Below, piece after piece: positions 1 through 64,000 of a DNA stretch of 64,000 bases. Numbering within the stretch: position 1 is the stretch's first letter; every line of letters starts with the position of its first letter. Below the pieces are notes generated by a model, which was not told where the DNA came from, did no database searches, and saw only the letters and a program-made list of their open reading frames with translations. A program made the position numbers and the translations under genes. Origin of the DNA: Cyclobacteriaceae bacterium (GTDB lineage Bacteria > Bacteroidota > Bacteroidia > Cytophagales > Cyclobacteriaceae). Where the stretch lies: assembly GCA_019638395.1 (NCBI GenBank), contig JAHBTX010000002.1, positions 806,001 to 870,000 on the forward strand, read 5' to 3'.

Positions 1-1
1 G

Positions 2-2686
2 AATGTACAAACCCGATTGATTCAGGAAGAGCGGCAATCTTTTTTCGATTTTATTTCAGCATCCACACGCATTTGGATAAAGGATGTTGAGCTGTGCCGC
101 GATGTAGTAGAGGCCTGTTTTCAAAAAGCCAGTAGCTCATTCGATAAGATTCTGCGCGAAAGCGGCAACACAAAAGTTGTATTAGAGCCACATCATCTTT
201 TTAATTCTGGCGAAGCTACAGTAAAGAGTATAGAGAATTTTGTGTGTGTGGAGTTTGGTGCCCGCAGTTTTTTCAAATCAGCAACAACTATTTCGTTGTC
301 CTCTTCGGCACAGCCTTCGTTCAATAAGAATTTTGAATTGCTTGCTGCCAACTTGTTGGAACAGCAACAGCAACAATACGGTAACTTTATTGCAACAGAG
401 CAGCCGCGCCAGGTGGAGCGCCTTCACGGCATTTTTGAAGAGCTGCATCCCGAACTAAAATTTCAATCGCTGGAGTTTTCATTGCGGGAAGGTTTTGTCG
501 ATCACATCACCAAAGTTGTTTGTTATACCGATCATCAGATTTTTGAACGCTTCTATCGTTACAAGCAAAAAGAAAAGTTTAGCAAAACCAAGGCGCTTAC
601 CTTTCGCGAATTGCAAACGCTGCAGCCGGGCGATTTTGTAACACACATCGATTACGGTATCGGCAAGTTTGCCGGGCTCGAAAAAAAAATAGTAGAGGGT
701 AAAGAACAGGAGGCCATTCGCTTAGTCTTTCGCGATGATGATATTCTTACCGTAAGTATCCACGCGCTTCACAAAATTTCCAAATATTCGGGTAAAGATG
801 GTACTCCCCCCGCCATCAGCAAACTGGGCAGTGGCGAGTGGGATAGTAAGAAAGCCAAGGTTAAGAAAAAGGTTAAAGACATTGCGAAAGAGTTGATAGA
901 CCTTTATGCCAAACGCAAAAGTGCCCCCGGCTATGCATACAGCGAAGATGGCTTTTTACAAGCGGAACTCGAATCTTCTTTTTTGTATGAAGATACGCCC
1001 GATCAGGCTAAAGCAACCGAAGATGTAAAACGCGATATGCAAAAACCACACCCGATGGACCGGCTGGTGTGTGGTGATGTGGGGTTTGGAAAAACAGAGG
1101 TAGCTATTCGCGCGGCATTCAAAGCAGCAAGCGAGGGCAAACAGGTAGCAGTGCTGGTTCCAACCACCATACTGGCTATGCAGCATTACCGCACCTTTTC
1201 CGAACGGCTTTCAAACATGCCGGTAAAGATTGATTATGTTTCGCGGTTTAAAACCGACAAAGAGATCAAACAAATTATCAAAGATGTTAAAGCAGGAAGC
1301 GTTAATATTATCATTGGTACACACCGCGTGGTAAGCAAAGATGTGGAGTTTAAAAACCTGGGTTTATTAATTATTGATGAAGAGCAAAAGTTTGGTGTAA
1401 AGGTTAAAGACCGATTGAAAGAATTAAAAGTAAACGTAGATGTACTTACCCTTACAGCCACACCAATACCGCGCACGTTGCATTTCTCTTTAATGGGTGC
1501 ACGCGATTTAAGTATTATCTCCACACCACCACCCAACCGGCAGCCCGTTACAACCGAATTACATACCTATGATGAAGCAACCATTCGCGATGCTGTAAGT
1601 AACGAGTTGCGCAGGGGTGGTCAGGTGTTTTTTGTACACAATCGTGTAAGCGATATTGAACAGGTTGCCAATACAATTTTTAAACTCGTTCCCGATGCGC
1701 GCATCGGCATTGCGCACGGGCAGATGGATGGTGACAAATTGGAGAAAGTAATGCTCAGATTTATTGAGGCCGAGTACGATGTGCTGGTATCCACCAACAT
1801 AATAGAATCGGGGTTGGATATTCCCAATGCCAACACCATTATTATCAATCAGGCACACATGTTCGGGTTAAGCGACCTGCACCAGATGCGGGGACGTGTG
1901 GGGCGCTCGAACAAGAAAGCCTTTTGTTATTTATTAACTCCGCCCAGTTCTGTGCTTTCGTCCGATTCGCGCAAGCGGTTGGCAGCTTTAGAAGAGTTTT
2001 CGGAATTAGGCGATGGCTTTAAGGTGGCCATGCGCGATCTGGACATTCGTGGGGCCGGAAATTTATTGGGTGCTGAGCAAACCGGTTTTATAACTGATCT
2101 TGGTTTTGATACCTATCATAAAATTCTGGACGATGCCATTCAGGAATTAAAAGAAACAGAGTTTAAAGAATTGTTTGCCGAAGAGTTGGCGACTAAAGCC
2201 AAAACATTGGTGATGGACTGTACTATCGAAACCGATCTTGAAATTTTAATTCCCGATACATACATCAATAACACCAGCGAGCGACTGCAATTGTATGCCA
2301 CGCTTGATAACATTAAAGACGAGCAGGCACTTATAGCATTTCGCGATTCTATAAAAGATCGTTTCGGGGTTTTACCGGAATCGGTTGAGCAGTTAATTAA
2401 TTCCGTACGCTTACGCTGGGTTGGCGAAAAGCTTGGCTTTGAAAAGATTAGTTTAAAGAACGAAAAGCTTCGGGGCTATTTTGATACCACTAATGATGCA
2501 TACTTTAAATCCGAAACGTTTGGTAAGATTTTGAGTTTTGTTCAAAGCAACAGTAAAAGATGCCGCATGAAGGATTCGGCCGGAAAAGCTATGTTGGTTA
2601 TTGAGTCGATTGATTCGGTAAACTCAGCTTTGGAGGTTTTAGCTCCCTTGGCCGATTATCCAGTATTCGAACCGGTAGCTGGTTAG
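2..2686 (+). CDS. mfd: Transcription-repair coupling factor Mfd, 5' end outside the window
   Basis: Mfd is an ATP-driven DNA translocase that removes stalled RNA polymerase from lesions and recruits UvrA. The reading frame is open from base 2, so about 894 codons are present. The family is usually about 1100-1150 aa, so roughly the first 200-250 residues (UvrB-like region) lie upstream. Visible in order: the end of the N-terminal region; a CarD-like RNA polymerase interaction domain (LQPGDFVTHIDYGIGKFAG, near base 625-690); Walker A GDVGFGKTE (about 1072-1098); the DEEQ box (about 1378-1389); helicase motifs TATPIPRTL and QMRGRVGRS; and the C-terminal TRCF domain. The TTG at base 17 is not a real start. 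It ends 152 bp before the gldJ start with no clear terminator. Confidence 0.96.
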   Translation, partial: NVQTRLIQEERQSFFDFISASTRIWIKDVELCRDVVEACFQKASSSFDKILRESGNTKVVLEPHHLFNSGEATVKSIENFVCVEFGARSFFKSATTISLSSSAQPSFNKNFELLAANLLEQQQQQYGNFIATEQPRQVERLHGIFEELHPELKFQSLEFSLREGFVDHITKVVCYTDHQIFERFYRYKQKEKFSKTKALTFRELQTLQPGDFVTHIDYGIGKFAGLEKKIVEGKEQEAIRLVFRDDDILTVSIHALHKISKYSGKDGTPPAISKLGSGEWDSKKAKVKKKVKDIAKELIDLYAKRKSAPGYAYSEDGFLQAELESSFLYEDTPDQAKATEDVKRDMQKPHPMDRLVCGDVGFGKTEVAIRAAFKAASEGKQVAVLVPTTILAMQHYRTFSERLSNMPVKIDYVSRFKTDKEIKQIIKDVKAGSVNIIIGTHRVVSKDVEFKNLGLLIIDEEQKFGVKVKDRLKELKVNVDVLTLTATPIPRTLHFSLMGARDLSIISTPPPNRQPVTTELHTYDEATIRDAVSNELRRGGQVFFVHNRVSDIEQVANTIFKLVPDARIGIAHGQMDGDKLEKVMLRFIEAEYDVLVSTNIIESGLDIPNANTIIINQAHMFGLSDLHQMRGRVGRSNKKAFCYLLTPPSSVLSSDSRKRLAALEEFSELGDGFKVAMRDLDIRGAGNLLGAEQTGFITDLGFDTYHKILDDAIQELKETEFKELFAEELATKAKTLVMDCTIETDLEILIPDTYINNTSERLQLYATLDNIKDEQALIAFRDSIKDRFGVLPESVEQLINSVRLRWVGEKLGFEKISLKNEKLRGYFDTTNDAYFKSETFGKILSFVQSNSKRCRMKDSAGKAMLVIESIDSVNSALEVLAPLADYPVFEPVAG

Positions 2687-2838
2687 GTGGAAATACTACC
2701 CGGCAGTTTGTGGCGTTAGAGCAACCGGTAGCAAGCTTGGTAGTTCTATTAAGGATTTATCAAAAAAACACTACCCTTTGGAAAACATGTATTTATCTAA
2801 TTATATTAGCGTTTACTTTTATGTATAACCTAATTCAA

Positions 2839-4137
2839 ATGAAGTATTTCAAGTCACTCCTGTTTTTAGTAGGGCTTTCTTTAACCGTTTCGTCTTGTTT
2901 CCTCCGTCAGGGTGGCAAGCCAACGGCCCAAAATCCTGGCCAGATCAGTACAGCAACCGGCCTGCGCTACACCCGCGATAATGCCGAGGGTTTTGCCGTA
3001 ATGCCCTATAACTCGCAGCCCGATGCGCCTAACATGGTGCTTATTGAAGGCGGACGCACCGTTCTGGGCTCTTTAGAAGAGGATGTGATGTCTTTCCGCG
3101 ATAATATCGAAAGAACCGTTTCTGTGGCTACATTTTATATGGATGAAACAGAAATTGCCAATATTCACTGGTTAGAGTATCTCTATTACTTGTCGGTCGA
3201 TTCAACTAAAGTTGATGGTGGAAAAGCTTATTCAATGGCACTTCCTGATACTACCGTGTGGAGATCTAACCTTGCCTTCAACGATCCTTATGTGGATCAT
3301 TACCTGCGGTACCCCGGTTTCCGTTACTTCCCGGTTGTAGGGGTTAAATGGAAACAAGCTAACGAATATGCAAAATGGCGTACAGCCAAAGTAAATGCCG
3401 ACCTGGCAGAGAAAGCTGGTATTGCCGCTCCTGAAACCGGTGCTGGTCGTATTCCCCTTGAGTCTGGTGTTGTAATTCCTGCTTACCGTTTACCAACCGA
3501 AGCCGAATGGGAGTATGCTGCGCAAGCACTTATTGGAACGCAATGGTTGGATGAAATGCAAACGCATCAAAGAATTTATCCATGGGATGGCCACGCACTG
3601 CGCAATCCTTATGGAAAACAAATGGGTGCATTTCTTGCTAACTTTAAGAGAGGCCGTGGTGATTATGCGGGTATTGCAGGCCGCCTTAACGATGGTGCTT
3701 TGATTACATCTTATATATACGAATATCCTCCTAATGATTATGGCCTCTACAACATGGCCGGTAATGTAAGTGAGTGGGTGATGGATGTTTACAGACCATT
3801 ATCGCACCAGGATTTTGATGACCTTAACCCTATTCGTAGAGATGACTTTATCGATAGCCACTCTGAATACCGTAACCGTTATTCTAAAAATGCTAAGGAC
3901 TCTACCGTAACCCTGCCCGATGGTACAACTAAAAACATCCGCACCTATGAGTACACTAAAAACCCGCAGGGCTTTATCTCTTTAATATCCGATAAAGTAC
4001 GTGTATATAAGGGTGGATCATGGAAAGATGTTGCTTACTGGATGTCGCCAGGTACCCGCAGATTTTTAGATGAGGACTCTGCAACTGCTACTATTGGTTT
4101 CCGTTGCGCCATGATCCGCGCAGGATCTAACTACTAA
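2839..4137 (+). CDS. gldJ: GldJ-like gliding/type IX secretion lipoprotein with formylglycine-generating-enzyme fold
   Basis: The 432-aa product is a predicted outer-membrane lipoprotein: MKYFKSLLFLVGLSLTVSSC gives a signal peptide and lipobox with Cys20. The rest is an FGE-sulfatase (SUMF1-like) domain ending in the typical KGGSW and GFRCAM motifs. The segment FYMDETEIANIHWLEYLYYL is closer to what I know of GldJ than of GldK/PorK. GldJ stabilises other Gld proteins and is needed for gliding and type IX secretion in Flavobacterium. An upstream in-frame start at 2710 would add 43 residues before the signal peptide, so 2839 was chosen. The gene stands alone: gldL, gldM and gldN are not adjacent. 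GldJ versus GldK is the main uncertainty. Confidence 0.72.
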   Translation: MKYFKSLLFLVGLSLTVSSCFLRQGGKPTAQNPGQISTATGLRYTRDNAEGFAVMPYNSQPDAPNMVLIEGGRTVLGSLEEDVMSFRDNIERTVSVATFYMDETEIANIHWLEYLYYLSVDSTKVDGGKAYSMALPDTTVWRSNLAFNDPYVDHYLRYPGFRYFPVVGVKWKQANEYAKWRTAKVNADLAEKAGIAAPETGAGRIPLESGVVIPAYRLPTEAEWEYAAQALIGTQWLDEMQTHQRIYPWDGHALRNPYGKQMGAFLANFKRGRGDYAGIAGRLNDGALITSYIYEYPPNDYGLYNMAGNVSEWVMDVYRPLSHQDFDDLNPIRRDDFIDSHSEYRNRYSKNAKDSTVTLPDGTTKNIRTYEYTKNPQGFISLISDKVRVYKGGSWKDVAYWMSPGTRRFLDEDSATATIGFRCAMIRAGSNY

Positions 4138-4160
4138 GATTTATTTCTTAAGAATATAGA

Positions 4161-4188
4161 CCCTCTGGTTAAACCGGAGGGTTTTTTT
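4161..4188 (+). terminator. Rho-independent terminator after gldJ
   Basis: CCCTCTGG and CCGGAGGG form an 8-bp stem (one G-U pair) with a five-base loop, followed by seven T. It lies 23 bp past the gldJ stop and touches the stop codon of the convergent comF gene, so it separates the two units. Confidence 0.85.
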
Positions 4189-4912
4189 ATGCCTCGGCCA
4201 GGCAGGCTATGCTTAGTTCTTTGCAGCCACCATTTAATAAACATATTCCACAAGCTTCAAGCGTTGCTCCGGTTGTCATTACATCATCAACCAATAGTAT
4301 GCGCTTACCGCGAATTTTATCCTCATCAAATATGTCAAACACACTTTCAACATTGTGCCAGCGTTCGGTTTTTGTTTTGTGGGTTTGCGTTTTGGTGCTT
4401 ACCCTTCGGGTGCTAATGGATTCGTCCCACGGTATTTCCAAAGCAATACCCAGGCCCTTGGCAATGTGTGCACTTTGATTATAACCCCGTGCGCGTTTGC
4501 GGCTTACATGTAAAGGAACGGGAATAATAATATCAAATTCATGAGCATAGCCATTTTCAAACATCTCACGGCCAAACACCCGGCCTAATACTTCGCCAAT
4601 TTCCGGATGATTATTATATTTTAATTGATGTAATAGTTTTTGAACCAGACCGTGCTTTCGGAATTTTAGAAAGGCGAGTCCATATTTTAATCTTAACCTG
4701 CCTTGTAATCGAAGCAAAACCGGGTTGTTGTAATGATAGATGTAGTTTGTTTTTGGCAGGTTGCTAATACAGTGTGTGCACAAGATCTCTTCGCCCTTAT
4801 AAAGTGCATTGGAACAACCAAGGCAATAGTTAGGATAAACCAACGATAGAAAGTCGCGCAGCAGCGTAAGTGTTTGTGTAACTACATTTGATTTAACCTG
4901 AATTGAACCCAT
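4187..4912 (-). CDS. comF: ComF family phosphoribosyltransferase-like protein
   Basis: The 241-aa protein has the ComF architecture. An N-terminal zinc ribbon carries CLGC (Cys30, Cys33) and CTHC (Cys45, Cys48). A C-terminal type I phosphoribosyltransferase domain contains the PRPP-binding loop LLVDDVMTTGAT near residue 210. ComF proteins take part in DNA uptake in competent bacteria, and in many Bacteroidota the role is not tested. The conserved SRKRARGYNQS segment before the PRPP loop fits the family. It is transcribed divergently from the AhpD-like gene with 27 bp between their starts. Confidence 0.9.
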   Translation of the reverse strand: MGSIQVKSNVVTQTLTLLRDFLSLVYPNYCLGCSNALYKGEEILCTHCISNLPKTNYIYHYNNPVLLRLQGRLRLKYGLAFLKFRKHGLVQKLLHQLKYNNHPEIGEVLGRVFGREMFENGYAHEFDIIIPVPLHVSRKRARGYNQSAHIAKGLGIALEIPWDESISTRRVSTKTQTHKTKTERWHNVESVFDIFDEDKIRGKRILLVDDVMTTGATLEACGICLLNGGCKELSIACLAEA

Positions 4913-4939
4913 CTTTGAAAAAATTTTTCTGTACTACTT

Positions 4940-5281
4940 ATGGGACTGGTAGAGCAATTTAATGAATACCGCAGCAAAATGAATGATAAAATTCTTGCTG
5001 CCGATAACCTGATTATAAAACGCATTTTTAACCTTGATACCAACGCCTACCAGGAAGGCGCGCTGGACGTTAAGTCCAAAGAGCTGATTGGTTTAACCTG
5101 TTCACTGGTGCTTAGATGTGATGACTGTGTAAAATATCATTTAGGAAAATGTAAGGAGGTTGGTTTTTCAACAGCCCAAGTACACGAAGCCATGGGCGTA
5201 GCTACGCTAGTAGGTGGTACCATTGTTATACCGCACCTGCGCAGGGCTTTTGAATATTGGGACGAACTGAATAAAGTCTGA
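4940..5281 (+). CDS. Carboxymuconolactone decarboxylase/AhpD-like protein
   Basis: The 113-aa product is a CMD-domain protein of the alkylhydroperoxidase AhpD-like group. The redox motif RCDDCVKYH gives Cys60-x2-Cys63 with a following His67, as in peroxidase-active members. Such proteins are small helical oligomers that reduce peroxides with thiol donors. The physiological substrate is unknown here. Its stop overlaps the next ATG by one base (TGATG), so the two are translationally coupled. It shares a 27-bp divergent promoter gap with comF. Confidence 0.85.
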   Translation: MGLVEQFNEYRSKMNDKILAADNLIIKRIFNLDTNAYQEGALDVKSKELIGLTCSLVLRCDDCVKYHLGKCKEVGFSTAQVHEAMGVATLVGGTIVIPHLRRAFEYWDELNKV

Positions 5282-5661
5282 TGTTTCAGCGCGATTTGGA
5301 ATTACAACGCAGGTGGCAGGCGCTTTTAGCTGAGCTTGAAAAAATTGTAACCAAAAAGCCGAAAGACCTGAACGGAGTTTTGTTTCTGATTGGTATGCAG
5401 GAGTTGGGTCGGGGCCCAGGCCGGTTTACCAAAGAAGAAAAACAAGACCTGATGCACATTGCCATTTGCAAAGTTTTGAGCCTAGCCGGGTATTATACCT
5501 TAGAGGGGCAAGATGAACATGGCTGGCCGCATTGGAAACTTGTCAAAAAGTTACCCCATTTCGATCTGCTGGAACAAGAGAAGTTACTAAAGATGCATGT
5601 TATCGAGTATTTCGAAGCCGAGTATGGTTGGCAGCTAAGTGATGAATCAAACTCCGCATAA
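5281..5661 (+). CDS. Conserved hypothetical protein, 126 aa
   Basis: No signal peptide or membrane segment is visible. The protein is charged and mostly helical, with a conserved-looking core (NGVLFLIGMQELGRGPG, then FTKEEKQDLMHIAICKVL) and an aromatic-rich middle (DEHGWPHWKLVKKLPHFD). I recognise it only as a type of small cytosolic protein seen in Bacteroidota and cannot name a function. It follows the AhpD-like gene with a one-base overlap, which implies co-expression. Confidence 0.75.
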   Translation: MFQRDLELQRRWQALLAELEKIVTKKPKDLNGVLFLIGMQELGRGPGRFTKEEKQDLMHIAICKVLSLAGYYTLEGQDEHGWPHWKLVKKLPHFDLLEQEKLLKMHVIEYFEAEYGWQLSDESNSA

Positions 5662-5743
5662 GCAGGCTTGATTTCTGAATGTGGTCGTCTTATCTTAGGC
5701 GTGGTTAAAACTATCTTTAGGATAACATCGTTTCATTAAAAGC

Positions 5744-8700
5744 ATGAGTACGGGCGCGAGTAAGATTGAGGATAAGATTAATGCCTTTACACGAAGGTAT
5801 TATCTTAATTTGTCGATTCGGGGACTTATCCTATCGCTTTCTTTATTGCTGGCCTACTTTCTGTTGGCTTCACTAATCGAATACAATCTTTGGCTGGGCA
5901 AAGCCGGAAGGCTGGTTATATTCAGTAGCTTCTTTCTGGTTGCGCTGTTTGCAGTGTTGCGATTTCTACGCGAACCCCTGCAATGGATTATCTATAAGAA
6001 AGGATTAGGAAAAGAGGAAAGTGCCCGCCTCATAGGAACTTACTTCCCTCATGTATCCGATAAACTTTTAAACCTGCTTCAGCTTACTTCCCAAAGCAAC
6101 AACGCATTGGCAGAAGCCGGCATTGTTCAAAAAGCCATGTCCATGCAGGACATTGCATTTGAACGCGCAATTGATTTAAAATCCAACCGCAAATATCTTA
6201 GGTACCTGCTTATACCTTTTGGGGTAATTATCATTTTATTGATTTTCAACTCTGGAATTTTTACCGAAAGCACAAAACGCATCGTTCAATTCAACCAGGA
6301 GTTTTCACCACAGGCTCCTTTCCGGTTTACTATTCAAAATGAAAACCTGAACGCATTCTTTAACGAAGATTTTACGCTTTCGCTTAAAATGGATGGGGAA
6401 GCGCTTCCGGAAGCGGTATATCTGGTAGCGGGTGATCTGCGCTGGAAGATGATAAGAGTAGCCCCCGGTGAGTTTCAATATACATTCGAGAACATTCAAC
6501 AATCAATTGATTTTGTATTTGAAGCATCCGGCTTTTTCTCTGATGGTTATACGTTATCCATCATCAACCGGCCCGAAATAAACGCTTTAAACGTTGTGTT
6601 AGATTACCCTGCTTACCTGGGTTTAAAACCACAGCAGCTGAACAATGCCGGCAACTTACAAGTACCCGAAGGCACAAAAATTACCTGGTCAATAGCCACC
6701 GCCTTTGCACAAAAAGCAACGCTTTTTTTTGCTGAGGGTAGCCCCAACAACATGCAGCTTATTGATAATAATTTGTTTGCTTTTGGCCGCGCCTTCAATA
6801 ACCCCGAAGATTATTGGATAGAGTTGGAAAATGAAAAGAGTAAGAACAAAGACCGCCTCGCATATCGCGTAGATGTTGTTAAAGATCAGTATCCGCAAAT
6901 AGCTGTTGAAAACCTGCAAGACTCTGTTCTGTATAAAAACATTTTAATAGGCGGATCTATTACTGACGATTATGGTTTAACCGCACTTCAACTCAACTAC
7001 ACCGTAATTACCGGCAACAAAGAACAACCCCGCCAAAAGCGTGCTATACCAATTGCTCGCAACAACAAACAACAAAATTTTTTCTTCCAATGGCCTATCG
7101 ATTCCATTAATCTAAAGCCTGGCGACAAGTTAGTTTACCATTTACAGGTTTGGGATAGTGATGGTGTAAATGGGCGCAAGTCTGCACGCAGTGCTGATTA
7201 CACATTTGCATTACCTGGCGAAGCTGATTTGAAAGCCAGTATTGCACAAAACCAAAAATCCGCAGAACGAAAAATTGATGAGGGAATTCAGCGTGCCCGC
7301 GAATTGCAAAAATCGATAGACGATGCCCAGCAAAAACTTCGGGGTAAACAATCGCTTGACTGGCAGGATAAAAAAATGCTGGAAGACTTACTAAACCAGA
7401 AAACAAAACTGGACGAGGCGCTTAAAAATTTACAACAAGAAAACAAGTTGTTAGAGCAGAAGAAGAATGCTTTTACCGAGGAGAACGAACGCATTCGTGA
7501 AAAGTCAGAGCAGATTCAAAAGTTAATGAATGAGCTACTGGATGAAGAAACCAAAAAAATGTTTGAGGAGTTGCAAAAACTGCTGCAGGAAAATACCGAT
7601 GTAAATCAAGTGCAGAAAATGTTAGAGAAGCTTGATCGCAAGGAGATTAATCTCGAAAAAGAATTAGAGCGAACCCTCTCACTTTTCAAAGAGTTACAAT
7701 ACGATTACAAATTAGATCAGGCCATACAGGAGCTTAAGAATCAAACAGAAAAGCAAGAACAGCTTTTAGAAAAAACAGAAAAGCACGATGGGAACAAGAG
7801 CGACCCTTCGGCTAAGCAATCGCAGGAAGAACTTGCGCAGGAACAAAAGGACTTAAAGGAAAACTTTGAAAAGCTAGAAGAACAATTACAAGAATTAGAC
7901 AAGCTGGGTGAAGAGTTGAGCAAAGAAGAAAGTTCTGATGCCGATAGCCAGGAAGAAATAAATAAATCGCAAGAGGAGAGCGAACAAGCCTTAGAAAAGG
8001 GAGATAATAAGAAATCGGGACAGAAACAGAAGCAAGCCATTTCTAAAATGAAAGCGATGGCTAAAAAGATGGAAGGCATGCAAAGCGCCATGCAAATGGA
8101 AATGGATCAGCAAAACTTAGAGAGTTTGCGGCAAATTATTCATGGATTGGTTAAACTTTCGTTTGATCAGGAATCGCTCATCAAAGATTTTGGACCGATT
8201 CAACAAACCGATCCGCGGTATGTTACACTCTCACAAAATCAATTAAAGCTAAAAGATGACGCTAAAGTGCTGGAAGACAGTTTGTTAGAGTTATCAAAAA
8301 AGGATGCGTTCATGGGTTCTATTGTTACCAAAGAAGTGGGAGAGTTGAACGATCACATCGATAAAGCGGTATTTAACATTAAGGAGAGAAGAAAGGCAAA
8401 TGCCAGTACCGAAATGCAACTGTCAATGACAAGTATTAACAATCTTGCCTTAATGTTAAACGATCATTTTGAAATGATGATGAATATGATGGCTAATGCC
8501 AAGCCTGGTAAAGGCAAAAAGAAATCAGGCCAGCCCACCTCGCTTGGCAAAATGCAGGAGATGTTAAACCAGCAGATGCAAGAATTAAAAAACGAAGGTG
8601 GCAAGCAGGGGCGTGAACTTTCAGAAGAATTTGCGCGCATGGCAGCAGAGCAAGAGCGCATTCGCAGAGCACTTCAAGAGATGCAGGAAAAACTGAAACA

Positions 8701-9043
8701 GCAAGGCGGTCAGAGCTTAGGAGATGATATCCCCACGAAAATGGAACAAACCGAAATGGATCTGGTTAATAAGCAGATTACGGAGCAAACCATTCAACGG
8801 CAGAAAGAAATTTTAAGCCGGCTGCTTGAGTCTGAAAAATCGATGCGCGAACAGGATCTCGATGATGAACGTAAAGGTGAGTCGGCAAAGGATTACACAA
8901 ATCAAATTCCCTCGGCTTTTGATGAATATTTAAGATTAAAAGAAAAAGAAGTAGAATTGCTGAAAACCGTGCCACCCAAGCTTTATCCTTATTACAAGCA
9001 GGAGGTAGGCGAGTATTTTAAACGCATTAAAACACAAGACTGA
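5744..9043 (+). CDS. DUF4175 family large membrane-anchored coiled-coil protein
   Basis: The 1099-aa product has two predicted membrane helices near residues 24-45 and 55-75 and a third near 152-170. A roughly 300-residue extracytoplasmic-looking region of beta-rich sequence follows. From about residue 490 the protein is extremely rich in Gln, Glu and Lys, with long coiled coils and Met/Gln-rich helices. This layout matches the Bacteroidota DUF4175 family, whose function is not established. It starts a tight plus-strand run: the RsbW-like gene begins 10 bp after its stop, and ybeY and mnmG follow. Conserved linkage to RNA-processing genes could mean a shared promoter rather than shared function. 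Confidence 0.85.
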   Translation: MSTGASKIEDKINAFTRRYYLNLSIRGLILSLSLLLAYFLLASLIEYNLWLGKAGRLVIFSSFFLVALFAVLRFLREPLQWIIYKKGLGKEESARLIGTYFPHVSDKLLNLLQLTSQSNNALAEAGIVQKAMSMQDIAFERAIDLKSNRKYLRYLLIPFGVIIILLIFNSGIFTESTKRIVQFNQEFSPQAPFRFTIQNENLNAFFNEDFTLSLKMDGEALPEAVYLVAGDLRWKMIRVAPGEFQYTFENIQQSIDFVFEASGFFSDGYTLSIINRPEINALNVVLDYPAYLGLKPQQLNNAGNLQVPEGTKITWSIATAFAQKATLFFAEGSPNNMQLIDNNLFAFGRAFNNPEDYWIELENEKSKNKDRLAYRVDVVKDQYPQIAVENLQDSVLYKNILIGGSITDDYGLTALQLNYTVITGNKEQPRQKRAIPIARNNKQQNFFFQWPIDSINLKPGDKLVYHLQVWDSDGVNGRKSARSADYTFALPGEADLKASIAQNQKSAERKIDEGIQRARELQKSIDDAQQKLRGKQSLDWQDKKMLEDLLNQKTKLDEALKNLQQENKLLEQKKNAFTEENERIREKSEQIQKLMNELLDEETKKMFEELQKLLQENTDVNQVQKMLEKLDRKEINLEKELERTLSLFKELQYDYKLDQAIQELKNQTEKQEQLLEKTEKHDGNKSDPSAKQSQEELAQEQKDLKENFEKLEEQLQELDKLGEELSKEESSDADSQEEINKSQEESEQALEKGDNKKSGQKQKQAISKMKAMAKKMEGMQSAMQMEMDQQNLESLRQIIHGLVKLSFDQESLIKDFGPIQQTDPRYVTLSQNQLKLKDDAKVLEDSLLELSKKDAFMGSIVTKEVGELNDHIDKAVFNIKERRKANASTEMQLSMTSINNLALMLNDHFEMMMNMMANAKPGKGKKKSGQPTSLGKMQEMLNQQMQELKNEGGKQGRELSEEFARMAAEQERIRRALQEMQEKLKQQGGQSLGDDIPTKMEQTEMDLVNKQITEQTIQRQKEILSRLLESEKSMREQDLDDERKGESAKDYTNQIPSAFDEYLRLKEKEVELLKTVPPKLYPYYKQEVGEYFKRIKTQD

Positions 9044-9053
9044 GTTGGCTGGC

Positions 9054-9455
9054 ATGAAGAACATCCGCATTGAAATTCCCTCCCTTTCTGAAAACATCAG
9101 GATGATCGAAAGCTTTATTGATAATGCTAAAGAGAAGTATCAGTTGAATGATGATATCTATGGTAATATTATGATTGCCGTAACCGAAGCGGTTAATAAT
9201 GCCATTAAGCACGGAAACAGGAGTGATTCGGCTAAAAACGTATCGCTTGCACTAAGCCTGGATGAAGGGCGGATTAAATTTAGGGTAGAGGACGAAGGTG
9301 CCGGGTTTGATTATCACAATCTGCCAGACCCTACTGCACCCGAAAATCTGGAAAAACCGGGTGGGCGCGGTATTTTTCTAATGAAGCACCTGGCCGATGA
9401 AGTTGATTTCTCAGAGCAAGGAAAGGTAGTTGAATTAAGTTTCTACATTAATTAA
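9054..9455 (+). CDS. RsbW-like ATP-binding protein (HATPase_c), probable anti-sigma or regulatory kinase
   Basis: The 133-aa protein is a stand-alone GHKL ATPase domain. The N-box EAVNNAIKHGN, G1 box DEGAGFD and G2 box GGRGIFLMKH are all present. Small proteins of this type act as serine kinases or anti-sigma factors (RsbW/SpoIIAB group) in partner-switching modules. No STAS-domain antagonist or sigma factor lies beside it here. An in-frame TTG at 9045 was passed over for the ATG at 9054. The stop overlaps the ybeY start by one base. Confidence 0.85.
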   Translation: MKNIRIEIPSLSENIRMIESFIDNAKEKYQLNDDIYGNIMIAVTEAVNNAIKHGNRSDSAKNVSLALSLDEGRIKFRVEDEGAGFDYHNLPDPTAPENLEKPGGRGIFLMKHLADEVDFSEQGKVVELSFYIN

Positions 9456-9874
9456 TGCGGATTTCGTTTCACGCTGCGGACGTTTCCTTACCTCGCTTTA
9501 ACAAGAAAAAGACAGCCAACTGGATTAAAACCGTTGTTAGTAACTACAAGCCTTCTTTTTCAGAACTCACCTATGTCTTTTGTTCAGATTCATACTTGTT
9601 ATCTATCAACAAAGAGTTTTTGCAGCACAATACACTAACCGACATTATAACCTTCCGGCTTACTCAGGAAGGAGAGCCTATCGAAGCCGAAATTTATATC
9701 AGTGTACAGCGGGTAGAGGAAAATGCAGTTAAGTTCCACGTAAGCACCGACCAAGAGTTGCATAGAGTAATAATTCACGGAGTTTTACATTTGGTGGGCT
9801 TTAAGGATAAGAAACCCGCTGAAAAGGCCTTGATGCGCAAAACAGAAGAAGCTTGCCTATCTTTGCGTAAATAA
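9455..9874 (+). CDS. ybeY: YbeY, endoribonuclease for 16S rRNA maturation
   Basis: The 139-aa product has the UPF0054/YbeY fold signature. YbeY is a metal-dependent RNase needed for 16S rRNA 3'-end maturation and ribosome quality control. The motif reads HGVLHLVGFKDK: the first two zinc-binding His are present, but the third position, usually His in GYDH, is Asp. I recall the same change in Bacteroidota homologues, so it is probably a lineage variant rather than loss of function. It is coupled to the RsbW-like gene by a one-base overlap. A parS site begins two bases after its stop. Confidence 0.9.
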   Translation: MRISFHAADVSLPRFNKKKTANWIKTVVSNYKPSFSELTYVFCSDSYLLSINKEFLQHNTLTDIITFRLTQEGEPIEAEIYISVQRVEENAVKFHVSTDQELHRVIIHGVLHLVGFKDKKPAEKALMRKTEEACLSLRK

Positions 9875-9875
9875 A

Positions 9876-9891
9876 CGTTCCACGTGGAACC
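9876..9891. promoter_or_regulatory. parS-like site 1 (ParB binding)
   Basis: CGTTCCACGTGGAACC contains a perfect 14-bp palindrome, GTTCCACGTGGAAC. It shares the CACGTG core and flanks with the parS consensus TGTTnCACGTGAAACA, differing at the outermost base on each side and at one inner base. It starts two bases after the ybeY stop. Confidence 0.8.
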
Positions 9892-9911
9892 CAGGATTGA
9901 AGTCCATACTT

Positions 9912-9927
9912 TGTTCCACGTGAAACA
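9912..9927. promoter_or_regulatory. parS site 2 (ParB binding), exact consensus
   Basis: TGTTCCACGTGAAACA matches the 16-bp bacterial chromosomal parS consensus at every defined position. Its centre is 36 bp from that of site 1, and both lie in the 66-bp ybeY-mnmG gap. ParB bound here would load ParB-CTP clamps and SMC near the origin. parA and parB are not in this window. Confidence 0.92.
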
Positions 9928-9940
9928 CAATCCCAAAAAG

Positions 9941-11803
9941 ATGTTTCCAGAGTACGATGTAATTGTGGTGGGTGCGGGGCATGCCGGCTGTGAAGCTGCT
10001 GCTGCTGCCGCTAACATGGGTTCCAAAGTTCTTTTGGTAACAATGAACATGAACACAATTGCCCAAATGTCGTGCAACCCCGCAATGGGCGGAGTGGCCA
10101 AAGGGCAGATTGTGCGCGAAATAGATGCCCTGGGTGGTTACTCTGGAATAGTGTCTGACAAATCAATGATTCAGTTCAGAATGCTAAACCTCTCGAAGGG
10201 CCCAGCCATGTGGAGCCCAAGGACCCAAAATGACAGAGTGCTATTCTCGGAACAATGGCGTTTAATGCTTGAGCGAACGCCAAATCTAGATTTCTGGCAA
10301 GAGATGGTAGCCGGATTAGTTGTTAAAGGTAAAAGAGTTGTAGGGGTAAGAACTTCGCTTGGTTTGGAGATAATGGGCAAATCGGTAGTTCTAACTAACG
10401 GAACCTTCCTGAATGGTAAAATTCATATTGGAGAAAAGAACTTTGGTGGTGGCCGGGCGGCAGAACGGGCGGCCACCGGAATAACTGAACAACTGGTTGA
10501 ATTAGGGTTTGAAGCTGGTCGTATGAAAACAGGAACTCCTCCAAGAATAGATGGCCGGAGCTTAAATTATGACCTTATGGAAGAGCAGCCTGGGGACAAT
10601 GAACCGGGCAAGTTCTCATACTCCGATACAAAAGCACCCAACAAACAATTGAGTTGCTGGATCACTTACACCAACGAAAATGTGCATAAACAATTGGAGC
10701 AAGGCTTTGACAGATCGCCCATGTTTCAAGGCCGTATAAAGGGATTGGGGCCCCGCTATTGCCCTTCAATCGAAGATAAAATCAATCGTTTTGCAGAACG
10801 CGAACGCCATCAGATTTTTGTTGAACCTGAAGGCTGGAATACCGTGGAAATCTACGTGAATGGATTCTCTACCTCGCTGCCGGAAGACATACAGTACAAA
10901 GCATTGCGTTTGATACCCGGTTTTGAGAATGCTAAAATGTTCCGTCCAGGTTACGCAATTGAGTATGATTTCTTTCCGCCTACTCAACTAAAGACAACCC
11001 TAGAGACACAACTAATTGATAATCTGTATTTTGCGGGCCAAATCAATGGAACAACCGGTTATGAAGAAGCGGCCTGTCAAGGATTAATGGCTGGAATAAA
11101 CGCGCATAACAAAGTACATAATAAAGAACCTTTCATCTTGAAGCGATCTGAAGCCTACATAGGTGTGTTGATAGATGATCTTGTAAACAAGGGTACACAG
11201 GAGCCATACCGCATGTTTACATCGCGTGCTGAGTACAGGATTTTGTTGCGCCAGGATAACGCAGATTTACGACTAACAGAACTTGGCTACAAGCTTGGTC
11301 TTGCAGATGAATTGCGCTTTGAAAAAATCCTAACCAAGAAAAACACCATGGAACAACTCTCTAAAGCACTTACAGAAATGAGAGCAGAACCAGAAGCTGT
11401 TAACAAAGGTTTGGAGAAATTGGGAACCTCAACTATCACAGAAAAAGTATCAATTGTTTCACTGCTTCGTAGGCCACAGATTGGAATGAACGATTTATCG
11501 AACCTGGATAACGGAATTAAAAAAATCCTCCATCAATTCAGTTATGATGTTCAACAGCAAGTTGAAATCAATCTGAAATATGAATCATATATAGAGCGGG
11601 AGCAAAAGCTTGCCGAAAAAATTGAAAGCTTAGAAAATTATAAAATTCTACCCGATTTTGATTACGACCGGGTAAAAGCATTATCATCTGAGGCGCGGGA
11701 AAAACTTAAACGCATCCGCCCGGAAACAATAGGGCAGATGTCGCGAATAAGTGGAGTATCGCCTGCCGATGTTTCAATCTTAACCGTGTATCTTGGCAAG
11801 TAA
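9941..11803 (+). CDS. mnmG: tRNA uridine-5-carboxymethylaminomethyl modification enzyme MnmG (GidA)
   Basis: MnmG, with MnmE, uses FAD, NADH and methylene-THF to form the cmnm5 modification at wobble U34 of tRNA. The 620-aa product has the expected length. An N-terminal dinucleotide-binding motif VGAGHAGCEAA (from residue 8) is followed by NPAMGGVAKG and, near the C terminus, RIRPETIGQMSRISGVSPAD. An in-frame GTG at 9884 would extend the protein by 19 residues but lies inside a parS site, so the ATG at 9941 was chosen. mnmG is often close to the replication origin, consistent with the parS and oriC-like signals around it. rsmG (gidB) is not adjacent. Confidence 0.96.
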   Translation: MFPEYDVIVVGAGHAGCEAAAAAANMGSKVLLVTMNMNTIAQMSCNPAMGGVAKGQIVREIDALGGYSGIVSDKSMIQFRMLNLSKGPAMWSPRTQNDRVLFSEQWRLMLERTPNLDFWQEMVAGLVVKGKRVVGVRTSLGLEIMGKSVVLTNGTFLNGKIHIGEKNFGGGRAAERAATGITEQLVELGFEAGRMKTGTPPRIDGRSLNYDLMEEQPGDNEPGKFSYSDTKAPNKQLSCWITYTNENVHKQLEQGFDRSPMFQGRIKGLGPRYCPSIEDKINRFAERERHQIFVEPEGWNTVEIYVNGFSTSLPEDIQYKALRLIPGFENAKMFRPGYAIEYDFFPPTQLKTTLETQLIDNLYFAGQINGTTGYEEAACQGLMAGINAHNKVHNKEPFILKRSEAYIGVLIDDLVNKGTQEPYRMFTSRAEYRILLRQDNADLRLTELGYKLGLADELRFEKILTKKNTMEQLSKALTEMRAEPEAVNKGLEKLGTSTITEKVSIVSLLRRPQIGMNDLSNLDNGIKKILHQFSYDVQQQVEINLKYESYIEREQKLAEKIESLENYKILPDFDYDRVKALSSEAREKLKRIRPETIGQMSRISGVSPADVSILTVYLGK

Positions 11804-12688
11804 ATGATACTCGAAACATTGTCGGCCTGCCCGATCTGTCAAAGTACTTCTTTCGCACCATTCATATCGGCTAAAGATTATACCGTTAGTCAACAGGAAT
11901 TCAATATTGTAACATGCCAAAATTGTTCTTTTCGATTTACAAACCCGCGACCAGGCATCAATAACATACAGGCATATTACAAGTCAGAAAAGTATATCTC
12001 GCATACGGTTGGCTCAAAATCAATAATAGATAGGCTATACAGGTTGCTTCGCACTTATACCCTTAAGTGGAAATACGAACTTATTAATGAATTTTCAGAT
12101 GAAAAAACGCTACTCGACTACGGGTGCGGAACAGGAAACTTCCTTTCATACGTGCAGCATAAAGGATGGAATGTTACCGGGGTAGAGCCAGCGCAAGAAG
12201 CACGTGCAATAGCCAAACAAAAAGCCACTATATACGAACAACTTGAAACAATAGAACAAAAATATTCAATAGTTACGCTTTGGCATGTGTTAGAACATGT
12301 GCATAACCTAACAACAACTTTACAGGAATTGAAAAAAAAACTTACACGTTCTGGCACCATTTTTATAGCTGTTCCAAATTATAAAAGTGCAGACGCACAA
12401 TTATACAAACAGCACTGGGCCGCATACGATGTTCCCCGGCACTTGTGGCACTTCGATAAAGGGGTTATGAATAATATACTTATGCAAACAGGTTTTGAAG
12501 TAAAAAAAATTATCCCAATGAAATTAGATGCTTACTATGTTGCGCTTTTAAGCGAAGGTTATAAAAACCCTCACACCATGCAGTTATTAAACTATATAAA
12601 CGCGCTTAAAAATGGCTGGCTATCTAACCATCAAGCCAAAGAGACTGGCGAGTATTCAAGTTTAATCTACATCGCGCAACACACGTGA
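11804..12688 (+). CDS. Class I SAM-dependent methyltransferase with N-terminal zinc-ribbon-like segment
   Basis: The 294-aa protein begins with two CxxC knuckles (CPICQS and CQNCSF), then a YYxSEKYISH segment. A Rossmann methyltransferase domain follows with motif I LDYGCGTGNFL and acidic motif II GVEPA. This arrangement is common in methyltransferases of cell-surface sugar or small-molecule pathways, but the substrate cannot be told. The ATG follows the mnmG TAA with no gap. The last four bases overlap the GTG start of the next gene, so these genes form one operon. Confidence 0.85.
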   Translation: MILETLSACPICQSTSFAPFISAKDYTVSQQEFNIVTCQNCSFRFTNPRPGINNIQAYYKSEKYISHTVGSKSIIDRLYRLLRTYTLKWKYELINEFSDEKTLLDYGCGTGNFLSYVQHKGWNVTGVEPAQEARAIAKQKATIYEQLETIEQKYSIVTLWHVLEHVHNLTTTLQELKKKLTRSGTIFIAVPNYKSADAQLYKQHWAAYDVPRHLWHFDKGVMNNILMQTGFEVKKIIPMKLDAYYVALLSEGYKNPHTMQLLNYINALKNGWLSNHQAKETGEYSSLIYIAQHT

Positions 12689-14295
12689 AACGCCTGCTAC
12701 CGCTTATTGCTATCCTGGCAGGCTGTGCTAGTGTTACCTCCCCAACCGGAGGACCCAAAGACGATACACCACCTGAACTTATAAACGCTTATCCGGCTAA
12801 CAACCAAAAAAACTTTAATGGTAAAGAAATAGAACTCACATTTAGTGAGATGATTAAACTAAAAGACCCAAAGGAAGAAATTCTGATTACACCCTCACCC
12901 GGAAAGGATACCAAATTTCTAGTTAAGAAAAATAAGCTAGTTATAGAACCAGAGTTTCCCTGGCAAGAAAATACAACCTATAGTTTAAACTTTCGCGATG
13001 GCGTTCAAGACCTGAATGAAGGTAACCCGGCAGAAAATTTACGGTTGGCATTTAGTACCGGTCCGATCATTGATTCCCTAAGTATTTCAGGAGCAGTAAA
13101 GGAAACATTCTCAGAGAAAACACCAGAAAAAATTACGGTAGCACTTTACCAACAAGACACATTTAACATCTTTAACCACATGCCCACATACTTTACCAAA
13201 AGTAACAAAGAGGGCAAATTTGTTATTCCTAACCTGAAATCCGGTAAATATTACGTATATGCTTTTGATGACAAAAATAAAAACCTAAAAGTTGATAGTA
13301 AAACAGAAAAGTTTGCATTTAAAGTAGATCCTATTCTGGTAAATCAAAACAAAGATTCTGTGATATTAACTCTTATACGAATAGATGCCAGACCCCTACA
13401 ACTAACTGCAGTGCGTCATACCGAAAAAACCTCGCGGGTGCGTTTTAACAAGGGAATCGATTCCCTTGCTGTAAAAAGTGAAAAATCGGTAAACTACTTT
13501 TTTGGAGATAACAGCAGCGAACTAATCTTCCAGCACAACCTTATAAATGCAGATTCAATTAAGATAAAATTACTTGCTGTTGATAGCATTGGCCAGCAGA
13601 TTGACTCAACTTTCTTTATCAAAAGAAGCGAAACCAAAATCCCTGTAGAAACATTTGCTCTTAAAGAATCTGCTTCAACTTACAACCATAACAAGAGAAT
13701 CTACACACACAAGATTACCTACAACAAAACGCTAAGTCACCTAATACCTGATAGTATATACATTCGTATCGATTCCGCTACAAGATTACCAATACCCCTT
13801 TCCAACATAGCAATCGACACAATCCGCCACATACTTCAACTTGAAACACCCGCTATTCCAACCGACACCTCCAAATCAAACAACAAACATCCAATTGCAT
13901 TAATCTTAGCCAAAGCCGCATTTATAACAACAGAACAAGACTCGTCCAAACGCATTGTTAAAGACATTAAGTTCGAAAAAGAGGAAGATAACGGTATGGT
14001 AAGTATAAAGGTAATTACGGCTGAAAAAAATTTTATTGTTCAGCTACTATCAGCAGATGACAAAGTGTTCGATGAAATAATAAATGTAAAAGAACACACC
14101 TTCAGGTTTGTTAAACCGAATGAATATAAACTACGTGTTATCATAGACACAAATGGAAATGGCAAATGGGATGCAGGAAACTTTTTTAAACGCAACGAAC
14201 CCGAAAAAACACTGTACTACCAATCAGATGAAGCAAAATATTCATTTCCTATCAGGGCAAATTGGGAATATGGGCCGTTGCTGCTAAGATTCTGA
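12685..14295 (+). CDS. Ig-like domain lipoprotein, 536 aa
   Basis: The product starts at GTG (GTGA overlap with the previous stop) and has a short lipoprotein signal, MKRLLPLIAILAGC, with Cys14. A PTGGPKDDTPP linker leads into a bacterial Ig-like domain (Ig_5 type; PPELINAYPANNQKNFNGKEIELTFSE region). A carboxypeptidase-regulatory-like repeat (FVIPNLKSGKYYVYAFDDKNKN) and a C-terminal DTNGNGKWDAG motif follow. This matches a widespread Bacteroidota family of outer-membrane lipoproteins of unknown role. No other ATG gives the signal peptide, which supports GTG. It is the last gene before the oriC-like block. Confidence 0.85.
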   Translation: MKRLLPLIAILAGCASVTSPTGGPKDDTPPELINAYPANNQKNFNGKEIELTFSEMIKLKDPKEEILITPSPGKDTKFLVKKNKLVIEPEFPWQENTTYSLNFRDGVQDLNEGNPAENLRLAFSTGPIIDSLSISGAVKETFSEKTPEKITVALYQQDTFNIFNHMPTYFTKSNKEGKFVIPNLKSGKYYVYAFDDKNKNLKVDSKTEKFAFKVDPILVNQNKDSVILTLIRIDARPLQLTAVRHTEKTSRVRFNKGIDSLAVKSEKSVNYFFGDNSSELIFQHNLINADSIKIKLLAVDSIGQQIDSTFFIKRSETKIPVETFALKESASTYNHNKRIYTHKITYNKTLSHLIPDSIYIRIDSATRLPIPLSNIAIDTIRHILQLETPAIPTDTSKSNNKHPIALILAKAAFITTEQDSSKRIVKDIKFEKEEDNGMVSIKVITAEKNFIVQLLSADDKVFDEIINVKEHTFRFVKPNEYKLRVIIDTNGNGKWDAGNFFKRNEPEKTLYYQSDEAKYSFPIRANWEYGPLLLRF

Positions 14296-14310
14296 ACAAC
14301 TTGTTAAAGC

Positions 14311-14319
14311 TGTGGATAA
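14311..14319 (-). promoter_or_regulatory. DnaA box, perfect consensus
   Basis: TGTGGATAA, i.e. TTATCCACA on the minus strand, 16 bp after the lipoprotein stop codon. Confidence 0.75.
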
Positions 14320-14551
14320 CCTGCGAGCTTATCACCAAGACTTAGCAAAAACCACTAAAACACGGGATAAAATGTTAAAATTAACAATCATACAACCCTT
14401 ATCCACCACCTGTTGAAAACATCAAACCAACCATACACAAATCCAAAACTATGTTCACAAAATTTAATTACCTTCGAAATCGGGCCATTAAAGCAGAAAG
14501 TAATTAATAATATATCCACAAAATCGACACCTACCGTTTAAAGACAGTACG

Positions 14552-14560
14552 TTATCCACA
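14552..14560 (+). promoter_or_regulatory. DnaA box, perfect consensus, next to A/T tract
   Basis: TTATCCACA ends one base before the annotated ATG of the TPR gene and 10 bp before the A/T tract. This is the box-to-DUE spacing style seen in bacterial origins. Confidence 0.75.
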
Positions 14561-14561
14561 T

Positions 14562-16616
14562 ATGCACAGGAATAAGTATTATTATTTAAATTTTAAATAT
14601 TATATAATAAGAATACAAGCCGCCTTATTATGTGCATTACTTTATTCTCAAATTTTTGCTCAGGATACTCAAGAAATACAAATTGCGAACGAATACATAC
14701 TGAAGGGCGAAAAAGAAAAGGCAATTGCACTGTATGAACAACTGGCAAAAAAAAATGAAAACATTGCGCTTATCCACAATAACTACTTTAATCTGCTGCT
14801 TGATGCTGGCCGTTTTACACAAGCTGAGGATTATATTGAGAAAATTATTAAACGAGACGCCCGGCTTACTTATCGGCTTGACCTCGGCATTGTTTATACC
14901 CGATCGGGCGATATTACTAAAGCCGATAAGTATTTTCGTGCCTTTATCAAAGCACAAGGTGAAGATGCTTACAGACTTAAAACCATTGCCGATTACCTGG
15001 CAGCCCGCAACCACATTGAGTATGCTATATTAGCTTTGCAACAGGCGAGGCAATCAGCTGGAAATAACCTCTACACACTTGAACTTGCCAACCTGTATCG
15101 TATTGCCGGTAAACGCGACCAGATGGTACACGAATACCTCAACTATGTAACGCAAACCCCGGCCAATATCAGCTATGTAAAAAACCTCATGCAAATTCTG
15201 CTATCAAAGCCTGAGGAATTGGAAGCACTTGAAAAACTTTTATACGATAAAGTTCAACAAAATCAGAATTCAGAAGTTTTTGCCGATTTATTGATATGGG
15301 TAAACCTGCAGCAAAAAAACTTTTATGGTGCATTTATTCAGGCACGCGCATTTGACAAACGCTTTAAAAAAGATCAGTCCAAAACGCTGGAGATAGCGCA
15401 AGTAGCATTAAACAATAACGATTATAATACTGCAGATAAAGCCTACAGTTTTCTTATTAAAGAATATGCAGGAACAGCCAGCGAACTTCCTGCGCGCTTG
15501 GGTTTAATTCAGGCACACGAAGCAAAGGTTAAAAGAAGCTATCCGGTAAACCGGGATTCTGTTAATTACCTGATTACCCAATATCAGAATTTTCGCACCA
15601 GCTATCCCGATCATCCTAATTCATTTGAAGCACATCTGAGTCAGGCCTTGTTATATGCTTATTACCTCGATCAGAAAGATTCGGCTGTGGCCAGCTTAAA
15701 TCGATTGATTGTAAACACAAAAATTTCACCAAATTTAAAAGCAAAGGCAAAAATTGAGTTGGGCGATATTTATTTGCTGAAAGAAGAACCGTGGGAAGCC
15801 ACCCTGCTTTATTCGCAAGTAGAAAAATCGCAGCGCGAAACACCCTTAGGCTATGAGGCTAAGTTGCGAAATGCCAAGCTCTCTTATTTTAAGGGCGAAT
15901 TTTTATTGGCACAGGAGCACCTGGATATTTTGAAGCAGGCAACTTCGCGCGAAATAGCAAACGATGCTATTGAATTAAGTATGCGCATAAAGGAAAATAC
16001 CTTTTACGATCCGGATGGTTCTGCGTTGAAAGAATTTGCTTCAATTGAATTACTGGTGGCACAAAACAAAAATGAACAGGCATTGCAACGTTTGAAAAAT
16101 TTTACGGTTGTGCGAAAAGTAAAGATGAACCGTGAAGAAGCCATTCGAAAAAATCTTTGGTCGCCCGATAAACAACTTACACAACAACAACTGGAGGAAT
16201 TAAAGAAAGTAATAGAGCGAAATAAGGAGAACATAGCAAACGATATGTTTAATGATATTGCAAGTACTGATTCGGTTTGGGTAGATGAAATTGTAAATAC
16301 CGATCAACTGGGAATAAAAGACGATGTGTATTGGTTAGAAGCAAACCTGCGTATGAAGCGTGGAGAATTTGAAGTGGCCAACGCGCTGTTAGAAAAAATA
16401 CTTACCGAATTTGGTGAAGATATTCTGGCCGATGATGCTTACTTTTTACAAGGCGAATTGCAAGAGCGCCATCTCAAAAACAAAGACAAGGCCATGGAAA
16501 TCTACCGCGAATTTTTAAATAAGTTTCCGGGTAGTGTGTTTGCTGCCGAAGCCCGAAAACGCTACCGTACGTTGCGTGGCGATTTTACAGAAGCCGAACC
16601 CACACCAAAGTTTTAA
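14562..16616 (+). CDS. Secreted tetratricopeptide repeat protein, 684 aa
   Basis: The product has an N-terminal export signal (RIQAALLCALLYSQIFAQ) preceded by an odd Tyr/Asn-rich stretch encoded by the A/T tract. From about residue 35 it is a solenoid of TPR and Sel1-like helical repeats through the end, including an outer-membrane-assembly-like C terminus (DDAYFLQGELQERHLKNKDKAMEIYREFL...FPGSVFAAEARKRYR). It is probably a periplasmic scaffold; no catalytic motif is seen. The ATG at 14562 directly follows a DnaA box, and no nearer ATG would keep the signal peptide, so the start is likely but not certain. The GDPD gene follows after 3 bp. Confidence 0.8.
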   Translation: MHRNKYYYLNFKYYIIRIQAALLCALLYSQIFAQDTQEIQIANEYILKGEKEKAIALYEQLAKKNENIALIHNNYFNLLLDAGRFTQAEDYIEKIIKRDARLTYRLDLGIVYTRSGDITKADKYFRAFIKAQGEDAYRLKTIADYLAARNHIEYAILALQQARQSAGNNLYTLELANLYRIAGKRDQMVHEYLNYVTQTPANISYVKNLMQILLSKPEELEALEKLLYDKVQQNQNSEVFADLLIWVNLQQKNFYGAFIQARAFDKRFKKDQSKTLEIAQVALNNNDYNTADKAYSFLIKEYAGTASELPARLGLIQAHEAKVKRSYPVNRDSVNYLITQYQNFRTSYPDHPNSFEAHLSQALLYAYYLDQKDSAVASLNRLIVNTKISPNLKAKAKIELGDIYLLKEEPWEATLLYSQVEKSQRETPLGYEAKLRNAKLSYFKGEFLLAQEHLDILKQATSREIANDAIELSMRIKENTFYDPDGSALKEFASIELLVAQNKNEQALQRLKNFTVVRKVKMNREEAIRKNLWSPDKQLTQQQLEELKKVIERNKENIANDMFNDIASTDSVWVDEIVNTDQLGIKDDVYWLEANLRMKRGEFEVANALLEKILTEFGEDILADDAYFLQGELQERHLKNKDKAMEIYREFLNKFPGSVFAAEARKRYRTLRGDFTEAEPTPKF
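14571..14610. other. A/T tract, possible DNA unwinding element
   Basis: 39 of 40 bases are A or T, with overlapping TTTAAATTTTAAATATT-like self-complementary runs. The tract also encodes residues 4-17 of the TPR protein (Asn, Tyr, Leu, Phe, Lys, Ile only), an unusual composition ahead of a signal-peptide core. A dual coding/DUE role is inferred. Confidence 0.6.
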
Positions 16617-16619
16617 GCT

Positions 16620-17420
16620 GTGCTTCGCATCATTTTACTTGGCGTTTTCTTTTCGATACAGTTCATTACAAACGCGCAGGTAAAAATAACAGGCCATCGC
16701 GGTGGTTACTATTCGCAATATCCCGAAAGTTCAGTATCACTTTTTCAATTTCTGTCCGAAAAGTTTAAACCTGATACGATCATTATCGAAATAGATTTAC
16801 GAACCAGCAAAGACAAAACGCTTTATGTATTGCACGATGAAACACTTGATCGGACAACCACTGGCTCCGGAAAAATTAGTGATAAGACCGATGCTGAGCT
16901 GAACAAACTTCGGCTCAAAACAATAAATAACGCTGTGGCTGATCAGCCCATTCCAACATTTGATGCCGTATTAAACTTTATCCGAGCGCGCAACATCAAC
17001 CTGATGTTGGACATCAAAGAACCGATTCATCAGCAAGTTCTGGAGTTGGTGAAGAAACATAAATTAGAAAACCGCGTGCTGGTGCTAACATTCCGAAAAG
17101 ATTACACCCGGTTGGTTGCAGAGAATTATCCTCAGGTTCTGCTATCGACATTAATCGAAACGGAAGAAGACTTTAGTTTCGTAAGAAATCTCCCGCATCA
17201 ACTCAACAAGCGAATTGCGTATGTAAATGCCAAAACACCGGTTGAGTTATTGACCCGCCTTCGGACAGAAAGGATTCTGATTATGGCCGATGTTAGTGAG
17301 TACGTGCGCAACAATGGAAAACCCCTCCATGCCAACGCGTACAAAACCAAAGTGCAACAGCAACAATTAGATATTCTCATTTCGGATTTTCCTCTTGAGG
17401 CGCGGGCAGATTTGAAGTAA
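16620..17420 (+). CDS. Secreted glycerophosphodiester phosphodiesterase
   Basis: The 266-aa product has a signal peptide (MLRIILLGVFFSIQFITNAQ) and a GDPD TIM-barrel. The catalytic signature is complete: His26-Arg27 in GHRGG, Glu57 and Asp59 in IEIDLR, and His72 in LHDETLDRTT. The enzyme hydrolyses deacylated phospholipid head groups to glycerol-3-phosphate and an alcohol in the periplasm. The start is GTG; no other start keeps both signal peptide and HRG motif. It lies 3 bp after the TPR gene and probably shares its transcript. Confidence 0.9.
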   Translation: MLRIILLGVFFSIQFITNAQVKITGHRGGYYSQYPESSVSLFQFLSEKFKPDTIIIEIDLRTSKDKTLYVLHDETLDRTTTGSGKISDKTDAELNKLRLKTINNAVADQPIPTFDAVLNFIRARNINLMLDIKEPIHQQVLELVKKHKLENRVLVLTFRKDYTRLVAENYPQVLLSTLIETEEDFSFVRNLPHQLNKRIAYVNAKTPVELLTRLRTERILIMADVSEYVRNNGKPLHANAYKTKVQQQQLDILISDFPLEARADLK

Positions 17421-17426
17421 TTGATT

Positions 17427-18116
17427 ATGAAACCAATTGGCGCGTTTGCTTACCGGTATCTGATCTTTGCACTTGCGTTTTACCTTTTCGCTCAGGCGTA
17501 TCAGCAGTATGTGCTGCTTGCCGGTCCGTTGGCGGGTGTACAGGGACTGCACTCCGCGATTTTAGTCAGCACCCATCCGCTTAATGTAATCCGCCACGTG
17601 TTGATTTATCTTTCTATGTTTTTAATGCTCCCGGCATTTGTTATGCTGGCATTGCGCTATCAGATGCAAAAAATTTTCTCGCGATTGGCGATCATTTTCT
17701 TTTGTACTTTTTGCCTGATTGAAATTGGGTATAGAAGTGTTTACCTCTTTCAATACCTGAACGTAACAGCAAACGAATATGCGTTGGCAGCACCCGAAGC
17801 ACAACAGCACCTGTTGCCGCAAATTCAAAACTTCTTCGCTGCGATCGAGAAAATTTATCTTCCATTGCTCATAGCGCTTTTGCTGGGTTCGCTTTTTATG
17901 TTACTCGCTTCCGCGAAAGCAAAAACAAACTGGATGACGATAGCCATGGCTGTAAGCGTGGTGCAACAGGTATCGAGGTTGGCTGGCTACACCGCTTTAA
18001 GTTTCCTGAATGTGTTTTCCGGTATTTGGTATTTCGTGTTGGTGGCCATTACGTTCGGCAGTTTACTTATATACGTTTACGAATGGCGGCAGCAGACCAT
18101 TCGACACAACGCGTGA
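17427..18116 (+). CDS. Multi-pass membrane protein of unknown function
   Basis: The 229-aa product has about six hydrophobic segments (near residues 9-28, 55-78, 85-108, 140-160, 168-188 and 195-215). I cannot place it in a named family. No charged catalytic signature is evident. The ATG at 17427 was preferred to the TTG at 17421, which abuts the previous stop. It lies 6 bp after the GDPD gene, so it is probably the last gene of that operon. A weak AAAATCTG/CAGATTTT hairpin at 18116-18134 overlaps its stop. Confidence 0.7.
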   Translation: MKPIGAFAYRYLIFALAFYLFAQAYQQYVLLAGPLAGVQGLHSAILVSTHPLNVIRHVLIYLSMFLMLPAFVMLALRYQMQKIFSRLAIIFFCTFCLIEIGYRSVYLFQYLNVTANEYALAAPEAQQHLLPQIQNFFAAIEKIYLPLLIALLLGSLFMLLASAKAKTNWMTIAMAVSVVQQVSRLAGYTALSFLNVFSGIWYFVLVAITFGSLLIYVYEWRQQTIRHNA

Positions 18117-18164
18117 AAATCTGTTTCAGATTTTTCATACTTTCACAAGTAAACCTAAAGTCCT

Positions 18165-19487
18165 ATGCGCTCTATACTTTTTTTCGCTCTGCTCATTTCA
18201 GCACAAGCTTATTCACAAACCAAAGCCCTGGTGGGCGGAACGTTGATTGACGGTTATGGCGGCAAACCAATCCTCAACTCGGTTATCATCATTGAAGGCG
18301 AACGCATTAAAGCCATCGGCACCGTAGGCAACATTGAAATTCCGAAAGGCGCGGAAATTATTTCTACCGAAGGCATGAGTGTAATGCCCGGCTTGTGGGA
18401 TATGCACGTGCACCTGATGATCAACGGCCACAGCGACTACAATCATTGGGATAAAAAATACATGGGCATTCAAAAAGATGTGATCATGCCTTCCAGTGCA
18501 CATCAACTGTTGTTAGCTGGTGTTACCAGTGCGCGCGACTTAGGTGGTCCGCTGGAAGCCAGTATTTCCGTGCGCGACCGGATTAACAAAGGCGAAATAC
18601 CCGGCCCAACCATGTACATGAGTGGACCCTTCATTCAACATGAACCTTATCCGGGCACAGCCGAATTTCGCTGTGGCGTGAAGGGTGCAGAGGATGCACG
18701 TGCTAAAGTAAGAACGCTGGCCAAAGCCGGAGTGAATTGCATTAAGCTGATTGACCAGGATGAGATGACGGAAGCCGAATACATGGCCGTGGTAGATGAA
18801 GCTCATAAAAATAAATTGAAAGTTGTGGCACACTCGCACCGGCCCGATGAAATTCGTAGAGGACTAAAAGCAGGAGTAGATAATTTTGAACACACGGGTT
18901 TGGCAGCTGCACCCGAATATCCGGAAGACATCATCGCAGCTATTAAAGAACGCACAGCCAAAATGAACCTCGGCCCGTTGTACTGGACGCCCACCATTGA
19001 AGGTTTGTACAACTTCGAATCGGTGCGCGATAATCCCGAGCACTTAGACAACACCAGTTGGCACCTGGGTTTGCCCGATTCAATTATTGCCGACATTAAA
19101 CAAAGTATTAAACACCCGGCCCGGCTTAGCTACTTCGGACTGAACCCCATTCGCAAACCAACGCTCGATAAAAAAATCAATCAACTTAAAAATGCAGGTG
19201 TGGTGTTGTTGGTAGGTACGGATAGCGGCATCCCCATGAAGTTCCATAGCCAAAGCACGTGGAACGAATTGGATGTATGGGTAAACCGGTTTGGTTTTGA
19301 TCCGATGTACACCATTCGTGCAGCCACGTACTGGCCTGCAGTGGCGATGGGTGTTGAAAAAGATTTTGGCACTATTAGCGAAGGCAAGTATGCCGACATC
19401 ATTGCTGTAAAAGGCGATGTATTAAAACACATTGCGTTGTTACAAGATGTGAAGTTGGTGGTGAAGAAGGGGATGCGGTATAAGTAA
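18165..19487 (+). CDS. Secreted amidohydrolase (imidazolonepropionase-like)
   Basis: The 440-aa protein has a signal peptide (MRSILFFALLISAQAYSQ) and a metal-dependent amidohydrolase domain. Visible: LVGGTLIDGYGG at the N terminus, MPGLWDMHVHLM with the metal-binding HxH, VVAHSH with a metal-ligand His, and GTDSGIPM with the catalytic Asp. The C terminus DIIAVKGDVL closes the composite beta-sandwich. Periplasmic members of this group in Bacteroidota often act on dipeptides or cyclic amides; the substrate is not inferable here. Confidence 0.88.
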   Translation: MRSILFFALLISAQAYSQTKALVGGTLIDGYGGKPILNSVIIIEGERIKAIGTVGNIEIPKGAEIISTEGMSVMPGLWDMHVHLMINGHSDYNHWDKKYMGIQKDVIMPSSAHQLLLAGVTSARDLGGPLEASISVRDRINKGEIPGPTMYMSGPFIQHEPYPGTAEFRCGVKGAEDARAKVRTLAKAGVNCIKLIDQDEMTEAEYMAVVDEAHKNKLKVVAHSHRPDEIRRGLKAGVDNFEHTGLAAAPEYPEDIIAAIKERTAKMNLGPLYWTPTIEGLYNFESVRDNPEHLDNTSWHLGLPDSIIADIKQSIKHPARLSYFGLNPIRKPTLDKKINQLKNAGVVLLVGTDSGIPMKFHSQSTWNELDVWVNRFGFDPMYTIRAATYWPAVAMGVEKDFGTISEGKYADIIAVKGDVLKHIALLQDVKLVVKKGMRYK

Positions 19488-19517
19488 CCTTAATTAGACC
19501 CCTACACTGGCGAGTGA

Positions 19518-19625
19518 TTTTATGTATTTATTGCCATTAACCTGGGTACCGTTACCGACAGCCCGATTTTTAAAAAGGCAGAACCGACACTGGATAAATT
19601 TTTTGAAATTTTGTTAAAAGAATAA
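19518..19625 (+). pseudogene. Possible 3' relic of a lost gene
   Basis: A 35-codon frame opens directly after a stop, has no start codon, and reads FYVFIAINLGTVTDSPIFKK followed by an amphipathic EPTLDKFFEILLKE tail. The composition looks like a real enzyme C terminus, but I cannot name the family. It could be chance. Confidence 0.25.
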
Positions 19626-19680
19626 AATCCGAAACAGAGCCTAATAAACCCTTAATATCTTTTGCGTTTTCTTGATGCTC

Positions 19681-19851
19681 TTAGAAAAAAAATGAAGAGC
19701 AAGCGTAAGCCAAGCCATAGAAATTATTTAAGATCGTAAAACTGTGCTTATACATGTTCTTACTTTTCATGCGAAGCCGCCATGAAGGAGAACCATCTTG
19801 TAAAGTGTGCGAAACATTGTAGGGTTCAATTTGAAGAAAAGCAACAGCCAT
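19681..19851 (-). CDS. Possible small ORF, 56 aa
   Basis: ATG to TAA on the minus strand: MAVAFLQIEPYNVSHTLQDG at the start and a hydrophobic end. No motif, export signal or upstream promoter was recognised. Listed only because the gap is otherwise empty. Confidence 0.2.
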   Translation of the reverse strand: MAVAFLQIEPYNVSHTLQDGSPSWRLRMKSKNMYKHSFTILNNFYGLAYACSSFFF

Positions 19852-19894
19852 ACTTTTATTAAGTACCTATCGTTTTTAATGGCAAACTCCACCC

Positions 19895-20548
19895 ATGAAA
19901 AAAATTATTTACATCCTGTTTCTTATTGGTGTTGGCTGCGCGCCCTATGCTAATGGGCCCGTATTTAAAATTTCAGATGCCAAAAGCACATTTGGACCGA
20001 TTCTGGAATTTATGGAAGTAAAACCCGGCATGCACATAGCCGATGTAGGCGCGGGCTCTGGTGCGCTTTCGGTAATTATGGCTACACAATTGGATAGCTG
20101 CACGGTTTACATTCAGGATATAGATGAAAAGATTCTTGAACAAGCAAATGTAAACAAGATGATTAAGCATTACTCCAAAAAGCTTGGTTACGATTTGGGT
20201 AAGCGAAATGATTTTAAGATCGTGCATGGTGACCCAACACAATCGTTACTGCCCGACAACACGTTCGATCTAATTTATTCCAACGCTACTATTCACGCAT
20301 TTGATCAACCGGATTTGATGTTGACAGACCTACGCAAAAAACTTAAAGCAACGGGTCGCATTTTTATTCGCGATAGCTTTTATGGCGATAATGGCGAAGG
20401 TCAATTTTGCTCAGACAAAAAGTGTGGCAAAAAACTTTATACCATTCCAGAATTTCTTAAGCTGATGGATAACAATGGCTTTACATTGGTGAAGCAATCA
20501 AACAATATGAGCGGTTATCCGGTGTTTGGTTTTTCACTTAAGGGGTGA
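19895..20548 (+). CDS. SAM-dependent methyltransferase with export signal
   Basis: The 217-aa product starts MKKIIYILFLIGVGCAPYA, a lipoprotein-like signal with Cys15 (the -3 residue, Gly, is not ideal for a lipobox). A class I methyltransferase fold follows: motif I ADVGAGSGALSV, motif II YIQDIDE, motif IV LIYSNATIHAF. Methyltransferases need cytosolic SAM, so an exported one is unusual. Either the hydrophobic start is only a membrane anchor or the protein is non-enzymatic. It ends 3 bp before the stop of the convergent AsmA gene. Confidence 0.78.
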   Translation: MKKIIYILFLIGVGCAPYANGPVFKISDAKSTFGPILEFMEVKPGMHIADVGAGSGALSVIMATQLDSCTVYIQDIDEKILEQANVNKMIKHYSKKLGYDLGKRNDFKIVHGDPTQSLLPDNTFDLIYSNATIHAFDQPDLMLTDLRKKLKATGRIFIRDSFYGDNGEGQFCSDKKCGKKLYTIPEFLKLMDNNGFTLVKQSNNMSGYPVFGFSLKG

Positions 20549-20551
20549 AAA

Positions 20552-23524
20552 TCAATTCTTCTTTTTCTTTAACAAATTCTGCAGTTTGTTCTCTAATGCT
20601 TTTTGTGCGTCTTGCTTTAGATCGGTTTTAGTTGAATCAGCAGCGGACTTGGTTGTGGAATCTTTCTTAGGATTCAACAAATTGTTGATGGCATCTTTTG
20701 GCTTCTCGCCAGCTAATAAATCCTGTACGGCTTGTTTGCCTTTTTCCTGCGCAGCAGCGGTAACAGCCTCTTTGACCTGTTCTTTTTGCTCTTGCGCCAG
20801 CAATGTTACTTTAGGGTCGGTAAATGAACCACCCAAACCAATGTTAAGCGGGATTTCGGATGTGGAATTATTGCTACCCGTATATTGATTAACCAATCCC
20901 TGAAACTGTGCACCCAGCTTACCAGCGGGTACATTCATCTTAAGGCCATAGTTGATGGTACCATCTAAGTTGGTGCTTCCACTAACCGTGGTTACATAGT
21001 TACCAAATTTAACATCGAATGGTTTTACACTCAACTGGCCATCTTTTATTGTGGCCGACATTAAAACGTCTTTCAGCGTAACATTATCAGCATCGTTCAA
21101 TTTGGTAATAGATGTAATACCCGAAACAAGCTTCGATTGTGTAAGGGCTGCCTGTGCTATTTTTATTAATCCACTTCCATTTACAGTATTCATCTTGGGC
21201 ATCATGTCTTGTCCCAACTCGCCACTTATTTTAAAATCGGTACCAAATGTTCCGTTAACCAAACCGGCAATGGGTGCATATGTTTTAACAATCGAGAACG
21301 AATTGGCAGCTTGTTGTACGCTCATGTTATCAATCTTCAAACCGAAATCATACAATGGATGATTGATGTCCTTTGTGTTGTATGTTCCGGCAACGGTAAA
21401 CGCTCCGCCCAATAAATTAAACTTCACTCCGTTCAAGTTGGCTATTCCATCTTTTACAATCACATCGCCTGTGGCATTGCTGATTACAAAATCCATCATC
21501 TTAACAGTTTTAATGTTTGAGTGCAGGATGAAGTCAATGTTCTGCGGAACAGGAATAACGCCCAGAGTGCTTTCTTCGGTAGTTGTGGTTGTCGGTTCAG
21601 TTTCGGTCATAAACTCGTTCAGATCCAACAAGGTTGAATTGAAGTTTACATTTCCTTTTATGGTTTCGTTGCCAAACACATAGCCAATGTAATTGCTGAT
21701 GGCTCCACTTACTGCGAAATCACTCTTACCAATTGTACCAGAAGTATTTTTTAGTTCAATTTTTTTTGGATCAAACACGGCCTCGCCTTGTGCAATGGTA
21801 ACAGCATAAGCCAGATCCTTCATGGTGAATTTAAAATCTTTTAACGATGCGCTGCCGCTGGTGGGAAGTTTATCGTAGCGGCTGGCCTCTACATCAGAAT
21901 ATTTACCCTTTGTTTCAATATCGGCTTTTACTTTTCCGGCAAGTGTCATCCCCTCCAGGGGAAATATTTTTGTGATTTTCTCCAGATCAATTGCGCCTTT
22001 GGCACTCAAATCCCATGTGTAGTCGTCTAAATTCTGCAGGCTCAGCTTCCCACCAAAGCCTTCACCATCCATTATCATCCCAAAGTCAGTAACGTTAATA
22101 AATGTTTCGGCCATTTTACCCGATGAGTTTTTTATGGTAGAAGCAAACTGTATTTTTTCCAAGGGCAACGGAAACTCACTGGATTTAATGTATCCGTCTT
22201 TTAAGGACATGGCGGCATTCACAGCCGGAATAATTTTCTTCAAACTATCATACACGCCTTTGGCGGAGGCATTAACCGAAAACAAACCTGCCATACTTAA
22301 GCCCTCCATCGGAAACATCTTTCCAAGCTCGGCCAGATTAAGCGAAGCTTTTACGTGTGCATCCATGCGATAATCTTTCAGGTTTTCAATTAACATGCGC
22401 GCATCTACCGGGTTAGTTCCAAAATCCAGATGCAGACTCTTCAGATCAATTAACGTGTTTTCAATTACACCACTTTTGTTATCTACTAATAAGTCCATGT
22501 TAATGTTGGTAATAGCGGTGGGCAGGTCAGGATACTTAAACATGGCATCATCCACTTTCAGGTTGAAGTTAAATGCCGGCATTTGGGTATCGCTGAAAGT
22601 TCCTTTTACAAAGCCCGAAAAGGCCAGGTCGCCTTTGGTTTCGATCTTACCAAAATCTTGCGTATAAACACCAGGTACCAGCGAAAGCAAACTTTTAAAT
22701 GTGTTCTCCGGGCTGTTGAATGAAATATCCATACCAAAATCATTCGGATTCATTTTGAACCAGCCATTTGCGCTTAGCGCAAAATCGTTAAGGCGTGTTA
22801 AATTCTCTTTAAATGTATAAAGTGTGTAGTCTTCGCTAATACCAATTACAGCATTTACTTCTGCCTGTTTTTTGCTAATATATTCCACACCGTCAAACTG
22901 CACGCTTACACTTTCAATAGTGGTTTTGGTTTTCAGGTCGAACGCCTTTTCATTAAAGTTCCCGCTTCCCGAATGGTTAAGACCGGCAATGGAAGTATAA
23001 AACGGAATGGAGGCATCGTCATAAATTACTTCACCATCAATTATCTCCCAGTGATCAATACCGAATGAAAATGAACCAGGTTCTGCTTCTGTTACAGGGC
23101 TAGCTTCGGTTGCCGGATAGGTGATGTCGTAATTCGCGCGTCCATCGGCCAGCACCTTAATGGTAATTTGTGGTTCTACCATTGTAATACCTTTTAACCG
23201 AAGTTGATCACCAAAAAGAACATCTTTCAGGTTTACCTCGGCTTCCAGGCGTTCAATTACAAACAAAGGAGTTCCTTCAAAGGGGGCGCGGTTAAATACG
23301 CCAAGTTGTTTTATTTGAACTGTTACATTGGGAAAATTCCGGAACAACGATAAGCTGAAGTTGTTCACATCAAAAACCACATCAGCATTTACGTTCTTTT
23401 CAATTTCTTTATCAATGGCTGCCTTTATATCGTCTTTAAATACAACCGGCAAGATAAACGCGGCTGCAAGTAACACTGCAAAAACAATAGCCAGACCGAT
23501 CAACGTTTTCTTTAGAATTTTCAT
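20552..23524 (-). CDS. AsmA family protein, 990 aa
   Basis: A single N-terminal membrane helix (residues 7-27) precedes a long beta-rich body, as in AsmA/TamB-like bridge proteins thought to carry phospholipids between the membranes. N-terminal AsmA features (FRNFPNVTVQIKQLGV, then DVLFGDQLRLKGITMVEPQI) and the C-terminal AsmA domain (LDLNEFM region to MNVPAGKLGAQFQG) are visible. The last 80 residues are a charged Lys/Glu/Ala-rich helix. A TAnnTTTG promoter lies just upstream. Its stop faces that of the exported methyltransferase with 3 bp between. Confidence 0.88.
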   Translation of the reverse strand: MKILKKTLIGLAIVFAVLLAAAFILPVVFKDDIKAAIDKEIEKNVNADVVFDVNNFSLSLFRNFPNVTVQIKQLGVFNRAPFEGTPLFVIERLEAEVNLKDVLFGDQLRLKGITMVEPQITIKVLADGRANYDITYPATEASPVTEAEPGSFSFGIDHWEIIDGEVIYDDASIPFYTSIAGLNHSGSGNFNEKAFDLKTKTTIESVSVQFDGVEYISKKQAEVNAVIGISEDYTLYTFKENLTRLNDFALSANGWFKMNPNDFGMDISFNSPENTFKSLLSLVPGVYTQDFGKIETKGDLAFSGFVKGTFSDTQMPAFNFNLKVDDAMFKYPDLPTAITNINMDLLVDNKSGVIENTLIDLKSLHLDFGTNPVDARMLIENLKDYRMDAHVKASLNLAELGKMFPMEGLSMAGLFSVNASAKGVYDSLKKIIPAVNAAMSLKDGYIKSSEFPLPLEKIQFASTIKNSSGKMAETFINVTDFGMIMDGEGFGGKLSLQNLDDYTWDLSAKGAIDLEKITKIFPLEGMTLAGKVKADIETKGKYSDVEASRYDKLPTSGSASLKDFKFTMKDLAYAVTIAQGEAVFDPKKIELKNTSGTIGKSDFAVSGAISNYIGYVFGNETIKGNVNFNSTLLDLNEFMTETEPTTTTTEESTLGVIPVPQNIDFILHSNIKTVKMMDFVISNATGDVIVKDGIANLNGVKFNLLGGAFTVAGTYNTKDINHPLYDFGLKIDNMSVQQAANSFSIVKTYAPIAGLVNGTFGTDFKISGELGQDMMPKMNTVNGSGLIKIAQAALTQSKLVSGITSITKLNDADNVTLKDVLMSATIKDGQLSVKPFDVKFGNYVTTVSGSTNLDGTINYGLKMNVPAGKLGAQFQGLVNQYTGSNNSTSEIPLNIGLGGSFTDPKVTLLAQEQKEQVKEAVTAAAQEKGKQAVQDLLAGEKPKDAINNLLNPKKDSTTKSAADSTKTDLKQDAQKALENKLQNLLKKKKN

Positions 23525-23552
23525 AAAATGGTTGAATGTGAAAATGATTTTA

Positions 23553-23579
23553 CAAAATTAGCAAACACAAGGCAACAAA
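23553..23579 (-). promoter_or_regulatory. Putative Bacteroidota promoter for AsmA gene
   Basis: On the minus strand TAATTTTG (23553-23560) fits the -7 element TAnnTTTG. A TTTG at 23576-23579 could be the -33 element, with a rather short 15-bp spacer. The implied leader is about 22 nt. Confidence 0.4.
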
Positions 23580-23632
23580 CTGCGTTCGTAAAAACTACTT
23601 GCACAATAACGCCATGAATAATCAAATGGTAC

Positions 23633-25063
23633 CTACAGCCAGCGTAACATTAGGTTAATGGTTTGCTTTACACGATTGGTAAAGGGCGGGTAAAGAAACG
23701 AGCTCATGGTTATTCCCCGCTTTTGCTTTAATACAGGCTTTTCGTTGCTGAACGCTAAAAATCCATAGCGGCCGTGTGCCTTGCCAAAGCCACTTGCATT
23801 AATGCCGCCAAATGGCAGGTTAGGATGCGTAAACTGCAGCACGCAATCGTTTATACAAACGCCACCGGCAGAAACAGCAGTAACCAATTCGCGTTGAAAA
23901 CGCTCGCGAGCACTAAAAATATAAAATGCCAGGGGTTTAGGCCTGGCCAGGATAATGGGCAAAATTTCTTTTTCGTTGCTGTAGGCAATGATGGGAAGCA
24001 CCGGGCCAAAAATCTCCTCTTCCATAATTTTAGATTCTGGAGAAACGCCACTTAAAATAACCGGATGAAAAAACCGGGCACCAGCATCCGAATTTCCGTT
24101 CAACTCCACCTTAGCCCCAAGCTGAATAGCATCTTGCACAAGCGCATCAACCCGATTAAAGTTGCGGCTATTTACAATGCGGCCATAATCCGGGGCTTGG
24201 GTATTAATAATTTGGTTTACACCAAAGAGTTTAAAAATCTGTTTCTTTAACAGATCAATAAACTCGCGTTCAACTTGTTTATCAATCAGAATATAATCCG
24301 GGGCTACACAGGTTTGGCCGGCATTTAAAAACTTTCCGAACGCAATTCGTTTTGCGGCATCGGCAAGGTTAGCCGATGAATCGATAACGGTAGGCGATTT
24401 ACCACCCAACTCAAGCGTAACCGCGCTAAGGTGCTCGGCTGCAGCATGCATTACAATTTTACCCACATGCGTACTGCCCGTAAAAAAGATGTGCGCAAAA
24501 GGAAGCTTGAGTAATTGGCCCGCAACGTGCGAGTCGCCCTCCACTACCGCCACCATATCTTCATCAAAAAATTCCTTCGCAAGATCCCGGATTACGGCCG
24601 AGGTATGCGGTGTAAGTTCGGATGGTTTTAGTATGGCGGTATTGCCGGCAGCCAGGCAGGAAATAAGCGGACCGAAGGTGAGGTTAAAAGGGAAATTCCA
24701 GGGACCAATAATCAGGCAAGTGCCTTTCGGTTCGTATTGTACTTCACTGGTCGTGCCCAGGTAGGTAAGGGGGGCATCAATAGCCTGAGGCCTAACCCAA
24801 TCCGAAAGGTTTCTTACTGCGTCTTTAACTTCGGTAATAACCGGAAAAACCTCTGAAATATCACTTTCGGTTGCCGACTTCCCCAAGTCGGTATTTACGG
24901 CTTTGGCTATCCGCTGGCGGTTTTGCATAATGTGTTTGCCGAAAGCCTCCAATAACTTTTTGCGGTTTTGCCAGGGTTCGGAGCGCAACTGCTGGCTGCG
25001 CACGGTTTGTTTTTCAAAAAGCGTTTTTAAATCCTGCTTTAAACCGATTTCCTCCTGTTCCAT
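23633..25063 (-). CDS. Aldehyde dehydrogenase family protein
   Basis: The 476-aa product belongs to the NAD(P)+-dependent aldehyde dehydrogenase superfamily, closest in layout to class 3 (fatty/aromatic aldehyde) enzymes, which are shorter than class 1/2. It has NAD-binding GPWNFPFNLTFGPL and GSTHVGK, the catalytic base in LELGGKSP, and the catalytic Cys in NAGQTCVAPDY. The C terminus (MSSFLYPPFTNRVKQTINLMLRWL region) resembles the hydrophobic tail of fatty aldehyde dehydrogenases. It is divergent from the transglutaminase-like gene, with repeated TTACGTAA motifs between them. Confidence 0.9.
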   Translation of the reverse strand: MEQEEIGLKQDLKTLFEKQTVRSQQLRSEPWQNRKKLLEAFGKHIMQNRQRIAKAVNTDLGKSATESDISEVFPVITEVKDAVRNLSDWVRPQAIDAPLTYLGTTSEVQYEPKGTCLIIGPWNFPFNLTFGPLISCLAAGNTAILKPSELTPHTSAVIRDLAKEFFDEDMVAVVEGDSHVAGQLLKLPFAHIFFTGSTHVGKIVMHAAAEHLSAVTLELGGKSPTVIDSSANLADAAKRIAFGKFLNAGQTCVAPDYILIDKQVEREFIDLLKKQIFKLFGVNQIINTQAPDYGRIVNSRNFNRVDALVQDAIQLGAKVELNGNSDAGARFFHPVILSGVSPESKIMEEEIFGPVLPIIAYSNEKEILPIILARPKPLAFYIFSARERFQRELVTAVSAGGVCINDCVLQFTHPNLPFGGINASGFGKAHGRYGFLAFSNEKPVLKQKRGITMSSFLYPPFTNRVKQTINLMLRWL

Positions 25064-25129
25064 TATTGGATGATTTTGCTGGTGAAAGTCTGAAAATGTG
25101 AGCCTAAATCCAATTACACAACAAATTCA

Positions 25130-25187
25130 ATGTTACGTAAATGTTAAGTGAATTTGTATAATGTTACGTAATTGTTAACTTACGTCT
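25130..25187. promoter_or_regulatory. Tandem operator-like direct repeats in divergent promoter
   Basis: Two 20-bp repeats, 25130-25149 and 25161-25180, agree at 18 of 20 positions (ATGTTACGTAA then A/T, TGTTAA, G/C, T) and are offset by 31 bp, about three helical turns. Each holds the palindrome TTACGTAA, and TTACGTCT at 25180-25187 is a possible third half-site. They sit between the aldehyde dehydrogenase and transglutaminase-like starts. Confidence 0.55.
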
Positions 25188-25208
25188 CATTCCGGTAATA
25201 ATCAGATA

Positions 25209-26009
25209 ATGTTAAGAAGGGTTTTATATGCTTGGCTGTTGTGTTTTGCTTTCGTGGAGGCGAAAACTCAGGACATTTTACCGGCATTGTTAAACACGTA
25301 TCATACCAAAAACCGGGCATCCATTGAAGCCCGGCTAAACACATTTATTACCGGCTTGCAACAAAAGCAGGCAACCCGAAGTGAGGAGGAATTTCTAAGA
25401 ATCATTTTCCAGGAGTCGCACCGTAGGTTTTTTAAAACCTATAATGCCTATTCACAATTTCCGGAAGTATTCGAGAAAGGTAAGTACGATTGCCTGAGTG
25501 CAACGAGTTTACTTGCTGTTGTGTTGGATGCGTTTGGCTACAACTTTCATGTTATTGAAACGAATTATCATATTTTCATTTCGGTGCAAACCAAAAACGG
25601 GCAGGTATTGCTGGAGTCAACCGATAGGGTAAGTGGCTTTGTAACAAACCCGGAACAAATTCAGGAACGCATTTCGATGTACAAAGCAAATCAGTTACAA
25701 ACCGGTAAAGCCGAAAAAGTTCACTATCATTTTGACCTTAACCTTTACCGCATAATTCAGCCCAAGCAACTTTCTGGTTTATTATTATTCAATCAGGCAG
25801 TGGTGGCTTTTAACAACAACCAGTATGAAACATGTGCGTTGCGGCTGCAGGAATCGGTTAGGATTTACGACTCGCCCCGCACTACCGAGTTTGCTTCTAT
25901 TCTGATTACGGCCATCGCAAACAGTTCTATTGAAGAGCAAACGAAAAGAGAATTGATCAGGCCCTTTGTAAAATACATTCGGGGCACTGCAACAGTTGCT
26001 TCGCGCTAA
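25209..26009 (+). CDS. Secreted transglutaminase-like cysteine protein, 266 aa
   Basis: A probable signal peptide (residues 1-21) is followed by a helical segment and a transglutaminase-like core. The core has Cys95 in KGKYDCLSATSLL, His121 in ETNYHIFISV and Asp139 in LLESTD, in the order and spacing of a papain/transglutaminase-type triad. The C-terminal part (from about 185) is helical and TPR-like. Such bacterial proteins act as peptidases or are inactive scaffolds; the substrate is unknown. Its stop overlaps that of the convergent OmpA gene by four bases. Confidence 0.7.
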   Translation: MLRRVLYAWLLCFAFVEAKTQDILPALLNTYHTKNRASIEARLNTFITGLQQKQATRSEEEFLRIIFQESHRRFFKTYNAYSQFPEVFEKGKYDCLSATSLLAVVLDAFGYNFHVIETNYHIFISVQTKNGQVLLESTDRVSGFVTNPEQIQERISMYKANQLQTGKAEKVHYHFDLNLYRIIQPKQLSGLLLFNQAVVAFNNNQYETCALRLQESVRIYDSPRTTEFASILITAIANSSIEEQTKRELIRPFVKYIRGTATVASR

Positions 26010-26713
26010 TTTTCAAGAATTCGTAACTCAACTCTGCGGTTAAGGGCATGAGCTTCTTCCGTTTCTTCGCGGCTAATGGGCTGTGTACCGCCAAATGCTT
26101 TGGTTTTTATTTTATTTTTATTGCCACCCTTCGAAACCAGGTAAGTCTTTACTGCCTTTACCCGATCTTCGGAAAGTTTAAGATTTGCATTGGCATTTCC
26201 CCTGGTATCGGTATGACCTTCCAACTGAATAACCATGCGTGGATTTCGCTTCAGCATGGTTACCACTTCATCTAATTCGGCATGCGAAGAACTTGAAATG
26301 GTTGTGCGGCCTGCATCAAAGTTTAAATCATTAAGCCGCATAACTTTTCCAACCGTGTGTGTGTCTTCGGCATTATGCGATGCCGATGTAGGCAACGCAA
26401 GTTCAATATCACGAATTACTTTACGATCGGCACCGGCATCGGCTGGGTTTAAAACATACTTTGCCGGTGCATAACCGGCTGCTTCTACGGTTATAGCGTA
26501 TTTGTCATTATCATAAAGCGGGAAAAGAAAGGAACTGCCTGAAAAAAATCCAACTTTGCTGCCGTAGGGTAAGCTTTGGTATGAGATGCGCGCAACAACC
26601 GGTTCTTTTGTGGTTGCACTAATGATGTTGCCTTGCGCATAAATCAGAGTATCGGTTTGTGCAAAAGCAGCAACCGTTAACGCAATAAGCAGTACAGAAA
26701 GAAGCCCCCTCAT
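26006..26713 (-). CDS. OmpA family protein with carboxypeptidase-regulatory-like domain
   Basis: The 235-aa protein has a signal peptide (to about residue 18), a beta domain of CarboxypepD_reg type (YAQGNIISATTKEPVVARIS, residues 24-100) and an OmpA-C peptidoglycan-binding domain (LNDLNFDAGRTT, IQLEGHTDTRGNANANLKLSEDRVKAV). It resembles the C-terminal half of its upstream neighbour, so a partial tandem duplication is likely. The start lies 5 bp after the neighbour's stop, indicating an operon. Its role is probably to tether an envelope complex to peptidoglycan. Confidence 0.88.
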   Translation of the reverse strand: MRGLLSVLLIALTVAAFAQTDTLIYAQGNIISATTKEPVVARISYQSLPYGSKVGFFSGSSFLFPLYDNDKYAITVEAAGYAPAKYVLNPADAGADRKVIRDIELALPTSASHNAEDTHTVGKVMRLNDLNFDAGRTTISSSSHAELDEVVTMLKRNPRMVIQLEGHTDTRGNANANLKLSEDRVKAVKTYLVSKGGNKNKIKTKAFGGTQPISREETEEAHALNRRVELRILEN

Positions 26714-26718
26714 GGTTT

Positions 26719-28749
26719 TTAAAGCTTTAAGATTTTAAACTCAACGCGTCTGTTTTTGCGATTTCCCTCCCGTGTTTGTGTTGTGTCTATTGGTTTGCTC
26801 TCGCCAAAGAAAACGGTGGTAATGCGCCCAGCTTCCACACCTTGTTTAATAAGGTAATTGGTAACGGCTTTTGCTCTGCGTTCGGATAAACCCAAATTAT
26901 ACGCTTCGGTACCTACCGGGTCGGTATGGCCTGCAATTTCAACTTGCATGGTGCGCTTTTCTTTCATTAAGGCCGCTATGCGGTTAAGCTCTGGAAACGA
27001 TTCGCTTTTTAACTCAGCTTTATCAAAGTCGAAGAAGATGTTATTTAACTTAATACTGGTATTAACATCTACCACGGCCACCTCGATAGGTGCAAGCGTT
27101 ATGTCTTTATTAGCCAACACACCGTCTTTGGTGAAACTACGTAAATCCAGGCTCTGATTTTCAGAAATGTGACCATCAGCTTCTGCACGGAAACCATATA
27201 AATGTCCACCGGGTAAATGAATTTCGTACTCGCCAGTTTTAGGATCAGAGTAAGTTACACCAACTTCTTTGCCATCGGGCAAGCGCTCATAAATAATTTT
27301 AGCACCAATGGGTTCACCGGTTTTGGCATCAATCAATTTGCCCTTAACAATTACAATTGGTTCCGGTGTCATAAACATCGGCATCTTTACTCTGAAAATG
27401 TCTGAGTTATCAACTGTAATTCCGCGCGAATAGTATGCGTATTCGCTTGTAGAGGGGATGTTGAAAAACAGATCGTCTAACTTGGTGTTTATGTCGGGCC
27501 CTAAGTTTTCGGGTGCCGACCAGTTTGTCCACGTATCGTCTAATCGTTTTGACATGAATACATCGCTACCGCCATAACCACTAAATCCGTTGGATGAGAA
27601 GTAGAGTGTTTTATCGTCAGAGGCGAGAAAAGGCGCTGTTTCTTCCCCAACGGTGTTAATGGCCTTACCTAAGTTGAGTGGCTGCGTCCACTTTCCATCA
27701 GGTTTTTCAAAGCTAACATAAAGATCACGTCCGCCCTGGGTGTCTTCACGCTCTACCGACATAAGTAATGCTTTACGGGTGTTGGTTAAGAAGTAGTTTG
27801 CTTTTTCATTGTAGTTATAATCATTTTCGATTTCAAGCGCTTTTGGTTCACTCCAGGTACCGCCAATATTGGTACTGATGGAAACCCCGGCTACCATCTT
27901 TCCTTTATCGAGGTATTTGTTTCCTAATAATAACACTACGGCTTTGCCATCGGGTGTGGCAGCAACGGTGTTTACGAAGTTAGGCAGTTTGTTATTGAAT
28001 TGCGGGCCCATGTTTTTTGCCAACGACCACTTTCCATCCGGGCCAAGTTCCGAATACCAAATGTCCTCTTTATCGCTGGTGCCACCCACATTTTCGGGGT
28101 GATTTTTACGGCTGAAATAAAGTGTTTTGCCATCTGGCGAAAGCAGCGGGTTGTATTCGCTAAAGTCGCTGTTAACATTAGCATCAAGGCGCTCAACCAC
28201 CAGACCTTTGCTTAGCAATTCGGGCAGGTTTATATCGGCAATAATGGGAATGTGCGAATCGGATATGGCAACGGCATCAATCGAAAAGTAATCGGGCAGG
28301 GCACTTCCATCAAACTCAAGTTTTACAGCGGCTACTTTATAAGCTGTTTTTTCAACAAACACATTTAAGATACGACCTTGTAAGGGTACAGCCATTGGAT
28401 TAAACGTATGCACCTGGTATTCACGACCGGCCTCATCATACACATAAACTTTGTATAAAGCTCCTGGGTTGTACGATTCGGCAATTGCGATTTGTTGAAT
28501 TTGCATGGGTTTATCGTAACCCAGTTTAATAAATTCGGTGCGTTTGGGTTTATCGGGTGTCCACGCTCCTGGGTTTTGCCCACCAGCTGGTAGTACGGTA
28601 GGTTTGCCTAACGCTTGCTGTGCCGAGTACTGCACGGGTGTAAGTTCAGATGAAACGGCCAAAACTTTTGATGCCCATTGAACGGATTGGGCCGAAACAA
28701 GCAAACATAGAAAGACACTTGCAAAAGACAACAGTAATCGTTTGGTCAT
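26719..28749 (-). CDS. OmpA family protein with PD40 propeller, PorE-like layout
   Basis: The 676-aa product has, in order: signal peptide (MTKRLLLSFASVFLCLLVSAQ), a discoidin-like N-terminal domain (about 22-165), PD40/WD40-like propeller repeats (NPLLSPDGKTLYFSRK, APFLASDDKTLYFSSNG, about 190-450), a carboxypeptidase-regulatory domain (VKGKLIDAKTGEPIGAKIIY, about 468-555) and OmpA-C (FFDFDKAELKSES, IAGHTDPVGTEAYNLGLSERRA). PD40-CRD-OmpA resembles the type IX secretion component PorE, which anchors the translocon to peptidoglycan. The extra N-terminal domain differs. The link to type IX secretion is inferred. Confidence 0.85.
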   Translation of the reverse strand: MTKRLLLSFASVFLCLLVSAQSVQWASKVLAVSSELTPVQYSAQQALGKPTVLPAGGQNPGAWTPDKPKRTEFIKLGYDKPMQIQQIAIAESYNPGALYKVYVYDEAGREYQVHTFNPMAVPLQGRILNVFVEKTAYKVAAVKLEFDGSALPDYFSIDAVAISDSHIPIIADINLPELLSKGLVVERLDANVNSDFSEYNPLLSPDGKTLYFSRKNHPENVGGTSDKEDIWYSELGPDGKWSLAKNMGPQFNNKLPNFVNTVAATPDGKAVVLLLGNKYLDKGKMVAGVSISTNIGGTWSEPKALEIENDYNYNEKANYFLTNTRKALLMSVEREDTQGGRDLYVSFEKPDGKWTQPLNLGKAINTVGEETAPFLASDDKTLYFSSNGFSGYGGSDVFMSKRLDDTWTNWSAPENLGPDINTKLDDLFFNIPSTSEYAYYSRGITVDNSDIFRVKMPMFMTPEPIVIVKGKLIDAKTGEPIGAKIIYERLPDGKEVGVTYSDPKTGEYEIHLPGGHLYGFRAEADGHISENQSLDLRSFTKDGVLANKDITLAPIEVAVVDVNTSIKLNNIFFDFDKAELKSESFPELNRIAALMKEKRTMQVEIAGHTDPVGTEAYNLGLSERRAKAVTNYLIKQGVEAGRITTVFFGESKPIDTTQTREGNRKNRRVEFKILKL

Positions 28750-28767
28750 AGATTTCCCAAAATGGTA

Positions 28768-28830
28768 TTAGAATCGAAGTATAAACATAGCTAAAAATTA
28801 AAAAAGCATAAAATAATTACACGATTCTAA
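28768..28830. repeat. 9-bp inverted repeat flanking the OmpA-operon promoter region
   Basis: TTAGAATCG (28768-28776) and CGATTCTAA (28822-28830) are perfect complements 45 bp apart, bracketing the A/T-rich leader upstream of the OmpA/PD40 start. It could be a paired operator or a long-loop hairpin. No known motif was matched. Confidence 0.3.
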
Positions 28831-28864
28831 CCTCACCTGCAAAATCTATAGACTAATTCAACTG

Positions 28865-31153
28865 TTAATCCATAGCCGTTTTATTGAATATAAGAAAGCC
28901 CATGTGTAATAGAATGCCCAATTCGTTTTGGGCATCATCGTAGTAGTTTACACTTAAGCTGATGGGCCCCACTGTAGAATGCAGCACCCAGCCAGCAGTA
29001 GCTGCGAAATACACTTTTGTAAGGTCGCGGTTAAATGTAACTTCTTGATTCTGCCCAGCCGCCAATGCTTCAAAGGGTTTGAAGAGATACCCCTCTAAAC
29101 GGAAGTCGAGACTTTTGCGCAGTGTGAATACATTGCGCCAACCACCTGCTACATAATTATAAGCTCTGAAGTTTTCAAGTAATAGCGTGCGGCTATCCTG
29201 CATGGGATTAAAACCCGGGGCGTATATAATAGAACCCTGGTAGTTGCTAAACGCTGGCTGGTTAGAGACCACACCATCCAATAGATAGCCGGAACTGTAA
29301 AATCCTTTTTGAAAGTATTGTTCCATCGTAATGCGAACTCTTAACCAGTTACGTGAATGAGATTGTATTGCTGATAGTACCGAGGTATTTCCGGGGGTGA
29401 GGGATTCTTGCATATTAAACCAGTTTAAAGCCAGCATAAAATGGCGACCGGCTGAGGCATATTGTTTTCGGTTAAGGCTGTTGGATGATATTTTTATTTC
29501 GGATCGAAATCCGTTTAAGCGCAGTATATCCAGTGTATCGGTCGATACGAATGCATTGGAGTTTACAAACAGATCGCGATTGTTGATGTAGGCCCCGCCT
29601 ATAGTTAGCTTATATAACTTATTAAAGGGTATGGCAAAGTCGGCACCAACTTTTCTATCTATTCGCGAAAGTGCTGTTGGGTTGGTTGTTGGTCTGAACA
29701 AATCGCGGCCTTGCAGGTAATCCCACGTATTTACAGTGGCATATGGCTCTACGTAATACACACCCCGATTGGGAATATCCATACGGGCTTTAAGCTGAAA
29801 AGACTTGTAGAAATTGCCTAAATAAAAATTCAGGTTTGCGTGTGTGAGCGACCGATTGAAATGATAATAATTAAGACCGAGGTAAATATGACTAATACCC
29901 CGGGTGGCCATAGTTCCTCCGAAGTCAACCGGAAAATTATTTTGAGGCCTTCTTGAAAGCGTGAAATTAAAATTGTTTTTGTCTTCGTTAAAGGTAAAAC
30001 CTGGATAGAGGCTTTTGAAATAATCTTCAGAAACAAGTCGGTAAAATCCGGATTTAACCTCGTTAAAGGTAAGCGGACGTTTGCCACTTTTAAAAAAGCG
30101 ATTGATGTATCGTTGTTGTTTACTATTAAATCCCTCGAAGGTGATTTGCTCAATCAGAAATGGCGCACTTTTGTTGTTAAATTTATTCCGGATGGCAGCA
30201 ACATCATCGCAGGTAACACGCCTGTTAACTTTTGTTTTTATTTCTGCCATTTGCCGCATGGTTTGCGCGTAGCCGCTGTCGATCAGTGCCCGTGCTTTTG
30301 CAAAATCAAAGGAGGTATAGCCGTTAAGATTAGGTTGAATGTAAATGCCAGAATCGGGCACATCCGATGGATCGGATTTATCCAACAGCATGTACAGCAG
30401 CGAACGGGTGATTAGCTTATCATCCTCTCCGTACGGGTACTCGTTGTAAATCTTAGACGAAACATTGCTTCCGATAATTACATCAGGATTGAAAGTTTGT
30501 TGCATAACATCAACCGGAAAATTATTATAGACCCCGCCATCAAAAAGGTATTTTCCTTCTATCCGAATTGGATTATAAAAAAACGGAACGGTTTGGGTGG
30601 CGCGTATGGCATCGCTTAAGGCACCACGCCCAAGGGGCACAGCTGTTTGAGTAAAAATATCAGATGCAATTACACGAAGCGGAACAAACAAACTATCAAA
30701 ATTATTGCGGGCAATGGCAGAAGGCTGAGCCAGTTTTTCGGCCAATGCAAAGTTGAGGGATAAATCGCTGGCCAGGCTGGTATTTAGTAAAATGGAGAAT
30801 GTAGAGTCTAAGGAAAGATTTACGCGCAGAAAACCGGCATCATCATCATCGCGTGCGAAATAATAATTATGTCCATCTTCCAGTTTGCCATTTACCCATT
30901 GTAAAAACTCTTTAGATAAAACAATCTCCTCAATTTGGGCGGGGCTCATACCGGCAGCGTAACAACCGCCCACTATTCCGCCCATAGATGTGCCGGTTAT
31001 ATAGTCAATTGGAATTTCATTTTCTTCAAGTGCTTTCAGAACGCCCACATGCGCTATACCCTTAGCCGCACCGCCACTCAGTACTATACCTACTTTTTGT
31101 GCCTGCAAGCTTAAACTGTAAAGGCTCAACCAAACAAAAACCCACAACCTCAT
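28865..31153 (-). CDS. Patatin-like phospholipase fused to POTRA and outer-membrane beta-barrel
   Basis: The 762-aa protein has a signal peptide (1-18) and a patatin domain with oxyanion motif SGGAAKG, nucleophile Ser56 in GTSMGG and catalytic Asp205 in FDGGVYNNFP. A POTRA-like segment follows (about 335-395; FEGFNSKQQRYINRFFKSGKRPLTFNEV), then a C-terminal Omp85-type barrel to residue 762. This is the layout of type Vd secretion proteins such as PlpD, in which the phospholipase A passes through its own barrel. Bacteroidota homologues may keep the domain attached. A dyad lies in the gap to the M23 gene. Confidence 0.88.
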   Translation of the reverse strand: MRLWVFVWLSLYSLSLQAQKVGIVLSGGAAKGIAHVGVLKALEENEIPIDYITGTSMGGIVGGCYAAGMSPAQIEEIVLSKEFLQWVNGKLEDGHNYYFARDDDDAGFLRVNLSLDSTFSILLNTSLASDLSLNFALAEKLAQPSAIARNNFDSLFVPLRVIASDIFTQTAVPLGRGALSDAIRATQTVPFFYNPIRIEGKYLFDGGVYNNFPVDVMQQTFNPDVIIGSNVSSKIYNEYPYGEDDKLITRSLLYMLLDKSDPSDVPDSGIYIQPNLNGYTSFDFAKARALIDSGYAQTMRQMAEIKTKVNRRVTCDDVAAIRNKFNNKSAPFLIEQITFEGFNSKQQRYINRFFKSGKRPLTFNEVKSGFYRLVSEDYFKSLYPGFTFNEDKNNFNFTLSRRPQNNFPVDFGGTMATRGISHIYLGLNYYHFNRSLTHANLNFYLGNFYKSFQLKARMDIPNRGVYYVEPYATVNTWDYLQGRDLFRPTTNPTALSRIDRKVGADFAIPFNKLYKLTIGGAYINNRDLFVNSNAFVSTDTLDILRLNGFRSEIKISSNSLNRKQYASAGRHFMLALNWFNMQESLTPGNTSVLSAIQSHSRNWLRVRITMEQYFQKGFYSSGYLLDGVVSNQPAFSNYQGSIIYAPGFNPMQDSRTLLLENFRAYNYVAGGWRNVFTLRKSLDFRLEGYLFKPFEALAAGQNQEVTFNRDLTKVYFAATAGWVLHSTVGPISLSVNYYDDAQNELGILLHMGFLIFNKTAMD

Positions 31154-31174
31154 ACCAAATACATTTGCAGGTAA

Positions 31175-31199
31175 GTTACTTCAGAAACAAAAAAGTAAC
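31175..31199 (-). promoter_or_regulatory. Hairpin between M23 peptidase and patatin genes
   Basis: GTTACTT (31175-31181) and AAGTAAC (31193-31199) form a perfect 7-bp dyad with an 11-base loop, 22 bp upstream of the patatin start. No T-run follows, so an operator or leader structure is as likely as a terminator. Confidence 0.3.
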
Positions 31200-31228
31200 A
31201 GAAAAAATGAATTAAAATTAGTATGCGG

Positions 31229-32548
31229 TTAGCGCATGGCTACCTCAGGCAATATTTCCCTGGCAGGAAATGGAATTACCTGTAATCGTTTTATTAACTC
31301 AGATTTAACGTTTTCGAATTCAGAAAAATATTCGGCCTTAACGGGTAGCGATGGTGGAAGTTCAACCTGTAAAGCATCTACCTGAACCCCGTTTTTCCAG
31401 AAACGATAACACAAGTGCGGGCCCGTAGCCAAACCGGTGCTACCCACATAGCCAATGGTTTGCCCCTGGCGCACACGTGTGCCGGCTGTAATGCCGCTTG
31501 CAATTTTAGACATGTGGAGATAACCGGTAGTGTAAGTTCCATTATGCCGTATTTTTACATAGTTACCATTGTTGGTTTTGTATTGTGCCTCTTCCACTAT
31601 GCCGTCACCCACGGAACGAATGGGTGTGCCGGTGGGCGCGGCAAAATCAGTACCCAAGTGAGGCCTGAAAACTTTTACAACCGGATGAAAACGGTTCATG
31701 GAATAACGCGAACTAATGCGTGTAAACTCGATCGGATATTTTAACAAGGCCTTGCGCAAGCTGTTTCCTTCATCGTCAAAGTAATCAAGTCCATCGCCTT
31801 GATCGAACGGGAAAGCATAATAGCCATTACCAGAGTGTTCGAAGTAAACACCTAAAATGCGGCCAATACCTACAGGCTTTTCTTCTACCAGGTTCTCTTC
31901 ATAAATAAGTTTAAACTGATCGCCTTTTTGCAGCCGTTGAAAGTCCACTTGCCAGGCAAAAATATCCACAAACTTATTGGTAAGGTCGTGCGAAATGTTC
32001 ATGGCTTCGATAGTATGTGAGAGAGTAGATTCTATGCGGCCTGAGATGCTACGCTCAAGCGTATCAACTTTCCGTTGGCAGGTTTCTACCAGCAACGAAT
32101 CTTTTAAATGAAACACCACATAATCAATGGCATTTGGTTCATACACCAATGCTTGAAGGGTTTTGAGCGAATCGTTTTCTACAAACAACGTGTATTTTTT
32201 ATGGGCTGAAATTTTTCGGAAATCATAGACCGAGCGGGGCAGCAGGTTGAGTTGTTGTTTGATTGCTGGCGCAACGTAATAACCTCCCAGCAAATCGCTG
32301 AAGCGTTGATTCTTTTTAACTTCGTCCTCTACCACATGTAAATTGTTTATTACCATTCCGTGCATAAACACAGGTAAAATAATTTCGCGTTCTAAGTGCT
32401 GAATAGAATCAACTTCGGCTGCGTAATCGCCCCGCTGCGAAAGCCAGGAAGTACGGCTGTCGATCAGAAAGAACAAACCAACCAAGGCCCCGATAGCAAA
32501 AATGCCGAAGGAAACCCGCTTAACCCAGGTGTTATTAAAAAACATCAT
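31229..32548 (-). CDS. M23 family metallopeptidase (peptidoglycan DD-endopeptidase type)
   Basis: The 439-aa protein has an N-terminal membrane anchor (FGIFAIGALVGLFFLI), a central helical/OapA-like region and a C-terminal LytM domain: HLGTDFAAPTGTPI supplies the HxxxD zinc ligands and YLHM a further His. The last motif is GPHLCYRFW, so the usual HxH is HxC, with Cys in a zinc-ligand position. That could still bind zinc or mark a non-catalytic activator. The GTG at 32575 was rejected for the ATG at 32548. A good TTG-N20-TACCTTTG promoter lies upstream. It probably cuts or regulates the cutting of peptidoglycan cross-links. Confidence 0.88.
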   Translation of the reverse strand: MMFFNNTWVKRVSFGIFAIGALVGLFFLIDSRTSWLSQRGDYAAEVDSIQHLEREIILPVFMHGMVINNLHVVEDEVKKNQRFSDLLGGYYVAPAIKQQLNLLPRSVYDFRKISAHKKYTLFVENDSLKTLQALVYEPNAIDYVVFHLKDSLLVETCQRKVDTLERSISGRIESTLSHTIEAMNISHDLTNKFVDIFAWQVDFQRLQKGDQFKLIYEENLVEEKPVGIGRILGVYFEHSGNGYYAFPFDQGDGLDYFDDEGNSLRKALLKYPIEFTRISSRYSMNRFHPVVKVFRPHLGTDFAAPTGTPIRSVGDGIVEEAQYKTNNGNYVKIRHNGTYTTGYLHMSKIASGITAGTRVRQGQTIGYVGSTGLATGPHLCYRFWKNGVQVDALQVELPPSLPVKAEYFSEFENVKSELIKRLQVIPFPAREILPEVAMR

Positions 32549-32618
32549 CGTTAAAAAAATTTGGGCCGAAGCCACAAGTTAAGTTTAAAAAATCTGGCAC
32601 TGCAACCAGTTATATTTT

Positions 32619-32649
32619 CAAAGGTAATAATAGAATGGCAGGCACACAA
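32619..32649 (-). promoter_or_regulatory. Bacteroidota-type promoter for M23 peptidase gene
   Basis: On the minus strand TACCTTTG (32619-32626) matches TAnnTTTG exactly and TTG (32647-32649) lies 20 bp upstream. This is the clearest promoter in the window. Transcription would start near 32612, giving a leader of about 64 nt to the chosen ATG and supporting that start over the upstream GTG only weakly. Confidence 0.55.
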
Positions 32650-32673
32650 GGCTTAATACGTTGTGCTTTGCTT

Positions 32674-33663
32674 CTAATAATTTAATTGCTGGCGCATTAA
32701 GTATAAATGGTTGATCAACGCCTGTTGCCAATCGGTATCGGCATCCCATTTGTTTCCCAAAAAAATATTACCGTACTCCAATTGCTTTACATAAAACTTA
32801 TAGATTGGAGTAGTGGCCGGAATAGTTTTTAACTGTGCTTCATTATTGATAACCGCTGCCGAGGCTAATGCGGTTCCGGTTTTAGATTCGTCATACTCTA
32901 ACAGTTCGCGGGCAATAGCACCGGTAGTGTGTATAAATCGGATAATGGTTTTGAACCCTTTTGTTTCAAGTTCCGATTCTGGAATATCAGTATCTACAAT
33001 TTCAAAAGGTAATGAAAAAAATTCTTGCATAATTCGGTTAAGACGAGCATCGTCTTGCTCATTACCCATAGAAGGCACTGCTACTTTAAACGACTTTACC
33101 AGCCCGGTATATAATTCGCTTCGCCTGCCGTCAAAGTATTTAAAGGTGTTATTTGTTTCCGGAAAATCGTTAACCAACAGATTTTGTTTTTTTTGATTAC
33201 TAACCGCAAATCGAAACACGGTTATTAAAAGTTCTTTTAAGGATGCATTACTTTGTTGCCAACCAGTGGCTGCAACATCGAACAGATTGGCTTTTCCGCT
33301 AAACCGAAAAAAAGTTAAGGAATAAGCAGCAGTGGATTTTGTAAACAAAATAATGAAAGAAACATTGCGTGTGTTCAGGTACTTGGCAAAGGCCTGTTGC
33401 GGATCGGCCCCGGCTAATACACGGTTACTATCAAAATAAGCAACCGCATCGATGCCTGTTTGTTGAAATGCTTTTTGTGTTTCGTCTAACTCTTTCTGGT
33501 TGATAGCTCCTTGTACCAATACTACCGATCGTTGTGCCAATAACCCATCGGGTATTATGTTGGTAAGGGCAAGGTTTTTAATAATACTTTCAGGTGTGTG
33601 GGCAAGTTGTGCTTCGGCAGCAAGCGAAAGAATAAAGAAGCAAAGCAGTAATCTTAATTTCAT
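32674..33663 (-). CDS. Secreted protein of unknown function, 329 aa
   Basis: A signal peptide (MKLRLLLCFFILSLAAEAQ) is followed by a globular alpha/beta sequence without a motif I recognise. The N-terminal third (SVVLVQGAINQKELDETQKAF, then VSFIILFTKSTAAYSLTFFRF) reads like a Rossmann-like beta-alpha pattern. A GTG two codons upstream was passed over for the ATG at 33663. It follows the Rieske gene by 33 bp and may share its transcript. No function is proposed. Confidence 0.7.
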   Translation of the reverse strand: MKLRLLLCFFILSLAAEAQLAHTPESIIKNLALTNIIPDGLLAQRSVVLVQGAINQKELDETQKAFQQTGIDAVAYFDSNRVLAGADPQQAFAKYLNTRNVSFIILFTKSTAAYSLTFFRFSGKANLFDVAATGWQQSNASLKELLITVFRFAVSNQKKQNLLVNDFPETNNTFKYFDGRRSELYTGLVKSFKVAVPSMGNEQDDARLNRIMQEFFSLPFEIVDTDIPESELETKGFKTIIRFIHTTGAIARELLEYDESKTGTALASAAVINNEAQLKTIPATTPIYKFYVKQLEYGNIFLGNKWDADTDWQQALINHLYLMRQQLNY

Positions 33664-33696
33664 GTACACAACTAACGCCAGAAAGTTAGAAACATT

Positions 33697-34017
33697 TTAC
33701 AACGCAATGTAAACGCCATCAGCTTCAATTTTTATAGGAAAGGTTTCCAGATCAGCCGAACGTTGTTGATACTCGCGGCCGGTGCGTAAATCAAATTGAT
33801 AACCATGCCAGGGGCAAACAATTTCATTGGCAAAGTTTAGTTTTCCCTTGCTTAGCGACTCACCATTATGGGTGCAGTTGTTGCTTACGGCTGCAAGCTC
33901 ATTACCTTGCCGCACAAGGCAAATACGCTTTTCATGAACAACCAGTAAACGAGGCTGCTTTTCGGCAATCCGATCAAACGCCTCTTGCGAAGTATTGAAA
34001 ATCTTTACCCAGTTCAT
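33697..34017 (-). CDS. Rieske [2Fe-2S] protein
   Basis: The 106-aa protein is a single Rieske domain. Cluster ligands are in CTHNGESLSKG (Cys-x-His) and CPWHGYQFDLRTG (Cys-x2-His). There is no membrane helix or signal, so it is a soluble ferredoxin-like type (NirD/BphA3-like) that would pass electrons to an oxygenase or reductase. No partner lies nearby. It follows the response-regulator gene by 21 bp. Confidence 0.92.
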   Translation of the reverse strand: MNWVKIFNTSQEAFDRIAEKQPRLLVVHEKRICLVRQGNELAAVSNNCTHNGESLSKGKLNFANEIVCPWHGYQFDLRTGREYQQRSADLETFPIKIEADGVYIAL

Positions 34018-34038
34018 GCAGTAAAGATAAATGGTTTT

Positions 34039-34683
34039 TTAAACCAACCGGTTTTGAATAGCCTTTTGTACAGCTTCAGTTTTATTGTTTACCTGCAGTT
34101 TACCATAAATGTTTTGAATGTGTTTACGCACAGTACCACTGCTGATAAAAAGGTTAGCGGCAACCTGATCGTATGTCAAGCCACTTTTTAGTTGTTCCAA
34201 TAATTCTATCTCGCGGGTGGTTAATCCAAAATCTTGTTTTTGAATGGTGTGTGTCATTGGATTACGCAACAACTTGAGTGCTTTAAAAGCAATGGCTGCC
34301 GACATAGAGGCCCCACCCGAAGTGGTTTCTTTGATAGATCGCCAAAGCACCTCGGCCGATTCTTCCTTTAACAAATAGCCCGAAGCACCAGCCATAATGG
34401 CATCCAGAATTTTTTCGTCATCATCAAAAGTGGTAAGCATAATTACTTTGATGTGCGGATATTTTTGCGTGAGCTGGCGCGTGGTTTCAATACCATTTAG
34501 CTCAGGCATTTGAATATCCATTAAGACTACATCTACAACGGCATCTTGTTGCAACTGGTGCAACAACTGGCTACCATCAAATGCTGTATGTTTAATGATA
34601 AACTCCGGTGTGCGAAGCTTTTCTACAATTGCTTTTAATGCAAAGGTGTTGTCTTCTGCTATGGCTATCCGGGTAAGCGTCAT
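34039..34683 (-). CDS. NarL/FixJ family response regulator
   Basis: The 214-aa protein has a receiver domain with the acidic pair near residues 10-11, phospho-acceptor Asp56 in VLMDIQMPELNG, and the conserved Thr and Lys (LTTFDD; LLKEESAE). A LuxR-type HTH follows (LTTREIELLEQLKSGLTYDQ...VRKHIQNIYGKL). Its likely partner is the TPR histidine kinase at 36693-38573 of the same NarL-type class. Two envelope genes lie between them, and a 9-2-9 bp dyad upstream of those genes is a plausible binding site. Confidence 0.92.
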   Translation of the reverse strand: MTLTRIAIAEDNTFALKAIVEKLRTPEFIIKHTAFDGSQLLHQLQQDAVVDVVLMDIQMPELNGIETTRQLTQKYPHIKVIMLTTFDDDEKILDAIMAGASGYLLKEESAEVLWRSIKETTSGGASMSAAIAFKALKLLRNPMTHTIQKQDFGLTTREIELLEQLKSGLTYDQVAANLFISSGTVRKHIQNIYGKLQVNNKTEAVQKAIQNRLV

Positions 34684-34696
34684 TTAAAAGGAAAGT

Positions 34697-34724
34697 AAAT
34701 CCCGCCCCGCAAGGGACGGGATTT
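34697..34724 (-). terminator. Hairpin terminator after the 333-aa secreted protein gene
   Basis: AAATCCCG and CGGGATTT with inner CCC/GGG form an 11- to 12-bp stem (one mismatch) with a short loop. It lies 24 bp past the stop at 34748 and is followed on the minus strand by a T-rich CTTTCCTTTT stretch. It separates that gene from the response regulator. Confidence 0.6.
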
Positions 34725-34747
34725 GGTTTGAAGATAAAAGACTGAAA

Positions 34748-35749
34748 CTACTTTTCAGCATTCTTGTAGAAAATCTCCAGCGATTTATTAATCAGCTCGC
34801 TGCCAAACTTTAATGAAGCTGCTTTATACTTTTCAGGATCGCATGCAGCTTCATGAGTTACGATTTCATTTTTGTTTTCGGTTGTTACCACCGAATAATA
34901 CCCGGCATCGTAAACTTTATTGAGTGCAGCACTGGTAAATTCTTTGAACTTCTTATCGAAGAAAACACCTTCGGCTGTTACCTTCTTTTTAAGCACGATG
35001 GGTAGATACGATTCGGCCTGCCCCATGCCTGCGCTGCCGTACACAAACTTTACCATGTTTTGGCGCAAGGCACCAGCAGTTCCGGCCACACCTGGGTCTA
35101 AACCAAAATCAACTGTTGCCTTTACAGCAGAAAAGCCTAACATGCCTGAGCTTGCGGCATCCATTTCAACAAATGGAAGCACCATGCTAACATCTAAAAT
35201 AATGGCATCGTCTAATTGCTTGGAAAGAATGGCACTCTTATCGGTAAAGGTTCCTTTTTCTTTTCCGCCTTTCGATTCACCCTTTACAAAATAATTATAA
35301 CCGGTAGGTGTAATCATAACATGTCCGGCCATTTGTGCATATGAAGCTGTACCTCCGGTTTTCAAAACCCAATCCTGATAATGTTCTGTTTTACCAGCTT
35401 CATCGGTACTTACCAATTCAAAGCCTTTGCTTTTTAAGCTCGTGATAAGATCGTTGTACAGCTTATCCGTTACCAACTGAAAATCCGGTAAGTCAACACC
35501 AGTAACCGCTACGGCCATGCTGGTTTTGGTTGCTCCCTTGCGCACGCCTTCACTGCTTTTGGCTGTGGCCGATGCCATTACCTGAAACAATACCCGAAAG
35601 CTTTGAATGTAAACTTTGCGCGGGGCCTTGCTGAATTTTCCTGTGCGATAACTGGCCAACTCATCTACCTGAACTTCGCCCGAATAGGTTTGGGCCTGCG
35701 CACCAGCAACGATGATGAGGCCCAATAAGAAAGCACTGAATTTTTTCAT
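34748..35749 (-). CDS. Secreted protein of unknown function, 333 aa
   Basis: The start at 35749 gives a clean signal peptide (MKKFSAFLLGLIIVAGAQAQ). A longer frame starting at 35845 overlaps the upstream gene and lacks a signal, so it was rejected. The mature part shows repeated predicted strands and glycine-rich turns and ends in a helical segment. No domain was recognised. It follows the outer-membrane protein gene by 25 bp and is closed by a hairpin, so the two form a unit lying between the kinase and the response regulator. Confidence 0.75.
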   Translation of the reverse strand: MKKFSAFLLGLIIVAGAQAQTYSGEVQVDELASYRTGKFSKAPRKVYIQSFRVLFQVMASATAKSSEGVRKGATKTSMAVAVTGVDLPDFQLVTDKLYNDLITSLKSKGFELVSTDEAGKTEHYQDWVLKTGGTASYAQMAGHVMITPTGYNYFVKGESKGGKEKGTFTDKSAILSKQLDDAIILDVSMVLPFVEMDAASSGMLGFSAVKATVDFGLDPGVAGTAGALRQNMVKFVYGSAGMGQAESYLPIVLKKKVTAEGVFFDKKFKEFTSAALNKVYDAGYYSVVTTENKNEIVTHEAACDPEKYKAASLKFGSELINKSLEIFYKNAEK

Positions 35750-35774
35750 ACTATATTTTTTATGATTATTAATT

Positions 35775-36620
35775 TTAATCCCAATGCAACCAGTTAAAGG
35801 AAGCCACCACACCGAAGGTGGTAATAAGCGAGTTGGCACTAACACGTTCGAGTGTTACGTTGTCGTTGTAGAAGAATGATTCCTTGTAATCGAAAAATTG
35901 AGCATAGGCAGTCAATGTAAATCTTCTGTTTACAACAGCCGATGCTTCAACCGTAATCCGTTTGCGACCGCCTAATCCAAACTTATCGTTTACATCGCGT
36001 TTTAAAAACCAATCGTAACTAAGCGTTAAGCGCGAATGGTCTGCAAGATTTTTAAAGGGTTCAAAAATATTTAAACCCGTTCCAAAAGAGAGTGCACCAA
36101 CTTCTCCGCCACCTATTCCATTATCAATTGCATCGCCATTGCCTTTGCTATCGGCTTTGGCAACTCCAATTCCTTCAAAGCCTGCTTGCAGCGAGGGTCC
36201 GATAAAATTTTGTTTGCCGGGTGACCAGGCTAATTGTCCGTATAAAAATTTATCGTTGAAGAGAAATCGCGAATCTTCACCGGCAGCCTTCCTATCTTCC
36301 CAGTCACGCAGTCTTGGCCCCGGAGTTTTCATAATGCCCAATCCCGCAAGGCCGCCCATTAATAACCCGCTGGCATCCATCTTATGCCACGCTCCTTCAT
36401 CATATTGTTCTTTGGTGAAGGATACTATTATTCCCGAAGCAAAATCATCGGTTTTGGTATTACCTATTATGTAAGCAGTTTTAAGGGAGTTAACCTGGTA
36501 GCCAATTCCAAAGGCTGCGTAGTTATCTTCCTGCGCAAAGCTTATGGTATTTAGGAAAACCAGCATCGCGCCCAGCAAAGCCAGGCGTGTTTTGTGGAGG
36601 TAAAGAAATCTGTTTGTCAT
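35775..36620 (-). CDS. Predicted outer-membrane beta-barrel protein, 281 aa
   Basis: After a signal peptide (through FLNTISFAQ, about residue 29) the sequence alternates hydrophobic and polar residues with aromatic girdles and ends in a strand finishing at Trp-Asp (VVASFNWLHWD), as in small outer-membrane barrels. No named family was recognised. Its 5' leader holds two perfect inverted repeats, at 36621-36650 directly before the ATG and at 36668-36687. It may be a target of the adjacent two-component system. Confidence 0.7.
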   Translation of the reverse strand: MTNRFLYLHKTRLALLGAMLVFLNTISFAQEDNYAAFGIGYQVNSLKTAYIIGNTKTDDFASGIIVSFTKEQYDEGAWHKMDASGLLMGGLAGLGIMKTPGPRLRDWEDRKAAGEDSRFLFNDKFLYGQLAWSPGKQNFIGPSLQAGFEGIGVAKADSKGNGDAIDNGIGGGEVGALSFGTGLNIFEPFKNLADHSRLTLSYDWFLKRDVNDKFGLGGRKRITVEASAVVNRRFTLTAYAQFFDYKESFFYNDNVTLERVSANSLITTFGVVASFNWLHWD

Positions 36621-36650
36621 GTTTCAATTTTTAGAAATCAAAATTGAAAC
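36621..36650 (-). promoter_or_regulatory. 11-bp inverted repeat abutting the start codon of the outer-membrane protein gene
   Basis: GTTTCAATTTT (36621-36631) and AAAATTGAAAC (36640-36650) are perfect complements around an 8-base loop. The dyad ends at the base before the ATG. In RNA it would form a hairpin over the ribosome-binding region; in DNA it could be an operator. Confidence 0.55.
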
Positions 36651-36667
36651 ACCGTGCCGGCTACTTC

Positions 36668-36687
36668 AATACGATGAACATCGTATT
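36668..36687. promoter_or_regulatory. 9-2-9 bp dyad, candidate response-regulator operator
   Basis: AATACGATG and CATCGTATT form a perfect inverted repeat with a 2-base spacer, 47 bp upstream of the outer-membrane protein start and 5 bp past the kinase stop. NarL-type regulators are known to bind 7-2-7 inverted heptamers, which this resembles. There is no T-run after it, so a terminator is less likely. Confidence 0.5.
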
Positions 36688-36692
36688 TGCGC

Positions 36693-38573
36693 TTAGAGTG
36701 GAAGGGTTGCCTTAAGGGTTATGCCAGCTTGTGATTGAATAGAAAGCTCTCCGCCTAGTCCGGTTACACGTTTTTGCATACTCGATAACCCAAAGCCACT
36801 ATGGGGTAAGTCGGGATTAAATCCTTTACCGTTATCGGTAATGGTTAATGATAATTGTTTTGCGGAAGCAAGGCCTATCTGTATGGTGATTTGAGTAGCC
36901 TCGGAATGTTTGTGCGTGTTGTTAACGGCTTCTTGGATAATGCGGAAAAGATGATTGGCGACCTGGGCTGTGATAACCTGCTGAAGGTTTGTTTTTACAT
37001 CAATAACAATTGGAATTTGAGAGCCGGTTAAAATGTAATCGCGCAGTTTAATTACAAATTCTTCCAGCGTGGTGGACTGGTGATTCATTAACCACACGGT
37101 TTTGCGAAGTTCGCGAATAGTTTCGGCTGTAAGTTTTTTTACATCGCTTAAGCGCGGACTCTCAACTTCGTTTTGCAACGCACCGATTGAAGCATTTACA
37201 AAAGTAAGTTGTGAACCAATGTTATCATGCAGTTCTTGCGAAATGCGCAAGCGTTCTTCCTGTAAGGCATTTTGTGTGCGGGCTTCGGCCAACTGTGCTT
37301 TTAGTGCCAGTTGTTGTTGACGCGCATTTGCATTTCGGTATAAAATAAAACCTGCTAATAGCAACACGGCCAATACGGCTAAGATCAAAATCAACTGATT
37401 ATCGCGTTTGCGTATTTCAAGTTCGCCTTGCGCAAGGGCTACTTTGCTTTCGGCCAGCTCGCGTTCTTTCTTTTCGGTTTCGTATTGAATTTGAAGTTCG
37501 CGTACCTGTTTTACTTTTTCGGTCTGAAACAAACTATCGCGCAAGCGCAAATGATTGGATTGATGCGTGAACGCTTCTTTGAAGTTTCCGGCTTTCCGGT
37601 GAAGATCCGACAGCAACAAATCAGCATCAGCTTCTTGTTGTAAGACTTCAGCGGCTCGTGCTGATTGAAGGGCCAATTGTGCTGCATTAATAGCTGCCTC
37701 TTGCTGCAAATTGTGGTTGTAAACTTCTGCCAGTTTAAGGTAACAGTAGGCCAACTCTTTTCGGTTATTGTTAGCAAGGTGATTTTTGATAGCCCGATTA
37801 AGAAATTGAATCGCTTCGGCAGTGTGGCCTAATTTTCCATGTGCAATGCCAGCATTTCCGGTGGCTACAGCCTCGAACCGAACGTAACCTAATTGCTTAA
37901 AAAGCTTTTCAGCTTGTAGGGAATAGTACAGCGCACTATCATATTGCTGCATGGAAATAAAAACCGAACCAATGTTTACCTGGCATACCGCGGTTTCATA
38001 ATCGCGTTTTAATGAAACAAATTTCTTCAGTGCTTCCCGGTAATTGTTGATGGAGTTTTGAAATTCGCCCATGCCTTTAAAAACAACACCCAGGTTTACA
38101 TTAACCAATGCCAGTTTTATTTCGCTGCCATGTCTTTTGTAAAGATCGTAGGCTTTCAGGTACGATTGTACGGCTTCGCTGTATCGGCCTTGTTCATCAT
38201 AAATAACAGCAATGTTGTTTATGGTGTTGGCCATCCCCAATGAATCTTTGAGGCGGGTTCTGATTTGTAGCGAACGTTCATCATAAGCCAATGCTTCGGG
38301 GTAGCGACTTTGAACCTGGTAAGTAATGGCCAGGTAGTGTAAGGTTTCGGCTAACAGTTCGGAGTCTGTTTCGGGTTGAAGGTTTAAGGCTTGCATACCG
38401 TACATGCGGGCTGTGTCTGCTTGTACATAGGCATAAGCATAACACAATGCATTTAACGTTTTGATTTTTGACTCGCCATCAGAAAGACGTAACACTTGCC
38501 GTAGGGAATCAACATCTTGTGCAAAAGCACTAAGACACACCAAATAGAATAACATGAAAGCACCCCTACTCAT
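36693..38573 (-). CDS. TPR-containing NarL-type sensor histidine kinase
   Basis: The 626-aa protein has a signal/anchor segment (MLFYLVCLSAFAQ), a periplasmic TPR solenoid (about 45-340), a coiled coil, one membrane helix (LILILAVLAVLLLAGFILYR, about 395-415), a HisKA_3 dimerisation helix with the phospho-His in ISQELHDNIGSQL, and a HATPase_c domain with N-box EAVNNTHKH and G1 DNGKGFNPD. A TPR sensor with HisKA_3 is typical of Bacteroidota. Its partner is most likely the NarL-type regulator at 34039-34683. The signal sensed is unknown. Confidence 0.92.
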   Translation of the reverse strand: MSRGAFMLFYLVCLSAFAQDVDSLRQVLRLSDGESKIKTLNALCYAYAYVQADTARMYGMQALNLQPETDSELLAETLHYLAITYQVQSRYPEALAYDERSLQIRTRLKDSLGMANTINNIAVIYDEQGRYSEAVQSYLKAYDLYKRHGSEIKLALVNVNLGVVFKGMGEFQNSINNYREALKKFVSLKRDYETAVCQVNIGSVFISMQQYDSALYYSLQAEKLFKQLGYVRFEAVATGNAGIAHGKLGHTAEAIQFLNRAIKNHLANNNRKELAYCYLKLAEVYNHNLQQEAAINAAQLALQSARAAEVLQQEADADLLLSDLHRKAGNFKEAFTHQSNHLRLRDSLFQTEKVKQVRELQIQYETEKKERELAESKVALAQGELEIRKRDNQLILILAVLAVLLLAGFILYRNANARQQQLALKAQLAEARTQNALQEERLRISQELHDNIGSQLTFVNASIGALQNEVESPRLSDVKKLTAETIRELRKTVWLMNHQSTTLEEFVIKLRDYILTGSQIPIVIDVKTNLQQVITAQVANHLFRIIQEAVNNTHKHSEATQITIQIGLASAKQLSLTITDNGKGFNPDLPHSGFGLSSMQKRVTGLGGELSIQSQAGITLKATLPL

Positions 38574-38642
38574 TCACTGGGCAAAATAAGCCTTCAACCT
38601 GCTGGTTGCAAACCTTTTAAATAACCGTGAAGTTAAATCGGG

Positions 38643-40616
38643 TTACTCTTTCGGCCACACATTATCTTTCACTTCGTTATCCGGAAAGCGACCGTTAGGA
38701 TCTAAGGTTATCTTTTTGATTTTACGATCGCCAAAAGTTAAGGTGGCATCGAATGTGCGCTTGCCATCAAACCAAACCGACACCGGCCAGGTAACAACAG
38801 CCGTATTGGCATCCAGCATTTTGGCGTTGTCCATTTTTTTAAGTGCAGGACCCTCGGCTTCAAATTCAACTTTCAACACAACGGGCGATGGCATCTCGCC
38901 TGCCTGATGTACAGTTACGATTGTTTTTCCCTTTGCGGATTTCACATCTTTGATAGAACCATTAACCGACTCGGTTGTCCACAACCAATAATACCAGAAC
39001 CACTCTAAATCCTGACCCAATTGATTGTTCATAAAGAATATATAATCCCAGGGCGAAGGATGTTTATAACTCCAGGTTTTGGTGTAAGCTTTCATGGCAT
39101 TGATCACCGCCTCATCACCCACAATGCCACCCAGCATCGAAAGCATTAAAGGTGTTTTTAAATAAGTCTGGTAACCATAACCAACTCCGGCATCATTTGC
39201 ACTCCACATCAATGGCGCTTCACTTTCTTCGCCACTCATGCGGCCATAACTTTGGCCAAGCCCATCAAGGTTGTAGGGTTTGCCTTCTGCATCAGCATCC
39301 GATAAGATGTTCATGTATTGATTAAAGCCTTCATCCATCCAACCATACCGCGTTTCGTTGGTGCCTAACATCATGGGCCACCATTGGTGTGCTGTTTCAT
39401 GATCGGCCGCACCTTGATTAGAATTTATTACCATTGGATATTCCATGCCCGCACTCGGTCCATCCTGAAGTGTAAGTTGTGGAAACGGATAAGGTGCCCA
39501 GAGTTTTGAGTAATACTCTAATGCATGACGTGTAATCTTGCCGGCTTGTTCAAAATACTTTGCACGTTCGGGCAGGTACACCATGTAAACAGGCACATAT
39601 CCTTTTTCAGGAATATTGGCACGAGTTGCTTTCCAGATAAAGTTTTCGGCAGTAGCCCACGCAAAATCGTTTACTTTATCGGCAACAAAATGCCAGGTTA
39701 GTTTTTCACCGGCAACTGTACGCGGTTCGTTTTCGCCAACCAATGTTATCTCTTCATCTGAATTGAGAACGGTTGCCAATCGCTGGCGGGTAGTTTCGGT
39801 TAATACTTCATTGGGATTTTGAAGCACACCGGTTCCACTTACAATCCAACCTCCGGGGGCGGTAATGCGCACATCGAACTTACCAAAGTTGTTATAAAAT
39901 TCAGAAGGCCCTAAGTAAGGGCTTGTTTCCCAACCGCGCAGGTCATCGTACTTGGCTAGTCGCGGAAACCATTGCGTAGGCTGAAACAATTTGCTGTCGA
40001 AGCGTTGCGTCATGCGATGGCCTCGACCATTAGTGCCTCCCGGTAGTTTGGTGTGCCAGGCAATTTCAAGTTCGGTTGTTGTTCCTGCTTTGATGGGTTC
40101 ATCTAAAATGAGTGTAGCGACTGTTCGGTTAAGATTGACTACTGCCAATTTTGGGGGTTCGTTTCGCATGGCCGGTGTTGCTTTCAGATCAACTTGTTTG
40201 CCTGCGATTTTAATACTGGTTACAACCATGCCTTCAGTAGTTTCAGCTGGAGTAGAAAAACCGCGCGGAACATCGGCCCGGAAGATATTATGATCGAGCC
40301 GGAGTACTACTGTTTTCAGATCGTCTTTACTGTTGTTATGAATGATAATTTTTTCAGAACCGGTAATGGTTTGTGTAGCTGGATCAATACTTGCGCTGAT
40401 GATGAAATCTGTTTCTAACTGCCAGTAATTGGGGCCGGGCTTGCCTGAGAAATCGCGCGTGCCGGCATCAAACGCTTTGCGAATGGAGTTAGTCAGGGGT
40501 ACATCTCTGCGGATGGCTCGAGTGGAGGTTTCGATTGATTTGCGGAGAGGTTGGGTTTGTTGAGTAAACCCTGACAACGAAGAGAGCAACAAGAGAACAA
40601 GGCAGTATAATTTCAT
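38643..40616 (-). CDS. Secreted M1 family metallopeptidase
   Basis: The 657-aa product has a signal peptide (MKLYCLVLLLLSSLSGFTQ), an N-terminal M1 beta domain and a catalytic domain. The catalytic domain has the substrate motif GMEY (in place of GAMEN) and zinc motif HETAHQWW-x-E with Glu 18 residues after the second His (WMDEGFNQY). It is a periplasmic or outer-membrane aminopeptidase for peptide scavenging. No C-terminal sorting domain was recognised. It lies 22 bp downstream of the RelE-like gene on the same strand. Confidence 0.93.
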   Translation of the reverse strand: MKLYCLVLLLLSSLSGFTQQTQPLRKSIETSTRAIRRDVPLTNSIRKAFDAGTRDFSGKPGPNYWQLETDFIISASIDPATQTITGSEKIIIHNNSKDDLKTVVLRLDHNIFRADVPRGFSTPAETTEGMVVTSIKIAGKQVDLKATPAMRNEPPKLAVVNLNRTVATLILDEPIKAGTTTELEIAWHTKLPGGTNGRGHRMTQRFDSKLFQPTQWFPRLAKYDDLRGWETSPYLGPSEFYNNFGKFDVRITAPGGWIVSGTGVLQNPNEVLTETTRQRLATVLNSDEEITLVGENEPRTVAGEKLTWHFVADKVNDFAWATAENFIWKATRANIPEKGYVPVYMVYLPERAKYFEQAGKITRHALEYYSKLWAPYPFPQLTLQDGPSAGMEYPMVINSNQGAADHETAHQWWPMMLGTNETRYGWMDEGFNQYMNILSDADAEGKPYNLDGLGQSYGRMSGEESEAPLMWSANDAGVGYGYQTYLKTPLMLSMLGGIVGDEAVINAMKAYTKTWSYKHPSPWDYIFFMNNQLGQDLEWFWYYWLWTTESVNGSIKDVKSAKGKTIVTVHQAGEMPSPVVLKVEFEAEGPALKKMDNAKMLDANTAVVTWPVSVWFDGKRTFDATLTFGDRKIKKITLDPNGRFPDNEVKDNVWPKE

Positions 40617-40638
40617 AGTTGGAAGATTTATGACAACA

Positions 40639-40950
40639 TCAGATTACTAATTTTTCAGGATCAAACCGGGTATCAAAAACAGTTGCTATATACACAACGC
40701 GATTTAATATTCGGTAAGTGTAGATGATTTTATAATTACCCTCAACAAGGTACCTATAGTCATTTTCATTAAGCTTTATTGGATCAAGCCTTGCACCGGA
40801 TTCGGGGAATGATTCAAGCTGGCCTGCTCGGCTTAAAATGCTTTCCACAATTCGCTGCGCTGCTTGCGGAGATTTTTCAGCTAAAAAATCATAGATAATT
40901 TCAAGATCATTCAGGGCTTCATTAGACCAGATGACCTGCGCCACTTTCAT
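40639..40950 (-). CDS. RelE/ParE family toxin
   Basis: The 103-aa protein has the ParE/RelE fold pattern: helical hairpin IWSNEALNDLEIIYDFLAEKSPQAAQRIVESIL, then GARLDPIKLNENDYRYLVEGNYKIIYTY strands and a VVYIATVFDTRFDPEKL end. The RYLVEGNYKIIY segment matches the ParE-type subgroup, which includes DNA gyrase inhibitors; activity is not shown by sequence. The ATG overlaps the antitoxin stop by four bases, the typical antitoxin-first layout. Confidence 0.88.
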   Translation of the reverse strand: MKVAQVIWSNEALNDLEIIYDFLAEKSPQAAQRIVESILSRAGQLESFPESGARLDPIKLNENDYRYLVEGNYKIIYTYRILNRVVYIATVFDTRFDPEKLVI

Positions 40951-41192
40951 TGATTGAATCTGGCTTTAAAGTAATTTTCAACAGAATCTTGCGAATGCAC
41001 GTTGCCGGAAAGTATATCCTGTTCAGATTGTTTCAGTTTTTGAGTCAATTGTTGAAGATCTTTCGGCATTCGTTGTTCATAATGATCCGTAATTGAATCT
41101 TTTTTTAAAGCTTCAATTTTTTTAATTAGTTTTTCATCCTGTAATCGTGTCAGCCATTCAATCAATTCTATCTTCTTTACAGCAATATCCAT
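40947..41192 (-). CDS. Antitoxin partner of the RelE/ParE toxin
   Basis: The 81-aa product is helical and charged (MDIAVKKIELIEWLTRLQDE, then KLIKKIEALKKDS) with a disordered C terminus ending NYFKARFNQ, as expected of a toxin-neutralising tail. The N terminus is not an obvious ribbon-helix-helix or HTH domain. A TTG start at 41213 was rejected because it overlaps a TATATTTG promoter element; the ATG at 41192 follows it by a short leader. Antitoxin assignment rests on size and context. Confidence 0.75.
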   Translation of the reverse strand: MDIAVKKIELIEWLTRLQDEKLIKKIEALKKDSITDHYEQRMPKDLQQLTQKLKQSEQDILSGNVHSQDSVENYFKARFNQ

Positions 41193-41210
41193 AATAATAT
41201 TTTTGATATT

Positions 41211-41218
41211 CAAATATA
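41211..41218 (-). promoter_or_regulatory. Putative -7 element for toxin-antitoxin operon
   Basis: TATATTTG on the minus strand fits TAnnTTTG. Transcription would start near 41204, about 12 nt before the antitoxin ATG. No good -33 TTTG was found. Confidence 0.4.
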
Positions 41219-41277
41219 CTTAATTCTTCCTTTTTTTGTCAGATACCTCTTGATACAAGACTGATACACTTATTGTA

Positions 41278-41285
41278 TAACTTTG
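41278..41285 (+). promoter_or_regulatory. Putative -7 element for first M20 gene
   Basis: TAACTTTG fits TAnnTTTG, 23 bp before the ATG at 41309. A TTG at 41250-41252 is 25 bp upstream, longer than usual for a -33 element. Confidence 0.35.
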
Positions 41286-41308
41286 GTTTCTAAAATCCTG
41301 AATCCATT

Positions 41309-42604
41309 ATGATTAGAATTATACTCACTCTAATATATTTTAGTTTTTCCACTATCGCGGCCATTGCCCAATCAAAAACCGATGCCGAAGCAAAAGCATT
41401 GGAACCAAAACTAATAGAACTACGAAGGTACTTTCACCAAACACCCGAACTCTCCAATAGAGAAATTAAAACAAGCGCAAAAATTGTTGAGCATTTAAAG
41501 TCGCTAGGACTTGAAGTACAATACCCTGTGGCCAAAACTGGTGTGGTTGCTTTATTGAAAGGTGCAAAGCCAGGACCGGTAGTAGCGCTGCGTGCTGATA
41601 TGGATGCATTGCCCATCACCGAACGAAACGGTTTACCATTCGCCTCTAAGGTTGTAGCCGACTTTGGTGGACAACAAACCGGAGTAATGCATGCGTGTGG
41701 CCACGATGCACACATGGCTATCTTATTGATCGCAGCTGAAATCTTAACCAAACACAAAGCTGAACTGAAGGGCACTGTTAAATTTATTTTTCAACCAGCA
41801 GAAGAAGGAGCACCTGCTGACGAGTGGCCCGGTGGTGCAGAGTTGATGGTGAAAGAAGGTGTGTTAGAAAATCCTAAAGTAGATGCCATTTTTGGTTTGC
41901 ACATTCAATCGTTGCTCCCTTCCGGACAAATTGCCTATCGCAGCGGAGGTTTAATGGCTTCGGTGGATGGCGTGGATATAAAAGTGAAAGGCAAAGGTGC
42001 GCATGGTGCCACTCCGTGGGATAGTGTAGATCCGATTGTAGTAGCTGCACAGATTGTTCAAGGTCTTCAAACTATAGTAAGCCGCCAGACCGAATTAACA
42101 AAAGCCGGAGCAGTAATTACCATTGGCAATATGCATGCGGGAGTGCGCAGAAACATCATCCCGGAAACGGCAACGTTGGAAGGTACTATCCGCGCGTTTG
42201 ACGATGCCATGCAAAAGAAGATACACGAGAAAATAAAAGTTACGGCCGAGAAGATTGCCGAGAGTGCCGGTGCAACAGCCGATGTAAACATTCTGGTGAT
42301 GTATCCGGCAACGGTAAACCACGAAGCGCTTACAAACAAAATGGTGCCCTCTTTGGTGCGGGCCGCAGGTCAGCAAAATGTGGTGATAACACAACCTGTT
42401 ACCATGGCCGAAGACTTTTCATTTTATCAGCGCGAAGTGCCCGGCTTCTTTTTCTTTTTGGGTGCATATCCGGCTCAGATGAATTTAACATCGCAACCTA
42501 CACACCACACAGCCGATTTTATGCTTGATGAAGCTGCTATGGTTACGGGTGTAAGAGCATTGGTAAATTTAACGTTGGATTATATGGAAAGTGCCAAAAA
42601 GTAA
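41309..42604 (+). CDS. Secreted M20 family amidohydrolase, paralogue 1
   Basis: The 431-aa protein has a signal peptide (to about AAIAQ) and the HipO/N-acyl-amino-acid amidohydrolase layout. Metal-binding sites are HACGHDAHM and PAEEGAP, with LHIQS, a dimerisation domain starting near KGKGAHGATPWDS, and the C-terminal HHTADF. It hydrolyses N-acyl or N-carbamoyl amino acids or dipeptides. The gene at 43294-44592 is a close paralogue in the same order of motifs. The MNT-HEPN pair lies between them. Confidence 0.93.
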   Translation: MIRIILTLIYFSFSTIAAIAQSKTDAEAKALEPKLIELRRYFHQTPELSNREIKTSAKIVEHLKSLGLEVQYPVAKTGVVALLKGAKPGPVVALRADMDALPITERNGLPFASKVVADFGGQQTGVMHACGHDAHMAILLIAAEILTKHKAELKGTVKFIFQPAEEGAPADEWPGGAELMVKEGVLENPKVDAIFGLHIQSLLPSGQIAYRSGGLMASVDGVDIKVKGKGAHGATPWDSVDPIVVAAQIVQGLQTIVSRQTELTKAGAVITIGNMHAGVRRNIIPETATLEGTIRAFDDAMQKKIHEKIKVTAEKIAESAGATADVNILVMYPATVNHEALTNKMVPSLVRAAGQQNVVITQPVTMAEDFSFYQREVPGFFFFLGAYPAQMNLTSQPTHHTADFMLDEAAMVTGVRALVNLTLDYMESAKK

Positions 42605-42630
42605 GAGTACTTTTTTAACTAAATTTGAAC

Positions 42631-42936
42631 ATGGTAAAGCTATTGAGCGACAAATTACCGGCTGTGGTTCAGCTGCTAAAGAAGCATAAGGTTAAAAGAG
42701 CTTATGCATTTGGCTCAGCCGTTGACGGAAACTTTACTACCGCCAGTGATATTGATTTATTAATTGCATTTGAAGATAATCTTGATCCGGTTGAATACGG
42801 AGTACAATACTTTGAATTGGCTGATCAACTAGAGTTGCTTTTAAATCGTCCCGTTGATTTGGTTACAGAGCTCTCATTAAAAAATCCCTACTTTATTTCA
42901 AGTATTAATAAATCAAAGGTTCCATTGTATGAATAA
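42631..42936 (+). CDS. MNT-type minimal nucleotidyltransferase (antitoxin of MNT-HEPN pair)
   Basis: The 101-aa protein has the pol-beta fold signature: Gly28-Ser29 (AFGSAVDG) and Asp40-x-Asp42 (SDIDLLIAF). In MNT-HEPN (MntA-HepT) systems this protein AMPylates the HEPN toxin and so inactivates it. The ATG at 42631 was preferred to the TTG at 42625. Its 3' end overlaps the HEPN gene by eight bases. Confidence 0.88.
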   Translation: MVKLLSDKLPAVVQLLKKHKVKRAYAFGSAVDGNFTTASDIDLLIAFEDNLDPVEYGVQYFELADQLELLLNRPVDLVTELSLKNPYFISSINKSKVPLYE

Positions 42937-43257
42937 TCAAATCAAGAAGTCGTTAACTGACATTTTGATTTGTATTGATGGAATCAATTTTCACCTTCAA
43001 GGAAAACAGGATTTTATTTGGTACTCAAATTCAATTACTGTAAAACGTGCTGTAGAAAGAGAGTTAAGTATTATTGGCGAGGCAGTGAGTAGAGTACTAA
43101 AATCCGATAAAAGCTTTCCATTAAGTAAAGCACCCGAAATAATTGCATTTCGGAATAGGTAATCCATGCATATGATGCGGTGGATGATAATTTAGTGTGG
43201 AAGATTATTGTAAAGGATATACCCGTTCTTCAGCGTGAAATACTCGCCTTGATGTAA
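42929..43257 (+). pseudogene. HEPN (HepT-like) toxin gene with frameshift at the catalytic motif
   Basis: The frame starting at 42929 gives 77 residues of a DUF86/HEPN protein and stops at 43162 right after FRNR. The next frame continues in register with HAYDAVDDNLVWKIIVKDIP and ends at 43257. Adding one base near 43158-43160 restores a 109-aa protein with the Rx4H motif reading RNRVIHAYD. The catalytic His is therefore lost in the read frame. Possible causes are a real inactivating mutation, a base error or (unlikely) recoding; no slippery heptamer is evident. It overlaps the MNT gene, as usual for this pair. Confidence 0.88.
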
Positions 43258-43293
43258 GGAAAAACACGTATTAAAAATATTAACCCTCAACCC

Positions 43294-44592
43294 ATGAAAT
43301 ACTCCTTACTCATCATTTGCCTGATTACAACCTCTGTTATTGCACAGGTAACCCCCAAACTACAAACCAAACTCGATCTGCAAGCCAAAGAAATTGAAAC
43401 CCGCGTAATAGAATGGCGAAGGCATTTGCATCAAAATCCTGAGCTATCCAATCGCGAAACCCAAACAGCCGCTTATATCGCTGAGCATTTAAAAAAAATT
43501 GGATTAAAAGTTCAAACCGGAGTAGCGCACACGGGCGTTGTGGCCTTGCTGGAAACTGGTAAGCCCGGCCCAGTGATTGCCTTACGTGCCGATATGGATG
43601 CGTTGCCTGTTACCGAGCGCAACAGTTTGCCCTTTGCATCGAAAGTAAAAACAACATTTAACGGCCAGGAAACCGGAGTGATGCATGCGTGTGGCCACGA
43701 TAGTCACGTAGCAATTTTAATGGGCGTAGCCGAAATTCTGGTGAAGAACAAAGCTGAGTTGAAGGGAACAATCAAGTTTATATTTCAACCGGCAGAAGAA
43801 GGTGCGCCTGTGGGCGAAGAAGGTGGTGCTTCTATGATGGTGAAAGAAGGTGTACTGCAAAATCCAAAAGTGGAAGCGATCTTCGGCTTGCACATTAGTT
43901 CTGTTACCCCTTTAGGGAAACTTACTTACAAGCCGGGCGGTATGATGGCTGCAGCCGATACCTATTCGGTAAAGATTTTAGGTAGACAAGCACATGGTTC
44001 TACTCCGTGGATGAGCATTGATCCGATTGTGGTATCGGCTCAGATTATTAATGGTTTGCAAACCATCATCAGCCGCCAGACGGAACTCACCAAAGAAGCT
44101 GCTGTGATAACCGTTGGCCGGATTCAATCGGGTATTCGCGAAAACATTATTCCCGAAGAAGCCTTCTTTGCCGGAACCATTCGCACGTTGGATACCGACA
44201 TGCAGGATAAGATTCATGAAAAGATAAAACTTACGGCAACAAAAATTGCAGAGAGTGCCGGAGCAAAAGCCGAAGTAATTATTCGCAGGGGAACGCCCGT
44301 AACGTATAACGATCCGGCTCTTACTCAAAAAATGATTCCGAGTTTGCAAAAGGCAGCGGGTGCAGCCAACACGTTCGAGATTAATGCAATTACCGGGGCG
44401 GAAGACTTTGCGTTTTATCAGAAAGAAATTCCAGGCTTCTTCTTTTTTCTAGGTGCCATGCCACCCGATACCGATCCGGCTAAAGTACCCTCGCACCACA
44501 CCCCCGATTTTATGATTGATGAAACTGCTTTTGTTACTGGTGTAAAAGCCATGCTGAATGTAACGGTAGATTATATGTTTGCCAAGAAGTAA
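43294..44592 (+). CDS. Secreted M20 family amidohydrolase, paralogue 2
   Basis: The 432-aa protein parallels paralogue 1 throughout: signal peptide (MKYSLLIICLITTSVIAQ), HACGHDSHV, PAEEGAP, GLHIS, KILGRQAHGSTPWMS and HHTPDF. The second acidic stretch differs (VGEEGGASMM for ADEWPGGAELM), which could alter substrate range. The gene begins 36 bp after the HEPN relic and probably arose by tandem duplication. Confidence 0.93.
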   Translation: MKYSLLIICLITTSVIAQVTPKLQTKLDLQAKEIETRVIEWRRHLHQNPELSNRETQTAAYIAEHLKKIGLKVQTGVAHTGVVALLETGKPGPVIALRADMDALPVTERNSLPFASKVKTTFNGQETGVMHACGHDSHVAILMGVAEILVKNKAELKGTIKFIFQPAEEGAPVGEEGGASMMVKEGVLQNPKVEAIFGLHISSVTPLGKLTYKPGGMMAAADTYSVKILGRQAHGSTPWMSIDPIVVSAQIINGLQTIISRQTELTKEAAVITVGRIQSGIRENIIPEEAFFAGTIRTLDTDMQDKIHEKIKLTATKIAESAGAKAEVIIRRGTPVTYNDPALTQKMIPSLQKAAGAANTFEINAITGAEDFAFYQKEIPGFFFFLGAMPPDTDPAKVPSHHTPDFMIDETAFVTGVKAMLNVTVDYMFAKK

Positions 44593-44758
44593 TAGCACGG
44601 ATGCGGCCACGTAAGTAGCATTTCCAAAACGTATTCGTTGTTGCTATTTCTGGCAAATCAAATACACGATCAGCTGTTGCATAAAGTTTCCATCGGTGTA
44701 AAAAAATTCCAATAAATGCGGTAATCTTCCTTTATTCGAAAACCAAACAACCTGACCT

Positions 44759-46810
44759 ATGAATCGTAGCCTCTTACTGCTGCTGCTGGTACCGTATTGT
44801 GCTTTTTCTCAGCACGTACCTACTTTCGAACAAGTTATCTCCTTGCGCAGTGTTGGTAATGTAGTGCTTTCGCCCGATGGCAAATCTGCCGTCTATACCG
44901 TTCAAACTACTGATTGGGATAATAACCGGTACGATACGGAACTGTGGCTTTGGCGTGAAGGCAGCGAACCGTTTCAACTTACCAACAACCCACGTAATAG
45001 TAGCATGGCTCCGGAGTTTTCGCCCGATGGTAAATGGATTTCTTTTTTGTCGGATCGTGGAAATAAAAATCAGGTGTACCTGATGCGGATAGATGGTGGT
45101 GAACCGAAAGCAATGACGCGCGAAGAAGAAGGTGTTTCGTTTTACGAATGGCATCCTTCGGGTTCGCAAATCGTTTTTGTGAAATCAGAAAAGGAAGACA
45201 AGCTGAAGAAAGATCGCGAAAAGCGCTACGGAGCTTTTGAAGCCGATGATAAAGAGTTTACGCGTTCGCATTTATGGATGATAGATATAAATCCTAATCT
45301 GATTGATCCTGCTGAGTTGCCTTGTTACGAAACGATTGATTCCCTTAAAGTAAAAGCTGGATGCATTCAATGGCCAAAAGCACAACGCTTAACAGAAGGT
45401 AATTTTACCGTAACCAGTTTTGTTATTTCGCCTGATGGAAAGAGTATTGCGTTTGGGCATCAACCCGATCCGCTCATCAACTCGTTTCTAAAATCAGATA
45501 TTTCCATCGTAACACTAGCCGATAAAAAAATTACACCACTTGTAACCAATGCAAGCAGCGATGCATTGGAAGATTGGTCGCCCGACTCAAAACAAGTTTT
45601 GTTTACATCCAATGGAACAGATACAACTTCCAACTTCTATACGAACTCGCGGTTGTTTTCCATTGATGTAACCACGCGAGCCGTAAAGCCACTCGCAAAA
45701 GACCTGGACGAAGATTTAGGTGGTTTTACGTGGACGAAAACCGGAATCTATTCTTCGGTTTGGAACAAGACGAAACGACATCTTTATAAGATTGATCCGG
45801 CAACGGGAAAATACACCACAGTTATTACTGCACCCGAACAGGTTTATGGTTTTTCCTTTTCACAAGATGGAAATAAAATAGCTTTTGTAGGTCGGAGAGA
45901 CGATCAGCTAAATGAAGTTTTTATTTCTGACATCAATAATCCTCAACCCAAACAAATCACAAAATTCACCAGTCAGGTGGCTGATTGGAAAGTAGCGCAA
46001 AGCGAAGTAATAAGCTGGAAGAGTAAAGATGGCGCAACCATTGAAGGCGTGTTGCATAAGCCTGCCAATTACGATGCCACGAGAAAATATCCATTAATGG
46101 TTGTGATACACGGTGGCCCAACGGGTATTGATACACCTACACCGGTACCCGGCTATGTGTACCCCATTCTGCAATGGCTTGATAAAGGTTGTTTGGTGTT
46201 GCGGCCTAACTATCGCGGTTCCGCTGGTTATGGTGAAGCATTTCGTTCGCTTAATGTAAAAAACTTGGGCGTAGGCGATATGTGGGATGTAATGAGTGGT
46301 GTGGAGCATCTCGACAAAAAAGGAATGATTGATAAAACCAAAATGGGTAGCATGGGCTGGAGCCAGGGCGGTTACATCTCAGCATTTCTTACAACCAACA
46401 CCGATGCGTTCAAGGCAATCTCGGTGGGTGCGGGCATCAGCAACTGGATGACGTATTATGTAAACACAGACATTCATCCCTTTACACGCCAATATTTAAA
46501 AGCAACTCCGTGGAGCGATGAAGGGATTTATAAAAAGACTTCGCCCATGACGAACATCAACAAAGCCAAAACACCAACGCTTATTCAACATGGTGAATAT
46601 GATAGACGCGTACCCATTGCCAATGCGTATGAGTTACTGCAAGGTTTGCGCGATAAAAATGTTCCGGCCGAGTTGGTGGTGTATAAAGGTTTTGGTCATG
46701 GCATTAACAAGCCGAAAGAGCGCTTGGCAGCAACGTGGCACAACTGGCAATGGTTTAATAAGTATGTGTGGGGCGAGGAGGTGGAGATGCCCTTGGTGAA
46801 TAAGAAATAA
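44759..46810 (+). CDS. Secreted S9 family (prolyl oligopeptidase-like) peptidase
   Basis: The 683-aa protein has a signal peptide (MNRSLLLLLLVPYCAFSQ), a seven-bladed PD40/TolB-type propeller (LSPDGKSAVYTVQ, FSPDGKWISFLSD, VISPDGKSIAFGH) and a C-terminal alpha/beta-hydrolase domain. The nucleophile Ser is in GWSQGGY, the Asp in GEYDRRVP and the His in GFGHGIN. It fits acylaminoacyl/dipeptidyl peptidases that process oligopeptides in the periplasm. With the M1 and two M20 genes it makes this a peptide-degradation neighbourhood. Confidence 0.93.
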   Translation: MNRSLLLLLLVPYCAFSQHVPTFEQVISLRSVGNVVLSPDGKSAVYTVQTTDWDNNRYDTELWLWREGSEPFQLTNNPRNSSMAPEFSPDGKWISFLSDRGNKNQVYLMRIDGGEPKAMTREEEGVSFYEWHPSGSQIVFVKSEKEDKLKKDREKRYGAFEADDKEFTRSHLWMIDINPNLIDPAELPCYETIDSLKVKAGCIQWPKAQRLTEGNFTVTSFVISPDGKSIAFGHQPDPLINSFLKSDISIVTLADKKITPLVTNASSDALEDWSPDSKQVLFTSNGTDTTSNFYTNSRLFSIDVTTRAVKPLAKDLDEDLGGFTWTKTGIYSSVWNKTKRHLYKIDPATGKYTTVITAPEQVYGFSFSQDGNKIAFVGRRDDQLNEVFISDINNPQPKQITKFTSQVADWKVAQSEVISWKSKDGATIEGVLHKPANYDATRKYPLMVVIHGGPTGIDTPTPVPGYVYPILQWLDKGCLVLRPNYRGSAGYGEAFRSLNVKNLGVGDMWDVMSGVEHLDKKGMIDKTKMGSMGWSQGGYISAFLTTNTDAFKAISVGAGISNWMTYYVNTDIHPFTRQYLKATPWSDEGIYKKTSPMTNINKAKTPTLIQHGEYDRRVPIANAYELLQGLRDKNVPAELVVYKGFGHGINKPKERLAATWHNWQWFNKYVWGEEVEMPLVNKK

Positions 46811-46812
46811 AA

Positions 46813-46840
46813 AGGCGGCACCTTAAAGCAGATGCCGCCT
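46813..46840 (-). terminator. Terminator between convergent S9 and redoxin genes
   Basis: AGGCGGCA (46813-46820) and TGCCGCCT (46833-46840) form a perfect 8-bp stem with a 12-base loop. An A-run on each side gives a T-run downstream on the minus strand and a shorter one on the plus strand, so it may act both ways. Confidence 0.75.
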
Positions 46841-46864
46841 AAAATTCAAAACAACCCTCTAAAC

Positions 46865-47461
46865 TTAAGCACTCTTCCACTTAATACCACAACCAATGGC
46901 TTTGGTTTTAGGTGTGGGCGCAGGCTTGCCTTGCAATAATGCATCGGCTGCATCTTCTACATAGCGTTTGGTTACAGCATCGGCTTTGCGCGAGTTGTCA
47001 TCAATCGCACCGATATACGTTACCTTAAGATCTTTGGAAAGCACAAACACATGTGGTGTATTGGTAGCTCCGTAGGCTTTTGCTACTTCCTGCGTTTCAT
47101 CTACCAGGTAGGGGAATTTATATCCTTTCTGTTTGGCAATGCGAACCATTTCTTCAAACGAATCGCCCGATGAAGCGGCCGGATCATTTGCGTTAATGGC
47201 AATAACAGGAATTCCCTTTGCTGCATACTTCGTATTCAAATCCATAATACGCTGGTTGTATGCTTTTGAATAGGGACAAGTATTGCAATCAAAAATAACA
47301 ATGTAGCCCTTCGCATCTTTATAGTCGGCCAACGAAACCGTTTTGCCATCTACATTTTTCAATTTGAAATCAATGGCGGTATCGCCTACATCTAATCCAT
47401 CTTTTACCGGGCTTGCAGCCATAGCAATAAGAGCCAACAAAACAACAAATAGCTTTTTCAT
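46865..47461 (-). CDS. Secreted thioredoxin-family (redoxin) protein
   Basis: The 198-aa protein has a signal peptide (MKKLFVVLLALIAMAASPV) and an AhpC/TSA-like thioredoxin fold: VGDTAIDFKLKNVDGKTVSL, then the CxxC site in FDCNTCPYSK, cis-Pro region TNTPHVFVL, and a GAIDDNSRKADAV insertion. The C terminus adds one more Cys (AIGCGIKW). It probably acts as a periplasmic thiol-disulfide oxidoreductase or peroxidase. It lies 12 bp after the TlpA-like gene in one operon and ends before a good terminator. Confidence 0.9.
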   Translation of the reverse strand: MKKLFVVLLALIAMAASPVKDGLDVGDTAIDFKLKNVDGKTVSLADYKDAKGYIVIFDCNTCPYSKAYNQRIMDLNTKYAAKGIPVIAINANDPAASSGDSFEEMVRIAKQKGYKFPYLVDETQEVAKAYGATNTPHVFVLSKDLKVTYIGAIDDNSRKADAVTKRYVEDAADALLQGKPAPTPKTKAIGCGIKWKSA

Positions 47462-47473
47462 AGAATAATAAAT

Positions 47474-47956
47474 TTAGTTACTTAATTCGGTTATCAGTTT
47501 TTCGAGGTCGCCCTCGTGCAATTCTTTTTGTATCAGTTTGCGTTTACCTGTTTGTGTATTCAAGATAAGTGTAGCGGGTAGGGCACCGCTCCAGGTCTTG
47601 TCAATTTTATCTATCCACGAGTTGGGATCTGTTTCAGCTAAAATCACCACTTTATTCTTCAATGCTTTTCGGGTTACAAAACGCTCTACCTTGGCGGGAT
47701 CAGGATCCAGATCGAAGTCCATACTCACCAACGTTATATCCACATTGCTGTTATCGCTCCTCAGCTTTTCAAACAAAGGAATTTCCTTTACGCAAGGCGC
47801 ACACCAGGTAGCCCAGAAGTTTATTACTTGTATGCGATCGCTTTGGGTGGTGAGCAACTTTTGCAAATCTTTTAGCTTTATCTGGTTAATAGTTTGCCCA
47901 TAACCTGCCGCGGAAAGTATAACACCCAAAAAAATAAACCGGATGGACTTAATCAT
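47474..47956 (-). CDS. TlpA-like secreted thioredoxin
   Basis: The 160-aa protein has a signal peptide (MIKSIRFIFLGVILSAAGYGQ) and a thioredoxin fold with WATWCAPCVKEIP. The cis-Pro lies near LPATLIL. TlpA/ResA-type proteins reduce disulfides in apocytochromes or other periplasmic targets. It is the first gene of a two-gene operon with the redoxin. Confidence 0.92.
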   Translation of the reverse strand: MIKSIRFIFLGVILSAAGYGQTINQIKLKDLQKLLTTQSDRIQVINFWATWCAPCVKEIPLFEKLRSDNSNVDITLVSMDFDLDPDPAKVERFVTRKALKNKVVILAETDPNSWIDKIDKTWSGALPATLILNTQTGKRKLIQKELHEGDLEKLITELSN

Positions 47957-48400
47957 GTTGCAAAAACGGGATTTTTAGCGAATCGGTTTGTTAATTACTT
48001 CTAAATTTAAGATGTAAGGTTGCGTAATTCCAAGTAGGTATTAATGGGGTATTATTCAGGCACTTATAAATCACCAAAAATCAGTTAAAATAGAATTCCA
48101 CAAAATTCCACACTTATCCACATTACGGCATCGTTAAGGCTTAAAGTGCTGAAAATCAAAAAATTAATCCACTTATTGTTAATCAGTTCTTTGTGGACAA
48201 CTATTGGGCATTGCCGGGCGACAAGGTTTTCTAATAGGCAGATTTTCAATCTAATAGCACCGGCAAATTCGTTTCAAATGTTTGCAAAATCAGCATCAAT
48301 CTTACTCAAACAAAAGAAAACGACCTTAATTTTTTCCATTTAGAAAGATGCCAGCTACAGCCGGCAATGCGGTAGAAATTGTGCCTGCCGGCTTATGCGA
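47957..48400. other. 444-bp intergenic region with two DnaA-box-like sequences and a hairpin
   Basis: No gene was accepted. TTATCCACA at 48114-48122 is a perfect DnaA box, and TGTGGACAA at 48192-48200 differs by one base from the reverse box. Two ATTCCACA copies lie just upstream. A 65-codon plus-strand frame (48146-48343) looks like chance. A hairpin at 48359-48393 closes the minus-strand gene on its right. Confidence 0.5.
48359..48393 (-). terminator. Possible terminator of the 87-aa minus-strand gene
   Basis: AGCCGGCA and TGCCGGCT form a perfect 8-bp stem with a 19-base loop, 8 bp after the stop at 48401. The T-run is weak. Confidence 0.4.
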
Positions 48401-48664
48401 TTAATTTAATTTCTGACTAAGTGCTAACTCAGAAGGAACAACAGCGGCTGGCTGAGAGGTTAGTATCTGAGCAGGATACGTTTGCAAAAACCAGGCTTTG
48501 TAATGATGATACTGCAGGCAATCATCGGCCAACGTATTGCCAATCAGAATTTTGATTATCTGATCGCGTTCGATTGAACCTTTAATTTTTTCCTGCTGAT
48601 TAGCCGGTAAGCAACCGATGCGAACAAATTCTATTCCTTTATAAATCTCTGCAGGCACCAACAT
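48401..48664 (-). CDS. Conserved hypothetical protein, 87 aa
   Basis: The product (MLVPAEIYKGIEFVRIGCLPANQQEKI at its start) is helical with no signal peptide. The PAEIYKGIEFVRI segment recalls small proteins seen in Cytophagales, but I cannot name a function. A hairpin just after the stop and lack of any overlapping gene support it being real. Confidence 0.55.
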   Translation of the reverse strand: MLVPAEIYKGIEFVRIGCLPANQQEKIKGSIERDQIIKILIGNTLADDCLQYHHYKAWFLQTYPAQILTSQPAAVVPSELALSQKLN

Positions 48665-48858
48665 AGTTCAGATTGAATTGCACTTCGACACGAATTGTAA
48701 CCACAAGTTTAACCTCGATTATACATTTAAAAAATTTGAGCGTTGATAAACGAAGTCTTTCTATATTGGAAAAGAATGATTTTACGTGATTCTACTCATT
48801 GCATCCCGTTTAAGGATTCTGAAGAAAAATCCATCTTTCGGATTATATAAAAAGCAAC

Positions 48859-50013
48859 ATGACAGGTCTGAAACAACAACGCGCAAAGTTTACACTTTCA
48901 AATCAAACAACATACCTTAACTGTGCCTATATGTCGCCATTGTTAAAGGCTGTAGAGAAACAAGGTGTTGCTGGTATTCAACGAAAGCGAAACCCAACAA
49001 GTGTTTCTCCAAAGGATTTTTTTACCGATACCGAAAAATTAAGAAAGGAATTTGGAAAACTAATCAAGGCTGAAGCTTCGCGTATTGTTATCATTCCATC
49101 TGTATCGTATGGTATGGCTAACGTTATGAAAAACATCAGCGTTGGTGCAAGCGATAACATTGTTGTAGCTGCCGAACAGTTTCCAAGCAACTATTATCCG
49201 TGGCAACGGCTACAGGCCGATACCGGAGTACAGCTGAAAATTATTGCAGCACCCGAAACCAAAACCAATCGCGGCAAGCAATGGAACGCGCGACTGCTCA
49301 ATGCAATTGATACTAATACAAAGTTGGTAGCATTGGGTCATGTTCATTGGGCCGATGGCACCAGGTTTAATCTGAAGGCAATACGAATGCGCACGCGCGA
49401 AGTAGGCGCACGCCTGGTGATTGATGGTACGCAATCGGTTGGCGCTTTACCTTTTAGTGTGCAAGAAATTCAACCCGATGCGTTGATCTGTGCCGGCTAC
49501 AAATGGTTGATGGGCCCCTACTCGATGGGGCTTGCTTACTATGGCGAAAGTTTTGATAATGGAAAGCCTGTGGAGGAAAACTGGATCAATAGATTAAATA
49601 GTGAGAACTTTTCCGCCCTGGTAAACTATCAACCCGAATATCAGCCCGGTGCCTTGCGCTATGAAGTTGGCGAGCACAGTAATTTTATTCTGGTGCCCAT
49701 GATGCTGGAAGCATTGAAACAAATTAATCAATGGAAACCACAAGCCATTCAACAGTATTGTAAATCAATCACACAAAAACCCATAGCGCTTTTGCGCGAA
49801 GCCGGATTTTGGATTGAAGAAGAAAGCGCGCGCGGCTATCATTTGTTTGGTATTCGTTTGCCGGAAGGTGCAGACATGGAAGCAATTAAAAAGCGGGTAG
49901 CGAAAAATAAAATTTCGGTTTCGTTTCGGGGTAATGCCATTCGCGTTTCGCCACACGTGTATAATACCGAGAATGATATGATGAAACTGGTGCGGGTGTT
50001 GATTGGGAAATAG
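48859..50013 (+). CDS. Class V aminotransferase-fold PLP enzyme
   Basis: The 384-aa protein is a fold-type I PLP enzyme of the class V (cysteine desulfurase/isopenicillin-N epimerase-like) family. The PLP-aspartate region is LVIDGTQSVGALPF and the Schiff-base Lys is in CAGYKWLMGPYSMG. The C-terminal domain (ISVSFRGNAIRVSPHVYNTEND) fits kynureninase/selenocysteine-lyase-like members. The substrate is not clear. No iscU- or sufU-like partner is adjacent. Confidence 0.88.
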   Translation: MTGLKQQRAKFTLSNQTTYLNCAYMSPLLKAVEKQGVAGIQRKRNPTSVSPKDFFTDTEKLRKEFGKLIKAEASRIVIIPSVSYGMANVMKNISVGASDNIVVAAEQFPSNYYPWQRLQADTGVQLKIIAAPETKTNRGKQWNARLLNAIDTNTKLVALGHVHWADGTRFNLKAIRMRTREVGARLVIDGTQSVGALPFSVQEIQPDALICAGYKWLMGPYSMGLAYYGESFDNGKPVEENWINRLNSENFSALVNYQPEYQPGALRYEVGEHSNFILVPMMLEALKQINQWKPQAIQQYCKSITQKPIALLREAGFWIEEESARGYHLFGIRLPEGADMEAIKKRVAKNKISVSFRGNAIRVSPHVYNTENDMMKLVRVLIGK

Positions 50014-50112
50014 TGGAATGAAAAGAGCTGATTAAAAAATTTATGTTACAACCTAACGGCTGGTATATTTCAGCGTCTTGATATATTTACTACACTCAAA
50101 ACAACTTCACAC

Positions 50113-50676
50113 ATGCAAAGAAGAGAAGCGCTTAAAAGCCTGGCTATACTAACGGGCGGTGCTGTGCTTATACCTTCCTGTAACTTCGAAAAAGAAGATA
50201 TTCTGAAAGCCTATTCCAATCTGCAGATTACACCCACGCTGCAAACTTTATTGGGGCAAATAGCCGATACTATTATTCCACCCGCGCAATTGAAAGGCGC
50301 AAGCGATCTGGCCGTGCAGGATTTTATTTTAGTGATGGTGAACGATTGCCTGGACAAAGATCAGCAAACACAATTTGTGAAGGGATTGCAAGATTTTAAT
50401 GCTTTCAGCAAAAAAATTAGTGGTTCAGCTTTTTCAAAACTTCAATCAACCGAAAAAGAAAAAGTAGTTACACAAGGCTTATCGATTGGAGCGGGTGCAG
50501 ATGAAAATCAGAAAACGATTCACGAATTTTTATCCATTACCAAGCGGTTCACTATTCAAGGGTTTATGATGAGCGAATACATCATGACGGAAGTAAAACC
50601 TTACAGTTTAATTCCGGGAAAGTACAATGGCGAAGTTCTGATCAGCAGTATCTCTAACTTGAAAATCAATGGCTAA
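50113..50676 (+). CDS. Gluconate 2-dehydrogenase subunit 3-like lipoprotein
   Basis: The 187-aa protein begins MQRREALKSLAILTGGAVLIPSC: a twin-Arg, Tat-like signal with a lipobox Cys. The body fits the small subunit (GMC partner) of membrane-bound FAD dehydrogenases. The subunit is thought to aid export or maturation of the large subunit. Its stop lies eight bases inside the following GMC gene, giving tight coupling. The usual cytochrome c subunit is not adjacent. Confidence 0.88.
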   Translation: MQRREALKSLAILTGGAVLIPSCNFEKEDILKAYSNLQITPTLQTLLGQIADTIIPPAQLKGASDLAVQDFILVMVNDCLDKDQQTQFVKGLQDFNAFSKKISGSAFSKLQSTEKEKVVTQGLSIGAGADENQKTIHEFLSITKRFTIQGFMMSEYIMTEVKPYSLIPGKYNGEVLISSISNLKING

Positions 50677-52387
50677 TTTTAATATAGACGCAACACAACA
50701 GCGCACCTTTCAGGCAATTGTAATTGGCTCGGGCATGAGTGGCAGCTGGGCCGCCAAAGAATTGTGCGAGCATGGTGTTAAAACATTAGTGATTGAGCGC
50801 GGTCGCGATGTAAAACACCTGCGCGATTATCCCACTACCAACATGTTGCCCTATGAGTTTGAACACCGGGGACAACTCACCAAACAAATTGAAGAAGAAA
50901 ATCCCGTAGTAAGTAAGTGTTATGCTTTCCGCGAAGATGCCATGCACTTTTTTGTGAAAGACAAAGAGCACCCTTATGTGCAGGAAAAACCATTCGATTG
51001 GATTCGCGGGTATCAGGTAGGTGGCAAGTCATTATTATGGGCGCGACAAGTACAACGCTGGTCCGATTTTGATTTTGAAGGCCCGGCCCGTGATGGCTTT
51101 GCTGTGGATTGGCCCATTCGGTATAAAGACATTGCCCCGTGGTACAGTCATGTAGAAAAGTTTGCGGGCGTATCAGGCAACAAAGATGGTCTTGCCAATT
51201 TGCCGGATGGAGAATTTTTACCGGGCTTTGAGCTGAACATTGTAGAAAAATATTTTCAAGAGCAATTGAAAAAATATTATGGCGATTCGCGCCATATGAT
51301 TTTAGCACGGTGTGCACACATAACCGGCAATCTGGAATATTACAAACAGCAAGGTCGGGTGCAATGCCAGAGCCGTAACCTTTGCCAGCGCGGTTGTCCG
51401 TTTGGCGGCTACTTCAGCGCCAATGCATCAACATTACCATGGGCCGAAAAAACCGGCAACATGACGTTGCGCACCGATGCCGTTGTTCATTCTATTATTT
51501 ATGATGAAGCCAAAGGCAAAGCAATCGGTGTGCGCATTGTAGATGCAAACACCAAACAAACCGAAGAGTACTTTGCGGATGTAATTTTTGTGAATGCCGC
51601 AGCACTTAACACGAATCTGATTCTGCTTAACTCAACATCAAACCGTTTCCCTAATGGGTTGGGTAACGATAGCGAGTTGTTGGGTAAGTATGTAGCCTTC
51701 CATAATTATCGAGCGGGTATCTCTGCCGAGTACGAAGGTTATTCAGAATACACGACAACAGGCGGAAGACCCACCAGTGGCTATTTTCCCCGGTTCCGTA
51801 ATCTGCATAAACAAGAAACAGATTTTCTGCGTGGGTATGCAGCGGGTTTTAGTGCGGGCAGATACAATTATGCGGATCAAAGTGGCATTGGATTATCATT
51901 GAAAGAAGAATTACTCAATCCATCCAGGTATGGTAATTGGAGTGTAGGCTCGCACATGATGGGCGAGACCATTCCGAAAGAAACCAACTATGTTACATTG
52001 AGTAAAGACGAAAAAGATGCATGGGGTATTCCATTACTTAGCGTGAATGTAGACTACGATAATAACGATGAGAAGATGGTGAAAGACTATCAGGAGCAGA
52101 TGACAGAGATGTTTGAGAAGGCGGGCTTTACCAACATTCGCGTGCGCGATGATAAACGTGCACCCGGATTGGATATACATGAGATGGGTGGAGTACGCAT
52201 GGGTAAAGATCCGAAAACCTCGTTGTTGAATAAAGATCACCAACTGCATGCCTGCGCGAATGTATATGTAACGGATGGTGCCTGCATGACATCAACATCC
52301 ACACAAAATCCATCGCTAACGTATATGGCGTTTGCAGCGCGGGCCGCCCACCATGCTATGAAGAACCAGAAGTGGGGAAAGGTGTAA
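50669..52387 (+). CDS. GMC oxidoreductase (FAD dehydrogenase large subunit)
   Basis: The 572-aa protein has the FAD-binding motif VIGSGMSGSWAAKEL and IERGRDVK at the N terminus, an active-site region with CQSRNLCQRGCPFGGYF, and a C-terminal GMC domain (HEMGGVRMGKD, then TDGACMTSTSTQNPSLTYMAFAARAA) with catalytic His and Asn. It oxidises a sugar or polyol alcohol group in the periplasm and would ride out with the Tat-type small subunit. The electron acceptor is not encoded nearby. The start overlaps the small-subunit stop. Confidence 0.93.
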   Translation: MANFNIDATQQRTFQAIVIGSGMSGSWAAKELCEHGVKTLVIERGRDVKHLRDYPTTNMLPYEFEHRGQLTKQIEEENPVVSKCYAFREDAMHFFVKDKEHPYVQEKPFDWIRGYQVGGKSLLWARQVQRWSDFDFEGPARDGFAVDWPIRYKDIAPWYSHVEKFAGVSGNKDGLANLPDGEFLPGFELNIVEKYFQEQLKKYYGDSRHMILARCAHITGNLEYYKQQGRVQCQSRNLCQRGCPFGGYFSANASTLPWAEKTGNMTLRTDAVVHSIIYDEAKGKAIGVRIVDANTKQTEEYFADVIFVNAAALNTNLILLNSTSNRFPNGLGNDSELLGKYVAFHNYRAGISAEYEGYSEYTTTGGRPTSGYFPRFRNLHKQETDFLRGYAAGFSAGRYNYADQSGIGLSLKEELLNPSRYGNWSVGSHMMGETIPKETNYVTLSKDEKDAWGIPLLSVNVDYDNNDEKMVKDYQEQMTEMFEKAGFTNIRVRDDKRAPGLDIHEMGGVRMGKDPKTSLLNKDHQLHACANVYVTDGACMTSTSTQNPSLTYMAFAARAAHHAMKNQKWGKV

Positions 52388-53302
52388 ATGACGAAACAAC
52401 CGCAGTCAGTATTTGTAAGCGGAATACTATTGGCCTTGCTTGGGGCTATCTGTTTTTCTACCAAAGCAGTTTTTGTAAAACTTGCCTATCGCGATACAGA
52501 AGTAGATGCCATTTCATTACTGGCACTACGCATGATTTTTTCGCTTCCGTTTTTTATTATCTCGGCTGCGGTATCGTCATCGCGCCAGAGCAATGTGCGC
52601 TTTACCCATAAGCAGTGGTTTCAAGTTGCATTGGTGGGTTGCCTGGGGTACTACATCAGTAGTTTACTCGATTTTTTAGGGTTGCAATATGTGAGTGCCG
52701 GTATTGAGCGGTTGATACTTTTTATTTACCCCACACTGGTATTGTTAATGTCGGCCATCATCTTTAAAGTAAAAATTAAACCCGTACAATGGGTGGCCTT
52801 GTTCATAACCTATGTTGGTTTGGTTGCGGCCTTCATCAGTGAAGCAGACGTACAATCCGCACAGAATAAGAATTTTTTGTTAGGCTCCCTTTTCATTTTT
52901 ATTTGTGCCTTTACATACGCAGCCTATATTGTGGGTAGCGGGCGGTTAATACCAATAGTAGGTGCTGCCAAGTTTAACAGCTATGCTATGAGCTTTGCAT
53001 CGGTAGGCGTTCTGCTACATTTTTTTATTACGAGTGATGTTTCGCTGCTGGGCTTTTCTACCCCTGTGTATATCTATGGATTTTTAATGGCGGTGCTGTC
53101 AACGGTTATTCCTTCTTATTTGGTGGTTGCTGGCATTAAAAGAATTGGGTCTGATAATGCAGCTATTGTAGGCAGCGTTGGTCCGGTTAGTACCATTGTA
53201 ATGGCTTATTTCTTTCTTGCTGAAACAGTTTCCATGCTTCAGATATTTGGCACCGCATTAATTCTAACAGGTGTGTTGCTGGTGGGCAAACAAAAGAATT
53301 GA
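52388..53302 (+). CDS. EamA/DMT family transporter
   Basis: The 304-aa protein has about ten predicted membrane helices in two EamA repeats (first VSGILLALLGAICFSTKAVFVKLAY; second starting near LGSLFIFICAFTYAAYI). The family exports small metabolites or amino acids, or imports nucleotide sugars; the substrate is open. Its ATG directly follows the GMC stop, so it may share that transcript. Confidence 0.9.
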   Translation: MTKQPQSVFVSGILLALLGAICFSTKAVFVKLAYRDTEVDAISLLALRMIFSLPFFIISAAVSSSRQSNVRFTHKQWFQVALVGCLGYYISSLLDFLGLQYVSAGIERLILFIYPTLVLLMSAIIFKVKIKPVQWVALFITYVGLVAAFISEADVQSAQNKNFLLGSLFIFICAFTYAAYIVGSGRLIPIVGAAKFNSYAMSFASVGVLLHFFITSDVSLLGFSTPVYIYGFLMAVLSTVIPSYLVVAGIKRIGSDNAAIVGSVGPVSTIVMAYFFLAETVSMLQIFGTALILTGVLLVGKQKN

Positions 53303-53348
53303 TTTATACCACAAATGGGCAGCAGAAATAAATAGGGTATCTTTGGTT

Positions 53349-53996
53349 ATGAGGCAGCTTATCATCTTACTCTTTTTCCTTCCTTTAATTAATTCGGCCC
53401 AAACACCCGAATTAATTTTTGTGTTTCTGAACAAACGCACCGATAAGCCTGAATTACCTGGAGCCGAAGTGAAGAAAATTATGGATGGCCATTTAGCCAA
53501 TATTGAGCGCCTGGCTAAAGAAGGCAAACTGATTTCAGCCGGGCCGTTTGATGGTGGAGGCGGCATTTTTATTTTCAAATCAAAATCTACTGAACAGGTT
53601 AAGCAATGGTTACAGACCGATCCCGGAGTGCAGGCCAATCGGTGGCGCATAGAAATTTTGCCTTACTATCCACATGTAGGTGGGGCATGTGCTGTTGCAG
53701 AACCATACGAAATGACCTCGTACCATTTTGTTCGATACATACCCAACATTACCAAATTTAATATTCAGGATGCGCCCCGCATTTTTAAAAAACACGAGGA
53801 CTACTTAAAAGAGATCATTAAAACCGGTAACGTAATTACAGAAGCTTCCTTTGGCGATGATGAGGGTGGCATTCTTGTAATGAAAGGCGACCTTGACAAA
53901 GCCGTAGTTGAAACCGACCCCGCAGTGCGCGAGGGGTTGTTGCTGGTAGAGTTTCAAAAACTTTGGATTGCAAAGGGCGCATTGTGTGAACGGTAG
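53349..53996 (+). CDS. Secreted protein with two YciI-like domains
   Basis: The 215-aa protein has a signal peptide (MRQLIILLFFLPLINSAQ) and two tandem YCII-type ferredoxin-fold units: DGHLANIERLAKEGKLISAG...TDPGV and KKHEDYLKEIIKTGNVITEA...TDPAV. Each holds the conserved His and the DP near its end. YciI proteins are usually single-domain, cytosolic and of uncertain role, so an exported double form is unusual. A GTG at 53271 overlaps the previous gene and lacks the signal, so 53349 was chosen. Confidence 0.8.
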   Translation: MRQLIILLFFLPLINSAQTPELIFVFLNKRTDKPELPGAEVKKIMDGHLANIERLAKEGKLISAGPFDGGGGIFIFKSKSTEQVKQWLQTDPGVQANRWRIEILPYYPHVGGACAVAEPYEMTSYHFVRYIPNITKFNIQDAPRIFKKHEDYLKEIIKTGNVITEASFGDDEGGILVMKGDLDKAVVETDPAVREGLLLVEFQKLWIAKGALCER

Positions 53997-54199
53997 CACC
54001 ACGAGCGTGAGCCTGAGGTCTTTCAAAAATTTTGATGTACCACGACACGGTAAAATGCCAGTCAGATTAGATAAGCGAAGACGGTTTCGAATTCGGACAG
54101 CTTTTACCTCAAATTGTGATGAATGGCAATTAAGCCGTTGCCTAAAGTCGTATCTTGATTTACAATTATTTTTCATTTTAATAACTAAAAAGTCATGCT

Positions 54200-57172
54200 A
54201 TGATGAAAATCTACCAATTGACCAAACGGTTAACCATTGTTTTGCTGATAGCAACAGGTTTGACCGCGTATGGACAATCCTACCAGATTAGTGGTGTTGT
54301 AAAAGATGCACGCTCGGGCGATGGGATTGTGGGTGTAAATGTTTCCGTTAAGGGAACCTCGCAAGGAACAATTACAGACGTTAGAGGAAATTTTGTAGTA
54401 GAGGCAAGCGGCAACGCAGTGCTTATTTTCTCTTTTATTGGCTATCAAACCAAAGAGCTAAGTGTTACGCCTTCAACTACCTCGCTTAATGTAACGCTGG
54501 AAGAAGATGTAACGAATCTTGAAGAAGTTGTTGTTTCGGGTTTGGCTTCCAGTGTAAAGCGATCCAATCTCGCGAATGCAGTAGCTTCTGTTTCATCCAA
54601 AGACCTTCTTGGCACAACTCAAATTCAAACTACCGATGCTGCTATTTATGGTAAAGTGGCAGGAGCAAACATTCGGCAGAATGGCGGTGCACCAGGTGGC
54701 GGTATGAGCATACAATTGCGTGGTCTTACAACATTGGGGGGTGGTTCTCAACCACTCATTATTCTGGATGGAGTTTACATCGATAACTCTTTTCAGAGAA
54801 CAGGGCGCGCGACAGTAAGTGGTGCCGGAGCTTCATCGCAAGATGACGGTTCAAATCGTTTGGCTGACTTAAACCCATCTGATATTGAGAATATAGAAAT
54901 ATTAAAAGGCCCATCGGCCGCAGCCATTTATGGAACTCGTGCGAATGCCGGTGTTATTATCATTACCACAAAGAAAGGCAAAGCCGGTAAAACCGTTGTT
55001 TCATTTAATCAGGATATTGGTGTGGGAAGACCCTTGCGCTTACTTGGCGTTGATAACTGGTCGGAAGACAAAATCAATTTCTTTTTTGCAGCTGCCAGAA
55101 GACCTATTGAACTACAACGGTTTAACGATGCTAATGGAAAATTTATCGATTACGAAGATTATTTCTATGGCAACACTGCAACGCTTTCTAATACCAGGCT
55201 TTCGGTAAGTGGAGGCGATGAAAAAACAAAGTTCTATATAAACGCAGGCATTACAGATGAAAGCGGAGTAGTAAAAAAAACAGGTTTTGAACGTTACTCC
55301 ATTCGTTCCAACATCGAACATAAACTAACCAAAGACATTACGTTTGGTTTTAATTCGAATATTTTAAGAACCAATACCGACCGCGGTTTTACCGGCAACC
55401 AGAACAATACAGGGGCAAGTATTGGTTACCCAATGGCGTATGTACCCAACTACTTTAATTTATTTCCAAACGAACAAGGGGTCTATCCTGATAACCCATA
55501 CACTATAGCAGAAAACCCGGTAGCCGTAACCGATAAGGGTATAAACAACTCATTGGTTAACCGCTTTATTCAGGCATTCTCGTTAGATGCCAATTTGTTC
55601 AAGACAGATAATTCCATTTTAAAATTTAAGCTTAATGGCGGGTTAGATTTTTTACAAAACTCAACCATGATTTACCTGCCTGAAGATTTGCAATATCAAC
55701 GTGCACAGGCAAACCCTGGCGATATTCTAATAGGAAAGCAAGAAGCCTTCAATACCAATTTTCAGGCAGCTTTGGTTTATGATTATAATCTAAAAGCCAT
55801 CAACATGACTACGCAAGTTGGTATTGTTCGATTGGATTTTGCAACCGATGTTTTGTTTAACAGGGGCCGTGGATTAAGCCCTGGTCAGAAATCAATTAAG
55901 CAAGCAAACGTACAAGAGGTTGAAACCGACTTTAGTTCTAAGCAACAAGATGCCGGGGTTTTCATTCAACAAGACTTGAATTTTCAAGATAAAATTGTTG
56001 GTACATTGGGTATGCGCTGGGATAAGTCAACCACTAATGGAGATAAGGATAAGTTTTATGGATTCCCCCGTGCTTCAATGGCTGTAAACTTAACCAACTT
56101 TGATTTTTGGAGTGTTAAATCTGTTTCGCAATTAAAACCGCGCATTGCCTACGGTCAAACAGCCGGCCCTGTTCCGTTTGGAACAACCTTTACGCCACTA
56201 ACAGGCGTAAATATCGGAGGGCTACTTGGCTCAACAGTATCAACAACCATTGGTAATGTTTTTATTTCACCTGAACGTGCCGAAGAAATAGAAGTAGGTT
56301 TAGACTTAGGGTTGTTTAATAATAAAATTTCTTTTGAAGGAACATATTACATTAAACGATCAAGAGATAACATTCAAAATCTTAACCTGGCCCCGGGAAC
56401 CGGTGTAACATCAAGCCCAAGCAACGAGGCCGAGTTAGAAAACAAGGGTATTGAACTATCGCTGGGCGGAACTGTGTTGGAAAAAGATAAAATCCGGTGG
56501 TTCTCTCGTGTAATGTGGTGGAAGAATGAAACCATGGTAACACGCCTTGATATTCCATCTTATTTAACAGGAGCCTTCGGTAGCGGACTTGGAACATTCC
56601 TTATTAGACAGGGCGTTGCTCCTACAACAATTGTTGGAACACCCACTACCACAAGCGCAAGTGAATTTACAGTTTGGGGAGACTCGCAACCAGACTTTAC
56701 TATGTCTTGGTTTAACAGTATAACCCTTCTCAAAAATTTTGATTTGAACTTTATGTGGGAATGGCGTAAAGGTGGCGACAACATTAATCTTCAAAGTTTT
56801 CTTGCCGATAGCGGAGGCACTACGAAAGGATGGTTCAATGATGATGATGGTGACGGAGTTCCCAATGGGCGACAAAGACCACCCGCACCTTATAATAATG
56901 CCGGGCGCTGGGTACAGGATGCCTCTTTTATAAAACTACGCGAAGTCGGATTGTATTATAACGTACCTAAAGCAACCACTGATAAATGGTTTGGTAATAC
57001 CATTAGTCGTGCGCGATTAGGTGTTTCTGGAAACAACGTACTGTTATTTACCAAGTATGAAGGATACGATCCTGAAACTTCAACGTTTGGTGCTGCGTTG
57101 GCTAACAACGTTGACATTGCGCCATATCCAACCATGCGCAGATTATTTTTCCATGTACAAATAGATTTTTAA
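54200..57172 (+). CDS. SusC/RagA family TonB-linked outer-membrane transporter
   Basis: The 990-aa protein has a signal peptide (MMKIYQLTKRLTIVLLIATG and on), an N-terminal carboxypeptidase-regulatory-like domain (YQISGVVKDARSGDGIVGVNV, 28-105), a plug with the SusC signature (LRGLTTLGGGSQPLIILDGV, GPSAAAIYGTRANAGVIIIT) and a 22-strand barrel ending RLFFHVQIDF. It pairs with the SusD lipoprotein to import a ligand with TonB energy. There are no glycoside hydrolases or ECF/anti-sigma genes beside it, so the ligand may not be a polysaccharide. Confidence 0.96.
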   Translation: MMKIYQLTKRLTIVLLIATGLTAYGQSYQISGVVKDARSGDGIVGVNVSVKGTSQGTITDVRGNFVVEASGNAVLIFSFIGYQTKELSVTPSTTSLNVTLEEDVTNLEEVVVSGLASSVKRSNLANAVASVSSKDLLGTTQIQTTDAAIYGKVAGANIRQNGGAPGGGMSIQLRGLTTLGGGSQPLIILDGVYIDNSFQRTGRATVSGAGASSQDDGSNRLADLNPSDIENIEILKGPSAAAIYGTRANAGVIIITTKKGKAGKTVVSFNQDIGVGRPLRLLGVDNWSEDKINFFFAAARRPIELQRFNDANGKFIDYEDYFYGNTATLSNTRLSVSGGDEKTKFYINAGITDESGVVKKTGFERYSIRSNIEHKLTKDITFGFNSNILRTNTDRGFTGNQNNTGASIGYPMAYVPNYFNLFPNEQGVYPDNPYTIAENPVAVTDKGINNSLVNRFIQAFSLDANLFKTDNSILKFKLNGGLDFLQNSTMIYLPEDLQYQRAQANPGDILIGKQEAFNTNFQAALVYDYNLKAINMTTQVGIVRLDFATDVLFNRGRGLSPGQKSIKQANVQEVETDFSSKQQDAGVFIQQDLNFQDKIVGTLGMRWDKSTTNGDKDKFYGFPRASMAVNLTNFDFWSVKSVSQLKPRIAYGQTAGPVPFGTTFTPLTGVNIGGLLGSTVSTTIGNVFISPERAEEIEVGLDLGLFNNKISFEGTYYIKRSRDNIQNLNLAPGTGVTSSPSNEAELENKGIELSLGGTVLEKDKIRWFSRVMWWKNETMVTRLDIPSYLTGAFGSGLGTFLIRQGVAPTTIVGTPTTTSASEFTVWGDSQPDFTMSWFNSITLLKNFDLNFMWEWRKGGDNINLQSFLADSGGTTKGWFNDDDGDGVPNGRQRPPAPYNNAGRWVQDASFIKLREVGLYYNVPKATTDKWFGNTISRARLGVSGNNVLLFTKYEGYDPETSTFGAALANNVDIAPYPTMRRLFFHVQIDF

Positions 57173-57185
57173 ACGAATTGGATAT

Positions 57186-58565
57186 ATGAAAAAGATTCAT
57201 AAATATTTATTCCTCGGATTGCTGATAACAGCAGCGTGTAATCCTTTTGAACTGGATGAAATTATTGATCCAAATAATCCGTCTGTTGCAAGCGTCTCTA
57301 CCAATGCAACCAAAAACCAATTGCAATTTTTGCTTACCGGGTTAGAGTCGCGCCACCGAGGCTATGTTGCCAATGTAAGCCAGGCCTGGAACACATTTGG
57401 TCGTGAAATTTGGTATCTGAATGGATCAGACCCCCGCTTCCAAACCGATTGGCTCGGTCAGAATGGTCGTGTGCCAGATGCTGCTTACTTTGGCTTTGGT
57501 GCCACCGGTGGTGGATCATACGCAACGCCTTATCAGGCAATTAAGCAGGCACAGGTGCTAATTGATGCAGCCGCCAATACATCTGTAGTATCAACAGCAG
57601 AGCGAAATGCCATATCTGGTTTTGCAAAAACCATAATGGGTTATCAATTTATGATTCCCGCAAATTTTGTTTATCAAAACGGTATCAGAATTGATATTGC
57701 AGACCCACTAAATCCAGGCCCCTTTGTTTCATACAACGCAGCATTGGATCACATCTTGGGTTTACTTAACCAGGGTCTTACCGAGTTGAATGCAGCTGGA
57801 ACCGGAGCCTTTCCGTTTAAATTAACTGCAGGGTGGAACAACTTCAATACAATAGATGCTATTAAACAAGTTAACCGGGCTATAACAGCCAGGTTAAACC
57901 TGTACCGGCAAGATTGGCAAGGTGCATTAGATGCTGTAAATGCTTCGTTCATAAATGAAACAGGAAGTTTGAATGCCGGGCCCGCCCATCCCTATGGAGC
58001 ACCACCAGATGCATTTAATCCACTGTTTTATGTAGCAAATGCTTCGGTATCTACCATTATTGTGGTACACCCATCGGTATTAGCTGATGCTACCCCGGGC
58101 GATAAACGCGTGGCGGATAAATTTTTACTGAGAACAACTCCGGTTACTGTTTCGACCGATGCCGGCCCGCTTACCGGAACACATCAGGATAAACGATGGG
58201 CAGCAAATACATCCCCAATTCCGTTTATCAGAAACGAAGAGTTAATTCTGATTAAAGCAGAAGCCCTTGCTCAACTTGGTTCAGCGCAAAACCTGAGCGA
58301 TGCAGTAGATGCTATCAACATAATACGTAACGCAGCATTAATCGGAAATTATTCGGGGGCTGTTACTAAGGAAGCGCTCATCGATGAAATACTGTATCAA
58401 AGAAGATATTCGTTGTGGGCAGAACCCTGGGGCCATCGCTGGATAGATGCACGCAGGTATAACCGCCTCAATCAAATCCCAACTAATTTTGATAACGGGG
58501 CTATATTCAACCAGTTTCCGCATCCACAATCGGATTTAAATTGGGATGCTTACGTAGGCAATTAA
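57186..58565 (+). CDS. SusD/RagB family ligand-binding lipoprotein
   Basis: The 459-aa protein has a lipoprotein signal (MKKIHKYLFLGLLITAAC, Cys18) and a SusD-like helical TPR fold with C-terminal RNEELILIKAEALAQLG and LYQRRYSLWAEPWGHRWIDARR. It forms the lid of the SusC barrel. It lies 13 bp after susC and ends before a strong terminator, so the two are one operon. The ligand is unknown. Confidence 0.94.
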   Translation: MKKIHKYLFLGLLITAACNPFELDEIIDPNNPSVASVSTNATKNQLQFLLTGLESRHRGYVANVSQAWNTFGREIWYLNGSDPRFQTDWLGQNGRVPDAAYFGFGATGGGSYATPYQAIKQAQVLIDAAANTSVVSTAERNAISGFAKTIMGYQFMIPANFVYQNGIRIDIADPLNPGPFVSYNAALDHILGLLNQGLTELNAAGTGAFPFKLTAGWNNFNTIDAIKQVNRAITARLNLYRQDWQGALDAVNASFINETGSLNAGPAHPYGAPPDAFNPLFYVANASVSTIIVVHPSVLADATPGDKRVADKFLLRTTPVTVSTDAGPLTGTHQDKRWAANTSPIPFIRNEELILIKAEALAQLGSAQNLSDAVDAINIIRNAALIGNYSGAVTKEALIDEILYQRRYSLWAEPWGHRWIDARRYNRLNQIPTNFDNGAIFNQFPHPQSDLNWDAYVGN

Positions 58566-58582
58566 TAGCAACAACTTACTAG

Positions 58583-58620
58583 AAAACAAACCCCGGCAAA
58601 TTGTCGGGGTTTTGTTTTTT
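58583..58620 (+). terminator. Terminator of the SusC/SusD operon
   Basis: AACCCCGGC and GTCGGGGTT form a GC-rich stem (one G-U pair) extended by flanking AAAACA/TGTTTT pairing, then a T-run. Confidence 0.85.
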
Positions 58621-58658
58621 GGGATGAAAAAGAACGCTTATAAATACAATGGCAATAT

Positions 58659-58666
58659 TAGTTTTG
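58659..58666 (+). promoter_or_regulatory. Putative -7 element of the EVE gene
   Basis: TAGTTTTG fits TAnnTTTG, 13 bp before the ATG; the leader would be under 10 nt. No clear -33 element. Confidence 0.3.
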
Positions 58667-58679
58667 CAAAAAAATTAGC

Positions 58680-59090
58680 ATGGCACATTGGCTTATCAAA
58701 TCAGAACCCTTTAAATACAGTTGGGATCAGTTAGTAAAGGACAAACAAACCTTTTGGGATGGCGTGCGCAACTATGCTGCACGTAACAACCTAAAGAGCA
58801 TGAAAAAAGGTGACGAACTTTTCTTTTATCATAGCAATGAGGGCCTGGAGATAGTGGGAATTGTAAAGGTAATAAAAGAAGCTTATCAAGACCCTACCAC
58901 AAACGAAACAGCGTGGGTAGTAGTTGATATTAAGCCGGTGCGCAAACTTAAAAACCCTGTAACGCTGGCTCAACTAAAAGCCGACAAGCGCTTGCAGAAC
59001 ATGGATATTATTCGGCTGAGCAGATTGAGCGTTGGTAAAGTTACCGATGAAGAATGGAATATTATTTTAGAGTTGGCTGGTGAAGTTTAA
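58680..59090 (+). CDS. EVE domain protein
   Basis: The 136-aa protein is one EVE (PUA-like) domain: MAHWLIKSEPFKYSWDQL, WDGVRNYAARNNLKSMKKGDELFFYHS and VGIVKV. EVE proteins bind modified bases in DNA or RNA in a conserved pocket formed around the Trp and the ARNNL region. Similar proteins are often near ribosomal or phage-defence genes; neither is seen here. Confidence 0.93.
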   Translation: MAHWLIKSEPFKYSWDQLVKDKQTFWDGVRNYAARNNLKSMKKGDELFFYHSNEGLEIVGIVKVIKEAYQDPTTNETAWVVVDIKPVRKLKNPVTLAQLKADKRLQNMDIIRLSRLSVGKVTDEEWNIILELAGEV

Positions 59091-59135
59091 GCAACAGGCT
59101 CAAACATGAACGACCGGCCACTTAAAAAATTCAAC

Positions 59136-60395
59136 TTAGTTTGGATTCTTAAACGGTCCATACACGGCACGCCTAAAGGCATTGTGCACACTGTTATCAA
59201 AAGGAAAAATCTGAACAAACAGTACCGCTGTTAGTTCGTTTTGCGGATCAACCCAAAACAGTGTGCTGGCTGCACCATCCCAGAAAAATTCTCCTACTAT
59301 ACCAGCATGCTCTTTTTCATCAACGGGTGGTTTTACGCGCACAGCAAAGTCAATTCCAAAACCAACCTGGCCTTTGCTGGGTAACCACATGCGTTCGGTT
59401 ACGCTATCGGCAAGGTGATTGGTAGCCATCAACTTTACTGTTTCTGGTTTTAATATAGTTGTGTTTTCCAACGTGCCTTCGTTCACCAACATCCGCGCAA
59501 AGCGCATATAGTCGTCTATGTTACTGGTTAGTCCATAGCCACCAGGTTTTAGTGGCCATTCTTTTCCATTAAAACTATTTGCCAATGAATCGGCCACACG
59601 ATTGAGCGAGCCATCTTCCTGGCGGGCATACATAGCAGCCAACAAGCTCATGTCTTCCGGAACATATTTGGTGGAGTTCATAGCAAGTGGGCCGGTAATA
59701 TTTTCTCTTACAAATTGCTCAAACGGTTTTCCTGAAATACGCTCAACCAAATAAGCCTGCACATCCACACAAATGCCATAACTCCATTCTTTACCCGGAT
59801 GAAAGGCAAGTGGCAGTGTAGCAAGTTTCGTGGCCATTTGTGCCAACGTATTGTTGGGATTCATCACATTCGCTTCGCTTACCAGTTTGCCAACAACAGG
59901 ATGGTTGGCGTTTGCAAAACCTGCGGTATGTCGTGTTAAATCACGAATAGTAATTGGCCTGTTGGCTGCCACCAACACCGGGTTTCCGTTGGCATCAGCT
60001 CCGGATACAACTTTCATATCGGCAAACTCAGGTGCATACTTTGAAATAGGATCATCCAACTGAAACAAACCTTGTTCGTATAGTTTCATCAACGCAACAC
60101 CGGTAACGGGTTTGGTCATGGAGTAAATGCGCACACACGTGTTACGATCCATTGCTTTGTTGGCTTCGCGATCGGCATAGCCAAAAGAATTAAAGTAAAC
60201 CTCTTTGTTCTTTTCAAAAATTAATGCCGACACACCAGCAATGCGCCCGGAGTCAACCAGTGCTTTAAGTGTTGAATCAAGTCGCGCTTTCGCCTGATCG
60301 GTAATAATGTTTTGATCAGCCGGCTTATCAGCCGAGCTGCAGGCAACACCTAACACGAGTATGCTAAGTGGAAAAAATCTTTTGAACAGGTTCAT
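59136..60395 (-). CDS. Serine hydrolase (class C beta-lactamase-like) lipoprotein
   Basis: The 419-aa protein has a lipobox signal (SILVLGVACSS, Cys20) and a beta-lactamase/transpeptidase-like fold. SxxK is in IYSMTKPVTG and the YxN-like Tyr in EWSYGICVDVQ. It is more likely an esterase or D-amino-acid peptidase of the EstB/LACTB type than a true beta-lactamase. The PD40 protein gene is 34 bp upstream on the same strand. Confidence 0.9.
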   Translation of the reverse strand: MNLFKRFFPLSILVLGVACSSADKPADQNIITDQAKARLDSTLKALVDSGRIAGVSALIFEKNKEVYFNSFGYADREANKAMDRNTCVRIYSMTKPVTGVALMKLYEQGLFQLDDPISKYAPEFADMKVVSGADANGNPVLVAANRPITIRDLTRHTAGFANANHPVVGKLVSEANVMNPNNTLAQMATKLATLPLAFHPGKEWSYGICVDVQAYLVERISGKPFEQFVRENITGPLAMNSTKYVPEDMSLLAAMYARQEDGSLNRVADSLANSFNGKEWPLKPGGYGLTSNIDDYMRFARMLVNEGTLENTTILKPETVKLMATNHLADSVTERMWLPSKGQVGFGIDFAVRVKPPVDEKEHAGIVGEFFWDGAASTLFWVDPQNELTAVLFVQIFPFDNSVHNAFRRAVYGPFKNPN

Positions 60396-60429
60396 GTTTA
60401 ATGCGGGTTAGATGACGGATATAATATTT

Positions 60430-61299
60430 TTATTCACTTACTACTACAGCCAGTTTATCACCTTTGGTGTTTACGGCTAATCGTGTAATACCTTTCAACA
60501 GGCTACTGTCGGTTACGGTAACTTCGCCCCATGTTTTTTCCTTGCGCGGATTGAGAACAAATAGTTTGGTTCCATCGCTGGTTATCAACCGTCCGTCTGG
60601 TAGCCAGGCAATATCTTCATGTTCGGGTAAGGTGTTGGCGATAAAACTAACCTGCATGGTTTGGAGGTTGAGTTTTTTAATTTGCCAATTACCGGCAGCT
60701 GCTTTATGCACAAAGCTGATGGCGCGTTCATTTGGAATACGATGCAGCGCGCGACCAATGTTTTCGGCAATAATCGTGTCGGCTTGTGTAGGCAGCCTCA
60801 GGTAATGCAAGGTGTTGGGTGCACCATCTTTTCCTAACACAAACAGGGCCAGGTGGCTGTTATCGGCCCATACATGATAACCAACCACTAATGAATCGAT
60901 AATTACATAGGGATCTTTTCCGTCTAATGAATATTTACCTAAATCCTGCGCACCATTATCGCGCTGAATGATACACGAGATGCCGGTTTTATCGGGTGTG
61001 AGTGTGGGCGAGTACTCGCGTTCAGTTGTTTCAGTAACCTGATGGGTTGTCTGCGTTTCGTAATTGTAGGATTTTATATCCGACCGACCCTGATCGTTAA
61101 ACGATGCGTAATAGATAATCGGTTCACCAAGATGAAAAGAAGGTTGATTATCGTAACCGGTATGATTGGTTATATTTTGTGGATTGGAGAGTGTGGTTTT
61201 TTTCTTTTTTACTTTCAGATCGAACAGAATAATTTCAGAGCCGGTTTGGGCGTAGGTAATGGCAGAGAAGCAACAGAAAAACAGAGCCAGAATTTTCAT
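60430..61299 (-). CDS. Secreted PD40/TolB-like propeller protein
   Basis: The 289-aa protein has a signal peptide (MKILALFFCCFSAITYAQ) and a beta-propeller of PD40-type repeats (NITNHTGYDNQPSFHLGE, EYSPTLTPDKTGISCIIQ, EHEDIAWLPDGRLITSDG). It is probably a ligand- or partner-binding module; no enzyme domain is attached. The frame could begin at 61314, but the ATG at 61299 gives the better signal peptide. It probably shares a transcript with the serine hydrolase. Confidence 0.8.
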   Translation of the reverse strand: MKILALFFCCFSAITYAQTGSEIILFDLKVKKKKTTLSNPQNITNHTGYDNQPSFHLGEPIIYYASFNDQGRSDIKSYNYETQTTHQVTETTEREYSPTLTPDKTGISCIIQRDNGAQDLGKYSLDGKDPYVIIDSLVVGYHVWADNSHLALFVLGKDGAPNTLHYLRLPTQADTIIAENIGRALHRIPNERAISFVHKAAAGNWQIKKLNLQTMQVSFIANTLPEHEDIAWLPDGRLITSDGTKLFVLNPRKEKTWGEVTVTDSSLLKGITRLAVNTKGDKLAVVVSE

Positions 61300-61359
61300 A
61301 GGTGTGTGGAACAAACCATGAAGATGGCAAAGAAAATTCAGAAAGTGAAGTGCGTTTAT

Positions 61360-61521
61360 TTAAGAGCGAATACAATCTTTAAGCGCGGTATCCAGGTCAA
61401 CAAACGAAAAAGAAAAACCATCTTTTAATAACCTTGCCGGATATACATTCCGGCTTTTGAAAACCAATTCAGTCTTCGAATAATTACAAGCTCCGGTTAG
61501 TGCCCGTTCAATTTTGTATTT
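61360..61521 (-). pseudogene. 3' relic of a TIGR01777-type epimerase (DUF1731 end)
   Basis: A 53-codon minus-strand frame between two stops reads LVFKSRNVYPARLLKDGFSF then SFVDLDTALKDCI and stops. This matches the C-terminal DUF1731 end (VLPxRLLExGFxFxYPxLExAL) of NAD-dependent epimerases of the TIGR01777 family. There is no start codon, and an upstream stop at 61522-61524 cuts it off. The Rossmann part is missing; the ypdA gene starts 14 bp beyond. It is most simply a deletion remnant. Confidence 0.6.
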
Positions 61522-61537
61522 TTAGCCAACAGTAAAC

Positions 61538-62518
61538 ATGAAAGCACCATCGGATAAATTTGATGTAGTTATAATAGGGGCTGGGCCTATCGGTCTTGCT
61601 TGCGCGATAGAAGCAAAAAAAGCAGGTCTTAACTACCTTATACTTGAAAAGGGTTGTTTGGTTAACTCGCTCTATAATTATCCGCACAACATGACTTTCT
61701 TTTCAACCAGCGACAGGTTGGAAATTGGGGAGGTGCCGTTTATATCCAACAACCCTAAACCCACTCGCTCGGAAGCATTAGAATATTACCGCAGGGTTTG
61801 TTCAAGCTGGCAATTGAATGTAAAACTGTATGAACCGGTACAAGCCGTTTCCAAAACGGATAGCAGAGATTTTAAAATCATCTCTTCAAAAAATGTTTAT
61901 CATGCGCGTGCTGTTATTCTGGCGTTGGGGTTTTACGATTTGCCGTACCTATTAAATGTGGAAGGCGAAGACCTTCCGAAGGTAAAACACTACTACGATG
62001 AACCGCATCCGTACTTTGCCCAAAAGGTTGCCATTATTGGTGCAGCTAATTCAGCGGTTGATGCGGCTCTTGAAACATGGCGCAAAGGCGCAGATGTTAC
62101 CATGATAATTCGTGAAGGAGAGATCCGCGAAAGCGTGAAGTACTGGGTTAAACCCGATATTGAAAATCGCATAAAAGAAGGTTCGATTAAAGCATACTTT
62201 AATTCAACAATTCAACGAATAACACCGCATAGCATTGAAGTAAAAACCCCTCAAGGAAATGTTGTGTTGCAGAATGATTTTGTATTGGCCATGACGGGCT
62301 ACCAGCCTCCGTTTGATTTTATGAAGGCAATGGGTGTGGCGTTTGGCACCGATGATTTTCACACACCGGTTTACAATGACAAAACCATGGAGAGCAACGT
62401 GCCGGGATTATACCTGGCAGGTGTAGTAGTGGGGGGATTGAAAACCAACAAATGGTTTATAGAGAACTCGCGGGTGCATGCGGGCTTAATTATCAATCAT
62501 CTCCGGGCCATCAGCTAG
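61538..62518 (+). CDS. ypdA: YpdA family putative bacillithiol disulfide reductase
   Basis: The 326-aa flavoprotein has the FAD motif VVIIGAGPIGLACAIEAKKA at the N terminus, YNYPHNMTFFSTSDRLEIG, and the NAD(P)-binding motif VAIIGAANSAVDAALE. It fits the YpdA/Bdr family, which reduces oxidised bacillithiol, and lacks a CxxC redox pair as YpdA does. The presence of bacillithiol in this organism is inferred. Its 3' end overlaps the stop of the convergent lipoprotein gene by eight bases. Confidence 0.9.
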   Translation: MKAPSDKFDVVIIGAGPIGLACAIEAKKAGLNYLILEKGCLVNSLYNYPHNMTFFSTSDRLEIGEVPFISNNPKPTRSEALEYYRRVCSSWQLNVKLYEPVQAVSKTDSRDFKIISSKNVYHARAVILALGFYDLPYLLNVEGEDLPKVKHYYDEPHPYFAQKVAIIGAANSAVDAALETWRKGADVTMIIREGEIRESVKYWVKPDIENRIKEGSIKAYFNSTIQRITPHSIEVKTPQGNVVLQNDFVLAMTGYQPPFDFMKAMGVAFGTDDFHTPVYNDKTMESNVPGLYLAGVVVGGLKTNKWFIENSRVHAGLIINHLRAIS

Positions 62519-63044
62519 CGCGTGCTTTTATAAGGAGGTGAAAATTTACAGTTAAGGTGCAGGTAAAGGGTGTGCGCGTAAGCCTGCCTAAAAGTTTCAG
62601 GTTATCATGGCCACTTCCTTTTAGCCTGGTTGAAAGATCATTAATTCCCGGAGGCTGTAGATTAAATTTGCCTGTGCTACTATTTGTAAAAAGAATTTGG
62701 CGCGCCTCAGTAACATCCAACCCTGAAGAGGTTTCGATTATTCCATTTAAGAGACTAATGTCTGCTGAGGAAGAGCCTGAAATAGTGAAATCAATAAGAT
62801 TAATTTCAAGGGCTTCAATTTTATTTAGATAATCAATAACCTCAGCATTATTACGGATATCGATGCCCGCATTTATTTCAAAATCCTTACCACTGCTATT
62901 AACAGCGGCCTCATTAATCGAAAAAACAACAGGTTGGGTAATGGAAAGCAAAATGGTATCGTCATCTTGGCATTGAGAGAATAGTAAACAGAGGCCGAAT
63001 AAAAGAACCCCTCCACTGCGAAAAAAAATATTATAAGCCAGCAT
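62511..63044 (-). CDS. Lipoprotein of unknown function, paralogue A
   Basis: The start at 63044 gives MLAYNIFFRSGGVLLFGLCLLFSQC, a lipobox signal. The 177-aa mature part has two beta-rich halves with the pattern VIDYLNKIEALEINLIDFTISG then a Ser/Thr-rich stretch and LTGRL-like end (LLGRLTRTPFTCTLTVNFHLLI). It resembles paralogue B next to it in the same order of features (a KI-centred strand, a Ser/Thr-rich loop, a TLSDTPVSF-like end). A longer ATG at 63101 was rejected because it lacks the signal. No family was recognised. Confidence 0.6.
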   Translation of the reverse strand: MLAYNIFFRSGGVLLFGLCLLFSQCQDDDTILLSITQPVVFSINEAAVNSSGKDFEINAGIDIRNNAEVIDYLNKIEALEINLIDFTISGSSSADISLLNGIIETSSGLDVTEARQILFTNSSTGKFNLQPPGINDLSTRLKGSGHDNLKLLGRLTRTPFTCTLTVNFHLLIKARAS

Positions 63045-63106
63045 GATGTAAAAATACAAAAGGCCCACTACATAGGCCTTTTGAATAATTTGAAATTGCA
63101 TTTATA

Positions 63107-63625
63107 CTAAAGCGCGTTGGCTGTTATTTTAACATAAAACCGAAAGCGTACGTTAAAACTAACGGGTGTATCAGAAAGGGTGCCCGTAAGCAAAATCATT
63201 TCTTGTTTATCCTCAAGCAGCTTAGCTGCAAGATCGTTAAACCCGGCCGTGTTGGCATTTAAATCTGTTTCAGCGGCATTACTTAAACTTACCCCTGATG
63301 CCGTAGCAATAACGGATGAACTTGTGGATAGGGTACCACCTACAGTAACAGAGGCAGGGTTAGGATTGGTTATAGTATAAGTAACCTTGTCAATTTTAAA
63401 CTCTTTTATTTTATCGGCATATTTGGCTATTTCCGGATCAGAACCGGCATTCAACAGTTTTGAATCGGAGTAACTTCCGGCTTCCGGATCGTCTTCATCA
63501 ATCACAAAGTTGAGCGGAAGCACAACATTAAAAGTTACATCATCTGCCTTATCAAAAAGTTCACATGATGTAAAAGAGCCTAAGGCCAGCACCAATGCAA
63601 TCGGTAATAGGTGTTTGATTTTCAT
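63107..63625 (-). CDS. Lipoprotein of unknown function, paralogue B
   Basis: The 172-aa product has a lipobox signal (MKIKHLLPIALVLALGSFTSC, Cys21). The body shows FNVVLPLNFVIDE, then KYADKIKEFKIDKVTYTITN, a Ser/Thr-rich loop and a final MILLTGTLSDTPVSFNVRFRF strand pair. The order of these features matches paralogue A, and the two genes are 62 bp apart, so a tandem duplication is likely. A TAAATTTG promoter precedes it. The start at 63625 gives the signal; the ATG at 63655 does not. Confidence 0.65.
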   Translation of the reverse strand: MKIKHLLPIALVLALGSFTSCELFDKADDVTFNVVLPLNFVIDEDDPEAGSYSDSKLLNAGSDPEIAKYADKIKEFKIDKVTYTITNPNPASVTVGGTLSTSSSVIATASGVSLSNAAETDLNANTAGFNDLAAKLLEDKQEMILLTGTLSDTPVSFNVRFRFYVKITANAL

Positions 63626-63652
63626 AATCGTTTTTTTAGGTTGGTGTTTATT

Positions 63653-63660
63653 CAAATTTA
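63653..63660 (-). promoter_or_regulatory. Putative -7 element for lipoprotein B
   Basis: TAAATTTG fits TAnnTTTG, leaving a leader of about 21 nt. It lies in the 58-bp gap after the LuxR-type regulator gene. Confidence 0.4.
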
Positions 63661-63683
63661 ATCAAAAGGGTAATCGCGTTAAA

Positions 63684-64000
63684 CTAAATTTCTCCGCGTA
63701 GCGATTTGGAAATAACTTCGGCCTTGCCATGCACATGCAGTTTACGGTAGATGCTTTTAATGTGAAATCGTACCGTCTCAATGGAAATACTAAGTCTGTC
63801 GGCAATCAATTTGTAACTTAATCCATCTACAAGACCTACCACAATTTCTTTTTCTTTGGAAGAAAGTGGCGATGTTACTTCGCGTTTACCGCGTGGGGCA
63901 AAGAACTCAATTACTTTACGGGCTATCTGGGGCGACATCGGTGAACCTCCATTTACTAAAAGTTCCACAGCCGATTTTATTTCATCGAGTGGAGTATTTT
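63684..64000 (-). CDS. LuxR/NarL-type response regulator, C-terminal part only
   Basis: The frame is open to the window edge (first complete codon at 63998), so this is the 3' end of a larger gene. It begins NTPLDEIKSAVELLVNGGSPMSPQIARKVIEFF, the linker of NarL-type regulators. The LuxR HTH follows (LSSKEKEIVVGLVDGLSYKL, then IADRLSISIETVRFHIKSIY). The receiver domain is outside. The GTG at 63968 is not a start. It lies just upstream of the lipoprotein pair and may control it. Confidence 0.88.
   Translation of the reverse strand, partial: NTPLDEIKSAVELLVNGGSPMSPQIARKVIEFFAPRGKREVTSPLSSKEKEIVVGLVDGLSYKLIADRLSISIETVRFHIKSIYRKLHVHGKAEVISKSLRGEI

Follow-up and report, generated by a model that had tools for sequence, protein, structure and literature searches.

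The block at positions 14296–14615 of the DNA analysed here (a 64-kb stretch, hereafter the window) is very probably oriC, the site at which chromosome replication starts, in a member of the Cytophagales that probably belongs to the Cyclobacteriaceae. We put the probability of this reading at about 0.92. The predicted origin comprises a gene-free block together with the overlapping start of a gene for a TPR protein. The assignment to oriC, made in a preliminary description of the window, is supported by a set of DnaA boxes, an A/T-rich tract, conservation in relatives, a pair of parS sites and the GC skew.

The gene-free block, defined as sequence without a reading frame of at least 100 aa, spans 14296–14561 (266 bp) and is flanked by ORFs at 12685–14295 and 14562–16616. 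As the preliminary description had claimed, it contains four DnaA boxes, two of them perfect and two with one mismatch, between 14311 and 14560. In the box search, a perfect box, TTATCCACA, was found on the minus strand at the left edge of the block (14311–14319), followed on the plus strand by the one-mismatch boxes TTATCCACC (14399–14407) and ATATCCACA (14512–14520) and by a second perfect TTATCCACA (14552–14560), the last box before the A/T tract. Positions 14311–14320 and 14551–14560 form an exact inverted repeat. Another perfect box on the plus strand, inside the TPR gene (14770–14778), was not counted as part of oriC. No RNA or tRNA features were found in the window at the thresholds of the tools, and a promoter and terminator scan of the region returned no more matches than were obtained in shuffled sequences.

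The window as a whole contains 27 boxes with at most one mismatch, compared with 17.7 expected, and this number is reached in one of 100 shuffles. When 300-bp windows were scored for boxes with at most one mismatch, the locus ranked first in the 434 kb examined of its own genome. The 4.78-Mb draft genome contains 72 perfect boxes (42 + 30), versus 53 matches to the pattern read backwards. Three perfect boxes occur within 500 bp only here, the triple including the coding box at 14770, and the number of such triples expected at random in the draft is, by arithmetic, about 0.002. A stronger cluster elsewhere, which would have spoken against the assignment, was thus absent from the draft by this measure, including the vicinity of dnaA. 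The sole other pair of perfect boxes within 500 bp in the draft consists of two opposed boxes 14 bp apart (G000:C21:211444–211475).

The dnaA gene is located on contig C21 and not on the contig of the window, which bears out the earlier claim that it is not adjacent. Within 3,486 bp around dnaA there are no boxes with at most one mismatch, compared with 1.0 expected, and a dnaA-linked origin was rejected for this genome on the ground that no box surrounds the gene. In the relative G023, dnaA is at 1.218 Mb and the locus at 2.575 Mb. Same-sized dnaA stretches of seven relatives contain one to three boxes with at most one mismatch; the most, three including a perfect one, were seen in the dnaA region of G007 (L115), where they are perhaps involved in dnaA autoregulation. 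The related claim that a dnaA-based search would miss this origin stands in that placement by dnaA would be wrong, with the correction that dnaA-distant origins have already been described as common in the phylum.

The A/T tract, a candidate DNA-unwinding element, occupies 14571–14610, begins 10 bp past the last box and, with 39 A/T of 40, exceeds every other 40-mer of the window in A/T content. The tract had been described as lying next to the boxes; its composition and its proximity to the boxes hold, with the correction that it lies outside the gene-free block and is coding, inside codons 4–17 of the TPR frame. Just before the tract, the plus-strand core at 14552–14568 consists of the last perfect box followed directly by TATGCACA, a possible weak second box, and holds the TPR start codon. 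The core follows the pattern TTATCCACA-(A/T)ATGCACA, about three bases, a stretch resembling CTAATAACTATTATAT, and then A/T-rich sequence.

For comparison with relatives, 58 genomes were searched with the lipoprotein-like gene that precedes the block; 55 yielded a match, and loci were taken from the best 30, in which the flanking protein is 40–70% identical. Same-genus counts refer to 29 of these 30 loci, our own included; L050, with only 219 bp downstream, was dropped. In an alignment of the 29 loci, 14556–14575 is the best conserved 20-bp segment of the block, with mean top-base frequencies of 0.81 and 0.76, and the A/T content is 0.82 at 271–315 bases past the stop of the lipoprotein-like gene versus 0.58 at 501–900. 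A search from position 140 onwards found no good core in L047 and L049. The BUS criteria given in PMC8287927 comprise a DnaA box, a spacer of 0–16 bp and at least three DnaA-trios. In the window, four trios follow a 15-bp spacer, and at least three trios are present in 14 of the 29 same-genus loci versus 1091 of 5800 random positions; the control is coding and less A/T-rich, which makes this excess no more than suggestive.

The TPR gene (14562–16616, plus strand) thus starts inside the oriC core. Its product has a leader-like N-terminus, MHRNKYYYLNFKYYIIRIQ, rich in Tyr, Asn, Ile and Lys, and ATG 14562 is the sole open start from 30 bp before to 80 bp past the last box. Of the 29 same-genus loci, 28 have a start codon whose frame runs on without a stop as far as the fragment reaches. 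In 17 of those 28, an ATG lies one base past the last box, within ATGCACA or ATGAACA (L045 also has an open TTG upstream); in ten other loci, the first ATG is found at +7, +14 or +19 with a box and the tract retained. Such movement of the start codon around a retained box and tract suggests that it is the DNA element itself that is being preserved. What is less usual about the find is that the opening core overlaps a gene start, and no such overlap was met in the open-licence literature, which cannot show that the locus is unreported. More speculatively, the opening core might form an integral part of the TPR gene start, such that initiation shapes the leader and that DnaA at oriC could act as a switch for the gene and couple a probably exported protein to the replication cycle; we regard this as a tentative idea, rather doubtful at present.

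The gene on the left flank of oriC (12685–14295, plus strand) encodes an Ig-like (Big_5), lipoprotein-like protein, the early Cys of which is invariant across 24 aligned relatives, as in lipoproteins. Its first named relatives come from Cyclobacteriaceae/Cytophagales MAGs (L130–L134; 38–56% identity), and the next from genera that include Chryseotalea, Rhodocytophaga, Larkinella and Algoriphagus; the host is accordingly assigned to Cytophagales and, with less certainty, to Cyclobacteriaceae. Further upstream is mnmG (gidA; 9884–11803, plus strand; TIGR00136, E 8.3e-258), and the boxes lie 2.5 kb past its end, behind a methyltransferase gene and the lipoprotein-like gene. The highest AT skew of all 2-kb windows, 0.31, occurs at 7001–9000, within a 1099-aa DUF4175-like gene and in its 3' part.

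The parS sites said to lie near the block proved real. At the start of the mnmG frame, 4.4 kb from the box cluster, are a parS site at 9912–9927 (plus strand; one mismatch to TGTTCCACGTGGAACA) and a parS-like site at 9876–9891 (plus strand; two mismatches). The listed start of mnmG is GTG 9884, but the TIGR00136 match starts at residue 24, so that the real start may lie past both sites. Across the own genome, the 16-mer TGTTYCACGTGRAACA is matched exactly once (9912) and with two mismatches at seven further places, where the inner 14 bases are intact only at 9876; the weak matches amount to noise, because there are 8 places in all versus 9 for the backwards control. Exact 14-mer cores occur twice in the genome, both at the mnmG start and 36 bp apart. 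The position of the pair is shared with all ten relatives searched: each has exactly two sites matching the 14-mer GTTYCACGTGRAAC, 36–88 bp apart (reversed control, 0), and the nearer site lies 2.75–2.9 kb before the lipoprotein-like gene (2.76 kb in the window). In named loci (described below) and in the window, mnmG itself was located, with parS at its start. Two ParB-family genes are present in the own genome.

In the own contig and in the relative G023, the GC skew places the origin in the same region. The own draft consists of 27 contigs, one of which was used; along a contiguous 418.5 kb of it, the GC-skew minimum is at 785,597, 35 kb from the locus. The skew is 0.025 to the right of the locus and −0.001 to the left, a weak difference whose p value of 0.004 is optimistic because of the neighbouring 10-kb windows. 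The relative G023, assembled as one contig of 4.26 Mb, was sampled in 40 stretches of 20 kb. Its best five listed grid positions for an origin are 2.58–2.66 Mb, and the locus, at 2.575 Mb, gives just as good a fit: none of 5000 permutations was as good at the locus, and none of 200 was as good as the best free fit. The fine minimum of G023, within a contiguous 233 kb, is at 2,545,373, 29 kb from the locus, so that in both genomes the check for a skew minimum near the locus came out in favour of the origin. Gene direction in G023 also fits (75 of 5000 permutations), and its AT skew shows no fit (3814 of 5000 permutations as good). In G030, the main contig of which was treated as a circle, 9 of 5000 permutations were as good and the cumulative minimum in the sample (1.76 Mb) adjoins the locus (1.749 Mb); the best square-wave fit is at 2.04–2.30 Mb and not at 1.75 Mb, and the region is thus supported loosely. 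The GC skew of G039 speaks against the locus, with 1026 of 5000 permutations as good and a best fit at 2.82–3.24 Mb versus the locus at 3.67 Mb.

The distances of 29 kb (G023) and 35 kb (own contig) between locus and minimum, both on the mnmG side, would suit a different function, namely a cluster that titrates or regulates DnaA while the true origin lies elsewhere within about 50 kb. Clusters of this type, datA and DARS, exist in E. coli. We consider this improbable, as the A/T tract, the conserved box-to-tract core and the parS pair are features of an origin, and the triple of perfect boxes has no counterpart in the draft. If the block is oriC, DnaA would bind the left reverse box and the three forward boxes, which are oriented toward the A/T tract; starting at the last box (14552), it would extend over 14571–14610, open the helix and let the helicase load. 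ParB bound to the two sites at the mnmG start, at a distance of 4.4 kb, would label the origin region so that it can be segregated.

Conservation of the boxes is strong within the genus. In the first 620 bp past the lipoprotein-like gene, the same-genus loci contain 18 perfect and 87 one-mismatch boxes (105 in 17,980 bp), compared with no perfect and 16 one-mismatch boxes in the 88,213 bp of sequence up to the end of that gene, a density about 32 times higher past the gene than before its end. The boxes recur at about +15 on the minus strand and at about +103, +134, +216 and +255 on the plus strand, counted from the stop. A reverse box at +5 to +17, equivalent to that at 14311, is present in many same-genus loci, and the boxes at about +103 (equivalent to 14399) and about +216 (equivalent to 14512) each recur in several. 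A counterpart of the coding box at 14770 is present at +437 to +474 on the plus strand in 12 of the 29 counted loci, own included; as the box sits in codons reading LIHNN, this may be conservation of the protein. A chance cluster in an A/T-rich intergenic region is scarcely credible, for two perfect boxes within 250 bp are unremarkable alone (about 0.27 pairs expected at random in the draft), but box places recurring across same-genus loci at this density contradict it.

Beyond the genus, conservation is patchy. Among 20 of 22 order-level loci from other genera or families (G054 and G056 were left out), there are 19 perfect and 64 one-mismatch boxes past the gene (83 in 12,400 bp) and 18 perfect and 66 one-mismatch boxes before (84 in 182,044 bp); in seven of the 20, the 620 bp past the gene hold at most one box. 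A set of named relatives, of which 76 of 80 loci were counted (four with less than 800 bp downstream were left out), contains 72 perfect and 176 one-mismatch boxes past the gene (248 in 60,800 bp) and 51 perfect and 352 one-mismatch boxes before (403 in 883,615 bp). This set overlaps the others, with L130, L131 and L134 lying on contigs equal in length to those of G019, G020 and G010, respectively. The density ratios are somewhat inflated, because most of the sequence used for comparison is coding and its A/T content is below that of the block. At least three boxes in 800 bp are present in 28 of the 76 named loci and fewer than three in 48. Dense clusters are found in Larkinella, Runella, Dyadobacter, Algoriphagus, Rhodocytophaga and Microscilla; between one and four boxes are present in the five Pontibacter loci, and at most one in the Mucilaginibacter loci.

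Two groups of named loci carry one kind of site and not the other. Mucilaginibacter loci L164, L169, L172, L174 and L180–L183 have two or three parS sites at mnmG and no box with at most one mismatch in the 800 bp past the lipoprotein-like gene; in these loci the origin may have moved, with parS left in place. Loci L137, L140, L142, L149, L150, L158 and L171 of Larkinella, Runella and Dyadobacter have dense boxes and no exact parS 14-mer in the stretch examined.

By its triple of perfect boxes, the locus is the densest cluster in the own draft; the same is not true of the relatives G023 and G044. It does not rank among the top ten box clusters in the 973 kb of G023 that were sampled. In G044, a group of three perfect boxes falls within 805 bp at G044:C1:1527338–1528142, away from both dnaA and the locus, and the locus has one. 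In the full box list of G039, a 9-Mb genome from another family, the only group of three perfect boxes within 500 bp is this locus.

The named loci also bear on the possibility that the boxes are unrelated to initiation and regulate only transcription, within a DnaA-controlled promoter for the TPR gene. The core does cover the start codon, and one weak promoter-like match falls across the last box (2 matches in the region versus 2.4 in shuffles). However, the boxes persist where tblastn found no adjacent TPR homologue, in Algoriphagus (L141, L144–L146, L152 and L154) and Lunatimonas (L143), and neither the skew nor the parS pair would be explained, which makes this reading very unlikely.

The architecture of the proposed origin can be compared with that of known systems. 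The oriC of E. coli is located between mioC and gidA/mnmG and is similar to the locus described here in its linkage to mnmG, its separation from dnaA and the position of its boxes beside an A/T-rich opening region. In contrast to E. coli oriC, the opening region here lies in a coding start. Within the same order, Cytophagales, Xu et al. reportedly used the oriC of Cytophaga hutchinsonii in replicative plasmids in 2012. Plasmids based on oriC are in use (PMC5288383). An oriC far from dnaA is said to be common in Bacteroidetes (PMC4755523). The same source gives an oriC predicted by Ori-Finder on chromosome I of Prevotella intermedia OMA14, where, as here, DnaA boxes are located at the skew transition and dnaA is not nearby; unlike our organism, P. 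intermedia belongs to another order. In Flavobacteriaceae, Ori-Finder and GC skew were used to predict oriC in the mnmG region of Mariniflexile litorale KMM 9835 (PMC11278836, where a figure legend swaps oriC and ter relative to the text) and of Algorimicrobium KMM 8389 (PMC12843772). Both cases resemble ours in the mnmG location and the agreement with skew, and that of M. litorale also in the distance from dnaA. As described in those sources, the Flavobacteriaceae cases give a gene name only, whereas here the architecture is resolved, with boxes 2.5 kb past the end of mnmG. The open-licence literature yielded neither an oriC by mnmG in Cytophagales nor a DnaA origin in Cyclobacteriaceae, and the locus may be reported elsewhere.

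Given that dnaA-distant and mnmG-adjacent origins are already in print, the locus is best seen as a well-supported origin of a kind already known. For a group of Cytophagales represented mostly by metagenome assemblies, it supplies an origin that rests on evidence and would be misplaced if sought by dnaA alone. That its core overlaps a gene start is an oddity open to testing. The parS pair at mnmG and the boxes past the lipoprotein-like gene offer simple origin markers for draft genomes, and such markers could allow growth rates to be estimated from read depth.
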